Notes under the pieces: model-generated
What the model was told of the DNA's origin: nothing
The model's input: only the letters and a program-made list of their open reading frames with translations
The model's database searches: none
Made by a program: the position numbers and the translations under genes
In this document: piece by piece, positions 1 to 64,000 of the stretch
Layout: the number at the start of each line of letters is the position of its first letter
Position numbering within the stretch: position 1 is the stretch's first letter
NCBI GenBank assembly: GCA_949152475.1
Contig: OX424557.1
Span: 25,233,462 to 25,297,461, forward strand
Direction of reading: 5' to 3'
Length of the DNA stretch: 64,000 bases
Origin: Terebella lapidaria
Taxonomy: Eukaryota; Annelida; Polychaeta; Terebellida; Terebellidae

Positions 1-205
1 CAAAGAAGACAAAGGCAAAATAGGTATGTTGCATGTCGCAACCTCATGGACACATTTCATTGTAGGAAGCCATAGCATTTGATGGGCTAGCAGTCAACAT
101 CTACACACCACCCCAAGTCTACACCCTATGGCAGTATACGTGATACACAATGCCCTTTGATATTGAAAACACCATCACTTTCGCATTTGACATGAGTATG
201 GCATA
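1..205. repeat. Decayed fragment of repeat family A
   Basis: No gene is visible. Bases 60-200 resemble the segment at about 17,020-17,160 and its relatives at 26,600-26,720 and 28,290-28,400. They share the order of a cagt-caac block, a cacaccacc block, a ctaca block and an actttcgcattt block. Bases 20-60 resemble about 33,870-33,920. The copy is strongly diverged, so the assignment rests on the order of short matching blocks rather than long identity. It ends where the Penelope-like element's tail begins. Confidence 0.5.
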
Positions 206-549
206 GGTTTTAGACATATACACATATACACGTTCGAACACGTTGCACACCTGCTACTTGAACACCTCCAGATAGTTTATCGGTGTATTGCCATTCGTAT
301 CGTCTCAGCACCTTTATCTTCTTTTGGTTTCGATCATTCATTTTATCCATTAAAATAAACATGGCACCAATACTCAAGTACAAAGTATTCTGAGTGAACA
401 AAACCAAGTCCGTTATCCAATCTCAAAGTCCACTGTCAGGCGAAATCGATAAAATTGTGTGGAACTTCATTATATGGATATAATTAAGGAAGTGAAATCA
501 GGTGTTCCAGAAAGAGTGAGCATTCCCTGCCCCACATGTCCGAAATATT

Positions 550-1706
550 AACATGCAAAAAAGCTTTGCAGCATGTTGGTGACATATTTAGTGTACTTAT
601 CAACCAGATTGTGATGACGCCCATATAATTTCTTGAAAGCAGCTATCAGTCTCGGTAAAACATAGACTTGTCACAGCAGTTTGGAGACTAGCTGGGAACT
701 TCGGTGAACAAAGTTCTTATATCTGCAACTAGCTCTTGGATAACATATGAGTTGTGACACAAACACGCCATATGCTGGCGACATAGGAGTGTTGCTGCTT
801 AGAAAAGGAAAATTGACTATGGAAAAATTAAAATCATTACGCTTGTCATATAATCCAGTTGACAAGTTAGATTTTTCATTTTTTTTCAACCTCATATCTA
901 AATAGTGGGAAAAATTAGATGAGTTTGTAGTGTCTTTAATTTCAAATTCCTTAGGATATATGGCCTCCAAATAATCATCAAACTTGGGAAGTCGGGATTG
1001 TTCAGTAACAATACATCATCTATTTATCGGAAAGTGAAATTTAAGCTACTAGTTTGATTATTAAAAAAAAAGAACCATATTAACAACATCCGTTTCTGTA
1101 AGTTTACATGGAGCAGCTTAATCATCTTCACCAAAATAAGGTGTATTATATTTGACTACGATATACTGAAAACGACGTTGCCCATTTTTATGTGAAAAAG
1201 GAATTATGTATGAGTTTTTGGAGTTGAGAGTTCTGAATGAGATATTATGGTGTAGAGAATGGAAATATCGAATAATTTGATAGATGATGTGACTTCAGAT
1301 AGTGTGTGAGCATGTAGATATTTCAACAAAGGTTTGGAATTCTTCAATATCCACATTTGGTGTATGCCACTTCTAAAATAAATAGTTTCACAGTATTTTT
1401 TGGAGACCGTGTTTAATCTTGGACAAGATAATAGTTAATAGCTTAGAGAGAGCTTTGGTGGAACATGATGCCGAACCTAAAATATACCTTTGTTTGTATG
1501 GATTTTTGTGTAATTTTGGGATCCAGTATAAACTGGGTAGTTTAGAATCTTTACATGAAGTAATGATACCAAAAGAATGTAATACAGACAGGTGATTAGA
1601 TAGCATTTCGTTTTATGTTTAGTAATATCCTGGTATGTACTATTAGGATTGGTGTTGTTTGAAATATCCAGTTCATTAAATAGGCACTGGATATAGCATG
1701 TGTATG
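550..1706 (-). pseudogene. PLE reverse transcriptase, C-terminal half (decayed)
   Basis: Read on the minus strand, about 1606-1388 carries SLYWIPKLHKNPYKQR, the conserved fingers box, followed by LSKLL. About 1385-1080 continues with a KYCETIY-like stretch and an ETDVVNM box. At about 1022-1008 there is an IDDV catalytic aspartate pair. About 970-671 holds EIKDTT, a YLDMRL box and DFNFSIVNFPF, then the AYGVFVSQLI segment. About 660-560 ends with KLYGRHHNLV. Compared with the family layout, the piece of palm between ETDVVNM and the IDD box, which normally holds the GIPMG-type motif, is missing, apparently as an internal deletion. Stops and frame changes are scattered through it, so no active protein can be made. 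The family call rests on remembered motifs, not a search. Confidence 0.7.
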
Positions 1707-1807
1707 TGTGGCCTCGCTCCTACAAGCTTGGCTCGTGGGATCTGGCCCTTAGCGTCAGTTTCAAAACGCAGAGATTGTGGGTTCAAAACGAATTTTCGGT
1801 TGTCACA
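1707..1807 (+). repeat. 5' terminal direct repeat of the mini-LTR element
   Basis: This repeat of about 101 bp runs from TGTGGCC to TTGTCACA. It shares the blocks GCTCCTACAAGCTTGGCT, TCAAAACGCAGA and GTGGGTT with the copy at 1940-2065. It carries a box-B-like GGTTCAAA near 1780-1787. It is shorter than its partner. Confidence 0.65.
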
Positions 1808-1809
1808 TT

Positions 1810-1826
1810 TGGCGCTGCGAACAGGG
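1810..1826 (+). other. Primer-binding-site-like sequence of the mini-LTR element
   Basis: TGGCGCTGCGAACAGGG lies two bases after the CACA end of the first direct repeat, the usual place and form (TGGCGC...) of a tRNA primer-binding site in LTR elements. The primer tRNA is not identified. No clear polypurine tract was seen before 1940. Confidence 0.55.
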
Positions 1827-1939
1827 TAGGTAGGTAGGGTGCAGGACATGTCACGGTGTGGAATGGGTATATTCCAGGGGATTAACGGATAAGGACACCC
1901 CACACATCGAGGACGATGTGTCCCACCGCTGCCACCATA

Positions 1940-2065
1940 TGTGAACTGGCTCCTACAAGCTTGGCTAGTGGGATATCCCTTTAGCTCACTTGGTAGCGTC
2001 GGTCTCAAAACGCAGACATCGTGGGTTAAATCCTCGATCTGGCCAACGTATTTTCGGTCGTCACA
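1940..2065 (+). repeat. 3' terminal direct repeat of the mini-LTR element, fuller copy
   Basis: This 126-bp repeat runs from TGTGAACTGG to GTCGTCACA and is followed by the TATG target duplication. It contains the better-preserved tRNA-like segment. Confidence 0.65.
1975..2044 (+). promoter_or_regulatory. tRNA-like RNA polymerase III promoter inside the LTR
   Basis: The box-A-like TAGCTCACTTGG (1982-1993) and box-B-like GGTTAAATCC (2024-2033) are spaced as in a tRNA gene, with GTCGGTCTCAAAA where an anticodon arm would sit. The arrangement recalls an elongator tRNA-Met gene, but a clean cloverleaf cannot be drawn, so this is a tRNA relic or captured promoter rather than a working tRNA. Activity is inferred only. 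Confidence 0.55.
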
Positions 2066-2069
2066 TATG

Positions 2070-2698
2070 CTTTACAAACAAAATCAACATTATTAGATGC
2101 TTTATCAGCAGAAACTATGACAAATTGTTCTCGGAGTTTCAACAAACTATCAGCAACCACTGGATCATCAAAGACAACGCTGTATTTAGTACTGAATGAC
2201 TTAGACAAATCACCAATGCGTTTACCGACCTAATCTGTTTAACCCATTCAGACAGAGAATTATTGTCTACTTTTTCTCACTTTGTCCACTTTCTGGCATG
2301 TTCCTTAACTGCATCCATGATTGATTTGAAATTATATCTCCATGAAAATGACTTGGGCTCCCCATATTTGGCATTTGCGGACAACATGTCCTTCAACGAT
2401 TCATTGTCTACTATGTTCAGGTAACCTGAAAAACTGTAGCCAACTGGTTTGTGTATGAATGGAGAACTGGTGCAAGTGCAGTGGTGTGGGTTTTGTAACA
2501 AGTAATCAATATTTGAATCATTCAGTGTTTGTTTGTAATTGAATATTTTGGATGCAATAGGCTTTGTATACGAGTAGGAAACCGATGGAGTATCAGTAAA
2601 GTATGATGTACCTGTTCCTGAACAGATTTATGCAAGATGTTACTGATGTTGATTGCATCAATGCCTTTATAAGCGAATCTTTCCTTGAGAAATGGCCG
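2070..2698 (-). pseudogene. PLE reverse transcriptase, N-terminal to fingers part (decayed)
   Basis: On the minus strand, about 2690-2600 encodes PFLKERFAYKGIDAINISN. About 2500-2280 encodes SPFIHKPVGYSFSG, DNESLKDML and EPKSFSWRYNFKSIMDAVKEHARKW. About 2208-2073 encodes FVIVSADKASNNVDFVCKAY, with the DKASNN box near the start of the RT core. These match the expected order of the PLE N-terminal region. The 2698 edge is where the DIRS element begins and the 2070 edge is where the mini-LTR element begins. The reading frame is interrupted in places. Confidence 0.7.
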
Positions 2699-2720
2699 GT
2701 TTATTTTATACATCACCAAT

Positions 2721-2888
2721 CTAAACTACTACATGCTCCTTTTCGATCCTTTGGATCGTTCTGGTTAGAAATTCGCGTACTGATAGCAAGGCACGATCGT
2801 CTGCCTGCATGACTCGAGCGCTCCTTTTGCCGCCAAAACCGCCGCGCATGTGCGCGCGCAGCTGCGCAGAAGCTTCACTTTCCTGTCC
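2721..2888 (+). repeat. DIRS left inverted terminal repeat
   Basis: This stretch of about 168 bp, starting CTAAACTACTACATGC, is the inverted complement of 8800-8967 with roughly 3% difference. Outside it, 2699-2720 is the unique left tip of the element. Confidence 0.85.
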
Positions 2889-3289
2889 ACCACCATTTTT
2901 GCTTGGCAGCTTTGGATTTTGGTTCCCGGTGAATTCGTAGAATTTAGTCTGCAAACTAGCTTTTTGCGATATATTCTTACGGAATTTCACCTGCCACGTT
3001 CATAGAAATCGTTTTGTGTCTATTTGGATAAGTATTGGTGATAGTTTGTTACTTGCTAGATCGTCAGCGATTTGTATAGCCAGTTCACCCTATTATCGTC
3101 CATCCGTCGTACTTGATAGTGTACTTGTTGTTTACATCTATCAATAGTTCTACGTTAATTTTCTACTGTATATTTATTGTCATATACTGTAGTTTATATA
3201 TTCGTAGTCCTCTTAGGGTTCTTTTTCAGCGCAGTCTCAGGTTTGCTTATTTTGCCCGCCCTGTTACTGTGTGTGGTTAGTTCCCTTGC

Positions 3290-5348
3290 GTGATCATGAC
3301 TTCACAATCCTCCCTTGGTACCGGTGCCATGGACGAGCGTCCATGCCCGATGTGTCTGGTCAATACCCTCCGAGGAGGGGAGAAACACAGTTTGTGTTTC
3401 GACTGTTTGGACCATGGCCCGGTATCTATGGAGGATTTGAGGTGTGATCTGTGCCGTTTCTGGCGTCCCTCTTCCTTCGTGCAGGCGACTGCAAAGTATT
3501 CTGAAGCCTCGTTGGCTCGTCAGGATGCTTCGAGGCTTGCGGAAGCTTCGGCTCCGCAAGTCCGCCAGTCGCCCATGGAGGTGGACATGGTCAACGCGGC
3601 TGTGTAATCCTTTTTTGCACAGTCGCTGTCGTCCCTTCAGGGTCCCCTCCTGCCGGGTCTCTCTTCTCTGCTTGGACAGGGAGTCCCGGCCGGTTCTTCG
3701 GCTGCCCCTTCGTCGCAGGGAGAGCTTGCTCCCCCTGCTGGCAAGAAGTCGAAACCTTCTAAGAAGAAGGTTTCAGTTCTTGCCAAGACGAAAGCAGCCA
3801 AGGAACCGCACTCCACCTTCGTCGTCCCTCAGTCGGGGCCGATCGAGGTGGAGGGGTCCGTTGTCTCTTCCCCTGGGCCTGCCAAGAAGAGGAAGCGTGC
3901 TTCCTCTAAGCGCCGTGGTGCTGAGACCACATCGATTTTCGATGTGGCTCAGGCTTCGTCCGACCTCTCGGTGGGCGACGATCAGGCTTCGGGCTTCGAT
4001 TGGCGGAGCATCTTGGATGGCTCGTTCGGGTCCTCGGTCTCGAGGTTTGAGGGGGAAGAGTTCCCTTTGTTTGGGGGTGAGGCTCTCGATCGTTCGTGCG
4101 ATCGGGAGTCTTCACTTGGCGGTCGTGCTCCTGGTCCTCGATCATGGCACGATCGGGCGGGTGGTGCTGGGGTCATTCCTCAGGACCACTCAAGTCCTGT
4201 GTACACGGATGTAAGTCGCCGGACGGGCGCGATCGCTGAGCAGGCATTCCCAGCAGTAGCCACGCCCGTCCTTTGATGTACCCTTGGGGTCATCAAGGTC
4301 TTCGATCGGACCTGTGAGGTCCAACGATCGGGGGGGGGGGGGTCGAGTGGAAGCTGATCAGGAGTCGTCCTCCTCGGAGGATGAGACTTCCGATCAGGCC
4401 GGGGGTTCTAACTTCCGGTGGGCTTTGGAGTCAGTGGCAAGGCGTATGGACTTGCCGATCGATGCTCCAGGGCCCTCACGGGGAACCGGTAGGTTCGCGT
4501 TGGCGCCAGTTCGTCCGCCGATCCGGCTCCCTGTGGCTCCCGCGTTGGTCAAGTCCTTTGACAAGATCAACAAGGGAGTTATGGCTAAGAAGGATGTGGC
4601 TCGTGCGGAGTCGACATTCCCGACTAGCCGTGTTCGACCTGAGTCGATCGACACCTATCGGACTATAGAGTCCGAGGGTGGACATCAGACTTCCGTCCCG
4701 GTCGAAGACCCTAGCCTTCACCTGCTTTCCCGGAAGCAGGGTACGGTCTGGTCAGCTTATGTGAAAAAGGCTCGCCTTTCTCACTGGCAGACGCTGTCTC
4801 ATCAATTGATGGGGCAGCTCTCGTTGACAGATCACCTGACCACTTTGGTTCAGGTGTTTGTGGACGAGGCGGATCTGGAGGAGGGGAGTCGCGCCAACAT
4901 TCATGCAGCACTCGGCGTCTTGGCCGGAGTGGTGCATGCTGCTGAGCGTGACAGTGCGCACCTGGGCGCACAATTGGATCTCACCATGCGTGATGCCGAT
5001 CTCCGTCTGCTTGACGTGTCCGCTACGGACGTCGCTGAGCTACGTGGGAGGCCGCTTTTCTCGGGCTATACCTACGCCAAGCTCTCTCGATCGGATATTT
5101 CCGTCATGCGGGAACATCTCCGGGATGAGGCTATGGCCAAGGCTTTGCTTGGGAAGTCGGCGGGGTCTGGGACAGGCAAGAAGACCAAGGGTCAGAAGCC
5201 TGCCCAACCTCAGGCACCACATGCACCCGCTTCTGCGCAGCCGCCCTTTCGGGGGGCGCAGCCTCCCCCTCCTCAGGGGGATGGCAAGCGTGGAGGCAAA
5301 AGGGGTGGACGCTTCGAGGGCAAAGGGAAATCTTCTGCTAAGAAGTGA
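3290..5348 (+). pseudogene. DIRS gag-like part (fossil)
   Basis: The N-terminal part has a cysteine-rich cluster (CPMCL, CFDCL, CDLCRFW) typical of DIRS first proteins. It is followed by a Ser/Pro/Arg-rich stretch and a long acidic-to-basic region ending in a Gly/Lys-rich tail near 5270-5348. The gag-like product is thought to bind element RNA. The part is recognisable but not continuous. Confidence 0.65.
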
Positions 5349-5389
5349 CTCGTTGCGGGAAAGCGTAGGCTCTGTGGAAGGTTCAGTTC

Positions 5390-6871
5390 TGTCGGAATTC
5401 GAACTTCCACAACTTGGTACAGTCGGGGGGCGCCTGGCTCAGTTCGTCCAGAACTGGAGCGATCTGGCGTCGCCAGACAATTCAGTCGTGGCATGGGTGA
5501 AGTTCGGTCTCACCTTCAGATGGGAGGCTGGAAAACCACCGATCAGACCCAAAGCGTGGTTCTTCCCTGTGCCCGAGGATCGGGAAAAGTTTCAGCTTCT
5601 GCAGCACGAGGTGCAGCAGTTGCTAGAGAAACGTGCGATCGAGGTGGTCAAGGATGAGAGAGGATTCTATTCTCTCATCTTCCTAGTGCCGAAAAAGACA
5701 GGCGGGTGGCGTCCCGTTTTCGATCTGTCAAACCTCAACAAATTCCTGATCATACCCAGGTTCAAGATGGAGTCGACGCTTTCCGTTCAGAAAGCTCTGT
5801 CCAAGGGGAAGTGGGCAGTCAGTATCGACGTCAAGGACGCATACTCACATGTGCCCATATACCCAGCCGATCGGCGATACCTCAAGTTCGCTTTCGAGGG
5901 CTCGGTGTATCAGTTCAGGGTACTTCCTTTTGGAGTAGCCACCGCCCCTTACGTGTTCACCCGTATCGTAAGGGCGATGGCAGCCAGGTTTCGATCGGTT
6001 GGAATTCAATTCCACCATTGCATCGACGATTGGTTAATCATAGCCGACTCCCCGTCTCAGGCTATAGAGCAATCTGGGTTCGTCCTCAGGTTGGCGACCA
6101 GCCTTGGCTGGATCCCCAATTGGGCGAAGTCTCATCTGTCCCCGACGCAGAGATTCGAGTATGTCGGGGTAGATTACGATCTAGATCGAGGAGTAGCTCT
6201 TCCTCCGCGGAAGAGAGTTCTCAAGGCGATTGCGGCGATGGATGTCGATCACAGCTCGACAGTTTCTGTCCATCATCGGTCTGTTGGCGTCGATGGAGAA
6301 ACAGGTGCCGTTCGGCAGGTGCTTCCTCAGACCCATTCAATGGTGTCTAGCGTTGCAATGGCGGATCCTCACCGATCGACTAGACCAAGTCGTATCGGTG
6401 GACGATCGTGCTCGGGAAGCAATGCATTGGTGGCAGGACCATCGGAATCTTTTCCGAGGGATGCCACTGGCGGAGTATCTGCCCGATCGGACCTTCTTCA
6501 CCGATGCGTCAGAATTGGCTTGGGGAGCTCATATGGACGAGCACAAACTCTCTGCTGTGTGGAACACGAGCGAGAGGGCGTTGCACATCAATGTCCTAGA
6601 GCTGCGAGCAGTGAGACGTGCGTTCGAGATCTGGGGGCCTCAGAGTCCCCCAGGGACGAAATGGCTGGTCTTCACAGACAACAGCACAGTAGTGGCGCAC
6701 GTAAACAAACAAGGTGGAACTCGGTTGAGTCAGCTTTGTTTGGAGGCCGAGTGTCTGATCAGGTTTGCCTTCAAGTCCCGTCTGTTTATCAGGGCAAGGC
6801 ACCTACCGGGGCGCAGGAATGTCTTAGCGGACGCTCTGTCGAGACCGGACAAGATCATAGGCACGGAGTGA
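5390..6871 (+). pseudogene. DIRS reverse transcriptase and RNase H part (fossil)
   Basis: The reverse transcriptase domain lies at about 5600-6230: FLVPKKTGGWRPVFDLSNLN, then the SIDVKDAYSHVPI box, a LPFGVATAPYVFTR box and an aspartate-pair box (CIDDWLIIA). RNase H follows at about 6490-6850, with TFFTDASELAWGA, LELRAVRRA, FTDNSTVVAHVNKQGG and ARHLPGRRNVLADALSR. This arrangement and spelling are characteristic of DIRS-group elements, which make DNA from their RNA. The part is broken, with few breaks. Confidence 0.85.
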
Positions 6872-6879
6872 AGCTTACA

Positions 6880-7203
6880 TCCGGGGGTGTTTCGTCGCAT
6901 TTGTCAGGTGTTCGGGACACCGAACATACACCTGTTCGCAACCTCTCGGAATCACAAGCTCCCGGTCTACTTCTCACCTCTGCCAGAGAGCGAGGCACTG
7001 GCTGTGGACGCGATGTCTCAGTCCTGGGACGGGATGTTCGGGTATGCGTACCCGCCAACCCGGTTCCTAACGGAAGTGCTGCACAAAGTAGCCAGGTCTC
7101 AGTGGAAGATTCTGTTGGTGGCGCCATGCTGGCCGATGCAGGCGTGGTTCCCGCTGCTACTGTCCCTCCTGATCGATGTACCACGGGTTCTCCCGATCTA
7201 GGA
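6880..7203 (+). pseudogene. DIRS linker domain between RNase H and recombinase (fossil)
   Basis: It encodes VFGTPNIHLFATSRNHKLP, YFSPLPESEALAVDAMS and a tryptophan-rich APCWPMQAWFPLL stretch. This conserved segment regularly follows RNase H in DIRS-group elements. Its function is not established. Confidence 0.65.
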
Positions 7204-7204
7204 C

Positions 7205-8337
7205 AGGTTGCTGAAGCAACCGGGGCGGGATATATTTCACGATTCCGTCCACGTGCTCAAATTACGCGTGTGGAGGCTATCGAGCGATCCTTCCAGGAGG
7301 CAGGATTTTCTCAGCAGGTGTCCGTACATTTCGCGAGAAAGAATAGGAGATCCTCCTCTAAAACGTATGAGGCTAAATGGAGAGTATTCGTGCGTTGGTG
7401 TAACGGAAGGCGCATTGATCCGCTCTCTGCCCCTCTGAATGCAGTGCTAGACTTTCTCTGCTATCTCTTTGATAGGCTTAATTTGAAGCCTACTACGATC
7501 GAGGGATACAGGTCCATGCTGGGCCCTGTATTCCGTGCTAGGGGGATCGATTTAACTAATAATCGTATCCTTGCTGATCTGTTGGCGTCCTTTAGGACGC
7601 AAAGGCCACGGGGAGTTCCTACTCTACCGGATTGGGACATGGCTTTTGTGCTATATTGTCTTACTAAAGCAGCTTGGGAGCCTCTCAAGGAAGTTTCTTT
7701 GTAGAGTTTAACTCTTAAGACTTTCTTGTTAGTCATGCTAGCAAGTGGTCGAAGACGCTCAGATGTCGCGGCGATCGACGCATCGCGAGTGGCATTTGGC
7801 GCGGATGGGTCCGTTTCCTTATACCCAGTACGTGATTTTATGCCTAAGACACGTGCTGCGGTTGAGGGCGGGAAAGCGTTCTTCCCTATCGTAATTCCGT
7901 CACTGGGCGATTACGTAGGACGGAATGAGCCGGACGCTCTATTGTGCCCGGTATGAGCACTGAAAATCTACATCGATCATACCAGATCGATCAGGAAAGA
8001 TCGTAAGCGATTATTTATTTCCTATCAGCCTAATAGGGCTACGGATATCTCCACAGCTACACTATCCAGATGGGTGAAGGTTGTAGTGAGTACTGTCTAT
8101 GCGGAGTCAGGTGCTGACGATCGAGTCACTTACAAAATATCGTCCCACCAAATCCGACACATCTCGATGTCTTTGGCGGCCAGGTCGAATATTCCGTTGG
8201 AATATATCGTGAGGGCCGGAATGTGGACTAATTCTACGACATTCATCGGGTTCTATCTGTCCAATGCTGCCGAACTTCAGGACCAGTCGTCCAGATTTAG
8301 ACTGGGTCCGCTGGTCGTAGCACAGGCTATTGTTTGA
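7205..8337 (+). pseudogene. DIRS tyrosine recombinase part (fossil)
   Basis: It has an N-terminal SAM-like DNA-binding half (about 7250-7700, with KTYEAKWRVFVRWC and LDFLCYLFD). The catalytic half (about 7730-8337) carries an arginine box (SGRRRSDVAAID), an HQIRHISMSLA box and a C-terminal GMWTNSTTFIGFYL tyrosine box. In intact relatives this enzyme joins the circular DNA to the target without duplicating it. The part is recognisable throughout and is not continuous. Confidence 0.82.
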
Positions 8338-8635
8338 ACCAGCTGGACAGAAAAGTCTTGGTTTTAACGTGCACGTGTATATAAGCAACACTTTGTGTTT
8401 GTGTTTGAGTTCTTTATGTTACGGTCTCAAGTAGAGTTCCGTTTTCCACCGATGGGTGAAGAAGAAATTCGTGCATGTCGGAGGCAAGCGATCGCACCGC
8501 TAGGTGAGTATCTTTATTATATTACTAAAGATATATCGAAAATGTAGCATTTAAGCGATTCGCTTGAAATCAAGACTATCGTCTGTTTTCATGACTCTCT
8601 AGCACTACTGCTCCACCGCCTATCCTTTGATTCTA

Positions 8636-8737
8636 AGGAGCATGTAGTAGTTTAGATTGGTGATGTATAAAATAAACTTCCCAAATTTTAATTGTAAATT
8701 TGCCGTTTATTGTTATTACTCACCTCTAAACTACTAC
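8636..8737 (+). repeat. DIRS internal complementary region
   Basis: Bases 8636-8677 are the inverted complement of the left end (2699 onward), and 8678-8737 are the inverted complement of the right end (to 9015). They meet at AAATAAAC/TTCCC. In DIRS elements this region is the template for joining the two ends into a circle, so it records the exact circle junction. Confidence 0.85.
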
Positions 8738-8799
8738 AGTAAAGGCCCTCCCATCCATCCCCGCCAGTTGTGTGCTAGGGGCTTCCTTTTGTCGGTTTT

Positions 8800-8967
8800 G
8801 GACAGAAAAGTGAAGCTTCTGCGCAGCTGCGCGCGCATATGCGCGGCGGTTTTGGCGGCAAAAGGAGCGCTCGAGTCATGCAGGCAGACGATCGTGCCTT
8901 GCTTTCAGTACGCGAATTTCTATCCAGAATGATCCAAAGGATCGAAAAGGAGCATGTAGTAGTTTAG
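8800..8967 (+). repeat. DIRS right inverted terminal repeat
   Basis: Inverted complement of 2721-2888. Bases 8968-9015 beyond it are the unique right tip of the element. Confidence 0.85.
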
Positions 8968-9015
8968 AGGTGAGTAATAACAATAAACGGCAAATTTACA
9001 ATTAAAATTTGGGAA

Positions 9016-9210
9016 TTTTGGGTGGTACATATTCAGTAGTTTGTGTAGGCTTATACCCATGATAATGGAATACAGGCGAAACTCATTGCTACTGGTATTT
9101 CTAATATGATGGGTAGGACACTGGTCCTCTAATTGTTCAAGTTTAACATGTGGTATGCCTAACAATTCAGTGCGGACATAGCTGTGTTGCCATATTTGCC
9201 ACATCTAGCT
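9016..9210 (-). pseudogene. PLE N-terminal part, beyond the DIRS insertion
   Basis: On the minus strand this encodes MWQIWQHSYVRTELLGIPHV, QLEDQCPTHHIRNTSS and ISLHKLLNMYHP, and reaches the DIRS right end at 9016. It lies in the same frame as the PLE stretch that begins at 2698 on the other side of the DIRS element, which is what makes it PLE. The true N-terminus is not clear and could extend past 9210. Confidence 0.55.
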
Positions 9211-9996
9211 CTTTGTGAAACTTCACATTGCATCATGATGTAGCCTTATAGGAAAAGGACAAAGAATTTTGCGCCTGACTGTGATTGATCTTCTGATTTA
9301 CTGTCAGGGAAACGCAATCATGGCAATAATGCCTTGGTGGTGCTGGGTGCGTGGGTGGCCACTGGTGACCCTCAGCAGGCAGTCGGTGGTGACAGTATCT
9401 TCTCGCCGTTCTTATAATCACAATATGCATTCACATCATTACAAGGCCGCATCACGAGAGAAGAGTGGCAGGACAGTCATATTGTCATTGTGGAACTGCA
9501 TTACATTGGCATCCATACACACTCTCACTTTAATTTTATTTCCGGGTACATAGATTATGTATCTTCACCGTATAATCCTTAGTTTAGAGAAATATATTCG
9601 AATGCCTCATTTCCCAAGAAGTTGAGAATATCGGTACTACCGACAACCTAATTTTTTCAACTATTTATATCTAAAGTTGGGGAAGGCTATCGATCCCAAC
9701 CTTTCAGCTAGATTATAGGAGTCACTTTCCCAATTTCAAGCAGCAACATTCCTATCTCACCAGCGTATGGTATGTTTGTCTCACACCTTATGAATACGAT
9801 GTCTCACACCTTATGAAAGCGCTAGTTGCTGATATCATTTCCCAGCTGTATCTGGTTCGAATACATGTCACGCATAAGCTGTACTTGAAGTTAAATCGCT
9901 ATTCTGTTTTGCACAACACTCATTTTGTGATGGAGTGACACACTCTATATACCCTCATATTTGACACCAAATATGTGACAAGTATGCATCGAGACA
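9211..9996. other. No recognisable gene; possible PLE 5' region
   Basis: Short open stretches occur on both strands at 9233-9553 but show no family motif. This may be the PLE 5' region or flanking DNA. From 9560 to 9996 the sequence is AT-rich with a short direct duplication (tctcacaccttatga near 9780 and 9805). Confidence 0.4.
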
Positions 9997-10000
9997 TGTA

Positions 10001-11787
10001 CACCCTGCAACATATCTTAAGGCGGTGAATGACTTAGTTCTTTTGTCTAGGGGTCAGGTCATGTTATTGTCACCGACTTGTGCTCAGATTTTTTGGAAGG
10101 AAGATCACCACACGGTAAGAAAAATGCAATTTCTGCAACATAACGCATATATATTATAACTGAGGGGGATGATACGATGTCCCAGATACTACTACAAATT
10201 TATGTATTTCACAAATATTTGTAGGGGCTGAAATTCCCCAGAAATAAGGTTTCTTCCATTAATATTTACCCTAATTTTGACACGGTGATTACGTTCATGG
10301 TAATTTTCAATAAATTCTGCACATTGTACTTCGATAATCTGTACACGGGAGTTAAGATACGTACGGAGCCTCTGAGAGGACATGGAAGAAATATTTTTAG
10401 CACATTGTTATTGCGTTCCCTCGCAATATTATCGCATTCCCTCGCAATAATATTGCGTTCCCTCGCAATATTATCGCGTTCCCTCGCATTCTGGATCGCG
10501 TTCCGTCGCGATCTTATTGCGTTCCCTCGCAATCTGGATCGCATTCCCTCGCAATCCAGATCGCGTTCCCTCGCGATATTATCGCATTCCCTCGCGATCT
10601 TATTGCGTTCCCTCGCATTCTGGATCGCGTTCCCTCGCATTGTGCTGACGCCAATGACTTCTGAGAAGGTTATTCTACAAGATCGCGAGGGAACGCGATC
10701 CGGAATGCGAGGGAACGCGATATTATCGCGAGGGAACGCGATCTGGATTGCGAGGGAACGCAATAAGATCGCGAGGGAACGCGATCCGGATTGCGAGGTA
10801 ACGCAATCCTTTCAGCGGCTCCGTAGATACGCACCAATATATTGTAATTTTTCACTTTTTCCTAAATTACTACACACGCTTGTCGTGTCACCCATTTGAG
10901 TCAAGCGTCACCGACTTAAGATGTTAGTTGCCCAGAAAAGGGCTGGTATCTCTCCACGAAAAACGCATAAGGTATTAGCCACCGCCGATGTTCAATCAAC
11001 AGTATGCATTGCAACATCATAATGCAAATGTCTATATTATTTTCTTTCCATATTGTTGTCTTCATATTTGGAAAATGAGCAAAATTAACATGTACACTAT
11101 ACACAATATAATTATTACGTGGACATGTCAATAACGCGGTCTTACGAAATGTTGTTGGGATGTATACTGCACAATATATTGCTGCGTACGGTCCACTATA
11201 CCACGAATATGATATCGCTATAATCGAACACAAGAACACCTTTCCTGAGAACTCATTGTACAGTTCAACTCATTCAACCAGTGGGTATGTTATACCCAAA
11301 ATGTAGACCTAAGTCGGTGACGCTTGACTCAAATCGGTGACACGACATGCATGTGGAATAATTTAGGAATAACTGAAAAATTACAAGATATTAGTGCATA
11401 TGCGCAGGATGTATGAAACATGAGATGATTATCTTAACTCCCGTGTATAGATTATCTAAATACAATGGGCAGAATTTATTGAAAATGACCATGAACGTGA
11501 TCACAGTGTCAAAATTGGGGTAAACATTGATGGAAGAACCTTATTTCTGGGGAATTTCAGCCCCTACAAATATTTGTGAAGTAAATAAATTTGTAGTAGT
11601 ATCTCGGACATCGTATCATCCCCCTCAGTTATAATATATACGCGTAATGTTGCAGAAATTGCATTTTTCTTACCGTGTGTTGATCTTCCATCCAAAAAAT
11701 CTGAGCACAAGTCGGTGACAATAACATGACCTGACCCCTAGACAATAGAACTAGGTCAGTCACCGCCTTAAGATATGTTGCAGGGTG
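10001..11787. mobile_element. Long-armed foldback DNA transposon, copy 1
   Basis: Ends CACCCTGCAACATATC and its complement are flanked by a 4-bp target duplication TGTA (9997-10000 and 11788-11791). Inverted arms of about 480 bp cover 10001 to about 10921 (enlarged by a nested MITE) and about 11309-11787. The motif GTCACCGA(C/T)TT recurs several times in each arm in alternating orientation. The central 390 bp is unique and non-coding. A second copy at 31837-33211 has the same ends and a TGTG duplication. The superfamily is undetermined: 4-bp duplications occur in Sola, Ginger and Chapaev-type elements, but no transposase is present. Confidence 0.8.
10363..10824. mobile_element. MITE nested in foldback copy 1, filled with inverted 21-22 bp minisatellite
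   Basis: Ends ACGGAGCC(T/G)CTGA are inverted (10363-10380 and 10807-10824) and flanked by AGATACGT / AGATACGC, an 8-bp target duplication with one mismatch. Inside, about 11 tandem units of GCGTTCCCTCGC plus a variable AT spacer (10411-10645) are followed by a 35-bp unique spacer and about 6 units in reverse orientation (10681-10808). Foldback copy 2 and the opposite arm lack this insertion. The surrounding arm also lost about 34 bp, apparently before the insertion. Confidence 0.75.
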
Positions 11788-11791
11788 TGTA

Positions 11792-12323
11792 TATAATATT
11801 GCCTTAATTATTACAGATGCCACATTCGAGGCAGGAAATGTTCACTCTGTAGAACATCTAATTTCACCTATAGTTTAATGACCTTTTATAGGGCTCATGA
11901 AGTTCCTTGAAATTATCTCCATTATTCCAGACACTGGACTTTGAGATTGGGTACTTCGGTTTACATGTTTATTATGCCTAATTTTGTATTCAGTATGCAT
12001 ACCTATCTAGAGTCTAGAGTATCTACTGAAGAGTATCTTTCTACCTCTCACACTTTGACACAGAGTTATTACGAACATCTGTTTTACGGGGTTTCAGTGA
12101 CCTTGGCCATGAGCCATAGCCTTGATAGGTCATCCTATTGAGTTCATGGCCTGTAGATGGATATCAAGTTCGAAGCGATTTCATGCTGTTTTGACGAGCG
12201 TTTTGAAAATTTGGAAATTCGATGTTTATAAGATATATCAGAAATCATGGGCTTGAGACCACTCTATGATTTGCTACTCGATATTATGCACTTTGTGCAT
12301 GACCTTGACATCGACCTCGGGTG
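11792..12323. other. AT-rich sequence, nothing recognised
   Basis: No gene, inverted repeat or paralogue elsewhere in the window was seen. The short open stretch at 11941-12141 has no recognisable motif. Confidence 0.4.
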
Positions 12324-13505
12324 AACTTGTCAAGGTCAATTGGCAAGGTATTATCTTATGCGCTGCATGCTCTACAATATGAGACAAGTCTGAATCCTCT
12401 ACAATGATTTGTTCAGAAAATATGGCCAAAAATGTAATTGCCATGGTTTCGTTTGCCATTGCAACCATTTTCATTCAATTTCCACTAAAAATCGGGGATG
12501 ATCGATCTATCCCGATTGATCCCTTAATTTTCAGGCCGATCTGGCCATTCCTATCCGAATTTCATGACCGGACACACAGACCCAAACGCAATACCTTCGC
12601 CCTCTAGGAAGTTGGACATCATTTCCGTACAGTTATTCGATAATTGGACGTAAGGTGAGGGAATATATATAGCATATATATATGTTGTTTTAAAAGTTCG
12701 AGTTCGCGCATCTCGTTACCTGACACCACGCGGGAAAATGCTTGATAATTGGGAAGAAATTTAACCATACTCCCCAACATATCAAGGTGAAGTCATGTTT
12801 TATTTATGGAAGCCAGAACTTATTTATGGATACCAAACACCTGTTAGAAACACGTGAGCCAGTGATTATGCATTTGTTACTGGTGTGAGGCGACATATTA
12901 ACAAGACATAACCAAACTAAAGAGTAGCCAACGGCAACATACAATGGATCTCTCTGCAAATAATGGAATACATTAGCCCAAGATGAAGATGACAATCGTA
13001 AACACCCACCATTAAAGACCTGTATGCCACGAGGAGATCCGGCAATATTATTGATACTTTTAAACGATACAATGGTCGTCATGACCCCTGATCTCGTAGA
13101 TCACTTGAACAATAGCTTTGGTAAGAAAACTGAGGAAATACGTTTCGTCCCTTTACCACCAGTACGACCTCATTGATCTTGATGACGACAATTGAAAGCC
13201 GAAAATATAACTTTGATAGCGCCTTTCCAAACATGAACGGTTTACAGTTGCACCATCATGGACAAACACAAAGTAAACTTAGAGAACCAACTTCAATCAA
13301 TCATGAAAAGTGAAATACATAAAATAGATTATACAATTATGTAGACACATAATTGGAACGCGTAGAAATGTCAATTGCTATGAACACGTGGATGTAATCG
13401 ACTACTGTATCAATATATGGTACAATAACCAAAACTTGTAGTCCTCGAGTATATCTCCACTAGGAGTGTCATCATGTGTAACTTGATCTTCTTTCCATAG
13501 CAATT
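12324..13505. repeat. Repeat family B, copy 1
   Basis: This is a diverged paralogue of 20,818-21,807 plus 22,796-23,100. Shared landmarks include tcaaggtattatcttatgcg, ttaattttcaggccgatctg, atttcatgaccggaca and gacaccacgcgggaaaat. It is non-coding on both strands as far as can be seen. Confidence 0.65.
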
Positions 13506-13518
13506 GTGAACAGGCATC

Positions 13519-15074
13519 AAAACGTTATGATACTTGTATATCATCTTGAAACTTTATAGTTTCAACATGATGCAAAGATGTCGATAGAAGCTGATACAGG
13601 GTAAATGCAAGATCATTCATTCATGACCCAAATAGTTCACCTGTCAACAACCAGTGGCGTTGTCATACAAAGGGTAGATGTACATGTACGTGATGTTCTG
13701 ATAAAAAAAAACACTTCACTGACCAAAAAATCAACGAAACAAAAACGAAAATGTCGAATGGCAGATTTATTTCTGGAGAAATCCCACTCATTTCGGGCAG
13801 ATTACGAATGAACCTTGCTGTTTCCTATTTGCACGACAACAAGTAAACGTCAGGGATCCAGAGTAGCAAAAGTGGTCGCCGCATGAAACAAATGCGTTGG
13901 CCAAAATTCTTGCTGTGAGATCGTCAGTCGAATAAACTGATAAAATTGAATGATGTTTGTGCTAGAATATCAGTTCGTGCGCTGAGCGGCGGGTGGAAGA
14001 AGGTGCACTGTGCTAAGCGGCACCGGAAATTAAAGAAACTTTGTATTTGATATAGGCCGCCGCTGATGCGGCGACCAATGAACCATATATTGTTTTAGGA
14101 CACCCCTCAACTGGCACTGCCATGTGCTTTGGAGGATATTGAAACGACCAAACAGAAAGCTCTAAGTCGTCCTGAATTCAAGCACGTCTATATATAAATC
14201 CACGGTTTTTATACAAGTTTGAATGCTAGTTGACACGACTGTGCAATTTACATGTGATCTATTGGCGTATTAAATCTAAGAAGGAACTGCTTGGCCATGA
14301 TTTCGCCTCCAGAGGGTCTATATAACTAACCCTGTGGGTGGTCGTTACTGTCACTTCGCACGATCTCTATAGACCACAGCTCTCAACGTGAATGGATGTA
14401 AGGAGACAATGTATAGGTGTTATCAAGTAATTTGTTGTTTTTAAAAATATATTCTTTTTTCGCTAGCACCCACTCATCCAGCGTTTGCTCTTTTTTTTAA
14501 TGAGAGAACAAATATCGTGTTCTTGTATTACCTTAGGCAGACTATTTATTCGTGTCTGAACAATATGCATATATATGTGGAGTATACCGGAGCTGTCAAT
14601 TCTCTGAAGCTATTAATGTCTCGTATAGATTTAAATTATGAGGATTTTATATTATATCATACATTTGTGACTGTATGCTTCGTGTATCATATCATTACAG
14701 GTCGTTATTTTTAGCCATGTTCAAATAATAAGATATTGTTTTGAAATTGAATTTCATTTTTGTTCCCAATTGTTCTTAATTTCGAGCACATATTTCTAAA
14801 TTATTCTTTCTAAAATATTTCTGAATTATTTTCTCAGGTTGTTGGGCAGTTGTATACTGATTCCATCAGGTGTACAATAGAAACAACTACATTTAACATG
14901 CTGTCTGCCCCTGATGACGCCAGTGTGTCTTTGGATCAACTATTTGGTCGGGCTTTGTTTCTATTGCAAAATGTTGTATTTTACGTTTGTTATTGTCATA
15001 ATCAAAATCTGACTATAGGTGGTAATAGATTGATACTTACATACTACACAAGTGTTATATCATGATGAAGCATG
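13519..15074. repeat. 1.59-kb tandem duplication, unit 1
   Basis: This unit is nearly identical to 15112-16666 (offset 1592-1593). I noted only two differences by eye, one in an A-run and one substitution. The two units are joined by a 37-bp linker made of fragments of the repeat edge. A more diverged relative occupies 23,284-24,560. No convincing coding sequence: the short open stretches at 14517 and 14850 are duplicated with the unit but show no family motif. Confidence 0.85.
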
Positions 15075-15111
15075 ATGATACTTGAAACGTTATGATACTT
15101 GAAGCATGATG

Positions 15112-16666
15112 AAAACGTTATGATACTTGTATATCATCTTGAAACTTTATAGTTTCAACATGATGCAAAGATGTCGATAGAAGCTGATACAGGGTAAATG
15201 CAAGATCATTCATTCATGACCCAAATAGTTCACCTGTCAACAACCAGTGGCGTTGTCATACAAAGGGTAGATGTACATGTACGTGATGTTCTGATAAAAA
15301 AAACACTTCACTGACCAAAAAATCAACGAAACAAAAACGAAAATGTCGAATGGCAGATTTATTTCTGGAGAAATCCCACTCATTTCGGGCAGATTACGAA
15401 TGAACCTTGCTGTTTCCTATTTGCACGACAACAAGTAAACGTCAGGGATCCAGAGTAGCAAAAGTGGTCGCCGCATGAAACAAATGCGTTGGCCAAAATT
15501 CTTGCTGTGAGATCGTCAGTCGAATAAACTGATAAAATTGAATGATGTTTGTGCTAGAATATCAGTTCGTGCGCTGAGCGGCGGGTGGAAGAAGGTGCAC
15601 TGTGCTAAGCGGCACCGGAAGTTAAAGAAACTTTGTATTTGATATAGGCCGCCGCTGATGCGGCGACCAATGAACCATATATTGTTTTAGGACACCCCTC
15701 AACTGGCACTGCCATGTGCTTTGGAGGATATTGAAACGACCAAACAGAAAGCTCTAAGTCGTCCTGAATTCAAGCACGTCTATATATAAATCCACGGTTT
15801 TTATACAAGTTTGAATGCTAGTTGACACGACTGTGCAATTTACATGTGATCTATTGGCGTATTAAATCTAAGAAGGAACTGCTTGGCCATGATTTCGCCT
15901 CCAGAGGGTCTATATAACTAACCCTGTGGGTGGTCGTTACTGTCACTTCGCACGATCTCTATAGACCACAGCTCTCAACGTGAATGGATGTAAGGAGACA
16001 ATGTATAGGTGTTATCAAGTAATTTGTTGTTTTTAAAAATATATTCTTTTTTCGCTAGCACCCACTCATCCAGCGTTTGCTCTTTTTTTTAATGAGAGAA
16101 CAAATATCGTGTTCTTGTATTACCTTAGGCAGACTATTTATTCGTGTCTGAACAATATGCATATATATGTGGAGTATACCGGAGCTGTCAATTCTCTGAA
16201 GCTATTAATGTCTCGTATAGATTTAAATTATGAGGATTTTATATTATATCATACATTTGTGACTGTATGCTTCGTGTATCATATCATTACAGGTCGTTAT
16301 TTTTAGCCATGTTCAAATAATAAGATATTGTTTTGAAATTGAATTTCATTTTTGTTCCCAATTGTTCTTAATTTCGAGCACATATTTCTAAATTATTCTT
16401 TCTAAAATATTTCTGAATTATTTTCTCAGGTTGTTGGGCAGTTGTATACTGATTCCATCAGGTGTACAATAGAAACAACTACATTTAACATGCTGTCTGC
16501 CCCTGATGACGCCAGTGTGTCTTTGGATCAACTATTTGGTCGGGCTTTGTTTCTATTGCAAAATGTTGTATTTTACGTTTGTTATTGTCATAATCAAAAT
16601 CTGACTATAGGTGGTAATAGATTGATACTTACATACTACACAAGTGTTATATCATGATGAAGCATG
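15112..16666. repeat. 1.59-kb tandem duplication, unit 2
   Basis: Second unit of the near-identical pair; unit 1 starts at aaaacgttatg (13519) and unit 2 at 15112, and both end at gatgaagcatg. The high identity means a recent event, or two haplotypes placed in tandem by assembly. Confidence 0.85.
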
Positions 16667-17481
16667 CAGGGTAATGAAAAAAAGGCATTTTCTTTTCGTT
16701 TTCTGTTCTATGTTCCTAATATTTACCTCGCTATCCCATTTATTGAGGGTCTCGAATTATTATTGTAACACCAAGCACCCATCCCATTTGAGGTTTGTTA
16801 TCGACTAGTACCTCAATCGGCTACATATATGTTATATATATATATGTGCTGAAAATTTAAAAAGTTATTGATTTGAAAGTTGCTATAAGCCTATAATCTT
16901 AATACATGTTAAGAGACTTGAAGAGATTTTTCAAGGGTTTTAATACTATATATCACACCAATTTTCATTATTATTTAACCCCAAAATACAAAACATATAC
17001 GGATTATATAGGTATGATTCAAACATTGGGTTAGCAGTGAACTTCTTCACACCACCATAAACCTACATTGTATGGTAGTTTGCATCATACATTGGCTTTC
17101 GATGCTTGAAGTCCGTGACTTTCGCATTTAGACAAATTTGTGACGTATGTAATGGACAACAGACATTGAATGTTGAACACCTAGCTCACATCCTAATTAA
17201 ATTTGATGTAATGGTGCAAGTGTAAATGTAGACATTTATCTACTTTGAGCATACATTTTATCGATGAAAATACATGTAGATAATTGACTTGTTCTTTGTA
17301 AAACTTCATTACTGCCACTTCAGCTTCTTTCATCTTGAAATGGACTCCCCATCATCCAATATTTGTATAGTATTTCGAGCGCTCTGAAGCAACCCCACGA
17401 TATTTTCTGTATCGTGGGCTTCAGGCGGGTAATACAGAATGACGTTTTAGAGAGTGCATATAATCCAATGATAAAATCGTA
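16667..17481. repeat. Repeat family A segment
   Basis: Bases 16990-17330 match 26,570-26,910 and 28,230-28,610 (cactgggttggcagtgaag, cacaccaccataaacctac, gactttcgcatttagacaaa). A small palindrome CCCACGATA/TATCGTGGG lies at about 17395-17425. Bases 16667-16985 resemble 24,480-24,720. Non-coding. Confidence 0.6.
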
Positions 17482-17659
17482 ATTGCAGAGTAATACTATA
17501 AGTTATCATGGGCTTCAGACCCCAATACGGCATGATATCTGCCTCCAGTCAGCATATCCCACTCGGCCTGTGGCCTCGTGGTATATGGTGACTTCAGGCA
17601 GATATCACGCTGTATTGGGGTCTGAAGCCCATGATAACTTATAGTATTACTCTGCAATT
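17482..17659. mobile_element. 178-bp near-perfect hairpin (MITE-like)
   Basis: Left arm 17482-17551 and right arm 17589-17659 are inverted complements over about 70 bp, with blocks GGGCTTCAGACCCCAATAC and ATGATATCTGCC. The 37-bp loop is itself partly palindromic (CCCAC-GGCC / GGCC-GTGG). The hairpin interrupts family A sequence. Target duplication was not resolved. Confidence 0.65.
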
Positions 17660-18686
17660 CAATTCATCGTCGTATTAGATATTGGGGTCAATCTGAATTT
17701 CATTTATAGCTGCTATAAACCTAGTGCATATACCCAATAATCCGATTAGGATTCGCAGATTGATCGGGGGTTGAGCCAACTTGCAAAAAGTTATTTTCAT
17801 AATGCACAAAAATGCATATGATTGTCCAGTCTATTCAACAAAAACATTGCCATATTGTTTTGTATATTCGATTTGAACATCAAACAACCCGACGTCGTGT
17901 GTTTCGCACACAACCGCTGTCGGACACAATGTCAGACTGCCCCCAATGAAGTGAAATAATGAAAAGAAAATGTCAACTAAGGCGACTAATTGACATTTGA
18001 TTGAAAAATACATACACATCAACTTCTATGATTAACAAAACTCACGGGAAACACCATTCTAGCAACTGCAGCCACTGAAACAACATCTTGGACAGGCGGA
18101 AGTAACATTTTTGTGTCAGCTAAGGTTACGTGTCCCCCAACTTTGCAATGTCCCATAATCGTGGTTTCAAGGCAGAATACGTACGTCGCGTATCACAGAC
18201 TCCGTGATTTCCACATATCCTACTGAGGAAGGTTATATACCCTGATATGGTGTCTGGCACCCAAACATGGAATGTCTTACCATTGACCACCACTTTTCCC
18301 CCCAATTGGTTGTGTATCATATCATTGTCGTTTTTAACTGAGGTTAGTATGGTCTGTGAACATTAATCCACATTTTGTCATAATTTTCCTCCATGCAAAT
18401 ATACCAATGACATTTACAGTGGGACAATTGGCAGTATATCAGTGGTGCTCCATTCTTCATCTGTGAGACTTCTGAATGAAAGGGGTGGTGTCTGAAAGGG
18501 GTGGTGGCGAAATCCCCGTTCATTCTGTTTGAATCACGTTATTTGTTACTTACCGGTATCCACATAACAAGGAACTAAATACTGTTTTGTAGGGGGCCTT
18601 CAAGTAACATTGGAATGGATGTCAAAATGTCGAAACACAAAGGACTAACTCGTCATGCGCACACATAGCATTGAGGAAAGCACTGT
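17660..18686. repeat. Repeat family A segment
   Basis: Bases 17680-17860 match 28,889-29,028 and 33,430-33,600. Bases 17865-18686 match 30,240-31,000 at high identity (caaacaacccgacgtcgtg, gtcagactgcccccaatgaa). Two short minus-strand open stretches (18022-17831, 18320-18126) are only partly kept in the other copies, so they are probably not coding. Confidence 0.65.
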
Positions 18687-18690
18687 TTAA

Positions 18691-20252
18691 AGGTATATAT
18701 TCCGAAAATTGGATATTGCTTTTTGTTATGTAGGTGAAAGCACTATTTGAAAAATAGTCAAAATGGTCTTCACAGCATATTGATAGCATGACTCCTTGAA
18801 GTTATGACTCCTTGAAGTCATGACACTTTAAACATACACATATTTACAGAATCGGACAACAGAATATGACAGCTAATTAATATGCAAATGAGATGTATGT
18901 CATTGACAGACTGCTTTTTAATTAGGCATTTTTGAATAGAATAATGAGACCGTTTGTATCCATATTTGTTCATCAAAACTCACTTTTTACATGAGAGAAG
19001 AGTTCACTGATGTCAAGAAACTCGTGGTTGCCGTGGCAACCAATGGTCTGGCTGGACCCTTAGCAACCATGGTTGCTAAGGTCAATATCTAATCAAAAAC
19101 ACGATATACATGTATGAAACCATTTCAGACAATAGAGTAATTACAATATATTGAGGAATATATCATCAAAATGTCTGGAAACAAACCTTAGCAACAAATA
19201 CAGACTTAGGAAACCAGCAGTAATAGCATCCATTATATACGAAGGGCTCTAAACGTCAGTAATTTATCAGGCCTGTATAGGGCACGTAAGTGAAAACGCT
19301 ATATTCTCGAAATAAGCCTCGACCGGGATTTTCTGGTCTCAACCTATTATCGCCCACTTTTTGCCTAGCTCGATTTCCACATAAATCAACTATCATTGTA
19401 AGAAAAACATATGCAATTAACAATATTAACCATATTCGATTACTCTCGACCATGATTGGCACCGATATTTTCAGTAAGACTGGAAAACAAAGCACAGTAG
19501 ATTTACGGCCGTTAACTTCATGCCGCTTATAAAATAGAATAATGCGGGCTTATATGCATGTTTGGTCTTAAAAGGTAGCAAATCGTTAGTTTTTCATCGC
19601 ATGGTACAACACATAATTTACTGATTTGATATAACATTGATTATCAACTTAATAGCTATCACTCCATTATAAAGGATAGGACGATAGGACCAAAAGGCTT
19701 TCACAACGAATATTTTCATGCATTTCGAACGATATTCGAAACTTACTTACGCTCCCTATTGGGTTGCTAAGGTGTGTTTATGAACATTTTGTTGATCAAT
19801 TCCACAAAATATAGTCACTACCTTGTTATCTAAATCGGTTTGATACTTTCATATCGTGTTTTAACTTGAATACCAGCCTTAGCAACCTGGTTGCTAATGG
19901 CCAAATCAACCCATTGGTTGCCATGGCAACCAAAATTTATATGCACTCACTGATTATTCCTATACTGAAGGATATATCTGATGAGTTTTGACGACCAAAT
20001 ATGAGCTCAAATGCTTAATTGTGACATGTTAAATCGCCTGATGAAAAAGCAAGCTGTTAATGACGTCACACATCTTATTTGCATACTAATTAGCTGACAA
20101 GACTATCTGAAGAAATTTGCCGGATTTTCAATAGTAAAATTGCTATAACCTTTTAACAAATCGATATATCAACATTCTGTAAAGACTGTTCTATTCAGCT
20201 CAACGAGTGGCTTCAAATAAGCTGATATCATATTTTCGTGATATATCACCCT
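18691..20252. mobile_element. TTAA-flanked non-autonomous DNA transposon (Kolobok- or piggyBac-like)
   Basis: TTAA lies at both edges (18687-18690, 20253-20256). Ends AGG(g)TATAT...CGAAAAT are inverted. Longer inverted blocks follow inside: AGCTAATTA(G/A)TATGCAAAT, and X-box-like palindromes GTTGCC(A/G)TGGCAAC. The paralogue at about 30,990-31,010 is an empty site carrying TTTCAG where this copy has the insertion, confirming the ends. TTAA targets are used by piggyBac and Kolobok; the AGG-type terminus favours Kolobok, but there is no transposase to decide. Confidence 0.75.
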
Positions 20253-20256
20253 TTAA

Positions 20257-20817
20257 GCCACGTCTTTTATACACACATAAACTTTGACCCGACTGTGTAA
20301 TATGCATGTGATATACTACCACCCTGAAGCAAATAAAGAACTTCCTGGCTATGATTTCGCCTCCAGAGGGTCTATATGTTAACTAACTCTGTGGGTGGTC
20401 GTTACTGTCACTTCGCACGATCTCCATAAACTCAATTTCATCCTGAATGGATGCAAGGAGACAGTAAATGGGTGCTATCAAGTACATTCTCTGCTTTCAA
20501 AACACCTTCCATTCTTCCCTAACACCCACGCATCTAACCTTTGCAAAAGAACAGATTACGGATTCTTGTATTACCTTAAAACTTGATGGCACAATAATAT
20601 TCTGTGTCTAAGCAAAAGTTTTGATCACTTCAGAGCTGACAATACCTGAAAACTATTGAAAATGAAAATGTCATCGAAAATGTCATCGAAATAATTTGAT
20701 ATCATGCCGTACACTCGATATATCATATCATAATTGGTCACTATTGTAGCCCTGATCAAACAAATAATTATTACTCTGTGATTCAATTTATTATGATATT
20801 AGATGGGGGGTCAAGAA
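20257..20817. repeat. Repeat family A segment
   Basis: It matches 31,030-31,520, and 14,300-14,420 more loosely: tatgatttcgcctccag, gtgggtggtcgtt, gaatggatg(t/c)aaggagaca. Non-coding. The open stretch at 20395-20586 is not kept in the other copies. Confidence 0.6.
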
Positions 20818-23204
20818 CTTATCAAGGTCGAATATCAAGGTATTATCTTATGCGCTTGCCATTGCTGTACAATATGAGGCAAGTCTGAGGTCTCTACAAT
20901 GATTTGTTTAGAAAATGTGGCTTTCCAAAATGTGGCTTTCCAAAAATGTAACTTTCAAAATGTAAGGTTTCGGTTGCCATTGCAACCATTTTCATCCGAT
21001 TTCTACTAAATATCGGAAAGGTTTGAGCCATTCTGATTCATCCCTTAATTTTCAGGCCGATCTGACCCTTCCTATCCGAATTTCATGACCGGACAGACAA
21101 ACAAACACACAGACCCAAACGCAATGCCTTCGCCCCGCTAGGAAGTGAGACATCATTTCCATAGAGTTATTCGACCATCGGACGTGAGGTAAGGGAATTA
21201 ACATAAATATGTAAGTATCAATCTGTTACCACCAATACAGTCAGATTTTGATGATGCCAATAACAAACATAAAATACAACATTTTGCAACAGAAACAAAT
21301 GTTCTTTTAAATATTCGAGTTCTAATAATAGTATACCCATCGCACATCGCATTACTAGACACCACGCGGGAAAATTCTTGATAATTGGAAAGAAATTCAA
21401 CCATACCCCGCAACATATCAAGGTGAATTCATGTTTTATTTATGGATACCAGAACTTATTTTTGGATACCAAACACGTGTTAGAAACACGTGAGCCAGTG
21501 AAGAAGACACATCAGTAATTATTGTGCATTTGTTACTGGTGTGGGGCGACATATCAACAAGACAGCCAGACTAAAGAGCAGCCAACGGCAACATACAGTT
21601 GATCTCTCTGCAAATAATGGAACACATTAGACCAAGATGAAGATCGTAAACACCCACCATTAAAGACTTATATGCCACGAGGAGATCTGGCATTAGTATT
21701 AACTAAAACTTTTGAATGAACGGTGGTCTTCATGACCTCTGATCTCGTAGATCACTTGAACAATAGATTTGGTAAGAAAACTAAAGACTTATACGTTTCG
21801 TCCCTTTAAGGATGCTTAACAGTCAGGATCGATGCCTTATCAGCTGAATTCTGCTATGTTTTGTTTGGGCTATTGCTCTGCAGTTTAGCATTGGATTTCG
21901 CTGAAAATTGTTGCGTAGGTTCTATACATGACTGCAATATTTATCCAATGTCCAAATTGAAGACCCAGTCGATAATCATACAGACCCGGAACGTTATACT
22001 CCGCCAATTAAATGTAACTTACATAGGAAATAGACAGCGTTTTAGGGTGTAGCTTCTTGACTATAGTTAGATTACTTATCATAGAACAATAATCTACTGC
22101 CTGTTTTGGGGTTTACCTCGACACTTGGTGGTAATTTGATGTTCAAAATAACATGTTATATATCATCCGCATTGAAAATACACTGGGCAAAAGAAATTGA
22201 ATGTCAGTCGCAAAAATAACGACTATATGCGTTGGCATTGTAAACTCAAAAGCAAACTTTAACAAGAATTCAACGACTCTATTATTTTCTAAGAGTAGTA
22301 TATAAGCAAAATCCAACAACATCTCACTTCTGAGTACAACGTTCTCGAAAGCTGAGCATTGACGGTATTTCCCATACGAATAATCCGTTGATCTGTACTT
22401 AGCGCTTCACTGACCAGCGGCACGAGACATTTTCAGTGAATCGCAATAGATATACATATTTGCACATCAATTTGTCATGAATGTCGATGGAATACTTGAA
22501 ATTGGAGGGTAGGTTATTGATCACGGATATGTGAATTCGTTGCAGTTAAGAAACTGCACCATGTAATGCTTCCTGTACGCAACGTATGTTACATTTGTTC
22601 CAGCCATATTCAACTCTATTTATATACTAATTTATTAATGGAATCGTCAATCGCTTTTTAACGTCACCTTCTTAGATATATGCAGACTATAAATTCCAAA
22701 TTTCATGTAACTTTGTTACGAAACGGCCGAGATATGAACCAAAATTGCACATGGTATTTAACCATTGAAAGCACCGGAACGTAACCGATACGCGATCTTA
22801 ATACAACCTCAGTGATCTTGATTATGACAATTGAAAAGCCTTACCAAACATATAATAAATATCATGGACAAACAGTATATACGTAATCTTTGAGAAGAAA
22901 CTTCAATCACTCATGAAAAGTAAAATACATTAAATAGCTTATATCTGATGACACATCTATAGTTGGAACGCGTAGAAATGTTAATTGCTATGAATACGTG
23001 AATTTTATCGACTACTGTATCAATAATGGTACAGTCCTCGAGCTCCTCGAGCTCATCTCAACGAGGAGTGTCATCAGACATGTGTAACTTCTATGTTTTC
23101 ATTATTTTACAATTTACTAGTCATTCCCATCAAATAACTGTCATTGTAAAGTGTCCTGATAATTGTACATGTTCAAATTGATAGGGCACTATAAATACAC
23201 TGGT

Positions 23205-23205
<1 letters not shown>
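20818..23205. repeat. Repeat family B, copy 2, with about 1 kb of extra sequence
   Basis: Bases 20818-21807 and 22796-23100 align with family B copy 1. Bases 21808-22795 have no counterpart there and form an insertion of about 990 bp with no clear terminal repeats. An inverted fragment of the 1.59-kb unit (similar to 14,960-15,045 reversed) lies at about 21,200-21,300. No coding sequence recognised. Confidence 0.6.
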
Positions 23206-23240
<35 letters not shown>

Positions 23241-23259
23241 GAAATAGAAATAATAATAA
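23206..23259. repeat. (AAT)n microsatellite
   Basis: An AAT run of about 12 units, followed by GAAATAGAAATAATAATAA. Confidence 0.9.
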
Positions 23260-23283
23260 CTTGAGTTCCTTTCCTTAGCAATT

Positions 23284-25004
23284 GTGAACAGACATCAAAA
23301 CGTTATGATACATGTATATCATCTTGAAATTTTATAGTTCCAACATGATGCAAAGACGTCGACAGAAGCTGATACAGGGTAAACGCAAGATCATTCATTC
23401 ATGACCCAAATAGTTCACCTGTCAACAACCAGTGGCGTTTTCATACAAAGGGTAGATGTACATGTACGTGATGTTAAAAAACTGATTAACAAAACACTTC
23501 ACTTAGCCAAAAATCAACGAAACAAAAATGAAACTTTCTTAATGTAAGAATCAATCTATTACCACCAATGTCAATTACCAGATTCATTTCTGAGGAAATC
23601 CCACTCATTTCATGCGGATTACGAGTGAACCTTGCTGTTCCCTATTTGCACGACAATGAACCATATATTATTGTTTCGTGACAGCCCTCAACTGGCACTG
23701 CCACGTGCTTTGGAGGATATCCAAACGACCAAACAGAAAGGTCTAAGTCGTCCTGAATTCAAGCATCTATATATAAATCCACGGTTTTTCTAATGCTAGT
23801 TTACACGACTGTGCAATTTACATGTGATATATTGGCGTCCTAATTCTAAGAATGGCCATGATTTCGCCTCCAGAGGGTCTATATAACTAACCCTGTGGGT
23901 GGTCGTTACTGTCACTTCGCACGATCTCTATATAGACCGCAGCTCTCAACGTGAATGGGTGTCAGGAGACCATGTGTACAGTAGAAACTACTACATTTAG
24001 CACACTGTCTGCCCCTGATGACGCCAGTGTGTCTTTTGATAAACTGTTTGGTCGGGCTTTGTTTCTATTGCAAAATGTGTTTTACGTTTGTTATTGGAAT
24101 CATCAAAATTTGGCTATATTGGTGGTAAAAGATTGATACTTACATTACATGTATAGGTGTTATCAAGCAACTTGTTGTTTTTAAAAATACATTTTTTTTC
24201 GCTAGCACCCACTCATTCAGTATTTGTTCTCTTTTTTTCAACAAGAGAACAAATATATTGTGTTCTTGTATTACCTAAGAAAACTAAGGCACACTATTTA
24301 TTGGTGTCTGAACAATATATATATACATTTGAGACAGTATGCTTCGTGTATCATATCATTAGGTCGTTATTTTTAGCCATGTTCAAATGATAAGATATTG
24401 TTTTGAAATTGAATTTCTATTTATTTTATCCCAATTGTTCTTAATTTTGAGCAAATATACTACCAAACTGTTAGATCATGATGACGCAGGCAGGGTAATC
24501 CAGGAAAGGCATTTTCTTCTCGCTTTATGTTCCTAATATTCACCTCGCTATCTCATTTTATTGAGGGTCTCGAATTATCGTAACACCAAGCTCCCATCCC
24601 ATATGTGGTTTGTTATCGACTAGTACCTTAACCAGCTTCAAATGTGTACTTAACAGCTAAAAATCCAAGAAGTTATTGATTTGAAAGTTGATATATCCCT
24701 ATATTCCTAATAATGCATTAAGAGACTGATACATGGTAAACGCAAGATCATTCATTCATGACCCAAATAGTTCACCTGTCAACAACCAGTGGCGTTTTCA
24801 TACAAAGGGTAGATGTACATTACGTGATATTAAAAAACTGATCAACAAAACACTTCACTTAGCCAAAAATCAACGAAACAAAAATGAAACTTTATTAAAA
24901 TATCAATTAACAGATTTTTCTGAAGAAATCCCACTCATTTCATGCGGATTACGAGTGAACCTTGCTGTTCCCTATTTGCACGACTCCGGGGGGGTCGGAG
25001 TTTG
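23284..25004. repeat. Diverged relative of the 1.59-kb unit, partly duplicated
   Basis: Bases 23284-24560 follow the order of 13519-15074 with several deletions. Bases 24725-25004 repeat 23370-23660 (acgcaagatcattcattcat, cacctgtcaacaaccagtgg) about 1356 bp downstream. Non-coding. Confidence 0.65.
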
Positions 25005-25212
25005 AAATTGAGTTATTCTGAGAAAACCTAAATAACAAAATAGTTAAATAATTAGGTGGAAACAATTCACTCAATATCAGTACATGGACTGATTGGAGTA
25101 CGCGATGGAATTTCAGAACATTTTCAGTAAAACCATAATCTCAATGAAACCAGATCCTGCATAGGACCATCCAGGAACACCAACATCGAGAGATGCCGCG
25201 ATCCGTGTGCAT
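25005..25212. other. Unassigned sequence
   Basis: It begins with a short G-run (ccggggggg) and continues as AT-rich unique sequence up to the hAT-type MITE. No motif recognised. Confidence 0.35.
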
Positions 25213-25410
25213 CAGGGCTCAAAATGTATAATTTATCCAGGAGCCAAAGGCTCTATTTCGCTCCTATTCAACAATTTTTTGGAGCCAATTGGCTCCTAGA
25301 AGCATATTTCAATATTACCTTACCGATTGGCTCGAGAGCTCTATTGTCTGGGAGCAAATCTGAAATGTTATGGGCCTATGGCTACCCATAAGTGGCAATT
25401 CTGAGCCCTG
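25213..25410. mobile_element. hAT-type MITE
   Basis: This 198-bp element begins CAGGGCTCA and ends TGAGCCCTG, the classic hAT terminus. It is flanked by GTGTGCAT (25205-25212) and ATGTGCAT (25411-25418), an 8-bp target duplication with one mismatch. It contains inverted AGCCAATTGGCTC-type blocks and has no coding capacity. Confidence 0.85.
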
Positions 25411-25501
25411 ATGTGCATTGATCAATGCTCATCACTCAGATTGAAACATTGTCACCAAGAATCAACTTTGGACCTAACGCAGCAGCACTTCAGCTGAACA
25501 C

Positions 25502-27202
25502 GGTGCCAGCAAGGATGAACCCAGATCAGCAGGGTCCTGTTACAAACCAACCACGGGTCAACCAGTCCATACCACATTGAGCAACATATCATCCCTTACG
25601 ATGACCCGAACCAGCATGCCAGAACCACAGACCGGTTTTCCACTCAAAATTTTGTCAACCCATGACCCCACTGAGGACATTCCCCGAAGACCTCAGGACT
25701 ATCGCAAACCACCATGTAAAATACATGGACCTTTTCACACAGAATGGCAAAATAGTCCTGGATTGCCCCGGATGACCCGGGTAGTGAATCTGACTCACAT
25801 GATTTGGATGGTGGCAGAACATTATGAGCCCTTCATAGAGCCAACACAGATCTGATTCAAGACTAGAAAAAAACCGGTTCTGAATGGCCTGATTCACCAA
25901 TTCTTCCCTGCTCATCAATGATATGTGGAAGAGCCCTGTATTTTTGGCGAGTTCGCTATGGTGTCCAGTCAGTCCGTGAGGGTTTCCATACATTTTTTTC
26001 ATTCCATCAAAATTTCGGAGTCAAGGAATCAACTGAATCATCTTTGATCTAGGTCTCGAGTGTTTCAAGTGGGCTTCGAAACGATGGCTTGTGTAGTGAA
26101 AAAGAATATGCTAGTATCATACAAGTAATAATTGTTGTAATGGCATTTACACTCGAAGCGAAGGAATGGTGGATACACCGAGAGCACAAGTCATAATATT
26201 CACTGACCTTAAGTATCATAAATTTGCGACAAAAGTCACAATTGTTTCAACAGAAATGTAAATAAAGCGTAACAGGCATTCAAGTATCATATATATTATG
26301 ATACTGGTGCGTTGTAATTGTCATCAATTGTGAAGCATAGCCTTATATTCATGGATTGGGGGGGGGGGGGGGTCATACTTTTATTTTGGATCTTGGTGGG
26401 GGGTCATAGTTTGGTTTTCTATATCGGTGGGGGGGTGTAAAACTTTCAAAACTCATTTCTCGGAAAAAACATCCAACCCCCCCCCCACCCCCCCCCCCCA
26501 CCCAGTAAATAATGACCAGTCCCTTATACAGCACACCAACGTGTATGATTCTTTAACCCCAAAATGCAATAATATATACGGAATATATAAGTAGGATTCA
26601 ATCACTGGGTTGGCAGTGAAGTTCTTCACACCACCATAAACCTACAGTGTATGATAAGTTTACATCATATACATTGGCTTTCGATGCTGGAAGTCCCACG
26701 ACTTTCGCATTTAGACAAATTTGTGGCGTAGGTAGGCCTGATTGACACACAAACATGGAATCTTGAACACCTAGCTCACATCCTAATTAAATTTCATCTA
26801 ATGGTGTTTCAGTGTAAATGTGGACATTTATCTATTTTAAACATACATTTTATGCATGAAAATAAATTATTGACTAGTCTTTTGTAAAACTTCGCTCCTG
26901 CCACTTCGGCTTCTTTCATCTTGAATGGATGTAAGGAGACAATGAGTCAATGTTATTAAATGCATTCTCTGCTTTCAAGAATACCCTTCTTTCATCCCGA
27001 ACACCCACTCATACAGCAGTAGTTCTATTTCCAGGGAGAGAGTGGATTAATGGATCTGGTATTACCATAGAAAACTGATCAAGGTAAGAACGTAATTCGT
27101 GCACGAACAATATTTGTGATGAGTATTTCAGAGCTGACAATTCTTGGAAGCTATTGTTGTCATTTGATGATTTGATATCATGCAATACATTTGTTACAAC
27201 AT
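25502..27202. repeat. 1.7-kb tandem duplication, unit 1
   Basis: It aligns along its length with 27203-28888 (offset about 1690-1700). It starts at GGTGCCAGCAAGGATGAACC and ends at ttgttacaacat. It includes family A sequence in its second half and G/C homopolymer tracts. Open stretches on both strands at 25577-26002 are duplicated but show no recognised domain. Confidence 0.8.
26358..26503. other. G-tract / C-tract inverted region
   Basis: A run of 15 G (26358-26372) and further GGTGGGGGG runs are followed by long C runs (26477-26503). The strands could form G-quadruplexes or a hairpin. The copy in unit 2 (about 28060-28190) has different tract lengths. Confidence 0.7.
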
Positions 27203-28888
27203 GGTTCCAGAAAGGATGAACCCAGATCAGCAGGGTCCTGTTACAAACCAACCACGGATCAACCAGTCCATACCACCTTGAGCAACATATCATCCCTTAC
27301 GATGAACCCGAACCAGCATGCCAGAACCACAGACCGGTTTTCCACTCAAAATTTTGTCAACACATGACCCCACTGAGGATATTCCCCGAAGACCTCAGGA
27401 CTATCGCAAACCACCATGTAAAAGACATGGACCTTTTCACACAGAATGGCAAAATAGTCCTGGATTGCCCCGGATGACCCGAGTAGTGAATCTGACTCAC
27501 ATGATTTGGATGGTGGCAGAACATTATGAGCCCATCATAGAGCCAACACAGATCTGATTCAAGACTAGAAAAAAACCGGTTCTGAATGGCCTGATTCACC
27601 AACTCTTCCCTGCTCATAATGATATGTGGAAGAGCCCTGTGTTTTTCGCGAGTTCGCTATGGTGTCCAGTCAGTCCGTGAGGGTTTCCATACATTTTTTC
27701 CATTGCATCAAAATTTCGGAGTCAAGGAATCAACTGAATCATCTTTGACCTAGGTCTCGAGTGTTTCAAGTGGGCTTCGAAACGATGGCTTGTGTAGTGA
27801 AAAAGAATATGCTAGTATCATACAAGTAATAATTGTTGTAATGGCATTCACACTCGAAGCGAAGGAATGGTGGATACACCGAGAGCACAAGTCATAATAT
27901 TCACTGACCTTATAGTATCATAAATTTGCGACAAAAGTCACAATTGTTTCAATAGAAATGTAAATAAAGCGTAAAAAGCATTCAAGTATCATATATATTA
28001 TGATACTGGTGCGTTGTAATTGTCATCAATTGTGAAGCATAGCCTTATATTCATGGACTGGGGGGGGTCATACTTTTATTTTGGATCTTGGTGGGGGGTC
28101 ATAGATTGGTTTTCGATATCGGTGGGGGGTCAAACTTTCAAAACTCATTTCTCGGAAAAACCATCCAACCCCCCCCCCCCCCCCCACCCAGTAAATAATG
28201 ACCAGCCCCATATACAGCACACCAACGTGTATGATTATTTAACCCCAAAATGCAATAACTTATATGGAATATATAAGTAGGATTCAATCACTGGGTTGGC
28301 AGTGAAGTTCTTCACACCACCATAAACCTACATTGTATGGTAAGTTTGCATCATATGCATTGGCTTTCGATGCTGGAAGTCCCGTGACTTTCGCATTTAG
28401 ACAAATTTGTGGCGTAGGTAGGCCTGATTGACACACAAACATGGAATCTTGAACACCTAGCTCACATCCTAATTAAATTTCATCTAATGGTGTTTCAGTG
28501 TAAATGTAGACATTTATCTAATTTAAACATACATTTTATCCAAGAAAATAAATTATTGACTAGTCTTTTGTAAAACTTCGCTACTGCCACTTCGGCTTCT
28601 TTCATCTTGAATGGATGTAAGGAGACAATGAGTCGGTGTTATTAAATGCATTCTCTGCTTTCAAGAATACCCTCTTTTCATCCCGAACACCCACTCATAC
28701 AGCAGTAGTTCTATTTCCAGCGAGAGAGTGGATTAATGGATCTGGTATTACCATAGAAAACTGATCAACGTAAGAACGTAACTCGTGCATGAACAATATT
28801 TGTGATGAGTATTTCAGAGCTGACAATTCTGGGAAGCTATTGTTGTCATTTGATGATTTGATATCATGCAATACATTTGTTACAACAT
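27203..28888. repeat. 1.7-kb tandem duplication, unit 2
   Basis: Second unit, clearly more diverged from unit 1 than the 1.59-kb pair are from each other, mainly in homopolymer tracts and scattered substitutions. It is followed by family A sequence. Confidence 0.8.
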
Positions 28889-29028
28889 CTTTTTGGATAT
28901 CGTGTTATTATAGGCCATTATCTGATTCGCAGATTGTTCAGAGATTGAACCAACTTGCAAAAAGTTATTTTCATAATGCACAAAATGCATGTGATTGTCC
29001 AAAGTCTATTCAACGAAAACATTGCCAT
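28889..29028. repeat. Repeat family A segment, left of an insertion
   Basis: It matches 17,720-17,852 (gattcgcagattg, ttgcaaaaagttattttcat, aacattgccata) and continues after the insertion at about 30,226. Confidence 0.6.
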
Positions 29029-30225
29029 AATTCCCGGCCCCTCAGGGCCGGGTATATGTGATTGTCGTTGACCTCACCCTATGTATCTCCTGTCTTCCGA
29101 CTCTCTCGGACGACTCTCTTAGATTCAGCATACATTGGTGTTGGTTTCGCGAATTTGCAATAAAAGCCGATAAATTCCGCTAAACTGATTTAAAAACACT
29201 GCTAATATCACTATACTAAAAATAAGAATTTGAATGACAATGAGGAGTGCTGTTTCAAATGAGTTTTCGGCTGGTATTCGCAAGTGCAATTACCGATTCT
29301 CCTGCCGGTTATTTTGGAACTTCTCATATTTGAACCGCCCCAGATATAATCACTGCGTTATATAACTGCGCCAACAAGTAATCACTAAGAATATGTTGTA
29401 TTGCAGCGACAGACTGCAATACAACAGAGAATAGTTTAAAATTATCTTTTCGAAATATTACAGTTGCTTTAGGCCTGTTAGGTCATTTTTCGTGGGGCAA
29501 TCAAGCGTGTAGCATAATAAAACTGAAGCATGAGAAATTTTGTTGCTTCACAAGCGCGATCGCCTTTAATAGCCAAGACCGCCATAAGAAGCCGTGCCGA
29601 ATCCGTGCTTTCGACCACGGGTACTTAAAAACCCGGCAATAGGTATAACCTTTATTCCAGTTTTATATGAGCCCTGCTATGGAATTTTGTACATATGCCT
29701 AGGGGCCTAATGTGCAGGATCGGTTAGACATCTATCCATTGTAATACGGCTGTACACATACACTTTAGGCCTATTCATCAAATCCTGCCGCCTCTACGTG
29801 AATATTTAAACCTATGGTGACGTTTTGGGGCATGTTGGGAATGTGAGATTTTAAACTAGAAGATAGTTTCCAGATTCTTGGGCGACTTATGGAGCAGGAA
29901 TTTAGTAGGATGTTTTTAACAGAGCTGGCGACGGCTTGGTCCAAAGACTGGCACTGGCGATCTGGCAAGGATACCGTACATCTAAGCGGACTTGGGGGAG
30001 ATAAGTTGGCTGAGGGTGTACACAATTTCCTGTTTCATTTACTTTGATGTGACTGATTGTGTGACTTTTTATATGAACTGTACAAATATTGTTGTGAGTT
30101 ATTCATATATATGTGTTGATTGTGTATTGAATGTGTTGAATTCAGATTTGTGAATCCATGGGAAACACGTACACATAAAAGGGCCGGGTTTTTTTCTGCC
30201 ATGTTTCCTAAAACATGGCGTTATA
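29029..30225. mobile_element. About 1.2-kb insertion of unknown class with a GC-rich end hairpin
   Basis: Comparison with 17,840-17,870 shows this stretch interrupts family A. Its left end carries the hairpin CCCGGCCCctcaGGGCCGGG, and GGGCCGGG recurs at about 30,182, with ATGTG-type inverted flanks. AAAACATTGCCATA at left and AAAACATGGCGTTATA at right might be a degenerate target duplication. No transposase or RT seen. The minus open stretch 30025-29771 is unrecognised. Confidence 0.5.
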
Positions 30226-31550
30226 CTTGTATTTATATTCGATTTGAACATCAAACAACCCGACGTCGTGTGTTTCGCACACAACCGCTGCCGGACACAA
30301 TGTCAGACTGCCCCCAATGAAGTGGAATAATGAAAAGAAAATGTCAACTAAGGCGACTAATTGACATTTGATTGAAAAATACATACACAGCAACTTCTAT
30401 GATTAACAAAACTTACGCGAAACACCATTCTAGCAACTGCAGCCACTTGAATAACATCTTGGACAGACGGAAGTAACATTTTTGTGTCAGCTAAGGTTAC
30501 GTGTCCCCCAACTTTAATGTGTCCTATAATTGTGGTTTCAAGGCAGAATACGTGAGGCGCATGTCACAGACTCCTTGATTTCCACATGTCACTGTGGAGC
30601 CATATACCTTGATATGGTGTCTGACACCCAAACATGGAATGTCTTAACATTGACCACCACTTTGTCCCCAATTGGTTGTGTAACATATCATTGTCGTTTT
30701 TAATTGAGGATAATATAGTCTGTGAACATTAATCCGCATTATATCATAATTGACAGCATGTCAGTGGTGCTCCATTCTTCATTCTTGAGACCTTTGAATG
30801 ATATGGATGGTGTCTTTGTGAAAACACAAGGTCTGGAGGCGAAACCCCCATTCATGATTTGTTACTCACCCGGTATCCACATAAACGAGGAACCAAATAG
30901 TGTTTCTTGTAGGGGGCCTTTAGGTTTTAAACATTGGAATGGATGTCGAAACGTCGAAACACAAAGGCCTAACTCGTCATGTGCACACACAGCATTGAGG
31001 AACGTAATGTTTCAGCCACGGTTTTTATACACACATGAAAGTTGACACGACTGTGCAATACATGTAATATACTACCGACCGAAGCGAATAAAGAACTTCC
31101 TGGCTATGATTTCGCCTCCAGACGGGTCTATGTGTTAACTAACCTTGTGGGTGGTCGTTGCTGCCAATTCGCACAGTGTCCATAGAGTAAATTTCATCCT
31201 GAATGGATGTCAGGAGACAATGAATGGGTGTTATCAGGTACATTCTCTGCTTTCAAAACACCTCCCTTTCTTCCCATCACCCACGCATCTGGCCTTTTGC
31301 GAGGGAATGGATTACGGGTTCTTGTATTACCTTTAAAAACTTGAAGGTACCAACATATTTCGTGCCTGAGCGAAATGTTTGTTAATCACTTCAGAGCCGC
31401 CAATACCTGGAACTATTAAGGTCATTGAAATAATTTGATATCATGCCATACACTCGGGATATCATATCATACTAGTAACAGGTCATTATTGTAGCCCTGA
31501 TAAAAAAATAATTATTTGATATCATATCATGCACTTGTAACATAACTATA
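30226..31550. repeat. Repeat family A segment
   Basis: This is a close paralogue of 17,865-18,686 joined to 20,257-20,760. It lacks the TTAA element found between them, so it is that element's empty site. Non-coding. Confidence 0.65.
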
Positions 31551-33371
31551 TGTAAAGTTCGGCGACCCCACGATAAAGACGTATACCCATTACTGGAGTG
31601 TCGCCGAATGTCTTATAAACGCGTCCACACTGCAGCATCATAACCGTGGTGTCACTACTCGCGCACACCACGTCACGACGCTACAGTGCTTTCCGCTCTC
31701 GGAGAGACGTCGTCCCCGAGGTCAGCTATATCCCACTGTTGAGCCAGATCAAAAGCCACATCCAGCCACACAAACATGGCGGTGATATGAGTCGACCCGG
31801 GCCGACCCGGGAGCGACGCCGAGAGAAACCCATGTGCACCCTGCAACATATCTTAAGGCGGTGACTGACCTAGTTCATTTGTCTAGGGGTCAGGTCATGT
31901 TATTGTCACCGACTTGTGCTCAGATTTTTTGGAAGGAAGATCAACACACGGTGAGAAAAATGCAATTTCTGCAACATAATGCATATATATTATAACTGAT
32001 AAAGTATTAGCCACCGCCGATGTTCAATCAACAGTATGCATTGCAACTTCAACTACAAATTTACGTATATCACAAATATTTGTAGGGGCTGAAATTCCCC
32101 AGAAATAAGGTTTCTTCCTTCAATATTTACCCCAATTTTGACACGGTGATTACGTTCATGGTCATTTTCAATAAATTCTGCACATTGTATTTCGATAATC
32201 TGTACACGGGAATTAAGATAATCATCTCATCTTTCATATATCCTGCGCATACGCACCAATATATTGTAATTTTTCACTTATTCCTAAATTACTACACACG
32301 CTTGTCGTGTCACCGATTTGAGTCAAGCGTCACCGACTTAAGATGTCAGTTGCCCAGAAAAGGACTGGTAACTCTCCACGAAAAACGCATAAAGTATTAG
32401 CCACCGCCGATGTTCAATCAACAGTATGCATTGCAACTTCATAATGCAAATGTTTATATTATTTTCTTTCCATATTCTTATCTTCATATTTGGAAAATGA
32501 GCAAAATTAACATGTACACTATACACAATCATAATTATTACGTGGACATGTCAATAACGCGGTCTTACGAAATGTTGTTGGGATGTATACTGCACAATAT
32601 ATTGCTGCGTACGGTCCACGATACCACGAATATGATATCGCTATAACCGTACACAAGAACACCTTTCCTGAGAACTCATTGTACAGTTCAACTCATTCAA
32701 CCAGTGGGTATGTTATACCCAAAATGTAAACCTAAGTCGGTGACGCTTGACTCAAATCGGTGACACGACAAGCATGTGAAATAATTTAGGAATAACTGAA
32801 AAATTACAAGATATTAGTGCATATGCGCAGGATGTATGAAACATGAGATGAATATCTTAACTCCCGTGTATAGATTATCTAAATACAATGTGCAGAATTT
32901 ATTGAAAATGACCATGAACGTGATCACCGTGTCAAAATTGGGGTAAACATTGATGGAAGAAACCTTATTTCTGGGGAATTTCAGCCCCTACAAATATTTG
33001 TGAAGTAAATAAATTTGTAGTAGTATCTCGGACATCGTATCATCTACCTCAGTTATTATATATATGCGTTATGTTGCAGAAATTGCATTTTTCTTACCTT
33101 GTGTTTATCTTCCTTCCAAAAATTCTGAGCACAAGTCGGTGACAATAACATGACCTGACCCCATGACAAAGGAACTAGGTCAGTCACCGCCTTAAGATAT
33201 GTTGCAGGGTGTGTGGCTCGAAAGGCCAGGCACCGATGTAAATTCGGCGACCCCACGATAAAGAGGTATATCCCATTACTGGAGTGTCGCCGAATGTCTT
33301 ATAAACCCGTCCACACTGCAGCATCATAACCGTGGTGTCACTACTCGCGCACACCACGTCACGACGCTACA
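31551..33371. mobile_element. Second mini-element with terminal direct repeats, hosting foldback copy 2
   Basis: Direct repeats 31551-31685 and 33237-33371 (both 135 bp) run from TGTAAA to GCTACA, so they begin TG and end CA like LTRs. Each holds the inverted pair TTCGGCGAC...GTCGCCGAA and a TTATAAAC box. Between them lie about 150 bp and 25 bp of GC-rich sequence on either side of the foldback transposon. Without the foldback the element would be about 446 bp. It interrupts family A. Target duplication is not clear, orientation is undetermined and no confident primer-binding site is seen, so the TRIM-like label is tentative. Confidence 0.5.
31837..33211. mobile_element. Long-armed foldback DNA transposon, copy 2
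   Basis: Same ends (CACCCTGCAACATATC) and arms as copy 1. It has a TGTG target duplication (31833-31836, 33212-33215) and lacks the nested MITE. The left arm carries a patch at about 31,988-32,041 copied from the element's own centre (about 32,388-32,441), replacing the normal arm sequence. Confidence 0.8.
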
Positions 33372-33375
33372 CATA

Positions 33376-34035
33376 TCATATCACAACAGGTCATTAACTG
33401 CAAACTAACTTCAAATAGATAGTTATTACTCTGTGATTTAGTTTATCATGATATTACATAGTCAATCTGAAATGGATTTAGAATTGTTGAGCCGAGTGCA
33501 TAGGATTCGCAGATTGTTCAGGGATTGAACCCAACTTACATAGAGCAAGTTATGGGCATAAAGCACAACGGTGCGTGTACACTGGCTATTCAAAACATTG
33601 CAATAATATTACACAATGTGTGTGTGATTTGAGCGTCAAACGTCCCAGTGAAGTGGATGAAAATGGCAACTACGGCGAAAAATTTGTATTCAATTGGAAC
33701 TGCAATGCATATCATCATGTATGATTAACAAAACCGACGAGAAATACAATTCTAGCCACTTCAATGTCAGAATAACTGAACCAACACGTTGAACAGGTGG
33801 CACATTTTCACGTCAGACACGTTTACATGGTTGTTATCTCGCTGTGTCCATAGATACAAGTTCAAGGCAGACTAAGTACTTTGCATGTCACAGACTATTG
33901 GACATTTTGATTCCATTGTAGGAGACCACAAGCTTTGATTTCGTTATCAGACACACAAATGAACATGGAATATTAAACAGTTGACTACCATTTTCTTGAT
34001 TGGATCGTTTTCGACAATTTAGCTGCCATTTAATC
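33376..34035. repeat. Diverged repeat family A segment
   Basis: It follows the order of 17,680-18,320: ttattactctgtga, gattcgcagattg, a gattaacaaaac block and a caaggcaga block. Identity is low. No coding sequence. Confidence 0.5.
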
Positions 34036-37000
34036 GGTCATAAATGGCCCAATTAGAGACATCTTCAAACTGCATGGTGAGCCCATTTTTCGAACTAAAG
34101 GTTAGGTCATTGAGAGAACCCTGAAGTATCGTAGACTTTATATTTGTAATACAGGCTTATGAGCATATAGAGACCGAAATACATTTTTGACAGGAACAGC
34201 AGGAGGAAGCCATATAGAGAAAAAACGTGTTGAGGTTTGTAATACGTACAGCTCTTAGAGCAGTTACTAAGTAAATGTACAGGGAATCCTTATTCTGCTT
34301 CAACATTCAACTTGACTTTGAGTGTTATGTCTATCTGAAAATGTGTAAGTAGGCCAATGAAAACAAAATGTTGACGGTGCTCGGGCTCATTTTAGCGAAA
34401 TACTCTGGGCAAAAAATTATATTTTGAACGATTGGCGGGTAAGATGCAACACTCTCGGTGCTATGTTTGATTATAAAATTGATCCACTTTTTCTGTACCA
34501 AGATTTGATACATGTTATGGGTAAGTGTGTCTCCATTTCATCCATGTCTGTATTGTGATATTGTAGGTCACTTTGCCTCCACTTGCATAAAATATCATAT
34601 TAAACATGTATATTATTGCTATATTTGTGATAGACAAATGACGACGCGAGACAAATTAATAATGGTCATCTCGTCACGTATGTATGTGCATGTCAATGGA
34701 TCGCGATATACACATGGATACTCATCACCAGTTGCTCAACCTTGTCCGATAATAATGTTTCTTTCTTTCCACGAGTATCCTTAATACACACAATCAAGTT
34801 CTGTTGGAAAGATTGCCGAGTTGGTGCGAGGAGATTGGCGGCAAAGAGCACATAATATTATGTTTTCAACACAATTGCTTATCCACGTTTTGTAACAAAA
34901 TAAGACATTTCTTCTAAAATTAAATAAACTACTTAATAATACCCTTGAATTGTCTACATACGTTCGAGTAGAACCCAGTTTGAAAACTGTGTAAGAAGGG
35001 TGACAACGAATGCAATTGTCACGCAGACCGGTCTGTAATCTGCCACATTGAAAGAGGACTCGTCAAGGGGATTTCGCTTTTAGGCTGCTGCAGTAGATCA
35101 CTTGTAATTGTCCAATTTCGTCATTTTGCTCTTAATCGTGACTGGTGGCACTTGTTACTTCGACAATTGATGATTTAGGATGCGAAGTTCATGCCACAAA
35201 TATTAGGCCGGTACAGTTTCATCTTTCTTAAAACTTAGAATTATCAGTGGCGTCGCCATGAAGTGATGGGTAAAGTGTTTTGTGTCATCACTCTCATGCG
35301 AAATGGCGCCCAGACACTTGGATCAACTCGGCATAATTTATTGCGTTAAGTTGCAAAGGGATAAACTCGGAAGCCAAGAGGCAATTGTGAAGAAATGTGG
35401 ATTACTTCCACTTTCACATTGGCTAAGACAATTTCGGTTCAGGTTTACGATGCGCACAAACAGGTCCCGTCAGTGACCACGTGACTATGCACTTGTCTGC
35501 TGGATGCCTATCTTACGATGTTCTTACAACAGGTTGGGCACCTGGTTTGATAGAATAGAAAACAACAGTTTAAGTTCTCCTGCCTTCGATACAGTCTGAC
35601 CTTCTCTTTGAGAGATTGAAATGCTCAAGAGATACTAGTAAACACCATCACATGTTTTACCTTCCCAAGCTGTTCAGGAGTGTGAACTTTATTGCTCATG
35701 TACAACGACCCATGTTTGTATGTTCATACAAATCGAGGACAATAGCAAGATGTTTAGAGTAGTTCAAATAATATGTCTCCAGACTTGATTCAGTTTTAAA
35801 GTGATCAGGTGGACACTTTAATGGATTACCAGCCTACATGTACATGTATTACACTTGAGTTTGAATCATGTCATCTATGAACAACATGTCATATGACTCC
35901 CAATGACAGTTTATGAGAAGGATGTTTATCTGTAATTACTTTGATTCTCACTGAAGCCTTGTTTTCCAGCCATTAATATACTAGTCTACATAATTTAAAC
36001 TTACTTTTCTGAAACCATAAACGCACCGGAAATTAGTCTGGCGTATAATTGTGCCGAGACTTTAGTGTGTCAACCCGACGGCACTGTGAATCAGTCAGGC
36101 TAAAAAGTGATGAATATGTATACTATATTTATACACATAAATACGCACAATGAATGATTGACTGTGCACCATCAATGTTCGAAACTATTGGAAGTAATAA
36201 CTTCCAATAGTCGAAGTTAGATTCCGCTTTTTAAATACAAAATCAGGTCAAGGATTTTACCTTCAATACAGTGTAAGGCTCGTGTCCTTTTAGCACTTGT
36301 GGTTGCAAAACCCCAATGGGCAAATGCACTGATACAATAAAACGTTTTGCGGAGCAATTTGACCATTTTTCCATAATATCTTACAATACTGAGTGTTTTG
36401 GTACATTGAGTGTTTTGTATCTCAAGGGCTCATTCTATATGTACTCTTGGAATATTTAGTGAAGACATTAATGTGTGCGTTCTATTTATAACACCAATGT
36501 GATTATATGTTACACACACTGATGGAATATCCAGTGTTCGTGATGCTTCGTTGGTGGCAGGAAAAAACAAAACAAAGATCATGTAATGAAATTAATGTAA
36601 AGGAATGTAATGAATTATGGCCCTAATAACCCTCCATATAGAATAGCCTAGCCATTCACGACCGTAACCTTCCACGATCTAACTTGACAACTAGGCAGTG
36701 ATTGATCGTGTATAAATTGACTACCATCCAGATACAATTTGGTCTAATAGTACCTTGTCAGATGACCAGTAATCCAGTACGCTTATTGAAAAATTCGGAA
36801 AAGTCCATCTCTGCCCTGATCATGGCTGCTCGAAGCCATTGAAATTATTAACTATTCAGAAAATGTATTGCTTGAACATAAACACACTTGTGATAGTTAT
36901 TCGAATTTACGATCCGAGAAAACATTCAATTACATTCCTCTAGTTTTTGTCTCATCAACTTTCGAAAAAGGATAGCGATGATTTCATGTCTTGTGTGCGT

Positions 37001-37914
37001 CCCTGATACTGATGAAAAAATACTTTTAACAGGTCTCGAGACAGACAATTACTATTTTTGTATAAATTGTCTCAATTGTTATATCCCAAAGCAGCAACAC
37101 ATGCATATACATGTATATACCCATACTGGCATTTTTAAAGGTTTTCCTATGAATTTCCGCTGCAAGTTTGGTACAAACAACCATTGACAAGGTTTGAAAG
37201 TGTGGCCTGTGATACGTTCTGATTAGGAATTTACGGTTTGCAACATATAGCGAATACTAACATGTGTAACATTCTTTTTTAATATTCCGGTTGAAACCCC
37301 AGTACATATATTGTCAACACATTACTTGTATAAGTATACATAAATATTCGTAAAGTTTGGTATTCGATGGCATCAGGAAAAAAAGTTAATGTTGAAAAGT
37401 CTTCTTAATGGTTGAGAATCCTGTCCCGTAATACTTAAACGATGTCAGGACATGCACGAATCCACAGTGAAAGGCAAACCAGATAAGTGTCATTGCTAAT
37501 GGAAAAGTGGGCGGTATTTCGTGTTTACATACCTGTTCTCCCTGGAATAATTATCCGGAGTATGTCGTAATAAGCGTGGGTTCAAAGCTTTCGAACATAG
37601 TGCAAACGGATACAACACAGTTCTATGTATTACAAGAGGACAGGCTGGTATATTGTAATAATGATTGTGAATGGAATGAAATTATCAACACCCACAGTCT
37701 TCGTGTCAGTCAGATAAAGATCATGTCATTTTTATGGATTACATATATTCAACACATTCATCGAACCGATATGTAATTATTCCTAGTGCCATTTACTAGA
37801 TTGCTCACGATTGTGTGTGGGATGTTATTAAAATTCATAAGAAAAATCTTCATAAAAGTGGTAGTTATATATAGAGAGAATATACTCATGATGTTATATC
37901 ATTTTATTTGTTAG
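34036..37914. repeat. Module of about 4 kb, copy A
   Basis: First of five whole or partial copies. Landmarks: aaactgcatggtgagccc (start), gacggtgctcgggctcatttt, ggatcaactcg, ctgttcaggagtg, gtgtgtcaacccgacggcac, gatggaatatccagtgttcg, ataagcgtgggttcaaa. Open stretches at 35282 and 37507 recur in other copies with unequal reading frames, so coding is doubtful. No terminal repeats identified. Confidence 0.65.
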
Positions 37915-38267
37915 AAATGGCCCAATTTGACATTTTCAAACTGCATGGTGAGCCCATCTCGAACTAAAGGTTAGGTCATTGAGAGACCTCTGAAGATCTT
38001 ATATTTGTAATACAGACGTATGAGCATATATAGAGACCGAAATACATATCTGACAGGAAGTCATATAGGAAAAAAACCCGTGAAGGTACAGAGTTGAAAT
38101 TAAATTTGTAATACGTACAGCTTTTTGAGCAATTACTAAGTAAATGTATAGGAAATCCTTAACCTGCTTCAACATTCAACTTGACTTTGAGTGTTTTGGC
38201 GCAACGTTTTGTATAGATCTGAAAATGTGTAAGCATGCCGGCCCAAGTATCATACACTGCGCCTTAA

Positions 38268-38932
38268 AGCCCCAGTCCCACCTACCCGGACGGCGACCCC
38301 GGACTAGCCACGGACTGGTCCGGGTCTTATCCGTGACAATCTGGTTCAGTCCGTGAGTGGTCTGGGACGGTCCGTGGCTAGTCCGCCTGATTTTGGAAAA
38401 AACACGCTCGATCCGGGACAGTCCGTGGCTAGTCCGCCGCTCCCGGGCACTTTTAAAATGTTTAAAACTGCTGGGGCCATCCGGGACGGTCCGGGGAAGT
38501 AAGGCAATCCGTGCTGATCCGGGCCAGTCCGGGTCTTGTCCGGGGGTGTGCCGTGGTGGTCCGTGGCTCGTCCGTGACTGCACCGGGGTATATGTTCAGT
38601 CCGTGGCTACTCCTGGACAGTCAGGGATCGTCCGGGAGTTATCCGTATCTTGTCCGGGTATTCTGGAAGTACACCGGGGGTCTACCGTGTCTGATCCGTG
38701 GAGATCCGTGGCTCATCCGGGATCACAGGGTCCAAAAAAGTACCTCTCCATCAGTTCCTCAGGGCACTGTCCGTGGCTTTTGTTTGTGGCTCGTCCGTGT
38801 GTATTCCGGGTATATGGTACCATAAAAACAACTTACATTTTTGGCACATTTTATTACTTTTATCCGGGATGGTCCGGAGTGTTTCGTCCGTGACTAGTCC
38901 GGGGCACAGTCCGGGTGGGTGGGACTGGGGCT
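38268..38932. mobile_element. Nested MITE with TAA target (Harbinger-like), built of TCCGTGGCTAGTCCGGG units
   Basis: Inverted ends AGCCCCAGTCCCACC(T/C)ACC are flanked by TAA on both sides (38265-38267, 38933-38935), as in PIF/Harbinger elements (TWA targets). The inside is a degenerate GC-rich array of units of about 17-20 bp around TCCGTGGCTAGTCCGGG. Long open stretches on both strands come from the repetition, not from a gene. Confidence 0.7.
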
Positions 38933-39062
38933 TAATACTACTCGTCCACTGAGAGGGGGTTTCAGCGATGAAATGATGAAGACCCAATGACAACCAACAG
39001 GTCTCAGCTGGGTCTCTCGAAAAGACCCAACGGAGCACAGCCAGGAGCATTTGTTTTGTCAT

Positions 39063-40695
39063 TACATGTGACCCAACGGGACATTCATCATTTCATCTTT
39101 CCAACTGACCCAGTGGGAACCTGACCCAGTCAGACATTCATCGCTTCATCATTTTACCTGACCCAGTGGGACACTCATCATTTCATCCTTTCAACTGCCC
39201 CAGTGGGAACCTCACCCAGTTAGACATTCATCGCTTCACCATTTTACCTGAATAAGTACGTGGGACACTCATTTCATCCTTTCAACTGACCCAGTGGGAA
39301 CCTGACCCAGTCAGACATTCATCGCTTCATCATTTAACATGACCCAGTGGGACACTCATCATTTCATCATTTCAACCGACCCAGTGGGAACCTGACCCAG
39401 TCAGACATTCATCATTTTACATGACCCAGATGGACACTCACCATTTCATCCTTTCAACTGACCCAGTGGGAACCTGACCCAGTCAGACATTCATCGCTTC
39501 ATCATTTAACATGACCCAGTGGGACACTCATCATTTCATCATTTCAACCGACCCAGTGGGAACCTGACCCAGTCAGACATTCATCATTTTACATGACCCA
39601 GTGGGACACTCATCATTTCATCATTTCAACTGACCCAGTGGGAACCTGATCCAGTCAGACATTCATCATTTCATCATTTTACATGACCCAGTGGGACATT
39701 CATCATTTCATCCTTTTAACTGACCCAGTGGGAACCTGACCCAGCCAGACATTCATCGCTTCATCATTTTACCTGACCCAGTGGGACACTCATCATTTCA
39801 TCATTTCAAATGACCCAGTGGGAACCTGATCCAGTCAGACATTCATCATTTCATCATTTTACATGACCCAGTCAGACATTCATCATTTTACATGACCCAG
39901 TGGGACACTCATCATTTCATCCTTTCAATTGACCCAGTGGGAACCTCATCATTTCATCATTCCAACTGACCCAGTGGGAACCTGACCCAGTCAGACATTC
40001 ATCGCTTCATCATTTTACATGACCCAGTGGGACATTCATCATTTCATCCTTTTAACTGACCCAGTGGGAACCTGACCCAGCCAGACATTCATCGCTTCAT
40101 CATTTTACCTGACCCAGTGGGACACTCATCATTTCATCATTTCAAATGACCCAGTGGGAACCTGATCCAGTCAAACATTCATCATTTCATCATTTTACAT
40201 GACCCAGTCAGACATTCATCATTTTACATGACCCAGTGGGACACTCATCATTTCATCCTTTCAATTGACCCAGTGGGAACCTCATCATTTCATCATTCCA
40301 ACTGACCCAGTTGGAACCTGACCCAGTCAGACATTCATCGCTTCATCATTTTACATGACCCAGTGGGACATTCATCATTTCATCCTTTTAACTGACCCAG
40401 TGGGAACCTGACCCAGCCAGAAATTCATCGCTTCATCATTTTACCTGACCCAGTGGGACACTCATCATTTCAACTGACCCAGTGGGAACCTGACCCAGTG
40501 AAACATTCATCATTTCAAATGGCCCACTGGGACATTCATCATTTTATCCTTTCAAATGACCCAGTTGGAACCTGAACCAGTCAGATATTCATCGCTTCAT
40601 CATTTCCCTTGACCTAGTGGGACACTGATCATTTCATCCTTCCATCTGACCCAGTGGGAACCTCAGCCAGTCAGACATTGATTGCTTCATCATTA
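39063..40695 (+). repeat. Minisatellite array, forward
   Basis: Composite of subunits of about 30-37 bp, each starting TGACCCAG and continuing as GTGGGACACTCATC, GTGGGAACC or TCAGACATTCATC. They alternate to form higher-order units of about 90-100 bp. It is the inverted counterpart of 41,300-42,485. Confidence 0.85.
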
Positions 40696-40704
40696 AGGTA
40701 TTTC

Positions 40705-41299
40705 AGCAGATATGCCTTGATGGTTTTGTCAAAAAAAAAAATTTTTTCGTTTTTTCTTCTTTCACAGCATTTTTCGTGAAAAATGCCGACACAGCATTTT
40801 TCCGACTGGACAAAAAAAATTCAGGTCAAGGTCAAAGTTCATCCCCAGTACCCCTTTAAATATGTTTCACTCCGCCACAAGTCCGAAAATAACGTCTGTT
40901 TCGCTCCACGACGCACCGCTTCCGAGATTTGCATGAGAGCCACAAGGATGACTCAGCTAAAATTAATTCAAGCCCTAGGTCAACCGTCATTCGACAGATC
41001 ACCCTCAAAATTAACAGTCTTCTTCCCTGGTGATATATGGATCTCCATGCAAAGTCCCACAGTCATTGCCATAATATTTTTTTAGTTATCATGTGGAACC
41101 AGAAATATTGATTTCATCCTCACGGACCTTACGGACCCCGAAGCCAGCTCAAAAACAATAAGCTTTTTCTACACCTCATTTCTGACCAGCTGTGGAAATT
41201 TGGCAGATATCAGGGCAAACTGAAATTATCGTGCGGAAACCAGAAAATGAAAGAAAAAAAGATTTTTTTTTTGACAAAAGCATAAAGGCATTACTGGTG
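40705..41299. mobile_element. Central spacer, itself an inverted-repeat element
   Basis: Its ends share ATGCCTT(T/G)ATG(C/G)TTTTGTC in inverted orientation, followed by A/T runs. The body (gtttcgctccacgacgcacc, tttcatcctcacggacct, cggaccccg) is homologous to 52,870-53,310. Weak open frame at 40783-41085 only. Confidence 0.6.
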
Positions 41300-42485
41300 T
41301 CTGCCTTGAAAATGAAGCGATGAATGTCTGACTCTGTCAGGTTCCCACTGGGTCAGTTGAAATGATGAAATGATGAGTGTCCTACTAGGTCAAGTGAAAT
41401 GATGAAGCAATGAACGTCTGGCTGGGTCAGTTGGAATGATGAAATGATGAGGTTTCCACTGGGTCAGTTGAAAGGATGAAAAGATGAATGTCCCACTGGG
41501 TCATGTAAAATGATGACATGATAAAGGCCTCATTGGGTCAGGTTCCCACTGGGTCAGTTGAAAGGATGAAATGATGAGTGCCCCACTGGGTCATGTAAAA
41601 TGATGAAGCGATGAATGTCTGGTTGGGTCAGGTTCCCACTGGGTCAGTTGGAAGAATGAAATGATGAGTGTCCCACTGGGTCAGGTAAAATGACGGAGCA
41701 ATGAATGTCTGATTGGCTGAGGTTCCCACTGGGTCAGTTGAAAGGATGAAATGATGAATGTCCCACTGGGTCATGTAAAATGATGAAATGATGAAGGCCT
41801 CATTGGGTCAGGTTCCCACTGGGTCAGTTGAAAGGATGAAATGATGAGTGTCCCACTGGGTCAGGTAAAATGATGAAGCGATGAATGTCTGGCTGGGTCA
41901 GGTTCCCACTGGGTCAGTTAAAAGGATGAAATGATGAATGTCCCACTGGGTCATGTAAAATGATGAAGCGATGAATGTCTGACTGGGTCAGGTTCTCACT
42001 GGGTCAGTTGGAATGATGAAATGATGAGGTTCCCACTGGGTCAGTTGAAATGATGAAATGATGAGTGTCCCACTGGGTCATGGTAAATGATGAAGTGATG
42101 AATGTCTGGCTGGGTCAGGTTCCCACTGGGTCAGTTGAAAGGATGAAATGATGAGTGTCCCACTGGGTCAGGTAAAATGATGAAGCGATGAATGTCTGGC
42201 TGGGTCAGGTTCCCACTGGGTCAGTTAAAAGGATGAAATGATGAATGTCCCACTGGGTCATGTAAAATGATGAAATGATGAGTGTCCCACTGGGTCATGT
42301 TAAATGATGAAGCGATGAATGTCTGGCTGGGTCAGGTTCCCACTGGGTCAGTTGAAAGGATGAAATGATGAGTGTCCCACTGGGTCAGGTAAAATGATGA
42401 AGCGATGAATGTCTGACTGGGTCAGATTCCCACTGGGTCAGTTGAAAGGATGAAATGATGAGTGTCCCACTGGGTCAGATTCTCA
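41300..42485 (-). repeat. Minisatellite array, inverted
   Basis: Same units as 39,063-40,695 on the opposite strand (CTGGGTCA, GATGAATGTC, GATGAAATGATGAGTG). The two arrays could fold on each other over more than 1 kb. Confidence 0.85.
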
Positions 42486-45384
42486 GTAGGTATGTCAAAT
42501 GATTAAGCGATGAATCTTTCCTCTTGCCAATGGTCATTCCTTTGAATTTAAATTAGGGGGACGGGGGTAGGCCGTATAGAGTACTAGGGTTGGGTCAATT
42601 GATCACCACTTCACTGGCACTGCTACTGACACACCATAGTAAACCGGAAATTACATTGTGAAAATGTATGATCCCGAAGGACAGTTTGCGGCCAGACCCA
42701 GTGGTAACCCCGTTCGACCCAGCTGAGACATTGGTTCTCATTGGGTCTTCATCATTTCATCGCTGAAAGCGCTTATGCGTCCACTAAATGGATGCCATTT
42801 AATCCGTCTGTCACCTTTTTATTCCTAACTGAATATAGAGGAAAGCGCAGTGTATGATACTTGGGCCAGTATGCCAATGAATACAAAATTTTGACGGTGC
42901 TCGGGCTCATTTTAACGAAATACTCTGGCCCATAACATACATCACTCTTGGTGCTATGTTTGATTATAACATTTATTTACTTTTTCTTACCAAGATTTGA
43001 TAGAGTTTAATGGGTAAATGAGTGGGAAAGTATAATCTGAACGATTGGCCAATAACATACAACACTCTTGGTGCTATGTTTGATTATAACATTTATTTAC
43101 CTTTTCTTACCAAGATTTGATACAGTTTAATGGGTAAATGAGTACATGAATGATCTGAACGATTGGCCGGTAAGATACAACGCTTTTGGTGCTATGTTTG
43201 ATTATGACATTTATACCAAGATTTTAAACATGCTATTGGGTAAGTATGTGTCTTAAATATATCTCTATTTCATCGATGTCTGTATTGTGATAGTGTGGGT
43301 CATGTTGCCTCCACATGCATAAAATATCAAATTAAACATGTATATTATTGCTATATTTGTGACAGACAATTGACGACGCGAGACAAATTAATAACGGTCA
43401 TCTAGATCTCGTCACATATGTATATGTGTATGTCAATGGGTCGCGATATACACATGTATACTCATCGCCAGTTGCTCAACCTTGTATCACGAGTATCCTA
43501 AATACACACAATCAAGTTCAATTGGAAAGATTACCGAGTTGGTGCGAGGAGATTGGCGGCAAAGAGCACATAGTATTATGTTTTCAACACAATTGCTTAT
43601 CCACGTCATGTAACAAAATAAAACATTTCTTCCAAAATTAAATAATCTACCGGTACTTAATAATACCCTTGAATTGTCTACATACGTTCGAGTAGAAGCC
43701 GATTTGAAGACTGCGTAAGACGGGTGACAACGAATGCAATTGTCACGCAGACCGGTCTGCAATCTGCCACATTGAAAGAGTACTCGTCAAGGGAACTTCG
43801 CTTTTAGACTGCAGCAGTAGATCACTTGTAATTGTCCGGTTTCATCATTTTGCTCTTAATCGTGACTGGTGGCACTTGTTACTTCGACAATTGATGATTT
43901 AGGATGCAAAGTTCGTGCCACAAATGTTAAGCCGGTACAGTTCCATCTTTCTTAGAACTTAGAATTATCATTGGCGTCGCCATGAAGTGATAGGTAAAGT
44001 GTTCTGTGTCATCACTCCCATGCGAAATGGCGCCCAGACACTTGGATCAACTCGTCATAATTTATTGCGTTAAGTTGCAAAGGGATAAACCCGGAAGCCA
44101 AGTGAAGAGGCAATTGTGAAGAAATGTGGTTTACTTTCACTTTCACATTGGCTAAGGCAATTTCGGTTCAGGTTTGCCATGCGCATACGCAGGTCCTCTC
44201 AGTGCCCCCACGTGACTATGCACTTGTCTGCTGGATGCCTACATCTTACGATGTTCTTGCACTAGGTTTGGCACCTGGTTTGATACGATAGAAAACAACA
44301 GTTTAAGTTCTCCAACCTTTGTTACAGTCTGTTCTTCTCTGTAAGGGATTGAAATGCTCAAAAGGTACTAGTAAACACCATCACATGTTTTATCTTCCCA
44401 AGCTGTTCAGGAGTGAACTTTATTGCTCATGTACAACGACTCATGTTTGTATGTTCATACAAATCGAGGACAATAGCAAGATGTTTAGAGTAGATCAAAT
44501 AATATGTCTCCAGATTTGATTCAGTTTTAAAGTGATCAGGTGGACACTTTAATGGATTACCAGCCTACATGTACATGTATTACACTTGAGTTTGAATCAA
44601 GTAATCAATGAACAACGTGTTATATGACTCCCAATGACAGTTGATGAGAAGGATGTTTATCTGTAATTACTTTGATTCTCACTGAAGCCTTCCAGCCTTC
44701 TAATATACTAGACTACATAATTTAAACTTACTTTTCTGAAACCATAAACGCATCGGGAATTAGTCTGGCGTATAATTGTGCCGAGAGATTAGTGTGTCAA
44801 CCCGACGGCACTGTGAACCAGTCAGACTAAAAAATGTTGAATATACTATATTTATACATACAAATATGCACAATAAACATAAATGATTGAATGTGCACCA
44901 TCAATGTTCGAAACAATTGGAAACAATAACCTGTCAGAGTCATCGTGATGTTTCGAGGTTAGATTCCGCTTTTTAAATACAAAATCAGGTCAAGGATTCT
45001 ACCTTCAATACAGTGAAAGGCTCGTGTCCTTTTAGCACTTGTGGTTGCAAAAGCTCAATGGGCAAACGTTTTGCGGTGCAATTTGACCATTTTTCAATAA
45101 TATCTTATAATCCTGATCGAAACTGGAATATCCATAAGTACATTGAGTGTTTTGTATCTCAAGGGCCCATTCTATATGTACTCTTGGATATTTAGTGAAG
45201 ACATTAATGTGTGCGTTCTATTTATAACACCAGTGTGATTATATGTTACACACACTGATGGAATATCCAGTGTTCGTGATGCTTCATTGGTGGCAGGAAA
45301 AAACAAAACAAAGATCATGTAATGAAATTAATGTAAAGGAATGTAATGAATTATGGCCCTAATAACCCTCCATATAGAATAGCC

Positions 45385-46060
45385 TAGCCATTCACGACCG
45401 TAACCTTCCACGATCTAACTTAACAACTAGGGCGTGATCGTGTGAATCTGAAGACTAGCCTAGTCATTTACTACCGTAACCTTCCACGATCTAACTTAAC
45501 AACTAGAGCCTGATCGTGTGAATCTGAAGACTAGCCTAGTCATTCACTACCGTAACCTTTCACGATCTAACTTAACAACTAGAGTGTGATCGTGTGAATC
45601 TATAGAATAGCCTAGTCATTCACTACCGTAACCTTCCACGATCTAACTTAACAACTAGAACGTGTTCATGTGAATCTATAGACTAGCCTAGTCATTCACT
45701 ACCGTAACCTTCCACGATCTAACTTAACAACTATAGCGTGATCATGTGAATCTATAGAATAGCCTAGTCATTCACTACCGTAACCTTCCACGATCTAACT
45801 TAACAACTAGAGCGTGATCGTGTGAATCTATAGACTAGCCTAGTCATTCAATACCGTAACCTTCCACGATCTAACTTAACAACTAGAGCGTGATCGTGTG
45901 AATCTATAGACTAGCCTAGTCATTCACTACCGTAACCATCCACGATCTAAATTAACAACTAGAGCGTGATCGTGTGAATCTATAGAAAAGCCTAGTCATT
46001 CACTACCGTAACCTTCCATGGTCTAACTTGACAACTAGACAGTGATCGATCGTGTAATTT
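45385..46060. repeat. 76-bp minisatellite, nine units
   Basis: TAACC(T/A)TCCA recurs at 45401, 45477, 45553, 45629, 45705, 45781, 45857, 45933 and 46009, an exact 76-bp period with no length change. Each unit carries the inverted pair CACGATC / GATCGTG. Module copies A (about 36,640-36,720) and C (about 49,760-49,830) have a single unit. Confidence 0.9.
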
Positions 46061-46430
46061 ACTGCCAGACAGACACAGTTTGGTCTAATAATGCCAATTT
46101 CATGCTTACTGGGAAATTCTATCTATGTGCTGAACATGGCTGCTCTAAGCTATTGAAGTTATTAATTATTCAGGAAATGTCGAGCTTGAACGCAAACGTA
46201 CTTGTAATATTCATTCAAATCTACGATCCGAGAAAACAATCAATTACATTCCCCTAGTTTTTGTATCATCACCTTTCGAAGAAGGATAACGTTTATCTCA
46301 TGTCTTGTGTGCGCCTCTGAGATTGATGAAAACTTATTTCTAACAGGTCTCAAGACATTACTATCTCTCAGACTGTATAAATTGTCTCAATTTTTATTTT
46401 ATTTCCCAAAGCTGCAAAACATGCCTAGGT

Positions 46431-46433
<3 letters not shown>

Positions 46434-46489
<56 letters not shown>
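46434..46489. repeat. (TA)n microsatellite
   Basis: An uninterrupted TA run of about 28 units, absent or short in module copies A and C. Confidence 0.9.
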
Positions 46490-46490
<1 letters not shown>

Positions 46491-47180
46491 CAATATTGGC
46501 GTTCTGTTGGAAGTTTTCTTTTGAATTTCCGCTGCAAAGTTTGGCTCAAACAGCCAATGGCAATGTTTTAAAGTTCGGCGTGTGATACATTCTGATTAGG
46601 AATTTATGGTTTGCAACATATAGCGAATACTAAAAAGTGTAAAATTCTTTTTCAATATTCCAGTTGAAACACCAGTTCACCTAATGTCAACACACAACTT
46701 GTATAAGTATACATAAATATTCGTAAAGTTTGGTGTTCGAGATTGCATCAGGAAAAAAGTTGATGTTGAAAAGTCTTCTTGATGGTTAGGAACCCTGTCC
46801 TGTAGTCCTTTAATGATGTCAGGACATACGCGAATCCGTGGTGAAAGCGAGATCAGATAAGTGTCATTGCTGATGGAAGAGTGGGTGGTATTTCGTGTGT
46901 ATTACATACCTGTTCTTGGTAGAATAATTATCATGGGTTTCTTGTAATAAGCGTGGGTTCAAAGCTTTCAAGCATAGTGCAAACGGATACAGCACATTTC
47001 TATGTATTACAAGAGGTCAGCCTGAAATTTTGTAATTACGTATCTGAATGGAATGAAATTATCAACACCCACAGTCTCCGTGTCAGTCATATAAATATCA
47101 TGTCATTTTCATGGATTACATATATGTAACTATATGTAATTATTCATATTGCCATTTACTAGATTGCTCACAATTGTGTG

Positions 47181-50100
47181 TCGGATATCTTTACAATTAC
47201 TTTTAAAACCTTCATAATTTTTTTTACAAACCCGATCCATTCGTCAGACAGTAGATTTTCATTTTCTCAGATGTCATTATGGAGTATTCATTCAAATGTG
47301 AAACAAGTTATAATGTTATTAGGTAAATATATGGGAAACGATAATCTGAACAAATGGCCGGTAAGATACAACACTCTCGATGTATGTTTCTCTTTCATCC
47401 ATGTCTGTATTGTGGGTCAGTTGGCATAAAACTCCACTTGCATAAAATTTCCAATTCAACTTTTATATATTGCTATATATGTGACAGACAATTGCTATAT
47501 TTATGACAGACAATTGACGACACGAGACAAATTATTAATGGTCATCTCAGTTTGACCGATTTGGTGCGAGGATATTGGCGGCAAAGAGCACATAATATTA
47601 TGTTTTTAACACAATTGCTTATCCACGTTATGAAACAAAATAAGGCATTTCTTCTGAAATGAGTAGTCGACTTGATAATACCCTCGAATTGTCTACATAC
47701 AGACGATTGAGTAGAAACCGAGTTGAGGACTGCATAAGACGCGTCGGGTGACAACGAGAGCAAGTGTTGTCACGCAGATCGGTCTGCAATCTACCTCATT
47801 GAAAGAAGACTCGTCAAGGGGATTTAGCTTTTAGACTGCAGCAGTAGATCACTTGTAATTGTCCAATTTCGTCATTTTGCCCTTAATCGTTCGTGCCACA
47901 GTTCGTGCCACAAATATTAAGCCGGTACAGTTTCATCTTCCTTAGAACTTAGAGCTATCATTGGCATCGCCATGAAGTGATAGGAAAAGTGTTTTGTGTC
48001 ACACTCTCGTGCGAAATGACGCCCAAACACTTGGATCAACTCGTCATAATTTATTGCGTTAAATTGCAAAGGGATAAACTCGGAAGCCAAGTGAAGAGGC
48101 AATTGTGAAGAAATGTGGACTACTTCCAATTTCACATTGGCTAAGGCAATTTCGGTTCAGGTTTATGATGCACATAAGCAGGTCCTGTCAGTGTCCCACG
48201 TGACTATGCACTTATATGTTGGATGTCTATCTTGCGATGTTCCTACAATAGGTTGAGCACCTGGTTTGATAGAATAGAAAACAACAGTTTAAGTTCTCCT
48301 GCCTTCGTTACAGTCTGATCTTCTCTGTGAGGGATTGAAATGCCCAAAAGGTACTAGTAAACACCATCACATGTTTTATCTTCCCAAGCTGTTCAGGAGT
48401 GTGAACTTTATTGGTCGTGTACAACGACTCGTGTTTGTAGGTTTATACAAATCGCGGGAAATAGCAAGAAGTTTAGAGTAGATCAAATAATATGTCTCCA
48501 GACTTGATTCAGTTTCAAAGTGATCAGGTGGACACTTTAATGGATTACCAGCCTACATGCACATGTATTACACTTGAGTTTGAATCATGTCATCTATGAA
48601 CAACATGTCATATGACTCCCAATGACAGTTTATGAGAAGGATGTTTATCTGTAATTACTGTAATTACTAATTGCTTTTTTCCAGCCTTCTAATATACTAG
48701 TCTACATAATTTAAACTTACTTTCCTGAAACCATAAACGCACCGGAAATTAGTCTGGCGTATAATTGTGCCGAAAGTTTAGTGTGTCAACCCGACGGCAC
48801 TGTGAATCAGTCAGGCTAAAAAAATGCTGAATATATATACTATATTTATACACATAAATACGCACAATGAATGATTGAATGTGCAATGTTCGAAACTATT
48901 GGAAGTAATAACCTGTCAGAATCATCGTGATGTTTCGAAGTTAGATTCCGTTTTTAGATTTTTAGATTCCGGATTACCAGCCTACATGCACATGTATTAC
49001 ACTTGAGTTTGAATCATGTCATCTATGAACAACATGTCATATGACTCCCAATGACAGTTTATGAGAAGGATGTTTATCTGTAATTACTGTAATTACTAAT
49101 TGCTTTTTTCCAGCCTTCTAATATACTAGTCTACATAATTTAAACTTACTTTCCTGAAACCATAAACGCACCGGAAATTAGTCTGGCGTATAATTGTGCC
49201 GAAAGTTTAGTGTGTCAACCCGACGGCACTGTGAATCAGTCAGGCTAAAAAAATGCTGAATATATATACTATATTTATACACATAAATACGCACAACGAA
49301 TGATTGAATGTGCAATGTTCGAAACTATTGGAAGTAATAACCTGTCAGAATCATCGTGATGTTTCGAAGTTAGATTCCGTTTTTTAAATACAAAATCAGG
49401 TCAAGGATTCTACCTTCAATACAGTGTAAGGCTCGTGTCCTTTTAGCACTTGTGGTTGCAAAAGCTCAATGGGCAAATGCGGTGATACAATAAAACGTTT
49501 TGCGGAGCAATTTGACCATTTTTCAATAATATCTTACAATCCTGATCGAAACTGGAATATCCAAAAGAACATTGAGTGTTTGTATCTCAAAGGCTCATTC
49601 TATATGTACTCTTGGAATATTTAGTGAAGACATTAATGTGTGCATTCTGTTTATAACACCAGTGTGATTATATGTTTCACACACTGATGGAATATCCAGT
49701 GTTCGTGATGCTTCGTTGGTGGCAGGAAAAAACAACAAAGATCATGTGAATCTGAAGACTAGCCTAGCCATTCACTATCGTAACCTTCCACGATCTAACT
49801 TGACAACTAGACGGTGATCGATCGTGTATAAATTTACTGCCAGACAGACACAGTTTGGTCTAATAATGCCAATTTCATGCTTACTGGAAAATTCGGAAAT
49901 TTCTATCTATGTGCTGAAGATGGCTGCTCTCAGCTATTGAAGTTATTGATTATTCAGGAAATGTCCAGTTTGAACATAAACGTACCTGTGATATTCATTC
50001 GAATTTACGACCGGAGAAAACAATCAATTACATTCCCTTAGTTTTTGTCTCATCATCTTTCGGAGAAGGTTTCTGATTATCTCTTGTCTTGTGTGCGCCT

Positions 50101-51890
50101 TTGAGATTGATGGAAACGTATTTCTAGCAGGTCTCGGGACAGACAATTACTATTTCTGTATGAATTGTCTCAATTTTTATTTTATTTCCCAAAGCAGCAA
50201 GACATGCATAGGTCCACACACATGTATAACAATATTGTCATTCTGTTTTTCATTTGAATTTCTTTTGCAAATTTGGGTCAAACAATAAATGCCAATGTTT
50301 GAAAGTGTGGCCTGGGAAAAGTTCTAATCAGGAATTTACGGTTTGCAACATATAGGGATTACTAAAAAGTGTAACGTTCTATTTTCAATATTCCAGTTGA
50401 AACACAAGTTCACCTAATATCAGCACATTACTTGTATAAGTATATATAAATATTCGTAAAGTTTGGTATTCGAGGTTGCATCAGGATAAAAAGTTTATGT
50501 TGAAAAGTCTTCTTGATGGTTAAGAACCCTGTCCCGTAATACTTTAACGATGTCAGGACATACACGAACCGTAGTGAAAGGCAAACCAGATAAGTGTCAA
50601 TGCTAATGGAAGAGTGGGTGGTATTTTGTGTTTACATACCTGTTCTCCTTGGAATAATTATCCGGGGTATGTCGTAATAAGCGTGGGTTCAAATCTTTCA
50701 AGCATAGTGCAAACGGATACAACACAGTTCTATGTATTACAAGAGGACAGGCTGGTATATTGTAATAACGTATGTGAATGGAATGAAATTATCAACACCC
50801 ACAGTCTTCGTGTCAGTCATATGAATATCATGTCATTTTCATGGATTACATATATTCAACAGATTCATCGAAACCGATATGTAATTATTTCTATTGCCGT
50901 GTACTAGATTGCTCACGATTTAGTGTGGGATATCATTAAAATTACTTTTTAAAATCTTCATAAAAGTGGTTGTTATATATAGAGAGAATGTACTCATCAG
51001 GCTATGTGTGAGTGGAGAAATGTAAAATGATGACTGGATCAACCCTGGATTAGAAAAAAAACCCCGAACCATTCGTCAGACAGTAGATTTTCATATTCTC
51101 ATATGTCATTTTGGAGTATTCATTCGAATGGAAAACAAGATCATTCTAGAATAAATATGTGTATTTCATCATAGCCTACGAAACTGGAATCAAAGAGAAT
51201 CGGACTTCTCAAAGGTCATTTGGTTGATATTACGAATTCAATTTGTGATACAATTTGTGAATTTTGTGATACACCTAAAATCAATAGTAGCCACATATAC
51301 ACAATCTGATTTGCTAACCTAATCCTGGAAACATTTCTCTAGTGAAAAATAACAATGATGTCCCAAGGACATTGACGTTGTGAACGTTAATTCATGCTTT
51401 GCCCAGATTGTGGGGTGTTGCATGTATGTGGGTGTGGTATATCGGACCACACCCTGGGGCATGATTACACTCATATCCTTTTCTCACAGCCTCCCTGTCG
51501 GTGTCTTGATGGGCGATTATGTTAGTTTCGGGGGTGTATAATACTGATATACTCAGTAGACACGAATGTCACAAAGTAGAGCCCTTCATTTATCCACACT
51601 TAATTACCATGTAGATGAGATTTTCAGACACGTAAAAGATACATTGAAAATATCAGCTGCAATCATGCAGCCCAGCGTATCCAACATATAAATTTAACAC
51701 TTTCTCATTCACATTATACCTCATTATAAAATGAAGATATCAGTTTACAATATCATAAGTATCAAAAAGTAGATTTCACTTGAATTTTTGAACAATTTTA
51801 ATGTGTGTATACTATCTTACAAACGATTTATAATGTAATTGTCCTCATTTCATGATTCGATAATATTTATCTTTTGTTGATATCAGTAAA
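47181..51890. repeat. Module copy C
   Basis: It follows copy A's order and contains its own 429-bp internal duplication. Its tail (50,960-51,890) extends past the end of copies A and B and is shared with copies D and E. At about 51,650 it gives the empty site for the LTR element at 61,697. No gene recognised. Confidence 0.65.
48542..49399. repeat. 429-bp tandem duplication inside module copy C
   Basis: Bases 48542-48970 and 48971-49399 start ggattaccagcctacatgc and are almost identical, with a single substitution seen (acaatgaatg against acaacgaatg). The junction carries tttttagatttttagattcc. Confidence 0.85.
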
Positions 51891-53320
51891 AACTAGACGT
51901 CAAGGCCTGAAGATGCCTTGGGGCATTTCGTGTGAGTTCTATTCCTAGCTAACATATACCTAAGAGACCGTGTCTAGAACCATGATGACTCTGGAACTGT
52001 CCGTGGTCAAAGTTTAAGTAACATACCCTGCCCTTAGGCATCTTTGCGTTTCGCTCTACGACGCACCGTTTTCGAGATACGGCACCAGAAGTCGTTTGGA
52101 CCCAAAATACCCCCTAGACTAGTTTGTCTAGTGCCGGGAGGCCGGAATTGAGCTCCGTTTCGCTCTACGACACACCGTTTCCGAGATACGGCCAAACAGG
52201 AAGTGCCGAGTCGGCGAAAAAAAGTTCGACACCAGGGGTCGTCTCGACCCAAAATACCCATAAGCCTAGTTTGTCTAGTGCCAGGAGGCCGGAATTGAGC
52301 TCCGTTTCGCTCTACGACGCACCGTTTCCGAGTCGGCGAATATAAATTCGACATCAGGGGTCGTCTCGACCCAAAATACCCATAAGCCTACTTTGTCTAG
52401 TGCCAGGAGGCCGGAATTGAGCTCCATTCCGCTCTACGACGCACCGTATCCGAGATACGGCCAAACAGGAAGTGCCGAGTCGGCAAAAATAAATTCGACA
52501 CCAGTGGTCGTCTCGACCCATAATACCCTCTAGACTAGTTTGTATAGTGCCAGAAGGCCGCAATTGAGCTCCGTTTCGCTCTACGACGCACTGTTTCCGA
52601 GATATGGCCAAACAGAAAGTGCCGAGTCGGCGAAAATAAATTCGACACCAGGGGTCGTCTCGACTCAAAATACCTCCTAGACTAGTTTGTCCAGAGCCAG
52701 AAGGCCGGAATTGAGCTCCGTTTCGTTCTACGACGCACCGTTTCCGAGATACGGGCAAACAGGAAGTGCCGAGTTGGCGAAAAAATATTCAACACCAGGG
52801 GTTGTCTCGACCCAAGATACCCTCTAGACTAGTTTGTCTAGTGCCAGGAGGCCGAAATTGAGCTCCGTTTCGCTCTACGATGCACCGTTTCCGAGATATG
52901 CATGAAAGCCTCAAGGATGAATCAGCAAAAATTCTTCCGAGCTCTAGGTCAAAGGTCGTTTGACGGATTGATCCCAAAATCAATAGGGTTCTTCCCGGGT
53001 GTATATGAACTCCAATGCATAGAATACTTGCCATTGCATGAATACTTTTTGAGTTATCGCTCGGAAACCAAGTCTCAAAATCAACCTTGATTTCATCCTC
53101 ACGGACCTCACGGACCCCGGAGCCGCCTCCAAAACAATAGGGGTCTTCCATGTAATATTTCTGACCAGTGGTGCAAATTTGGACAAGATCCGTTCAGGCG
53201 TTCCCGAGCTATTGATCGGAAACCAAACGGCGGAAAGTAAAAAAAAAAAAAGAAGAAGAAGAAAGAGAAAAAAAAAAAAAAAAAAAAAAACAGACAAAAC
53301 CATAAGGTTTTAAGAAATCA
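51891..53320. repeat. Tandem array with units of about 148 bp, plus unique 3' part with A-rich tail
   Basis: From about 52,050 to 52,890, ACCGTTTCCGAGATA(C/T)GG-type boxes recur seven times, with units of about 148 bp (shorter where a segment is missing) containing gaattgagctccgtttcgc and ctagtttgtctagtgcc. A unique part (52,890-53,310) homologous to the spacer at 40,705-41,299 follows, then purine-rich A/G runs (53,240-53,290). Long minus-strand open stretches arise from the repetition. Confidence 0.7.
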
Positions 53321-53692
53321 CTGTTCATGACTTTCTGGTTACTTTCCGACCGTTGTCCTATGCTACATATGTCACATATCGAGATGAAGTGATTTCCACG
53401 CGATATGCCAAAATATCCGAAGCGGACAGCATAATATACTAATATACTAATGACATTTGAGGTGTTTATTAGCTGAACACGCCTTTGGGGTGCAATATTA
53501 TCTTGGATGTTATAGAATCATCAAAGAAGTATTGGTGATTTAGTGAGTGTACTTACCTGAACAACAGTAGCAACACTTCCAGTTTTCCCCTGATTATCCA
53601 AATGTTCTGGCGCTAACTGGATGATTTTGTTAGGGTGGGCACCCAAAGTTTGGTAGAATAAAAAAACCGAATTTAGTTTAATATGTAGTTTC
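53321..53692. other. Unassigned AT-rich sequence
   Basis: No gene, repeat pair or motif recognised. Confidence 0.35.
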
Positions 53693-53694
53693 TA

Positions 53695-54525
53695 CAGTGG
53701 CTGATATATGCCATAGTTTTATTCTTTAGTTTTCATTTATTTACGATATTTTCCAGACGCATGTAATACACGTACTTAATATTAAATACGCATACTTAAT
53801 GTTTAAATATGTGTACTTAATATTAAATACGCGTATTTAATGATAAATACACGTAATTAATATTAAATACGCGTACATAATATTAAATATGTGTATATAA
53901 TATTAAATACGTGTATTTATTGTTAAATACGCGTACTTAATGTTAAATACGCGTACCTAATATTACATTCGCGTACTTAATATTAAATATGTGTATATAA
54001 TATTAAATACGTGTATTTAATATTAAATACGCATACTTAATGTTAAATACGTGTATTTATTGTTAAATACACGTACTTAATATTAAATACGCGTACTTAA
54101 TATTAAATACACATATATAATATTAAATACGTGTATTTAATGTTAAATACACGTACTTAATATTAAATACCAGACAGTTAGATATTTTATTTTTTTTGCA
54201 GCGCCATGTTGCTTGATACATACCTTGTTTCACAAGCCATACACAGCAACATAACCACATCCAATTTTTGCTAATTTAATATTAAGTACACGTAATTAAC
54301 ATTAGGTACGCGTATTTAACATTAAGTACGCGTAATTAATATTAAGTACACGTATTTAATATTATACACGCATATTTAATATTATATACGTGTATTTAAT
54401 ATTAAGTACGCGTATTTAACATTAAGTACGTGAATTTAATTATTTTATTTTCTTTAGAATCTCCATCTGGAAAAAATAAATAAATAAAATCTGTAAAATA
54501 AAACTATGGCATATATCAGCCACCG
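53695..54525. mobile_element. TA-flanked MITE 1 (Tc1/mariner-type ends) with inverted 20-bp minisatellite
   Basis: Ends C(A/G)GTGGCTGATATATGCC are inverted and flanked by TA (53693-53694, 54526-54527), the target of Tc1/mariner elements. Inside are about 20 units of GTACTTAATATTAAATACGC (53,760-54,172), a spacer of about 100 bp, then about 8 units in reverse orientation (54,272-54,440). Each unit combines the palindromes TTAATATTAA and ACGCGT. Confidence 0.8.
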
Positions 54526-54527
54526 TA

Positions 54528-55075
54528 AGTTTCTCATAGTGCGTAATGAATAAAAAAAATACCGTATGATACTAGATCTAGCTACAGGCCATGTATTCAA
54601 ATGAACCATTATAGTATGTTCATACCAATGTATAGAGAGCAGTTGTGCACCTTCAAGCAAAATATCAGAATAAACATATTACCAACCGTTATTTCATTGT
54701 GTAATGATGTGTCCTAATTGGACGTACAAAATTATTGGATAGTAAATGTAACCATGATGCTGCTGAAGTGACAATGCACTTGATAACAGCTCTTCTGTTC
54801 CATCCATCTTTGTCCTATACACAGCACATCTATCGGTCTGCAACATTAATATATAATGAGTATTTGTTGGGGACATAACGCGGGACCGGAATATATGTGT
54901 GTGCAACCAGACAAATTGTAAAAATACTACCCTGGATATGCGTGGGTGGCATGTAAGAAAGCCATTTCGCAATCTGTTTTTGATTTCCACGTCTAGACAA
55001 TCAGAGATGTCGCCAAAACAGAACAGAGAAAAGAAATTTTGACACACAGATTCAAAGAATGCACACTGAGAAAAC
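54528..55075. other. Unassigned sequence between two MITEs
   Basis: Open stretch 55047-54694 on the minus strand has no recognisable domain. Nothing else seen. Confidence 0.35.
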
Positions 55076-55077
55076 TA

Positions 55078-55519
55078 CAGTGGCTGATAAGTGACCAGAG
55101 AAGATTGTAAAAAGACTTATTTATTTCTCGAAGTAATCCTGACTGATATGATACATAGTTAACATAATTTACGCAGAAATAAGTTTTTTATGCGGAAAAA
55201 GCCTTTTCATGCGTAAATAACATTATTTCCACGAAAACAACATTATTTACGTCTGCCGTGTGTGAGATACTAACTAAATACTGCATACACATGCTTTTAT
55301 TTTCCACTTGGTCGATGGGGGTAAATAACGTTATTTCCGCGTAAATAAGGCTTTTTATGCGTAAACAAAGTTATTTACGCATATTATAATGCGGAAATAA
55401 CGTTACTTAACGTAGAAATGACTTTATTTAGGCGGAAATAACGTCATTTCTGCACAAATTATGTCAATTATCTGGATTTTAGATTACTCCGAATTCACAG
55501 TGTCACTTATCAGCCAATG
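55078..55519. mobile_element. TA-flanked MITE 2, same tip as MITE 1, different inner repeat
   Basis: Ends CA(G/T)TGGCTGATAAGTGAC are inverted over 18 bp with one mismatch and flanked by TA (55076-55077, 55520-55521). The first 12 bp match MITE 1. Inside are units of about 20 bp of GCGTAAATAACGTTATTTCC type in both orientations around a unique centre (about 55,255-55,315). Confidence 0.8.
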
Positions 55520-55521
55520 TA

Positions 55522-55950
55522 GATAACTGTATTCAAAACTGTTTTCACAATTTGCACTAAAATGTATTATCGGGAGTATTGTTTATTCAAATAGTTCACA
55601 AAGACGATCAGTGTTATGGAATGTTCCAGGTTGGTGTCCCTAGATTTGCTTTGTTGCGTCAACATATTGTGGCAGCCATGTTTTGGAGAGTTGTACTTCA
55701 GTTTATTGCTCCAATAATAAATGCAAGGTTTGGATACCGTCTGGAACATGAACCAGGGTCTTTCATGGAATTAAATCCCATTCTTGCATTATATAATACA
55801 TTGGCAAGTATATTAGTCCATGAGCCCAGGGGGTCCACCGTGCACCCCCCCCCCCCAGGACTCTCCGCGAGGGGTGTCATTTTGTTCAGGGGACCCCTGA
55901 GCTTCAGAATTCACTTGTTAACACTCGATATCCTGGGATGAACTATCCAA
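55522..55950. other. Unassigned sequence with a GC-rich patch
   Basis: A plus-strand open stretch of 120 codons (55579-55941) reads through a run of 11 C and shows no recognisable domain; I do not call it a gene. The GC-rich patch around 55,825-55,900 contains partly inverted GGGGGTCC / GGACCCC blocks. Confidence 0.35.
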
Positions 55951-58900
55951 TATGGCGGCTTTTCAAAATGGCCGCCATCAAAACCGAGACATTTCCTGAA
56001 ACACAAATTTGTATTTTTCTTGCTCCTAATTGTGCTAGAGACACAAATTTGGTACCTAAACATATGTTTTAGAGGTCAAGGAATGCAATAAAAATATTTT
56101 CAACTACTTCAGCCTATCCCTTCAGCATGAAATCCAAGATGGCGCCCATCAGAACTGCTTATTTTGTCATATTTTTTTTCTAAAACTTTAATATTATGAG
56201 GAACTCTGTGGCCATTATTGGCAACTAGGTGCCCTGATACATGCTATTGGTACTTGATAACATCAGTGGCAGAAAAAAACAATATCCCCAATGCCCTAAT
56301 TGCTGAAAAATGCTTTAAATTTGGCAATAAACACAATCGCGGCGAAACCGAATTTGATCAACAATAAACACAACGTTGTATATATATATCATTGCCCCTA
56401 ATTGTGCTAGAGACACAAAGTTAGTACCTATACATATGTTTTAGACGGCAAGGAATGCAATAAAAATATTTTCAACTGCTTCAGCATACCCCTATTTTTC
56501 TATTTTTTCTAAAACTTTAATATTTTAAGAAACTGTGTGGAGAATTTCAGCAAATTTGTGCCTTAATACATGCTATTGATACTTGATAACATCAGTGGCA
56601 ATAATAACAATGTCCCCAATGCCTTAGATGCTAAAAAAATACCTTGAATTTGGCAATAAACACAATTGTGAGGAAATCGAATTAAATCAACAATAAACAA
56701 AATTGCATAAAAAACTCACGTTTTAGAGGTCAAGAAATGCAATGAAATTGTTTTCAACTACTTTAGCATAGCGCTTCGGCATGAAATCCAAGATGGCGTC
56801 CATCATTATCGCATATTTTTTTCCTATTTTGTTCACGAAACTTTAATATTTTAAACAATTGTGTGGTCATTATCACCAATGATGTACTCCAATACTCGCT
56901 ACTGGTACTTGAAAACATCAGTGGTAGAACTAATAATGTCCCCTATGCCTTAATTGCTCAAGAATATGTTGACTTTGGCAATACACACAATCGCGACAAG
57001 ACCAAATTGATAAACGATAAGCACAAAATTGCATACATGTATATCATTTACCCTAATTGTGCGAACTTCGTACCTAAACATATATGTTAGAGTTTAAGAA
57101 AGGCATTAGTATTGTTTTCAACTACTTTAGCATAGTTCATTAGCATGAAATCCAAGATGGCAGCCACCAGAATGGCATATTTCGTCATATTTTTTTCTTC
57201 TAAAACTTTGATATTTTAAAACAAATGTGTAGCCATTATCACCAATTTTGTGCCTTAATTACATGCTGATGGTGATTGATTCCATCAGTGGTTAAAATAA
57301 CAATTTCCTCAATATGCCTAAACTGCTAAAAGATATATTGAAATTGGCAATAAACACAATTACAGTAACATTGAATTAAATCACAATCAACAGTTAAAGT
57401 CATGTAATGTGCATAAACGTGACGTCAAATGTGATTAAGTTAGTTCATTTATCTAAAATATACACCTTTACATGTACATTACAAAAGCCATTTCCAACAT
57501 GCAAAGCATTCATCATAGGAAAAATCCAAGATGGCCACCATTGTGCATAACTGAACGAAGATATTGTACTCTCTTGACCGATATTTGTTATAGAATTTGG
57601 TTTATTCTTATATTTCCATGTATGTAGATTCCAAATATGTACTTAATTTGGTATGAAAGGAACTACTCCTCCTGCAAAATAACATATAAGGTCAAAATGG
57701 TTCTATGGAATGCCAAATTCAGGTACAAATTTTGTAATATGTCAGTGAATGTTTGTTTTAAGATAATGATTAATATGTCTATTGCCAAGTTTTCACACAT
57801 GCAGGATAAAACGATACACATGTATTGGCAAAAAAAAGTCTATCATTGTGTCAGAAGTCAGGTTTACAACATTAAGTCATCCACGTTAACTCAGTTCACA
57901 CCATCAGCAGTCAATCAGTCGAAAAAATATATCAGTTATCACTCAGGTGAGAACATTACGTTCCAAACATTCACTCAAATACCAACGTTACCATAAGTAT
58001 TCTGTGACCACATAACACTCAATTCAACAACATTAAGTCAGACAAAATCTCTTTTGTCATGATCTTGATGTAAGGATTTCCAAATATAATCTTTTGCCAA
58101 CATTGACTCAATACTTTACTCAACGATATTACCTAATTTTTCAGCAACTGTTCAGATAACAACATATTCAGTGGTAAATGGTAAAAGATTACTTACGGTA
58201 GTTTTGATATGTGAGTAGAGGTTGGTGAAATAATGTTCTTACCGGAGTGATAACTGATAACATATTTATTGACTGATTTACTACTGATGACTCAATGGTG
58301 TGAACTGAATGATTGCGGATGACTTAATGTTGTAAACTGAGTTCTGAAACAGTGATAAAGATTTTCTTTTTTTGCCAATACATGTGTGTCGTTATATCCT
58401 GCATGTGTGAAAACTTAGCTATGGACATATTAGGCATCATTCTAAAACAAACGTTCACTGAAATATAACGATACAATTTACCTGGATTTGGCATTCCATA
58501 GAACCATTTTGACCTTATGTTCTTTTGCACGGGGGGTAGTTCATTTCATGCCAAATTAAGTACATATTTGAATTCTACATACATGGAAATATAAGAATAA
58601 ACCAAATTCTAGACCAAATATCCGTGAAGAGAAGCCATTATCTTCGTTCAGCTATGCACAATGGTGGCCATGTTGGATTTCTCCCATGATGGATGCTTTG
58701 CATGTAGGAAATGGCTTTCGTAATGTACGCCATCTTGGATTTCATGCCGAAGCGCTATGCTAAAGTAGTTGAAAACAATTTCATTGCATTTCTTGACCTC
58801 TAAAACGTGAGTTTTTTATGCAATTTTGTTTATTGTTGATTTAATTCGGTTCCTCACAATTGTGTTTATTGCCAAATTCAATGTATTTTTTTTAGCATTA

Positions 58901-59010
58901 AAGGCATTGGGGACATTGTTATTATTGCCACTGATGTTATCAAGTACCAATAGCATGTATTAAGGCACAAAATTGTTGATTATCTCCACACCGTTCCTTA
59001 AAATATTAAA
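55951..59010. repeat. Large foldback tract with units of about 350 bp in opposed orientation
   Basis: Units start near 56,033, 56,398, 56,715 and 57,050, each with taattgtgc, a ttttagaggtcaag block, a ttttcaactactt block, atgaaatccaagatggc and caataaacacaat. From about 58,240 to 59,010 the same blocks run reversed. The centre (57,600-58,240) is an inverted pair sharing tcaaaatggttctatggaat. More units lie on the left than on the right. Terminal repeats and target duplication were not resolved. Non-coding. Confidence 0.65.
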
Positions 59011-59224
59011 GTTTTAGAATAATATATGCTGAATATTGCCATGACTATGAATTTGACTTTTGTCCTCATTCTCAAGGCGGAGCACAAAATGGCTATAATC
59101 TCCCCTATAATCGAATTTACAGTGTAGAAATCATTTGTGCACATATTGGGAATGATGTATGCCAGATATTTTGATGACCTTAAACTTGACCTTGAGCCCA
59201 TTTTCATAACATACTAGATCCTAC
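59011..59224. other. Unassigned sequence
   Basis: No motif recognised. It includes the end of a short minus open stretch (59207-58998) without family features. Confidence 0.3.
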
Positions 59225-60828
59225 AATACTAGTAACTTAACATTATCGTTCAATATTAAGTCTCAAATACCAGTTCCATATCGTAAGTATACATAAATAT
59301 TCGAGGATGCTTTTTGTTGAAGTTGAGGACATCCTCTTGAAAGTTTACTACACCAAGAATCGTGTCCCGTACACAAGGCCAGGGCATACACGAATCCGTA
59401 CTGAAAGGCAAACCAGATAAGTGTCATTACTAATGGAAGAGTGGGTAGTATTTCGTGCTTAGCTACCTGTTCTCGATGGAATAATTAGCCTGGGCATCTT
59501 GTAATAAGCGTGGGTGCAATGCTTTCATTCACAGTCCAAAAGGATGCAGCACATTACTATGTAATGCAAGAAGAAACCCTGCAATATTGTAATAACGTAT
59601 GTAAATGGAATAAAATTATCAGCACCCACGCTCTCCATGCCATTTATAGTTAAATATCGTGTCATTTTCGTGGATTACATTGCTGATAGTCTCGTGTGTA
59701 GGTTCGAGGTGTAATTATTACTATTGCCATTCACTAGATTAATTACAATGGTGTGTGGGATACTTTTTAATTTATCAGAAATTCTTCGTCGTGAAGATGG
59801 TTGTTATAGAGAGAATATATTCATGTGTGTGTGAGAGAAATGTAAAAAGATGACTAAACAAAACTTGAAATTAAAAAAGAGCCATTTGCCGAACAGTAGA
59901 TTTTCCTATTATTAGATGTCGTTGTGGAGTATTCATTCGAATGAATGAAAATTGCCACTCCAGATCAACCACCTTTATCTCAATATAGCCAATGAAACCG
60001 GATTTAAAGAAAATCAAACATCCCGAAGATCATATGATTATTCTGGCACAAACCCGCATTCTAATACGACATCTTTTCTGGATTTTTCACCAGCGGTATA
60101 GATACATTACAGGAATCTGAAAGTTTATTGGAACGCTCAATGCATTATGTATTCATCTGAATCAGTGTTACTTTTCTAATTTGTAACTAGTGTAACCACA
60201 CATCCATAAGCTAATTTGCTAACTTATTCATGCAGACAATTCTTCTTGTTATCTCTAAAAAAACCCCAAGGATTACCTAAGAACATTGACGTTGTGGTCG
60301 GTAATTCATGCTGTGTCCAAATCGTGGTATTACATGCGTAGGTTATTACATCGGGCCACAGCCTGGGACATGATTACACTCGCATCCTTTCTCTCACAGC
60401 CTCTCTGGTGGTGTTTGGTTGATGTTAGTTTCGGGGGCGTATAATGCTGATATACTCTGTAGACATGAAATGTCAAAAAGTAGAGGACTTTTATCACCCA
60501 CACGTAATTACCATGTAACGGAGATTTTCAGACACCTATAGGGGAGGTAGATGTCATGCAGCCCGGTGTACGGTATCACAACTTCTAAAATTTAAACATA
60601 AAGTGATTTCAATGCTTTCTAAATGACATTATTCATTTGAGAAGTAAGGCATCAACTTACATTAACATAAATATCAATAAGTAGAGCTTGATCAGTTTTT
60701 GAAAAAACACTTTTAGTAGATTAATGCGTTATGATGAAGGAAATTGATCTGAATTCATGACTTGATAATGTCTATCCTTTTATAATATCAACACGAAACT
60801 AAATCACTATGATTTTATGATTTTCGGA
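59225..60828. repeat. Module copy D (3' part only)
   Basis: It corresponds to about 50,400-51,890 of copy C: gtaagtatacataaatattcg, ggcaaaccagataagtgtcatt, gggcgtataatgctgatatac. More diverged than the other copies. Confidence 0.6.
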
Positions 60829-61696
60829 TACAGCACATCTCTATGTATTACAAGAGGACAGCCTGAAATTTTGTAATTACGTATGTGAATGGAATGGTAT
60901 TATCAACACCCACAGTCTCCGTGTCAGTCATATAAATGTTATGTCATTTTCATGGATTACATATATTCAACACATTCATCGAACTGATATGTAATTATTC
61001 CTATTGCCATTTACTAGATTGCTCACGATTGTGTGTGGGATATCGTTAAAATTACTTTTAAAATCTTCATAAAAGTCGTTGTTATACTCGTATGTAGAGA
61101 GAATCAACCCGAACCATTCGTAAAACAGTAGATTTTCATATTCTCAGATGTCATTGTGGAGTATTCATTCAAATGGGAAACAAGTTCATTGTAGAACAAA
61201 GATGTGCATTTCATCATAGCCTACAAAGCTGTGATCAAAGAGAATCGGACCTCTCAGAGGTCATTTGGTTGATGTTATGAATTTAATATGTGATATAATT
61301 TGTGAGTTCTGTGATACACCTAAAATCAATAGTAGCCACATATACACAATCTGATTTGCTAACCTAATCATGGAAACATTTTCTCTATTAAAAAATAACA
61401 ATCATGTCCCAAGGACATTTACGTTGTGATCGGTAATTCATGCTTTGTCCAGATTGTGGGGTGTTATATACAAGTATGTAGGTGTGGTATATCGGACCAC
61501 ACCCTGGGACAGGATTACACTCATATCCTTTCTCTCACAGCCTCCCTGTCGGTGTCTTGATGGGCGATTATGTTAGTTTCGGGGGTGTATAATACTGATA
61601 TACTCAGTAGACACGAATGTCACAAAGTAGAGCCCTTCCTTTATCCACACTTAATTACCATGTAGATGAGATTTTTAGACACGTAAAAGATACATT
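60829..61696. repeat. Module copy E, cut by the LTR element
   Basis: It corresponds to about 50,720-51,655 of copy C at high identity and ends exactly at acgtaaaagatacatt, where the LTR element begins. Copy C continues instead with gaaaatatcagctgcaatc. Confidence 0.7.
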
Positions 61697-62206
61697 TGTA
61701 GTAATTTTAGCGACTGTTACTCCCGTCCCTCCCGCGCACTACACATTTCCACAACAAACATTCATTCTACATGACTTACATACAGGACAGGTACACACTA
61801 TACGATCACAAGCATAAACTCCACGTAGTCATGGTTACACACACAGGTCAAACCACGCACCTGCGGCCCCGCTAGTTCAGTACACTCGGCCCCGTTTACT
61901 CGACCTTGACCTTCACATGCACTGACTTCTAAACATAGAACTTGACACACATACTCCACACATCACGTGCACAGATACAGGCATTACAAGTATTGACACG
62001 AGCCGGGGAAACCCACTTTCCCGGTGACATCAGCGCATTGCACCACACATTTAACCTATCACAACACCGCTTACACTTGGCGGGAAATTACACAGCCACA
62101 TGGTCCCTCGGCCCCAGTCATCTGCGCAGTTGAGAAGTAGATGTCCAAGTGAACGGTCGCATCGTATATTGTACCAAGAAGAACGGCCGTAATCGCATAA
62201 AAGGAA

Positions 62207-62214
62207 TATAAAAG
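62207..62214 (+). promoter_or_regulatory. TATA-like box in the LTR
   Basis: TATAAAAG lies about 140 bp before the AATAAA signal, placing it at the end of a presumed U3. A second TATATAAA-like run follows at about 62,230. Confidence 0.55.
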
Positions 62215-62351
62215 CTGATATAACGTGGATATATAAACTGTTGTATATATACAGAGGACTATAATATTTTGGATATTCGACTGGGAATCACCGACGTAGG
62301 TGTGAGCGGCCCCGTTTGTGGTGTGAGTGTTATCATTGACATTATCGCCAC

Positions 62352-62357
62352 AATAAA
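62352..62357 (+). promoter_or_regulatory. AATAAA polyadenylation-type signal in the LTR
   Basis: AATAAA lies 90 bp before the LTR end, in the position expected near the R/U5 border. Confidence 0.5.
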
Positions 62358-62448
62358 CAGTTTGAATTGAACTGCCGGCTTGTTGGTCTGTAGCACAACC
62401 TCACAGACATTCGGCCTGATACGGGCCAGTGAACCGTATTCTTCACAT

Positions 62449-62466
62449 TGGCGCCGTAGACCAGGA
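62449..62466 (+). other. Primer-binding site
   Basis: TGGCGCCGTAGACCAGGA lies one base after the LTR end CACA, the expected place for a tRNA primer site. The primer tRNA was not identified. Confidence 0.65.
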
Positions 62467-62510
62467 TCTGAGCTAGTCTCGGATCTTCGACCCAGACCTG
62501 ACCGGCATTG

Positions 62511-64000
62511 ATGGCATTGGCCCCGGGAGCCTCCCGCGGTGAGCCACTCGACCCCACGGATGACGAAGTGACGATCAATCCGAATCCGGCCTTCCGACCT
62601 TCCGGCTCTCGCTCAGTTGCCATGAGCGATACAGTTCCACTGTCGCAGGAGCAACAACCGTCCGGCCTTTTCGACTCCATCGGCGATCATTCGTCCCTGA
62701 GATCGTTTTCGCCGCCTACCGACCTGGTGCAGGAGTTCCTAGACGAAGACCCGCTCGCGCCGTCACATACAGTAAGTGACATTCTGCGTGCACACGCTAG
62801 AGCGTACTCGGCCACGCCGGCTAGAGCGACCCAGGAAAGTGACTTTGCCGACAGAAACTATACGCGCTCACGTCAAAGAGCGAGCGTAGATCGTGATATC
62901 GACCCAGAACAATTAGCAGTGAACGTTCGGCCGGTAACCATAGACACGTCAATGGTTACGCACCCACCAAGTAACTCTCGGATACGACAGTGGGTTTGTC
63001 AGTCTGACAATGTTCCGGAATCGACCCCGCCGAACGCTTATTCGGCCAATCGACCCCTGGCGCCGTCCATGACGCCGAGACAACACGACCCCGCGCCAGA
63101 AATGTACTCACGCATACCGACCGAGCCTACGGTGGTAGAGTACACACGACCCAGCCAGACGGGAGCGACATCCGAAGACATCCTGGCGACGACCGTTACC
63201 CGGATCGCGACGCCGCTACGACAACAACGACCCAGCGACACGATGACGGAATCTCGCGCCACCATGCGACAAGCGCGACCCCGACAAGCACCCTCGACAT
63301 CAAGTCGCCGACCCTGCGACCCCGACACGCCGACTTCCGATACACGCGCTCCCGCGCCGACCACGCACCGACCATCGCCGACTACCGGAGAACAACCGCG
63401 CTTCGATCCGTCGCAAGATCAAGTTGTGTCTGCTCCGGCAGAAAGTGTTGTGCCAATGATCGGACCTCCGATCTCACAATCAGTCGGAAACACCAACGGA
63501 TATGGTGTACCGCCAGTCGGATACCCTGGCGCAACAAGCGGTGTTCCAAATGGAGTAGCTGTCGGATACTATTCACCGCATGTCGGCTACGCGAACCCAC
63601 CGCCTGGATATGGTGGCGTTCCCAGCGTGATAGCTGACACCGGCTATCATGGTGCACAACCCGGATTAGTGTACCATGGTGTATGCCCAGATGGATCGGT
63701 ATACCGATATCCACCACCGGCTGTATTCCCACCCTCAGTCGGGATACCATGGGTGACGCCTCCATACAGTCAACCGGCCCCCGCTGCACAAGCACCACAC
63801 GACCCCAGTCACACGACGGCACCACCCGCCGCATCGCTCGCCGTCTCCGCGACGACAGCACCGACCGCCCCCGCTAACGCGACCCCGATCAACCCAGATA
63901 CGACGGCTCCGGCGACTTCGGCTGTTCCGACTCCGACGGCCACTGCAGCGACTACACCAGTTGCAGTGAGTGTTGACACGCCCACGCCACAGAGACTCAC
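62511..64000 (+). CDS. Gag-like part of the LTR element (partial, fossil)
   Basis: The region is open from a methionine at 62511 to the window edge, with a second in-frame methionine at 62622. The product starts with a short acidic stretch and becomes rich in Pro, Ala, Thr and Ser. A Tyr/Gly/Pro-rich section (about 63,470-63,720: GYGVPPVGYPG, VGYANPPPGYGG) is followed by a Thr/Ala/Pro tail. No zinc knuckle or capsid motif is recognised in the part seen, so gag is inferred from position after the primer site. It is more GC-rich than the surrounding DNA. Confidence 0.55.
   Translation, partial: MALAPGASRGEPLDPTDDEVTINPNPAFRPSGSRSVAMSDTVPLSQEQQPSGLFDSIGDHSSLRSFSPPTDLVQEFLDEDPLAPSHTVSDILRAHARAYSATPARATQESDFADRNYTRSRQRASVDRDIDPEQLAVNVRPVTIDTSMVTHPPSNSRIRQWVCQSDNVPESTPPNAYSANRPLAPSMTPRQHDPAPEMYSRIPTEPTVVEYTRPSQTGATSEDILATTVTRIATPLRQQRPSDTMTESRATMRQARPRQAPSTSSRRPCDPDTPTSDTRAPAPTTHRPSPTTGEQPRFDPSQDQVVSAPAESVVPMIGPPISQSVGNTNGYGVPPVGYPGATSGVPNGVAVGYYSPHVGYANPPPGYGGVPSVIADTGYHGAQPGLVYHGVCPDGSVYRYPPPAVFPPSVGIPWVTPPYSQPAPAAQAPHDPSHTTAPPAASLAVSATTAPTAPANATPINPDTTAPATSAVPTPTATAATTPVAVSVDTPTPQRL

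What the first reader, a model, noticed from the sequence alone, without database searches (positions are those of the whole stretch)
1707..2065. Mini-LTR element whose terminal repeats carry a tRNA-like Pol III promoter
Seen: 101- and 126-bp direct repeats (TG...CA), a TGGCGC primer-site-like sequence directly after the first, a TATG target duplication, and spaced box-A/box-B-like motifs inside the repeats. Known: plant Cassandra TRIMs carry 5S rRNA promoters in their LTRs. Inference: this is an animal counterpart using a tRNA, possibly tRNA-Met, so transcription could start inside the LTR by RNA polymerase III. I am not aware of a named animal family like this.
Basis: partly seen in the sequence, partly recalled or inferred. 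Interest (0 to 1): 0.82.

Follow-up and report, generated by a model that had tools for sequence, protein, structure and literature searches.

The report
tRNA-promoter mini-retrotransposon with two tRNA sites
A tiny, gene-less jumping element in what looks like an annelid worm genome carries a tRNA-like promoter in its end repeats, which is a kind described in 2024, but where such elements normally keep a purine-rich primer it carries a copy of the end of a second host tRNA, hinting at an unusual way of starting its second DNA strand.

Summary
The window copy is a damaged member of a family with about 54 internal regions in a 761.6-Mb genome, an annelid by its mitochondrial gene order. Intact copies are about 393 bp with 128-bp LTRs holding box A, box B and TTTT, and 4-bp target duplications. 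It is not a tandem SINE but the kind named Helenus (TRIMp3; Kojima 2024, PMC10886601), whose listed animal phyla do not include annelids.

The new point: the family has no polypurine tract. Two bases inside the 3' LTR lies TCCCACCGCTGCCACCA, a 17-base copy of a host tRNA 3' end plus CCA (recalled as tRNA-Leu), mirroring the 18-base tRNA-Ser site two bases inside the 5' LTR. It is the least-substituted 17-base window of the internal region, while a second TRIM family in the same genome keeps a purine-rich tract. I infer, without biochemical proof, that tRNA-Leu primes the plus strand.

The parts
1703..1706 (.). left target site duplication TATG
   Evidence: 4-bp TSDs in other copies
1707..1807 (+). 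5' LTR, 101 bp; relative to 128-bp LTRs of other copies it has lost the box A stretch and a second stretch after box B
1780..1790 (+). box B of the 5' LTR (one mismatch to GGTTCRANNCC)
1793..1796 (+). TTTT, Pol III terminator-like, near the LTR end
   Evidence: family columns
1810..1827 (+). primer binding site for host tRNA-Ser(CGA) 3' end, two bases inside the 5' LTR; the commonest form in the family matches 18 of 18, the window copy differs at one position
1902..1921 (+). hairpin (8-bp arms, AGGA loop) upstream of the 3' site; similarly placed hairpins precede the purine-rich tracts of two other TRIM-like elements (L070, L097); read by eye
1921..1937 (+). TCCCACCGCTGCCACCA: sense copy of a host tRNA 3' end with CCA (recalled as tRNA-Leu AAG/TAG), in the place of the polypurine tract, two bases before the 3' LTR
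1940..2065 (+). 3' LTR, 126 bp
1982..1993 (+). box A (one mismatch to TRGCNNARYNGG)
2024..2034 (+). box B of the 3' LTR (two mismatches to GGTTCRANNCC)
2051..2054 (+). TTTT, Pol III terminator-like
2066..2069 (.). right target site duplication TATG

Best explanation
The window holds a decayed copy of a non-autonomous LTR retrotransposon (TRIM) of the Helenus/TRIMp3 type. RNA polymerase III is recruited by box A and box B in the 5' LTR and reads through the first TTTT to the TTTT of the 3' LTR (inferred). A Gypsy-type reverse transcriptase supplied in trans starts the minus strand from tRNA-Ser(CGA) at the 18-base site two bases inside the 5' LTR (site shown, use inferred). The plus strand is not started from a polypurine tract, since there is none; instead the minus-strand cDNA carries a perfect site for a second tRNA (tRNA-Leu) two bases from the 3' LTR, and that tRNA primes it (site shown, use inferred). 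Both ends then carry two extra bases that the integrase trims, giving TG...CA and a 4-bp duplication. Separate weights: TRIM 0.97; Helenus-like Pol III LTR 0.8; Gypsy helper 0.7; tRNA-primed plus strand 0.5.
For: Family: 40 scored of 519 candidate matches; 54 internal regions within 2 mismatches, reversed-pattern control 0. LTR-type copying: each copy's two LTRs are more alike than random pairings (0 of 2000 permutations as low, 36 copies); 4-bp TSDs. Promoter. PBS: 54 places carry the tRNA-Ser 3' end within one mismatch of my pattern, control 0, and ARAGORN calls the six loci fetched tRNA-Ser(CGA) with the end that is the 18-base complement. Helper: 11 of 17 further PBS loci fetched belong to two long LTR families. 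One shares 29 identical bases with the TRIM across LTR end and PBS and has one LTR pair 6.4 kb apart. The other shares the PBS, has LTR pairs 5.1 to 11 kb apart, three of them about 7.4 kb, and encodes an RT-associated RNase H (PF17919, E 7.8e-33), Gypsy-type by my reading. Second tRNA site: 17 bases with CCA; 235 places carry that tRNA 3' end within one mismatch, control 0. In 34 copies it has no variant shared by three or more copies in 17 columns and the lowest substitution rate of all 17-base windows tested (0 of 81 others as low). The longest purine run in the 22 bases before the 3' LTR is 1 in 32 of 34 copies and 2 in two, whereas family B in L070 has GAGGGAGGGGGG... there, and a candidate helper has TTTGGGGAG near its 3' LTR (read by eye).
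Against: No transcript, cDNA or biochemical data. TTTT in the 5' LTR should stop much Pol III transcription early. The tRNA-like part scores poorly as a tRNA. The 3' tract could be conserved for another reason, or because the family is young: two of the 81 other windows also lack shared variants, and against the 79 middle columns the lack of shared variants gives p = 0.03 only when it is pooled with the PBS. The same 22-base signature occurs at 137 places within one mismatch; of the 97 exact ones only 27 lie in the 40 TRIM copies. The rest may be ordinary Leu-primed elements on the other strand, so the tract may be a captured relic. No copy of this LTR end followed by the Leu site in PBS position was found (0 within three mismatches). 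The long family with the best-shared junction is not the one in which RNase H was seen; in it only a protease-like piece below the Pfam cut-off, with stops around it, was seen.
Confidence: 0.55

Rival explanations
1. Ordinary Helenus: the 17-base tRNA match before the 3' LTR is a captured or recombined relic of a Leu-primed element, and the plus strand is started by some non-purine RNA fragment at that place.
For: Many other places carry the same signature (137 within one mismatch), possibly primer sites of Leu-primed LTR elements read on the other strand. The LTR starts TGTGAC and ends GTCACA, so template switching at this short homology could join an inverted primer site.
Against: Position, 2-base spacing and CCA end mirror a true PBS; lowest substitution rate of the internal region; no purine run to serve instead; a hairpin upstream is kept while the stretch after it differs from L070 and L097.
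Confidence: 0.33
2. The 3' tract works in RNA: it imitates the tRNA-Leu 3' end and anneals to the primer site of Leu-primed helper RNAs, so the element is packaged with them.
For: The tract is sense-identical to the tRNA and so complementary to such primer sites; one search is compatible with such elements being present.
Against: Candidate helpers found by shared PBS use tRNA-Ser; does not explain the exact 2-base spacing or the lack of a PPT.
Confidence: 0.1
3. The tRNA-like part is decoration; the element is transcribed by RNA polymerase II like other TRIMs.
For: Weak tRNA score; terminator-like TTTT inside the 5' LTR.
Against: Box A and box B kept at tRNA spacing in 57 of 68 LTRs, one strand only; the same promoter module recurs at 459 places and in more than one LTR family.
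Confidence: 0.2
4. Two tRNA-derived SINEs in tandem.
For: Both repeats carry tRNA-like boxes.
Against: Constant internal region, PBS, 4-bp TSDs, LTR pairs copied together.
Confidence: 0.01

Closest known systems
Helenus (Kojima 2024, PMC10886601), group TRIMp3
   Same: TRIM under 1000 bp, tRNA-like sequence with box A and B inside the LTRs, PBS for a host tRNA, 4-bp TSD as in animal Helenus, Gypsy-like candidate helpers, several families per genome, tandem arrays
   Different: annelid host (not among the six animal phyla listed); no polypurine tract, a tRNA 3'-end copy in its place
Cassandra (plant TRIM with 5S rRNA promoter; as described in PMC10886601)
   Same: Pol III promoter and terminator-like sequence within the LTR
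   Different: tRNA-like not 5S promoter; animal; no PPT
biv-TRIM of bivalves (PMC6934838, parts 1-2 of 5 read)
   Same: animal TRIM, tandem arrays
   Different: 202-218 bp repeats, PPT GGGGAGA in most copies, no tRNA promoter mentioned in the parts read
Family B TRIM, L070 about 150-720 minus strand, same genome
   Same: box A and B and TTTTT in the LTR, hairpin before the 3' end
   Different: 168-bp LTR, period 245, PBS TGGCGCCCAATG (tRNA-Lys type, recalled), long G-rich PPT; one copy seen

Membership tests
TRIM | direct LTRs TG...CA, total under 1000 bp, no coding | tested here: met
   393 bp, LTR 128, internal 137
TRIM | target site duplication | tested here: met
   24 of 36 copies, at least 4 bp exact
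Helenus | designation rule of PMC10886601: TRIM with tRNA-derived sequence in its LTRs (TRGCY, YGG, GGTTC) | tested here: met
   boxes in 57 of 68 LTRs; whole-tRNA model weak, 13.6 bits, below cut-off
Helenus | animal members make 4-bp TSDs | tested here: met
Helenus | PBS to a host tRNA after the 5' LTR | tested here: met
   18-base tRNA-Ser(CGA) complement
Helenus | polypurine tract before the 3' LTR (listed in the abstract of PMC10886601, not in its designation rule) | tested here: not met
   longest purine run 1 or 2 in the last 22 bases in 34 of 34 copies
Helenus | functional Pol III transcription | not testable with these tools
   no RNA data; stated as unvalidated for published Helenus too
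Gypsy helper | one autonomous family with the same LTR end and PBS that encodes Gypsy pol | tested here: inconclusive
   one long family shares LTR end and PBS but only a sub-threshold protease piece was seen; the other shares the PBS and encodes RNase H
tRNA-derived SINE | single tRNA head, no LTR pair or PBS | tested here: not met

The most novel reading that the evidence does not exclude
An LTR retroelement that has given up the polypurine tract and starts both DNA strands from host tRNAs, tRNA-Ser for minus and tRNA-Leu for plus, with mirror-image primer sites two bases inside each LTR.
Probability: 0.45. Interest if true: 0.82.

Novelty: new variant of a known kind. Interest (0 to 1): 0.6.

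Why it matters
It adds an annelid to the listed hosts of Pol III-promoted mini-LTR elements and finds candidate Gypsy helpers in the same genome by shared LTR end and primer site. More important, as far as I recall LTR retroelements start their second strand from a polypurine tract; an amplified family without one, with a perfect second tRNA site exactly where the primer must end, makes tRNA-primed plus-strand synthesis directly testable and would show that the PPT is replaceable.

Tried and rejected
Tandem SINEs: rejected. A functional tRNA gene: ARAGORN found none in the window and Rfam tRNA is below its cut-off. tRNA-Met origin: not supported; the source tRNA remains unknown because few kinds of nuclear host tRNA were held. 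A sister TRIM with the same LTR end and a Leu PBS: none within three mismatches, though one place (C14:8352136) has the tRNA-like module 95 bases before a Leu site in PBS orientation (from capped lists; its letters were not seen). Viral contigs hold no exact match to the LTR-PBS junction. Literature on tRNA-primed plus strands or missing PPTs: searches (11 papers; 15 of 21 listed; 1; 2; 10; 10 of 17 listed): I saw titles and abstract starts only and noticed no such case. Helenus after 2024: one search listed 14 papers, of which, by their titles, only Kojima's and one meeting report (passages) concern the element. Annelid TRIMs: one search listed 8 of 2,233, titles and abstract starts only, so it says little. 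Subscription papers and the supplements of PMC10886601 were not available.

Full report
What was checked. Against the window alone the repeats align at 68% identity, E 3e-12. The box motifs are real in the 3' LTR; in the 5' LTR box A has been lost.

Genome and host. The window lies on contig C3 of a 761.6-Mb assembly of 438 contigs. A 15,973-base contig (C438) is a mitochondrion: twelve protein genes recognised by eye, all on one strand, in the order nad4L nad4 [rRNA space] nad1 nad3 nad2 cox1 cox2 cox3 nad6 cob atp6 [repeats] nad5. This fits the common annelid order, with all genes on one strand (passages of PMC8924214, and PMC4505326; gene names and the match are mine, in part from memory). 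I therefore take the host as an annelid; the species is unknown. A second contig, C417, also carries cox1-like matches and was not studied.

The family. A search of the genome scored 40 matches of 519 candidates. Full copies are about 393 bp: LTR 128, internal 137. A 28-base internal piece occurs at 54 places within two mismatches, reversed-pattern control 0. I aligned 43 copies (the 40, thus those most like the window, plus L094, L096, L098; the array in L095 was left out). Four share flanks with another copy and were set aside as duplicates. Of 39 left, three had no usable flanks; 24 of the remaining 36 have exact direct repeats of at least 4 bp (22 of 4, one of 5, one of 7), against 18 of 1482 mismatched flank pairs. 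The two LTRs of one copy are closer to each other than random pairings (mean 0.063 against 0.083; 0 of 2000 permutations as low), though the own partner is nearest, ties allowed, in only 16 of 36, the two badly bounded copies L072 and L074 included. These are marks of LTR retrotransposition and exclude tandem SINEs.

Promoter. In the LTR, TAGCTCACTTGG (box A, one mismatch), GGTTCRATCCC (box B, exact) and TTTT follow one another. 57 of 68 LTRs from 34 copies (four duplicates and five badly bounded copies dropped) hold the pair on the sense strand, none on the other; 20 of 20,000 shuffles do. The 30-base module occurs at 459 places within two mismatches. Neighbouring modules are mostly spaced 265 bases (this family), with 229-231 and 246 as further classes (from the 100 listed of 459), so more than one family seems to share it; family B in L070 is a read example. 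The tRNA covariance model sees both LTRs of L017 at 13.6 bits, E 7, below its gathering score of 29, and nothing at E up to 1 in L002 or in the family B stretch. The module is thus a promoter remnant rather than a tRNA; its source tRNA is undetermined.

Minus-strand primer site. The 18 bases TGGCGCTGCGAGCAGGGT, the commonest form in the family, are the complement of the 3' end plus CCA of host tRNA-Ser(CGA) (54 places within one mismatch of the pattern, control 0; six loci called by ARAGORN). The window copy differs at one position. The LTR-PBS pattern TTTGGCGCTGCGARCAGG is found at 48 places, control 0, of which 30 lie in or at the edge of the 40 copies. The other 18 places were fetched as 17 loci: four are further copies of this family (L094, L095 with two sites, L096, L098), nine belong to one long LTR family (L083-L085, L087-L092; L091 differs upstream), two to a second (L086, L099), L097 is another TRIM-like element and L093 is unassigned.

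Candidate helpers. The second long family shares 29 consecutive bases with this TRIM across LTR end and PBS and has one LTR pair 6.4 kb apart (C5). A small piece shows a protease-like stretch, below the Pfam cut-off (16.1 against 24.3 bits), with stops elsewhere, and by eye TTTGGGGAG before its 3' LTR (the LTR start there was not checked against the 5' LTR). The first family has LTR pairs about 7.4 kb apart at three places, and 5.1, 8.2 and 11 kb at one each, and encodes an RT-associated RNase H (PF17919), Gypsy-type by my reading. Mobilisation in trans is inferred, and no single family was shown to have both the shared LTR end and an intact pol; I lowered the weight of the Gypsy helper to 0.7 for this.

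The unusual 3' site. Immediately before the 3' LTR, where a polypurine tract belongs, stands TCCCACCGCTGCCACCA + 2 bases + TGTGAC. In all 34 copies the longest purine run in the last 22 bases is one or two. I recall this end as that of animal tRNA-Leu (AAG/TAG); I could not fold the host genes. A chance 17-base match to one of about 50 tRNA ends at this spot is of the order of 1e-8 (my estimate). The tract has no variant shared by three or more copies in 17 columns and is the least-substituted 17-base window of the internal region (0 of 81 others as low; two of the 81 also lack shared variants). Pooled with the PBS, 0 of 35 columns against 10 of 79 middle columns carry shared variants, Fisher p 0.03. 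In comparison, family B (L070) and the element in L097 have, by eye, a similarly placed hairpin followed by purine-rich GAGGGAGGGGGG... or GGGAAAGA. The two sites are mirror images: CA-TT-TGGCGC... at one end...CCACCA-TA-TG at the other.

How it probably works. Pol III RNA from the 5' LTR box A/B, reading through the weak TTTT (inferred); tRNA-Ser starts the minus strand; the minus strand then shows a perfect tRNA-Leu site whose 3' OH would lie two bases from the LTR, exactly where plus-strand synthesis must start to give the observed ends; integrase trims two bases at each end and makes a 4-bp duplication. The sites are shown; their use is inferred. The main doubt is whether the tract is a captured relic: the 22-base signature occurs at 137 places within one mismatch, and of 97 exact ones 27 are in the copies and one more in L098. 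The remainder, perhaps Leu-primed elements read on the other strand, could not be read.

What is known. Kojima 2024 (PMC10886601; [quoted passage not shown] This family meets the designation rule but not the PPT statement, so I file it as a Helenus-like variant. The one copy of family B looks like a standard Helenus. My searches (listings, apart from the papers named) showed no report of tRNA-primed plus strands or of Helenus in annelids. The library lacks most subscription papers, and the listings were capped.

Verdict. Real, correctly located, largely correctly interpreted, of a kind already named, in a phylum not on its published list, with one structural departure that deserves an experiment.

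Noticed in passing
L070:150-720 (minus strand): A second Helenus-like family lies close to a family A copy: 168-bp LTR, period 245, PBS of tRNA-Lys type (recalled), hairpin and a very long G-rich PPT.
   Followed up: partly
L097:140-420: Same Ser PBS and part of the tRNA-like module in a diverged 3' LTR, PPT-like GGGAAAGA: a possible third TRIM family.
   Followed up: partly
L095 (C9:8818500-8819200): Tandem array LTR-internal-LTR-internal-LTR of the window's family.
   Followed up: no
C14:8352136-8352252: tRNA-like module followed 95 bases on by the Leu site in PBS orientation; may be a sister family primed by tRNA-Leu; letters not seen.
   Followed up: no
C3:19464716-19465311, C14:2695623-2695939, C2:7941349-7941655: The Leu signature recurs at 285-295-base spacing, like tandem arrays of another element.
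   Followed up: no
C5:24323895-24356184 and C8:39013444-39129968: Dense tRNA gene arrays: scores of tRNA-Leu-like ends about 230-330 bases apart in many places, and tRNA-Ser(CGA) ends about every 2.7 kb.
   Followed up: no
window 4260-7704: Reverse transcriptase frame (PF00078, E 1.6e-20; 954-aa open frame at 4840-7704), DIRS-like by eye.
   Followed up: partly
window 39069-42477: Large tandem arrays of 37/90-base units in both orientations.
   Followed up: no
contig C417 (61,412 bp): A second mitochondrial-like contig with cox1 and tRNA matches, perhaps from another eukaryote in the sample.
   Followed up: no
L004/L010, L011/L012, L016/L023/L024: Copies with identical or near-identical immediate flanks: probably segmental duplications carrying the element.
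   Followed up: no
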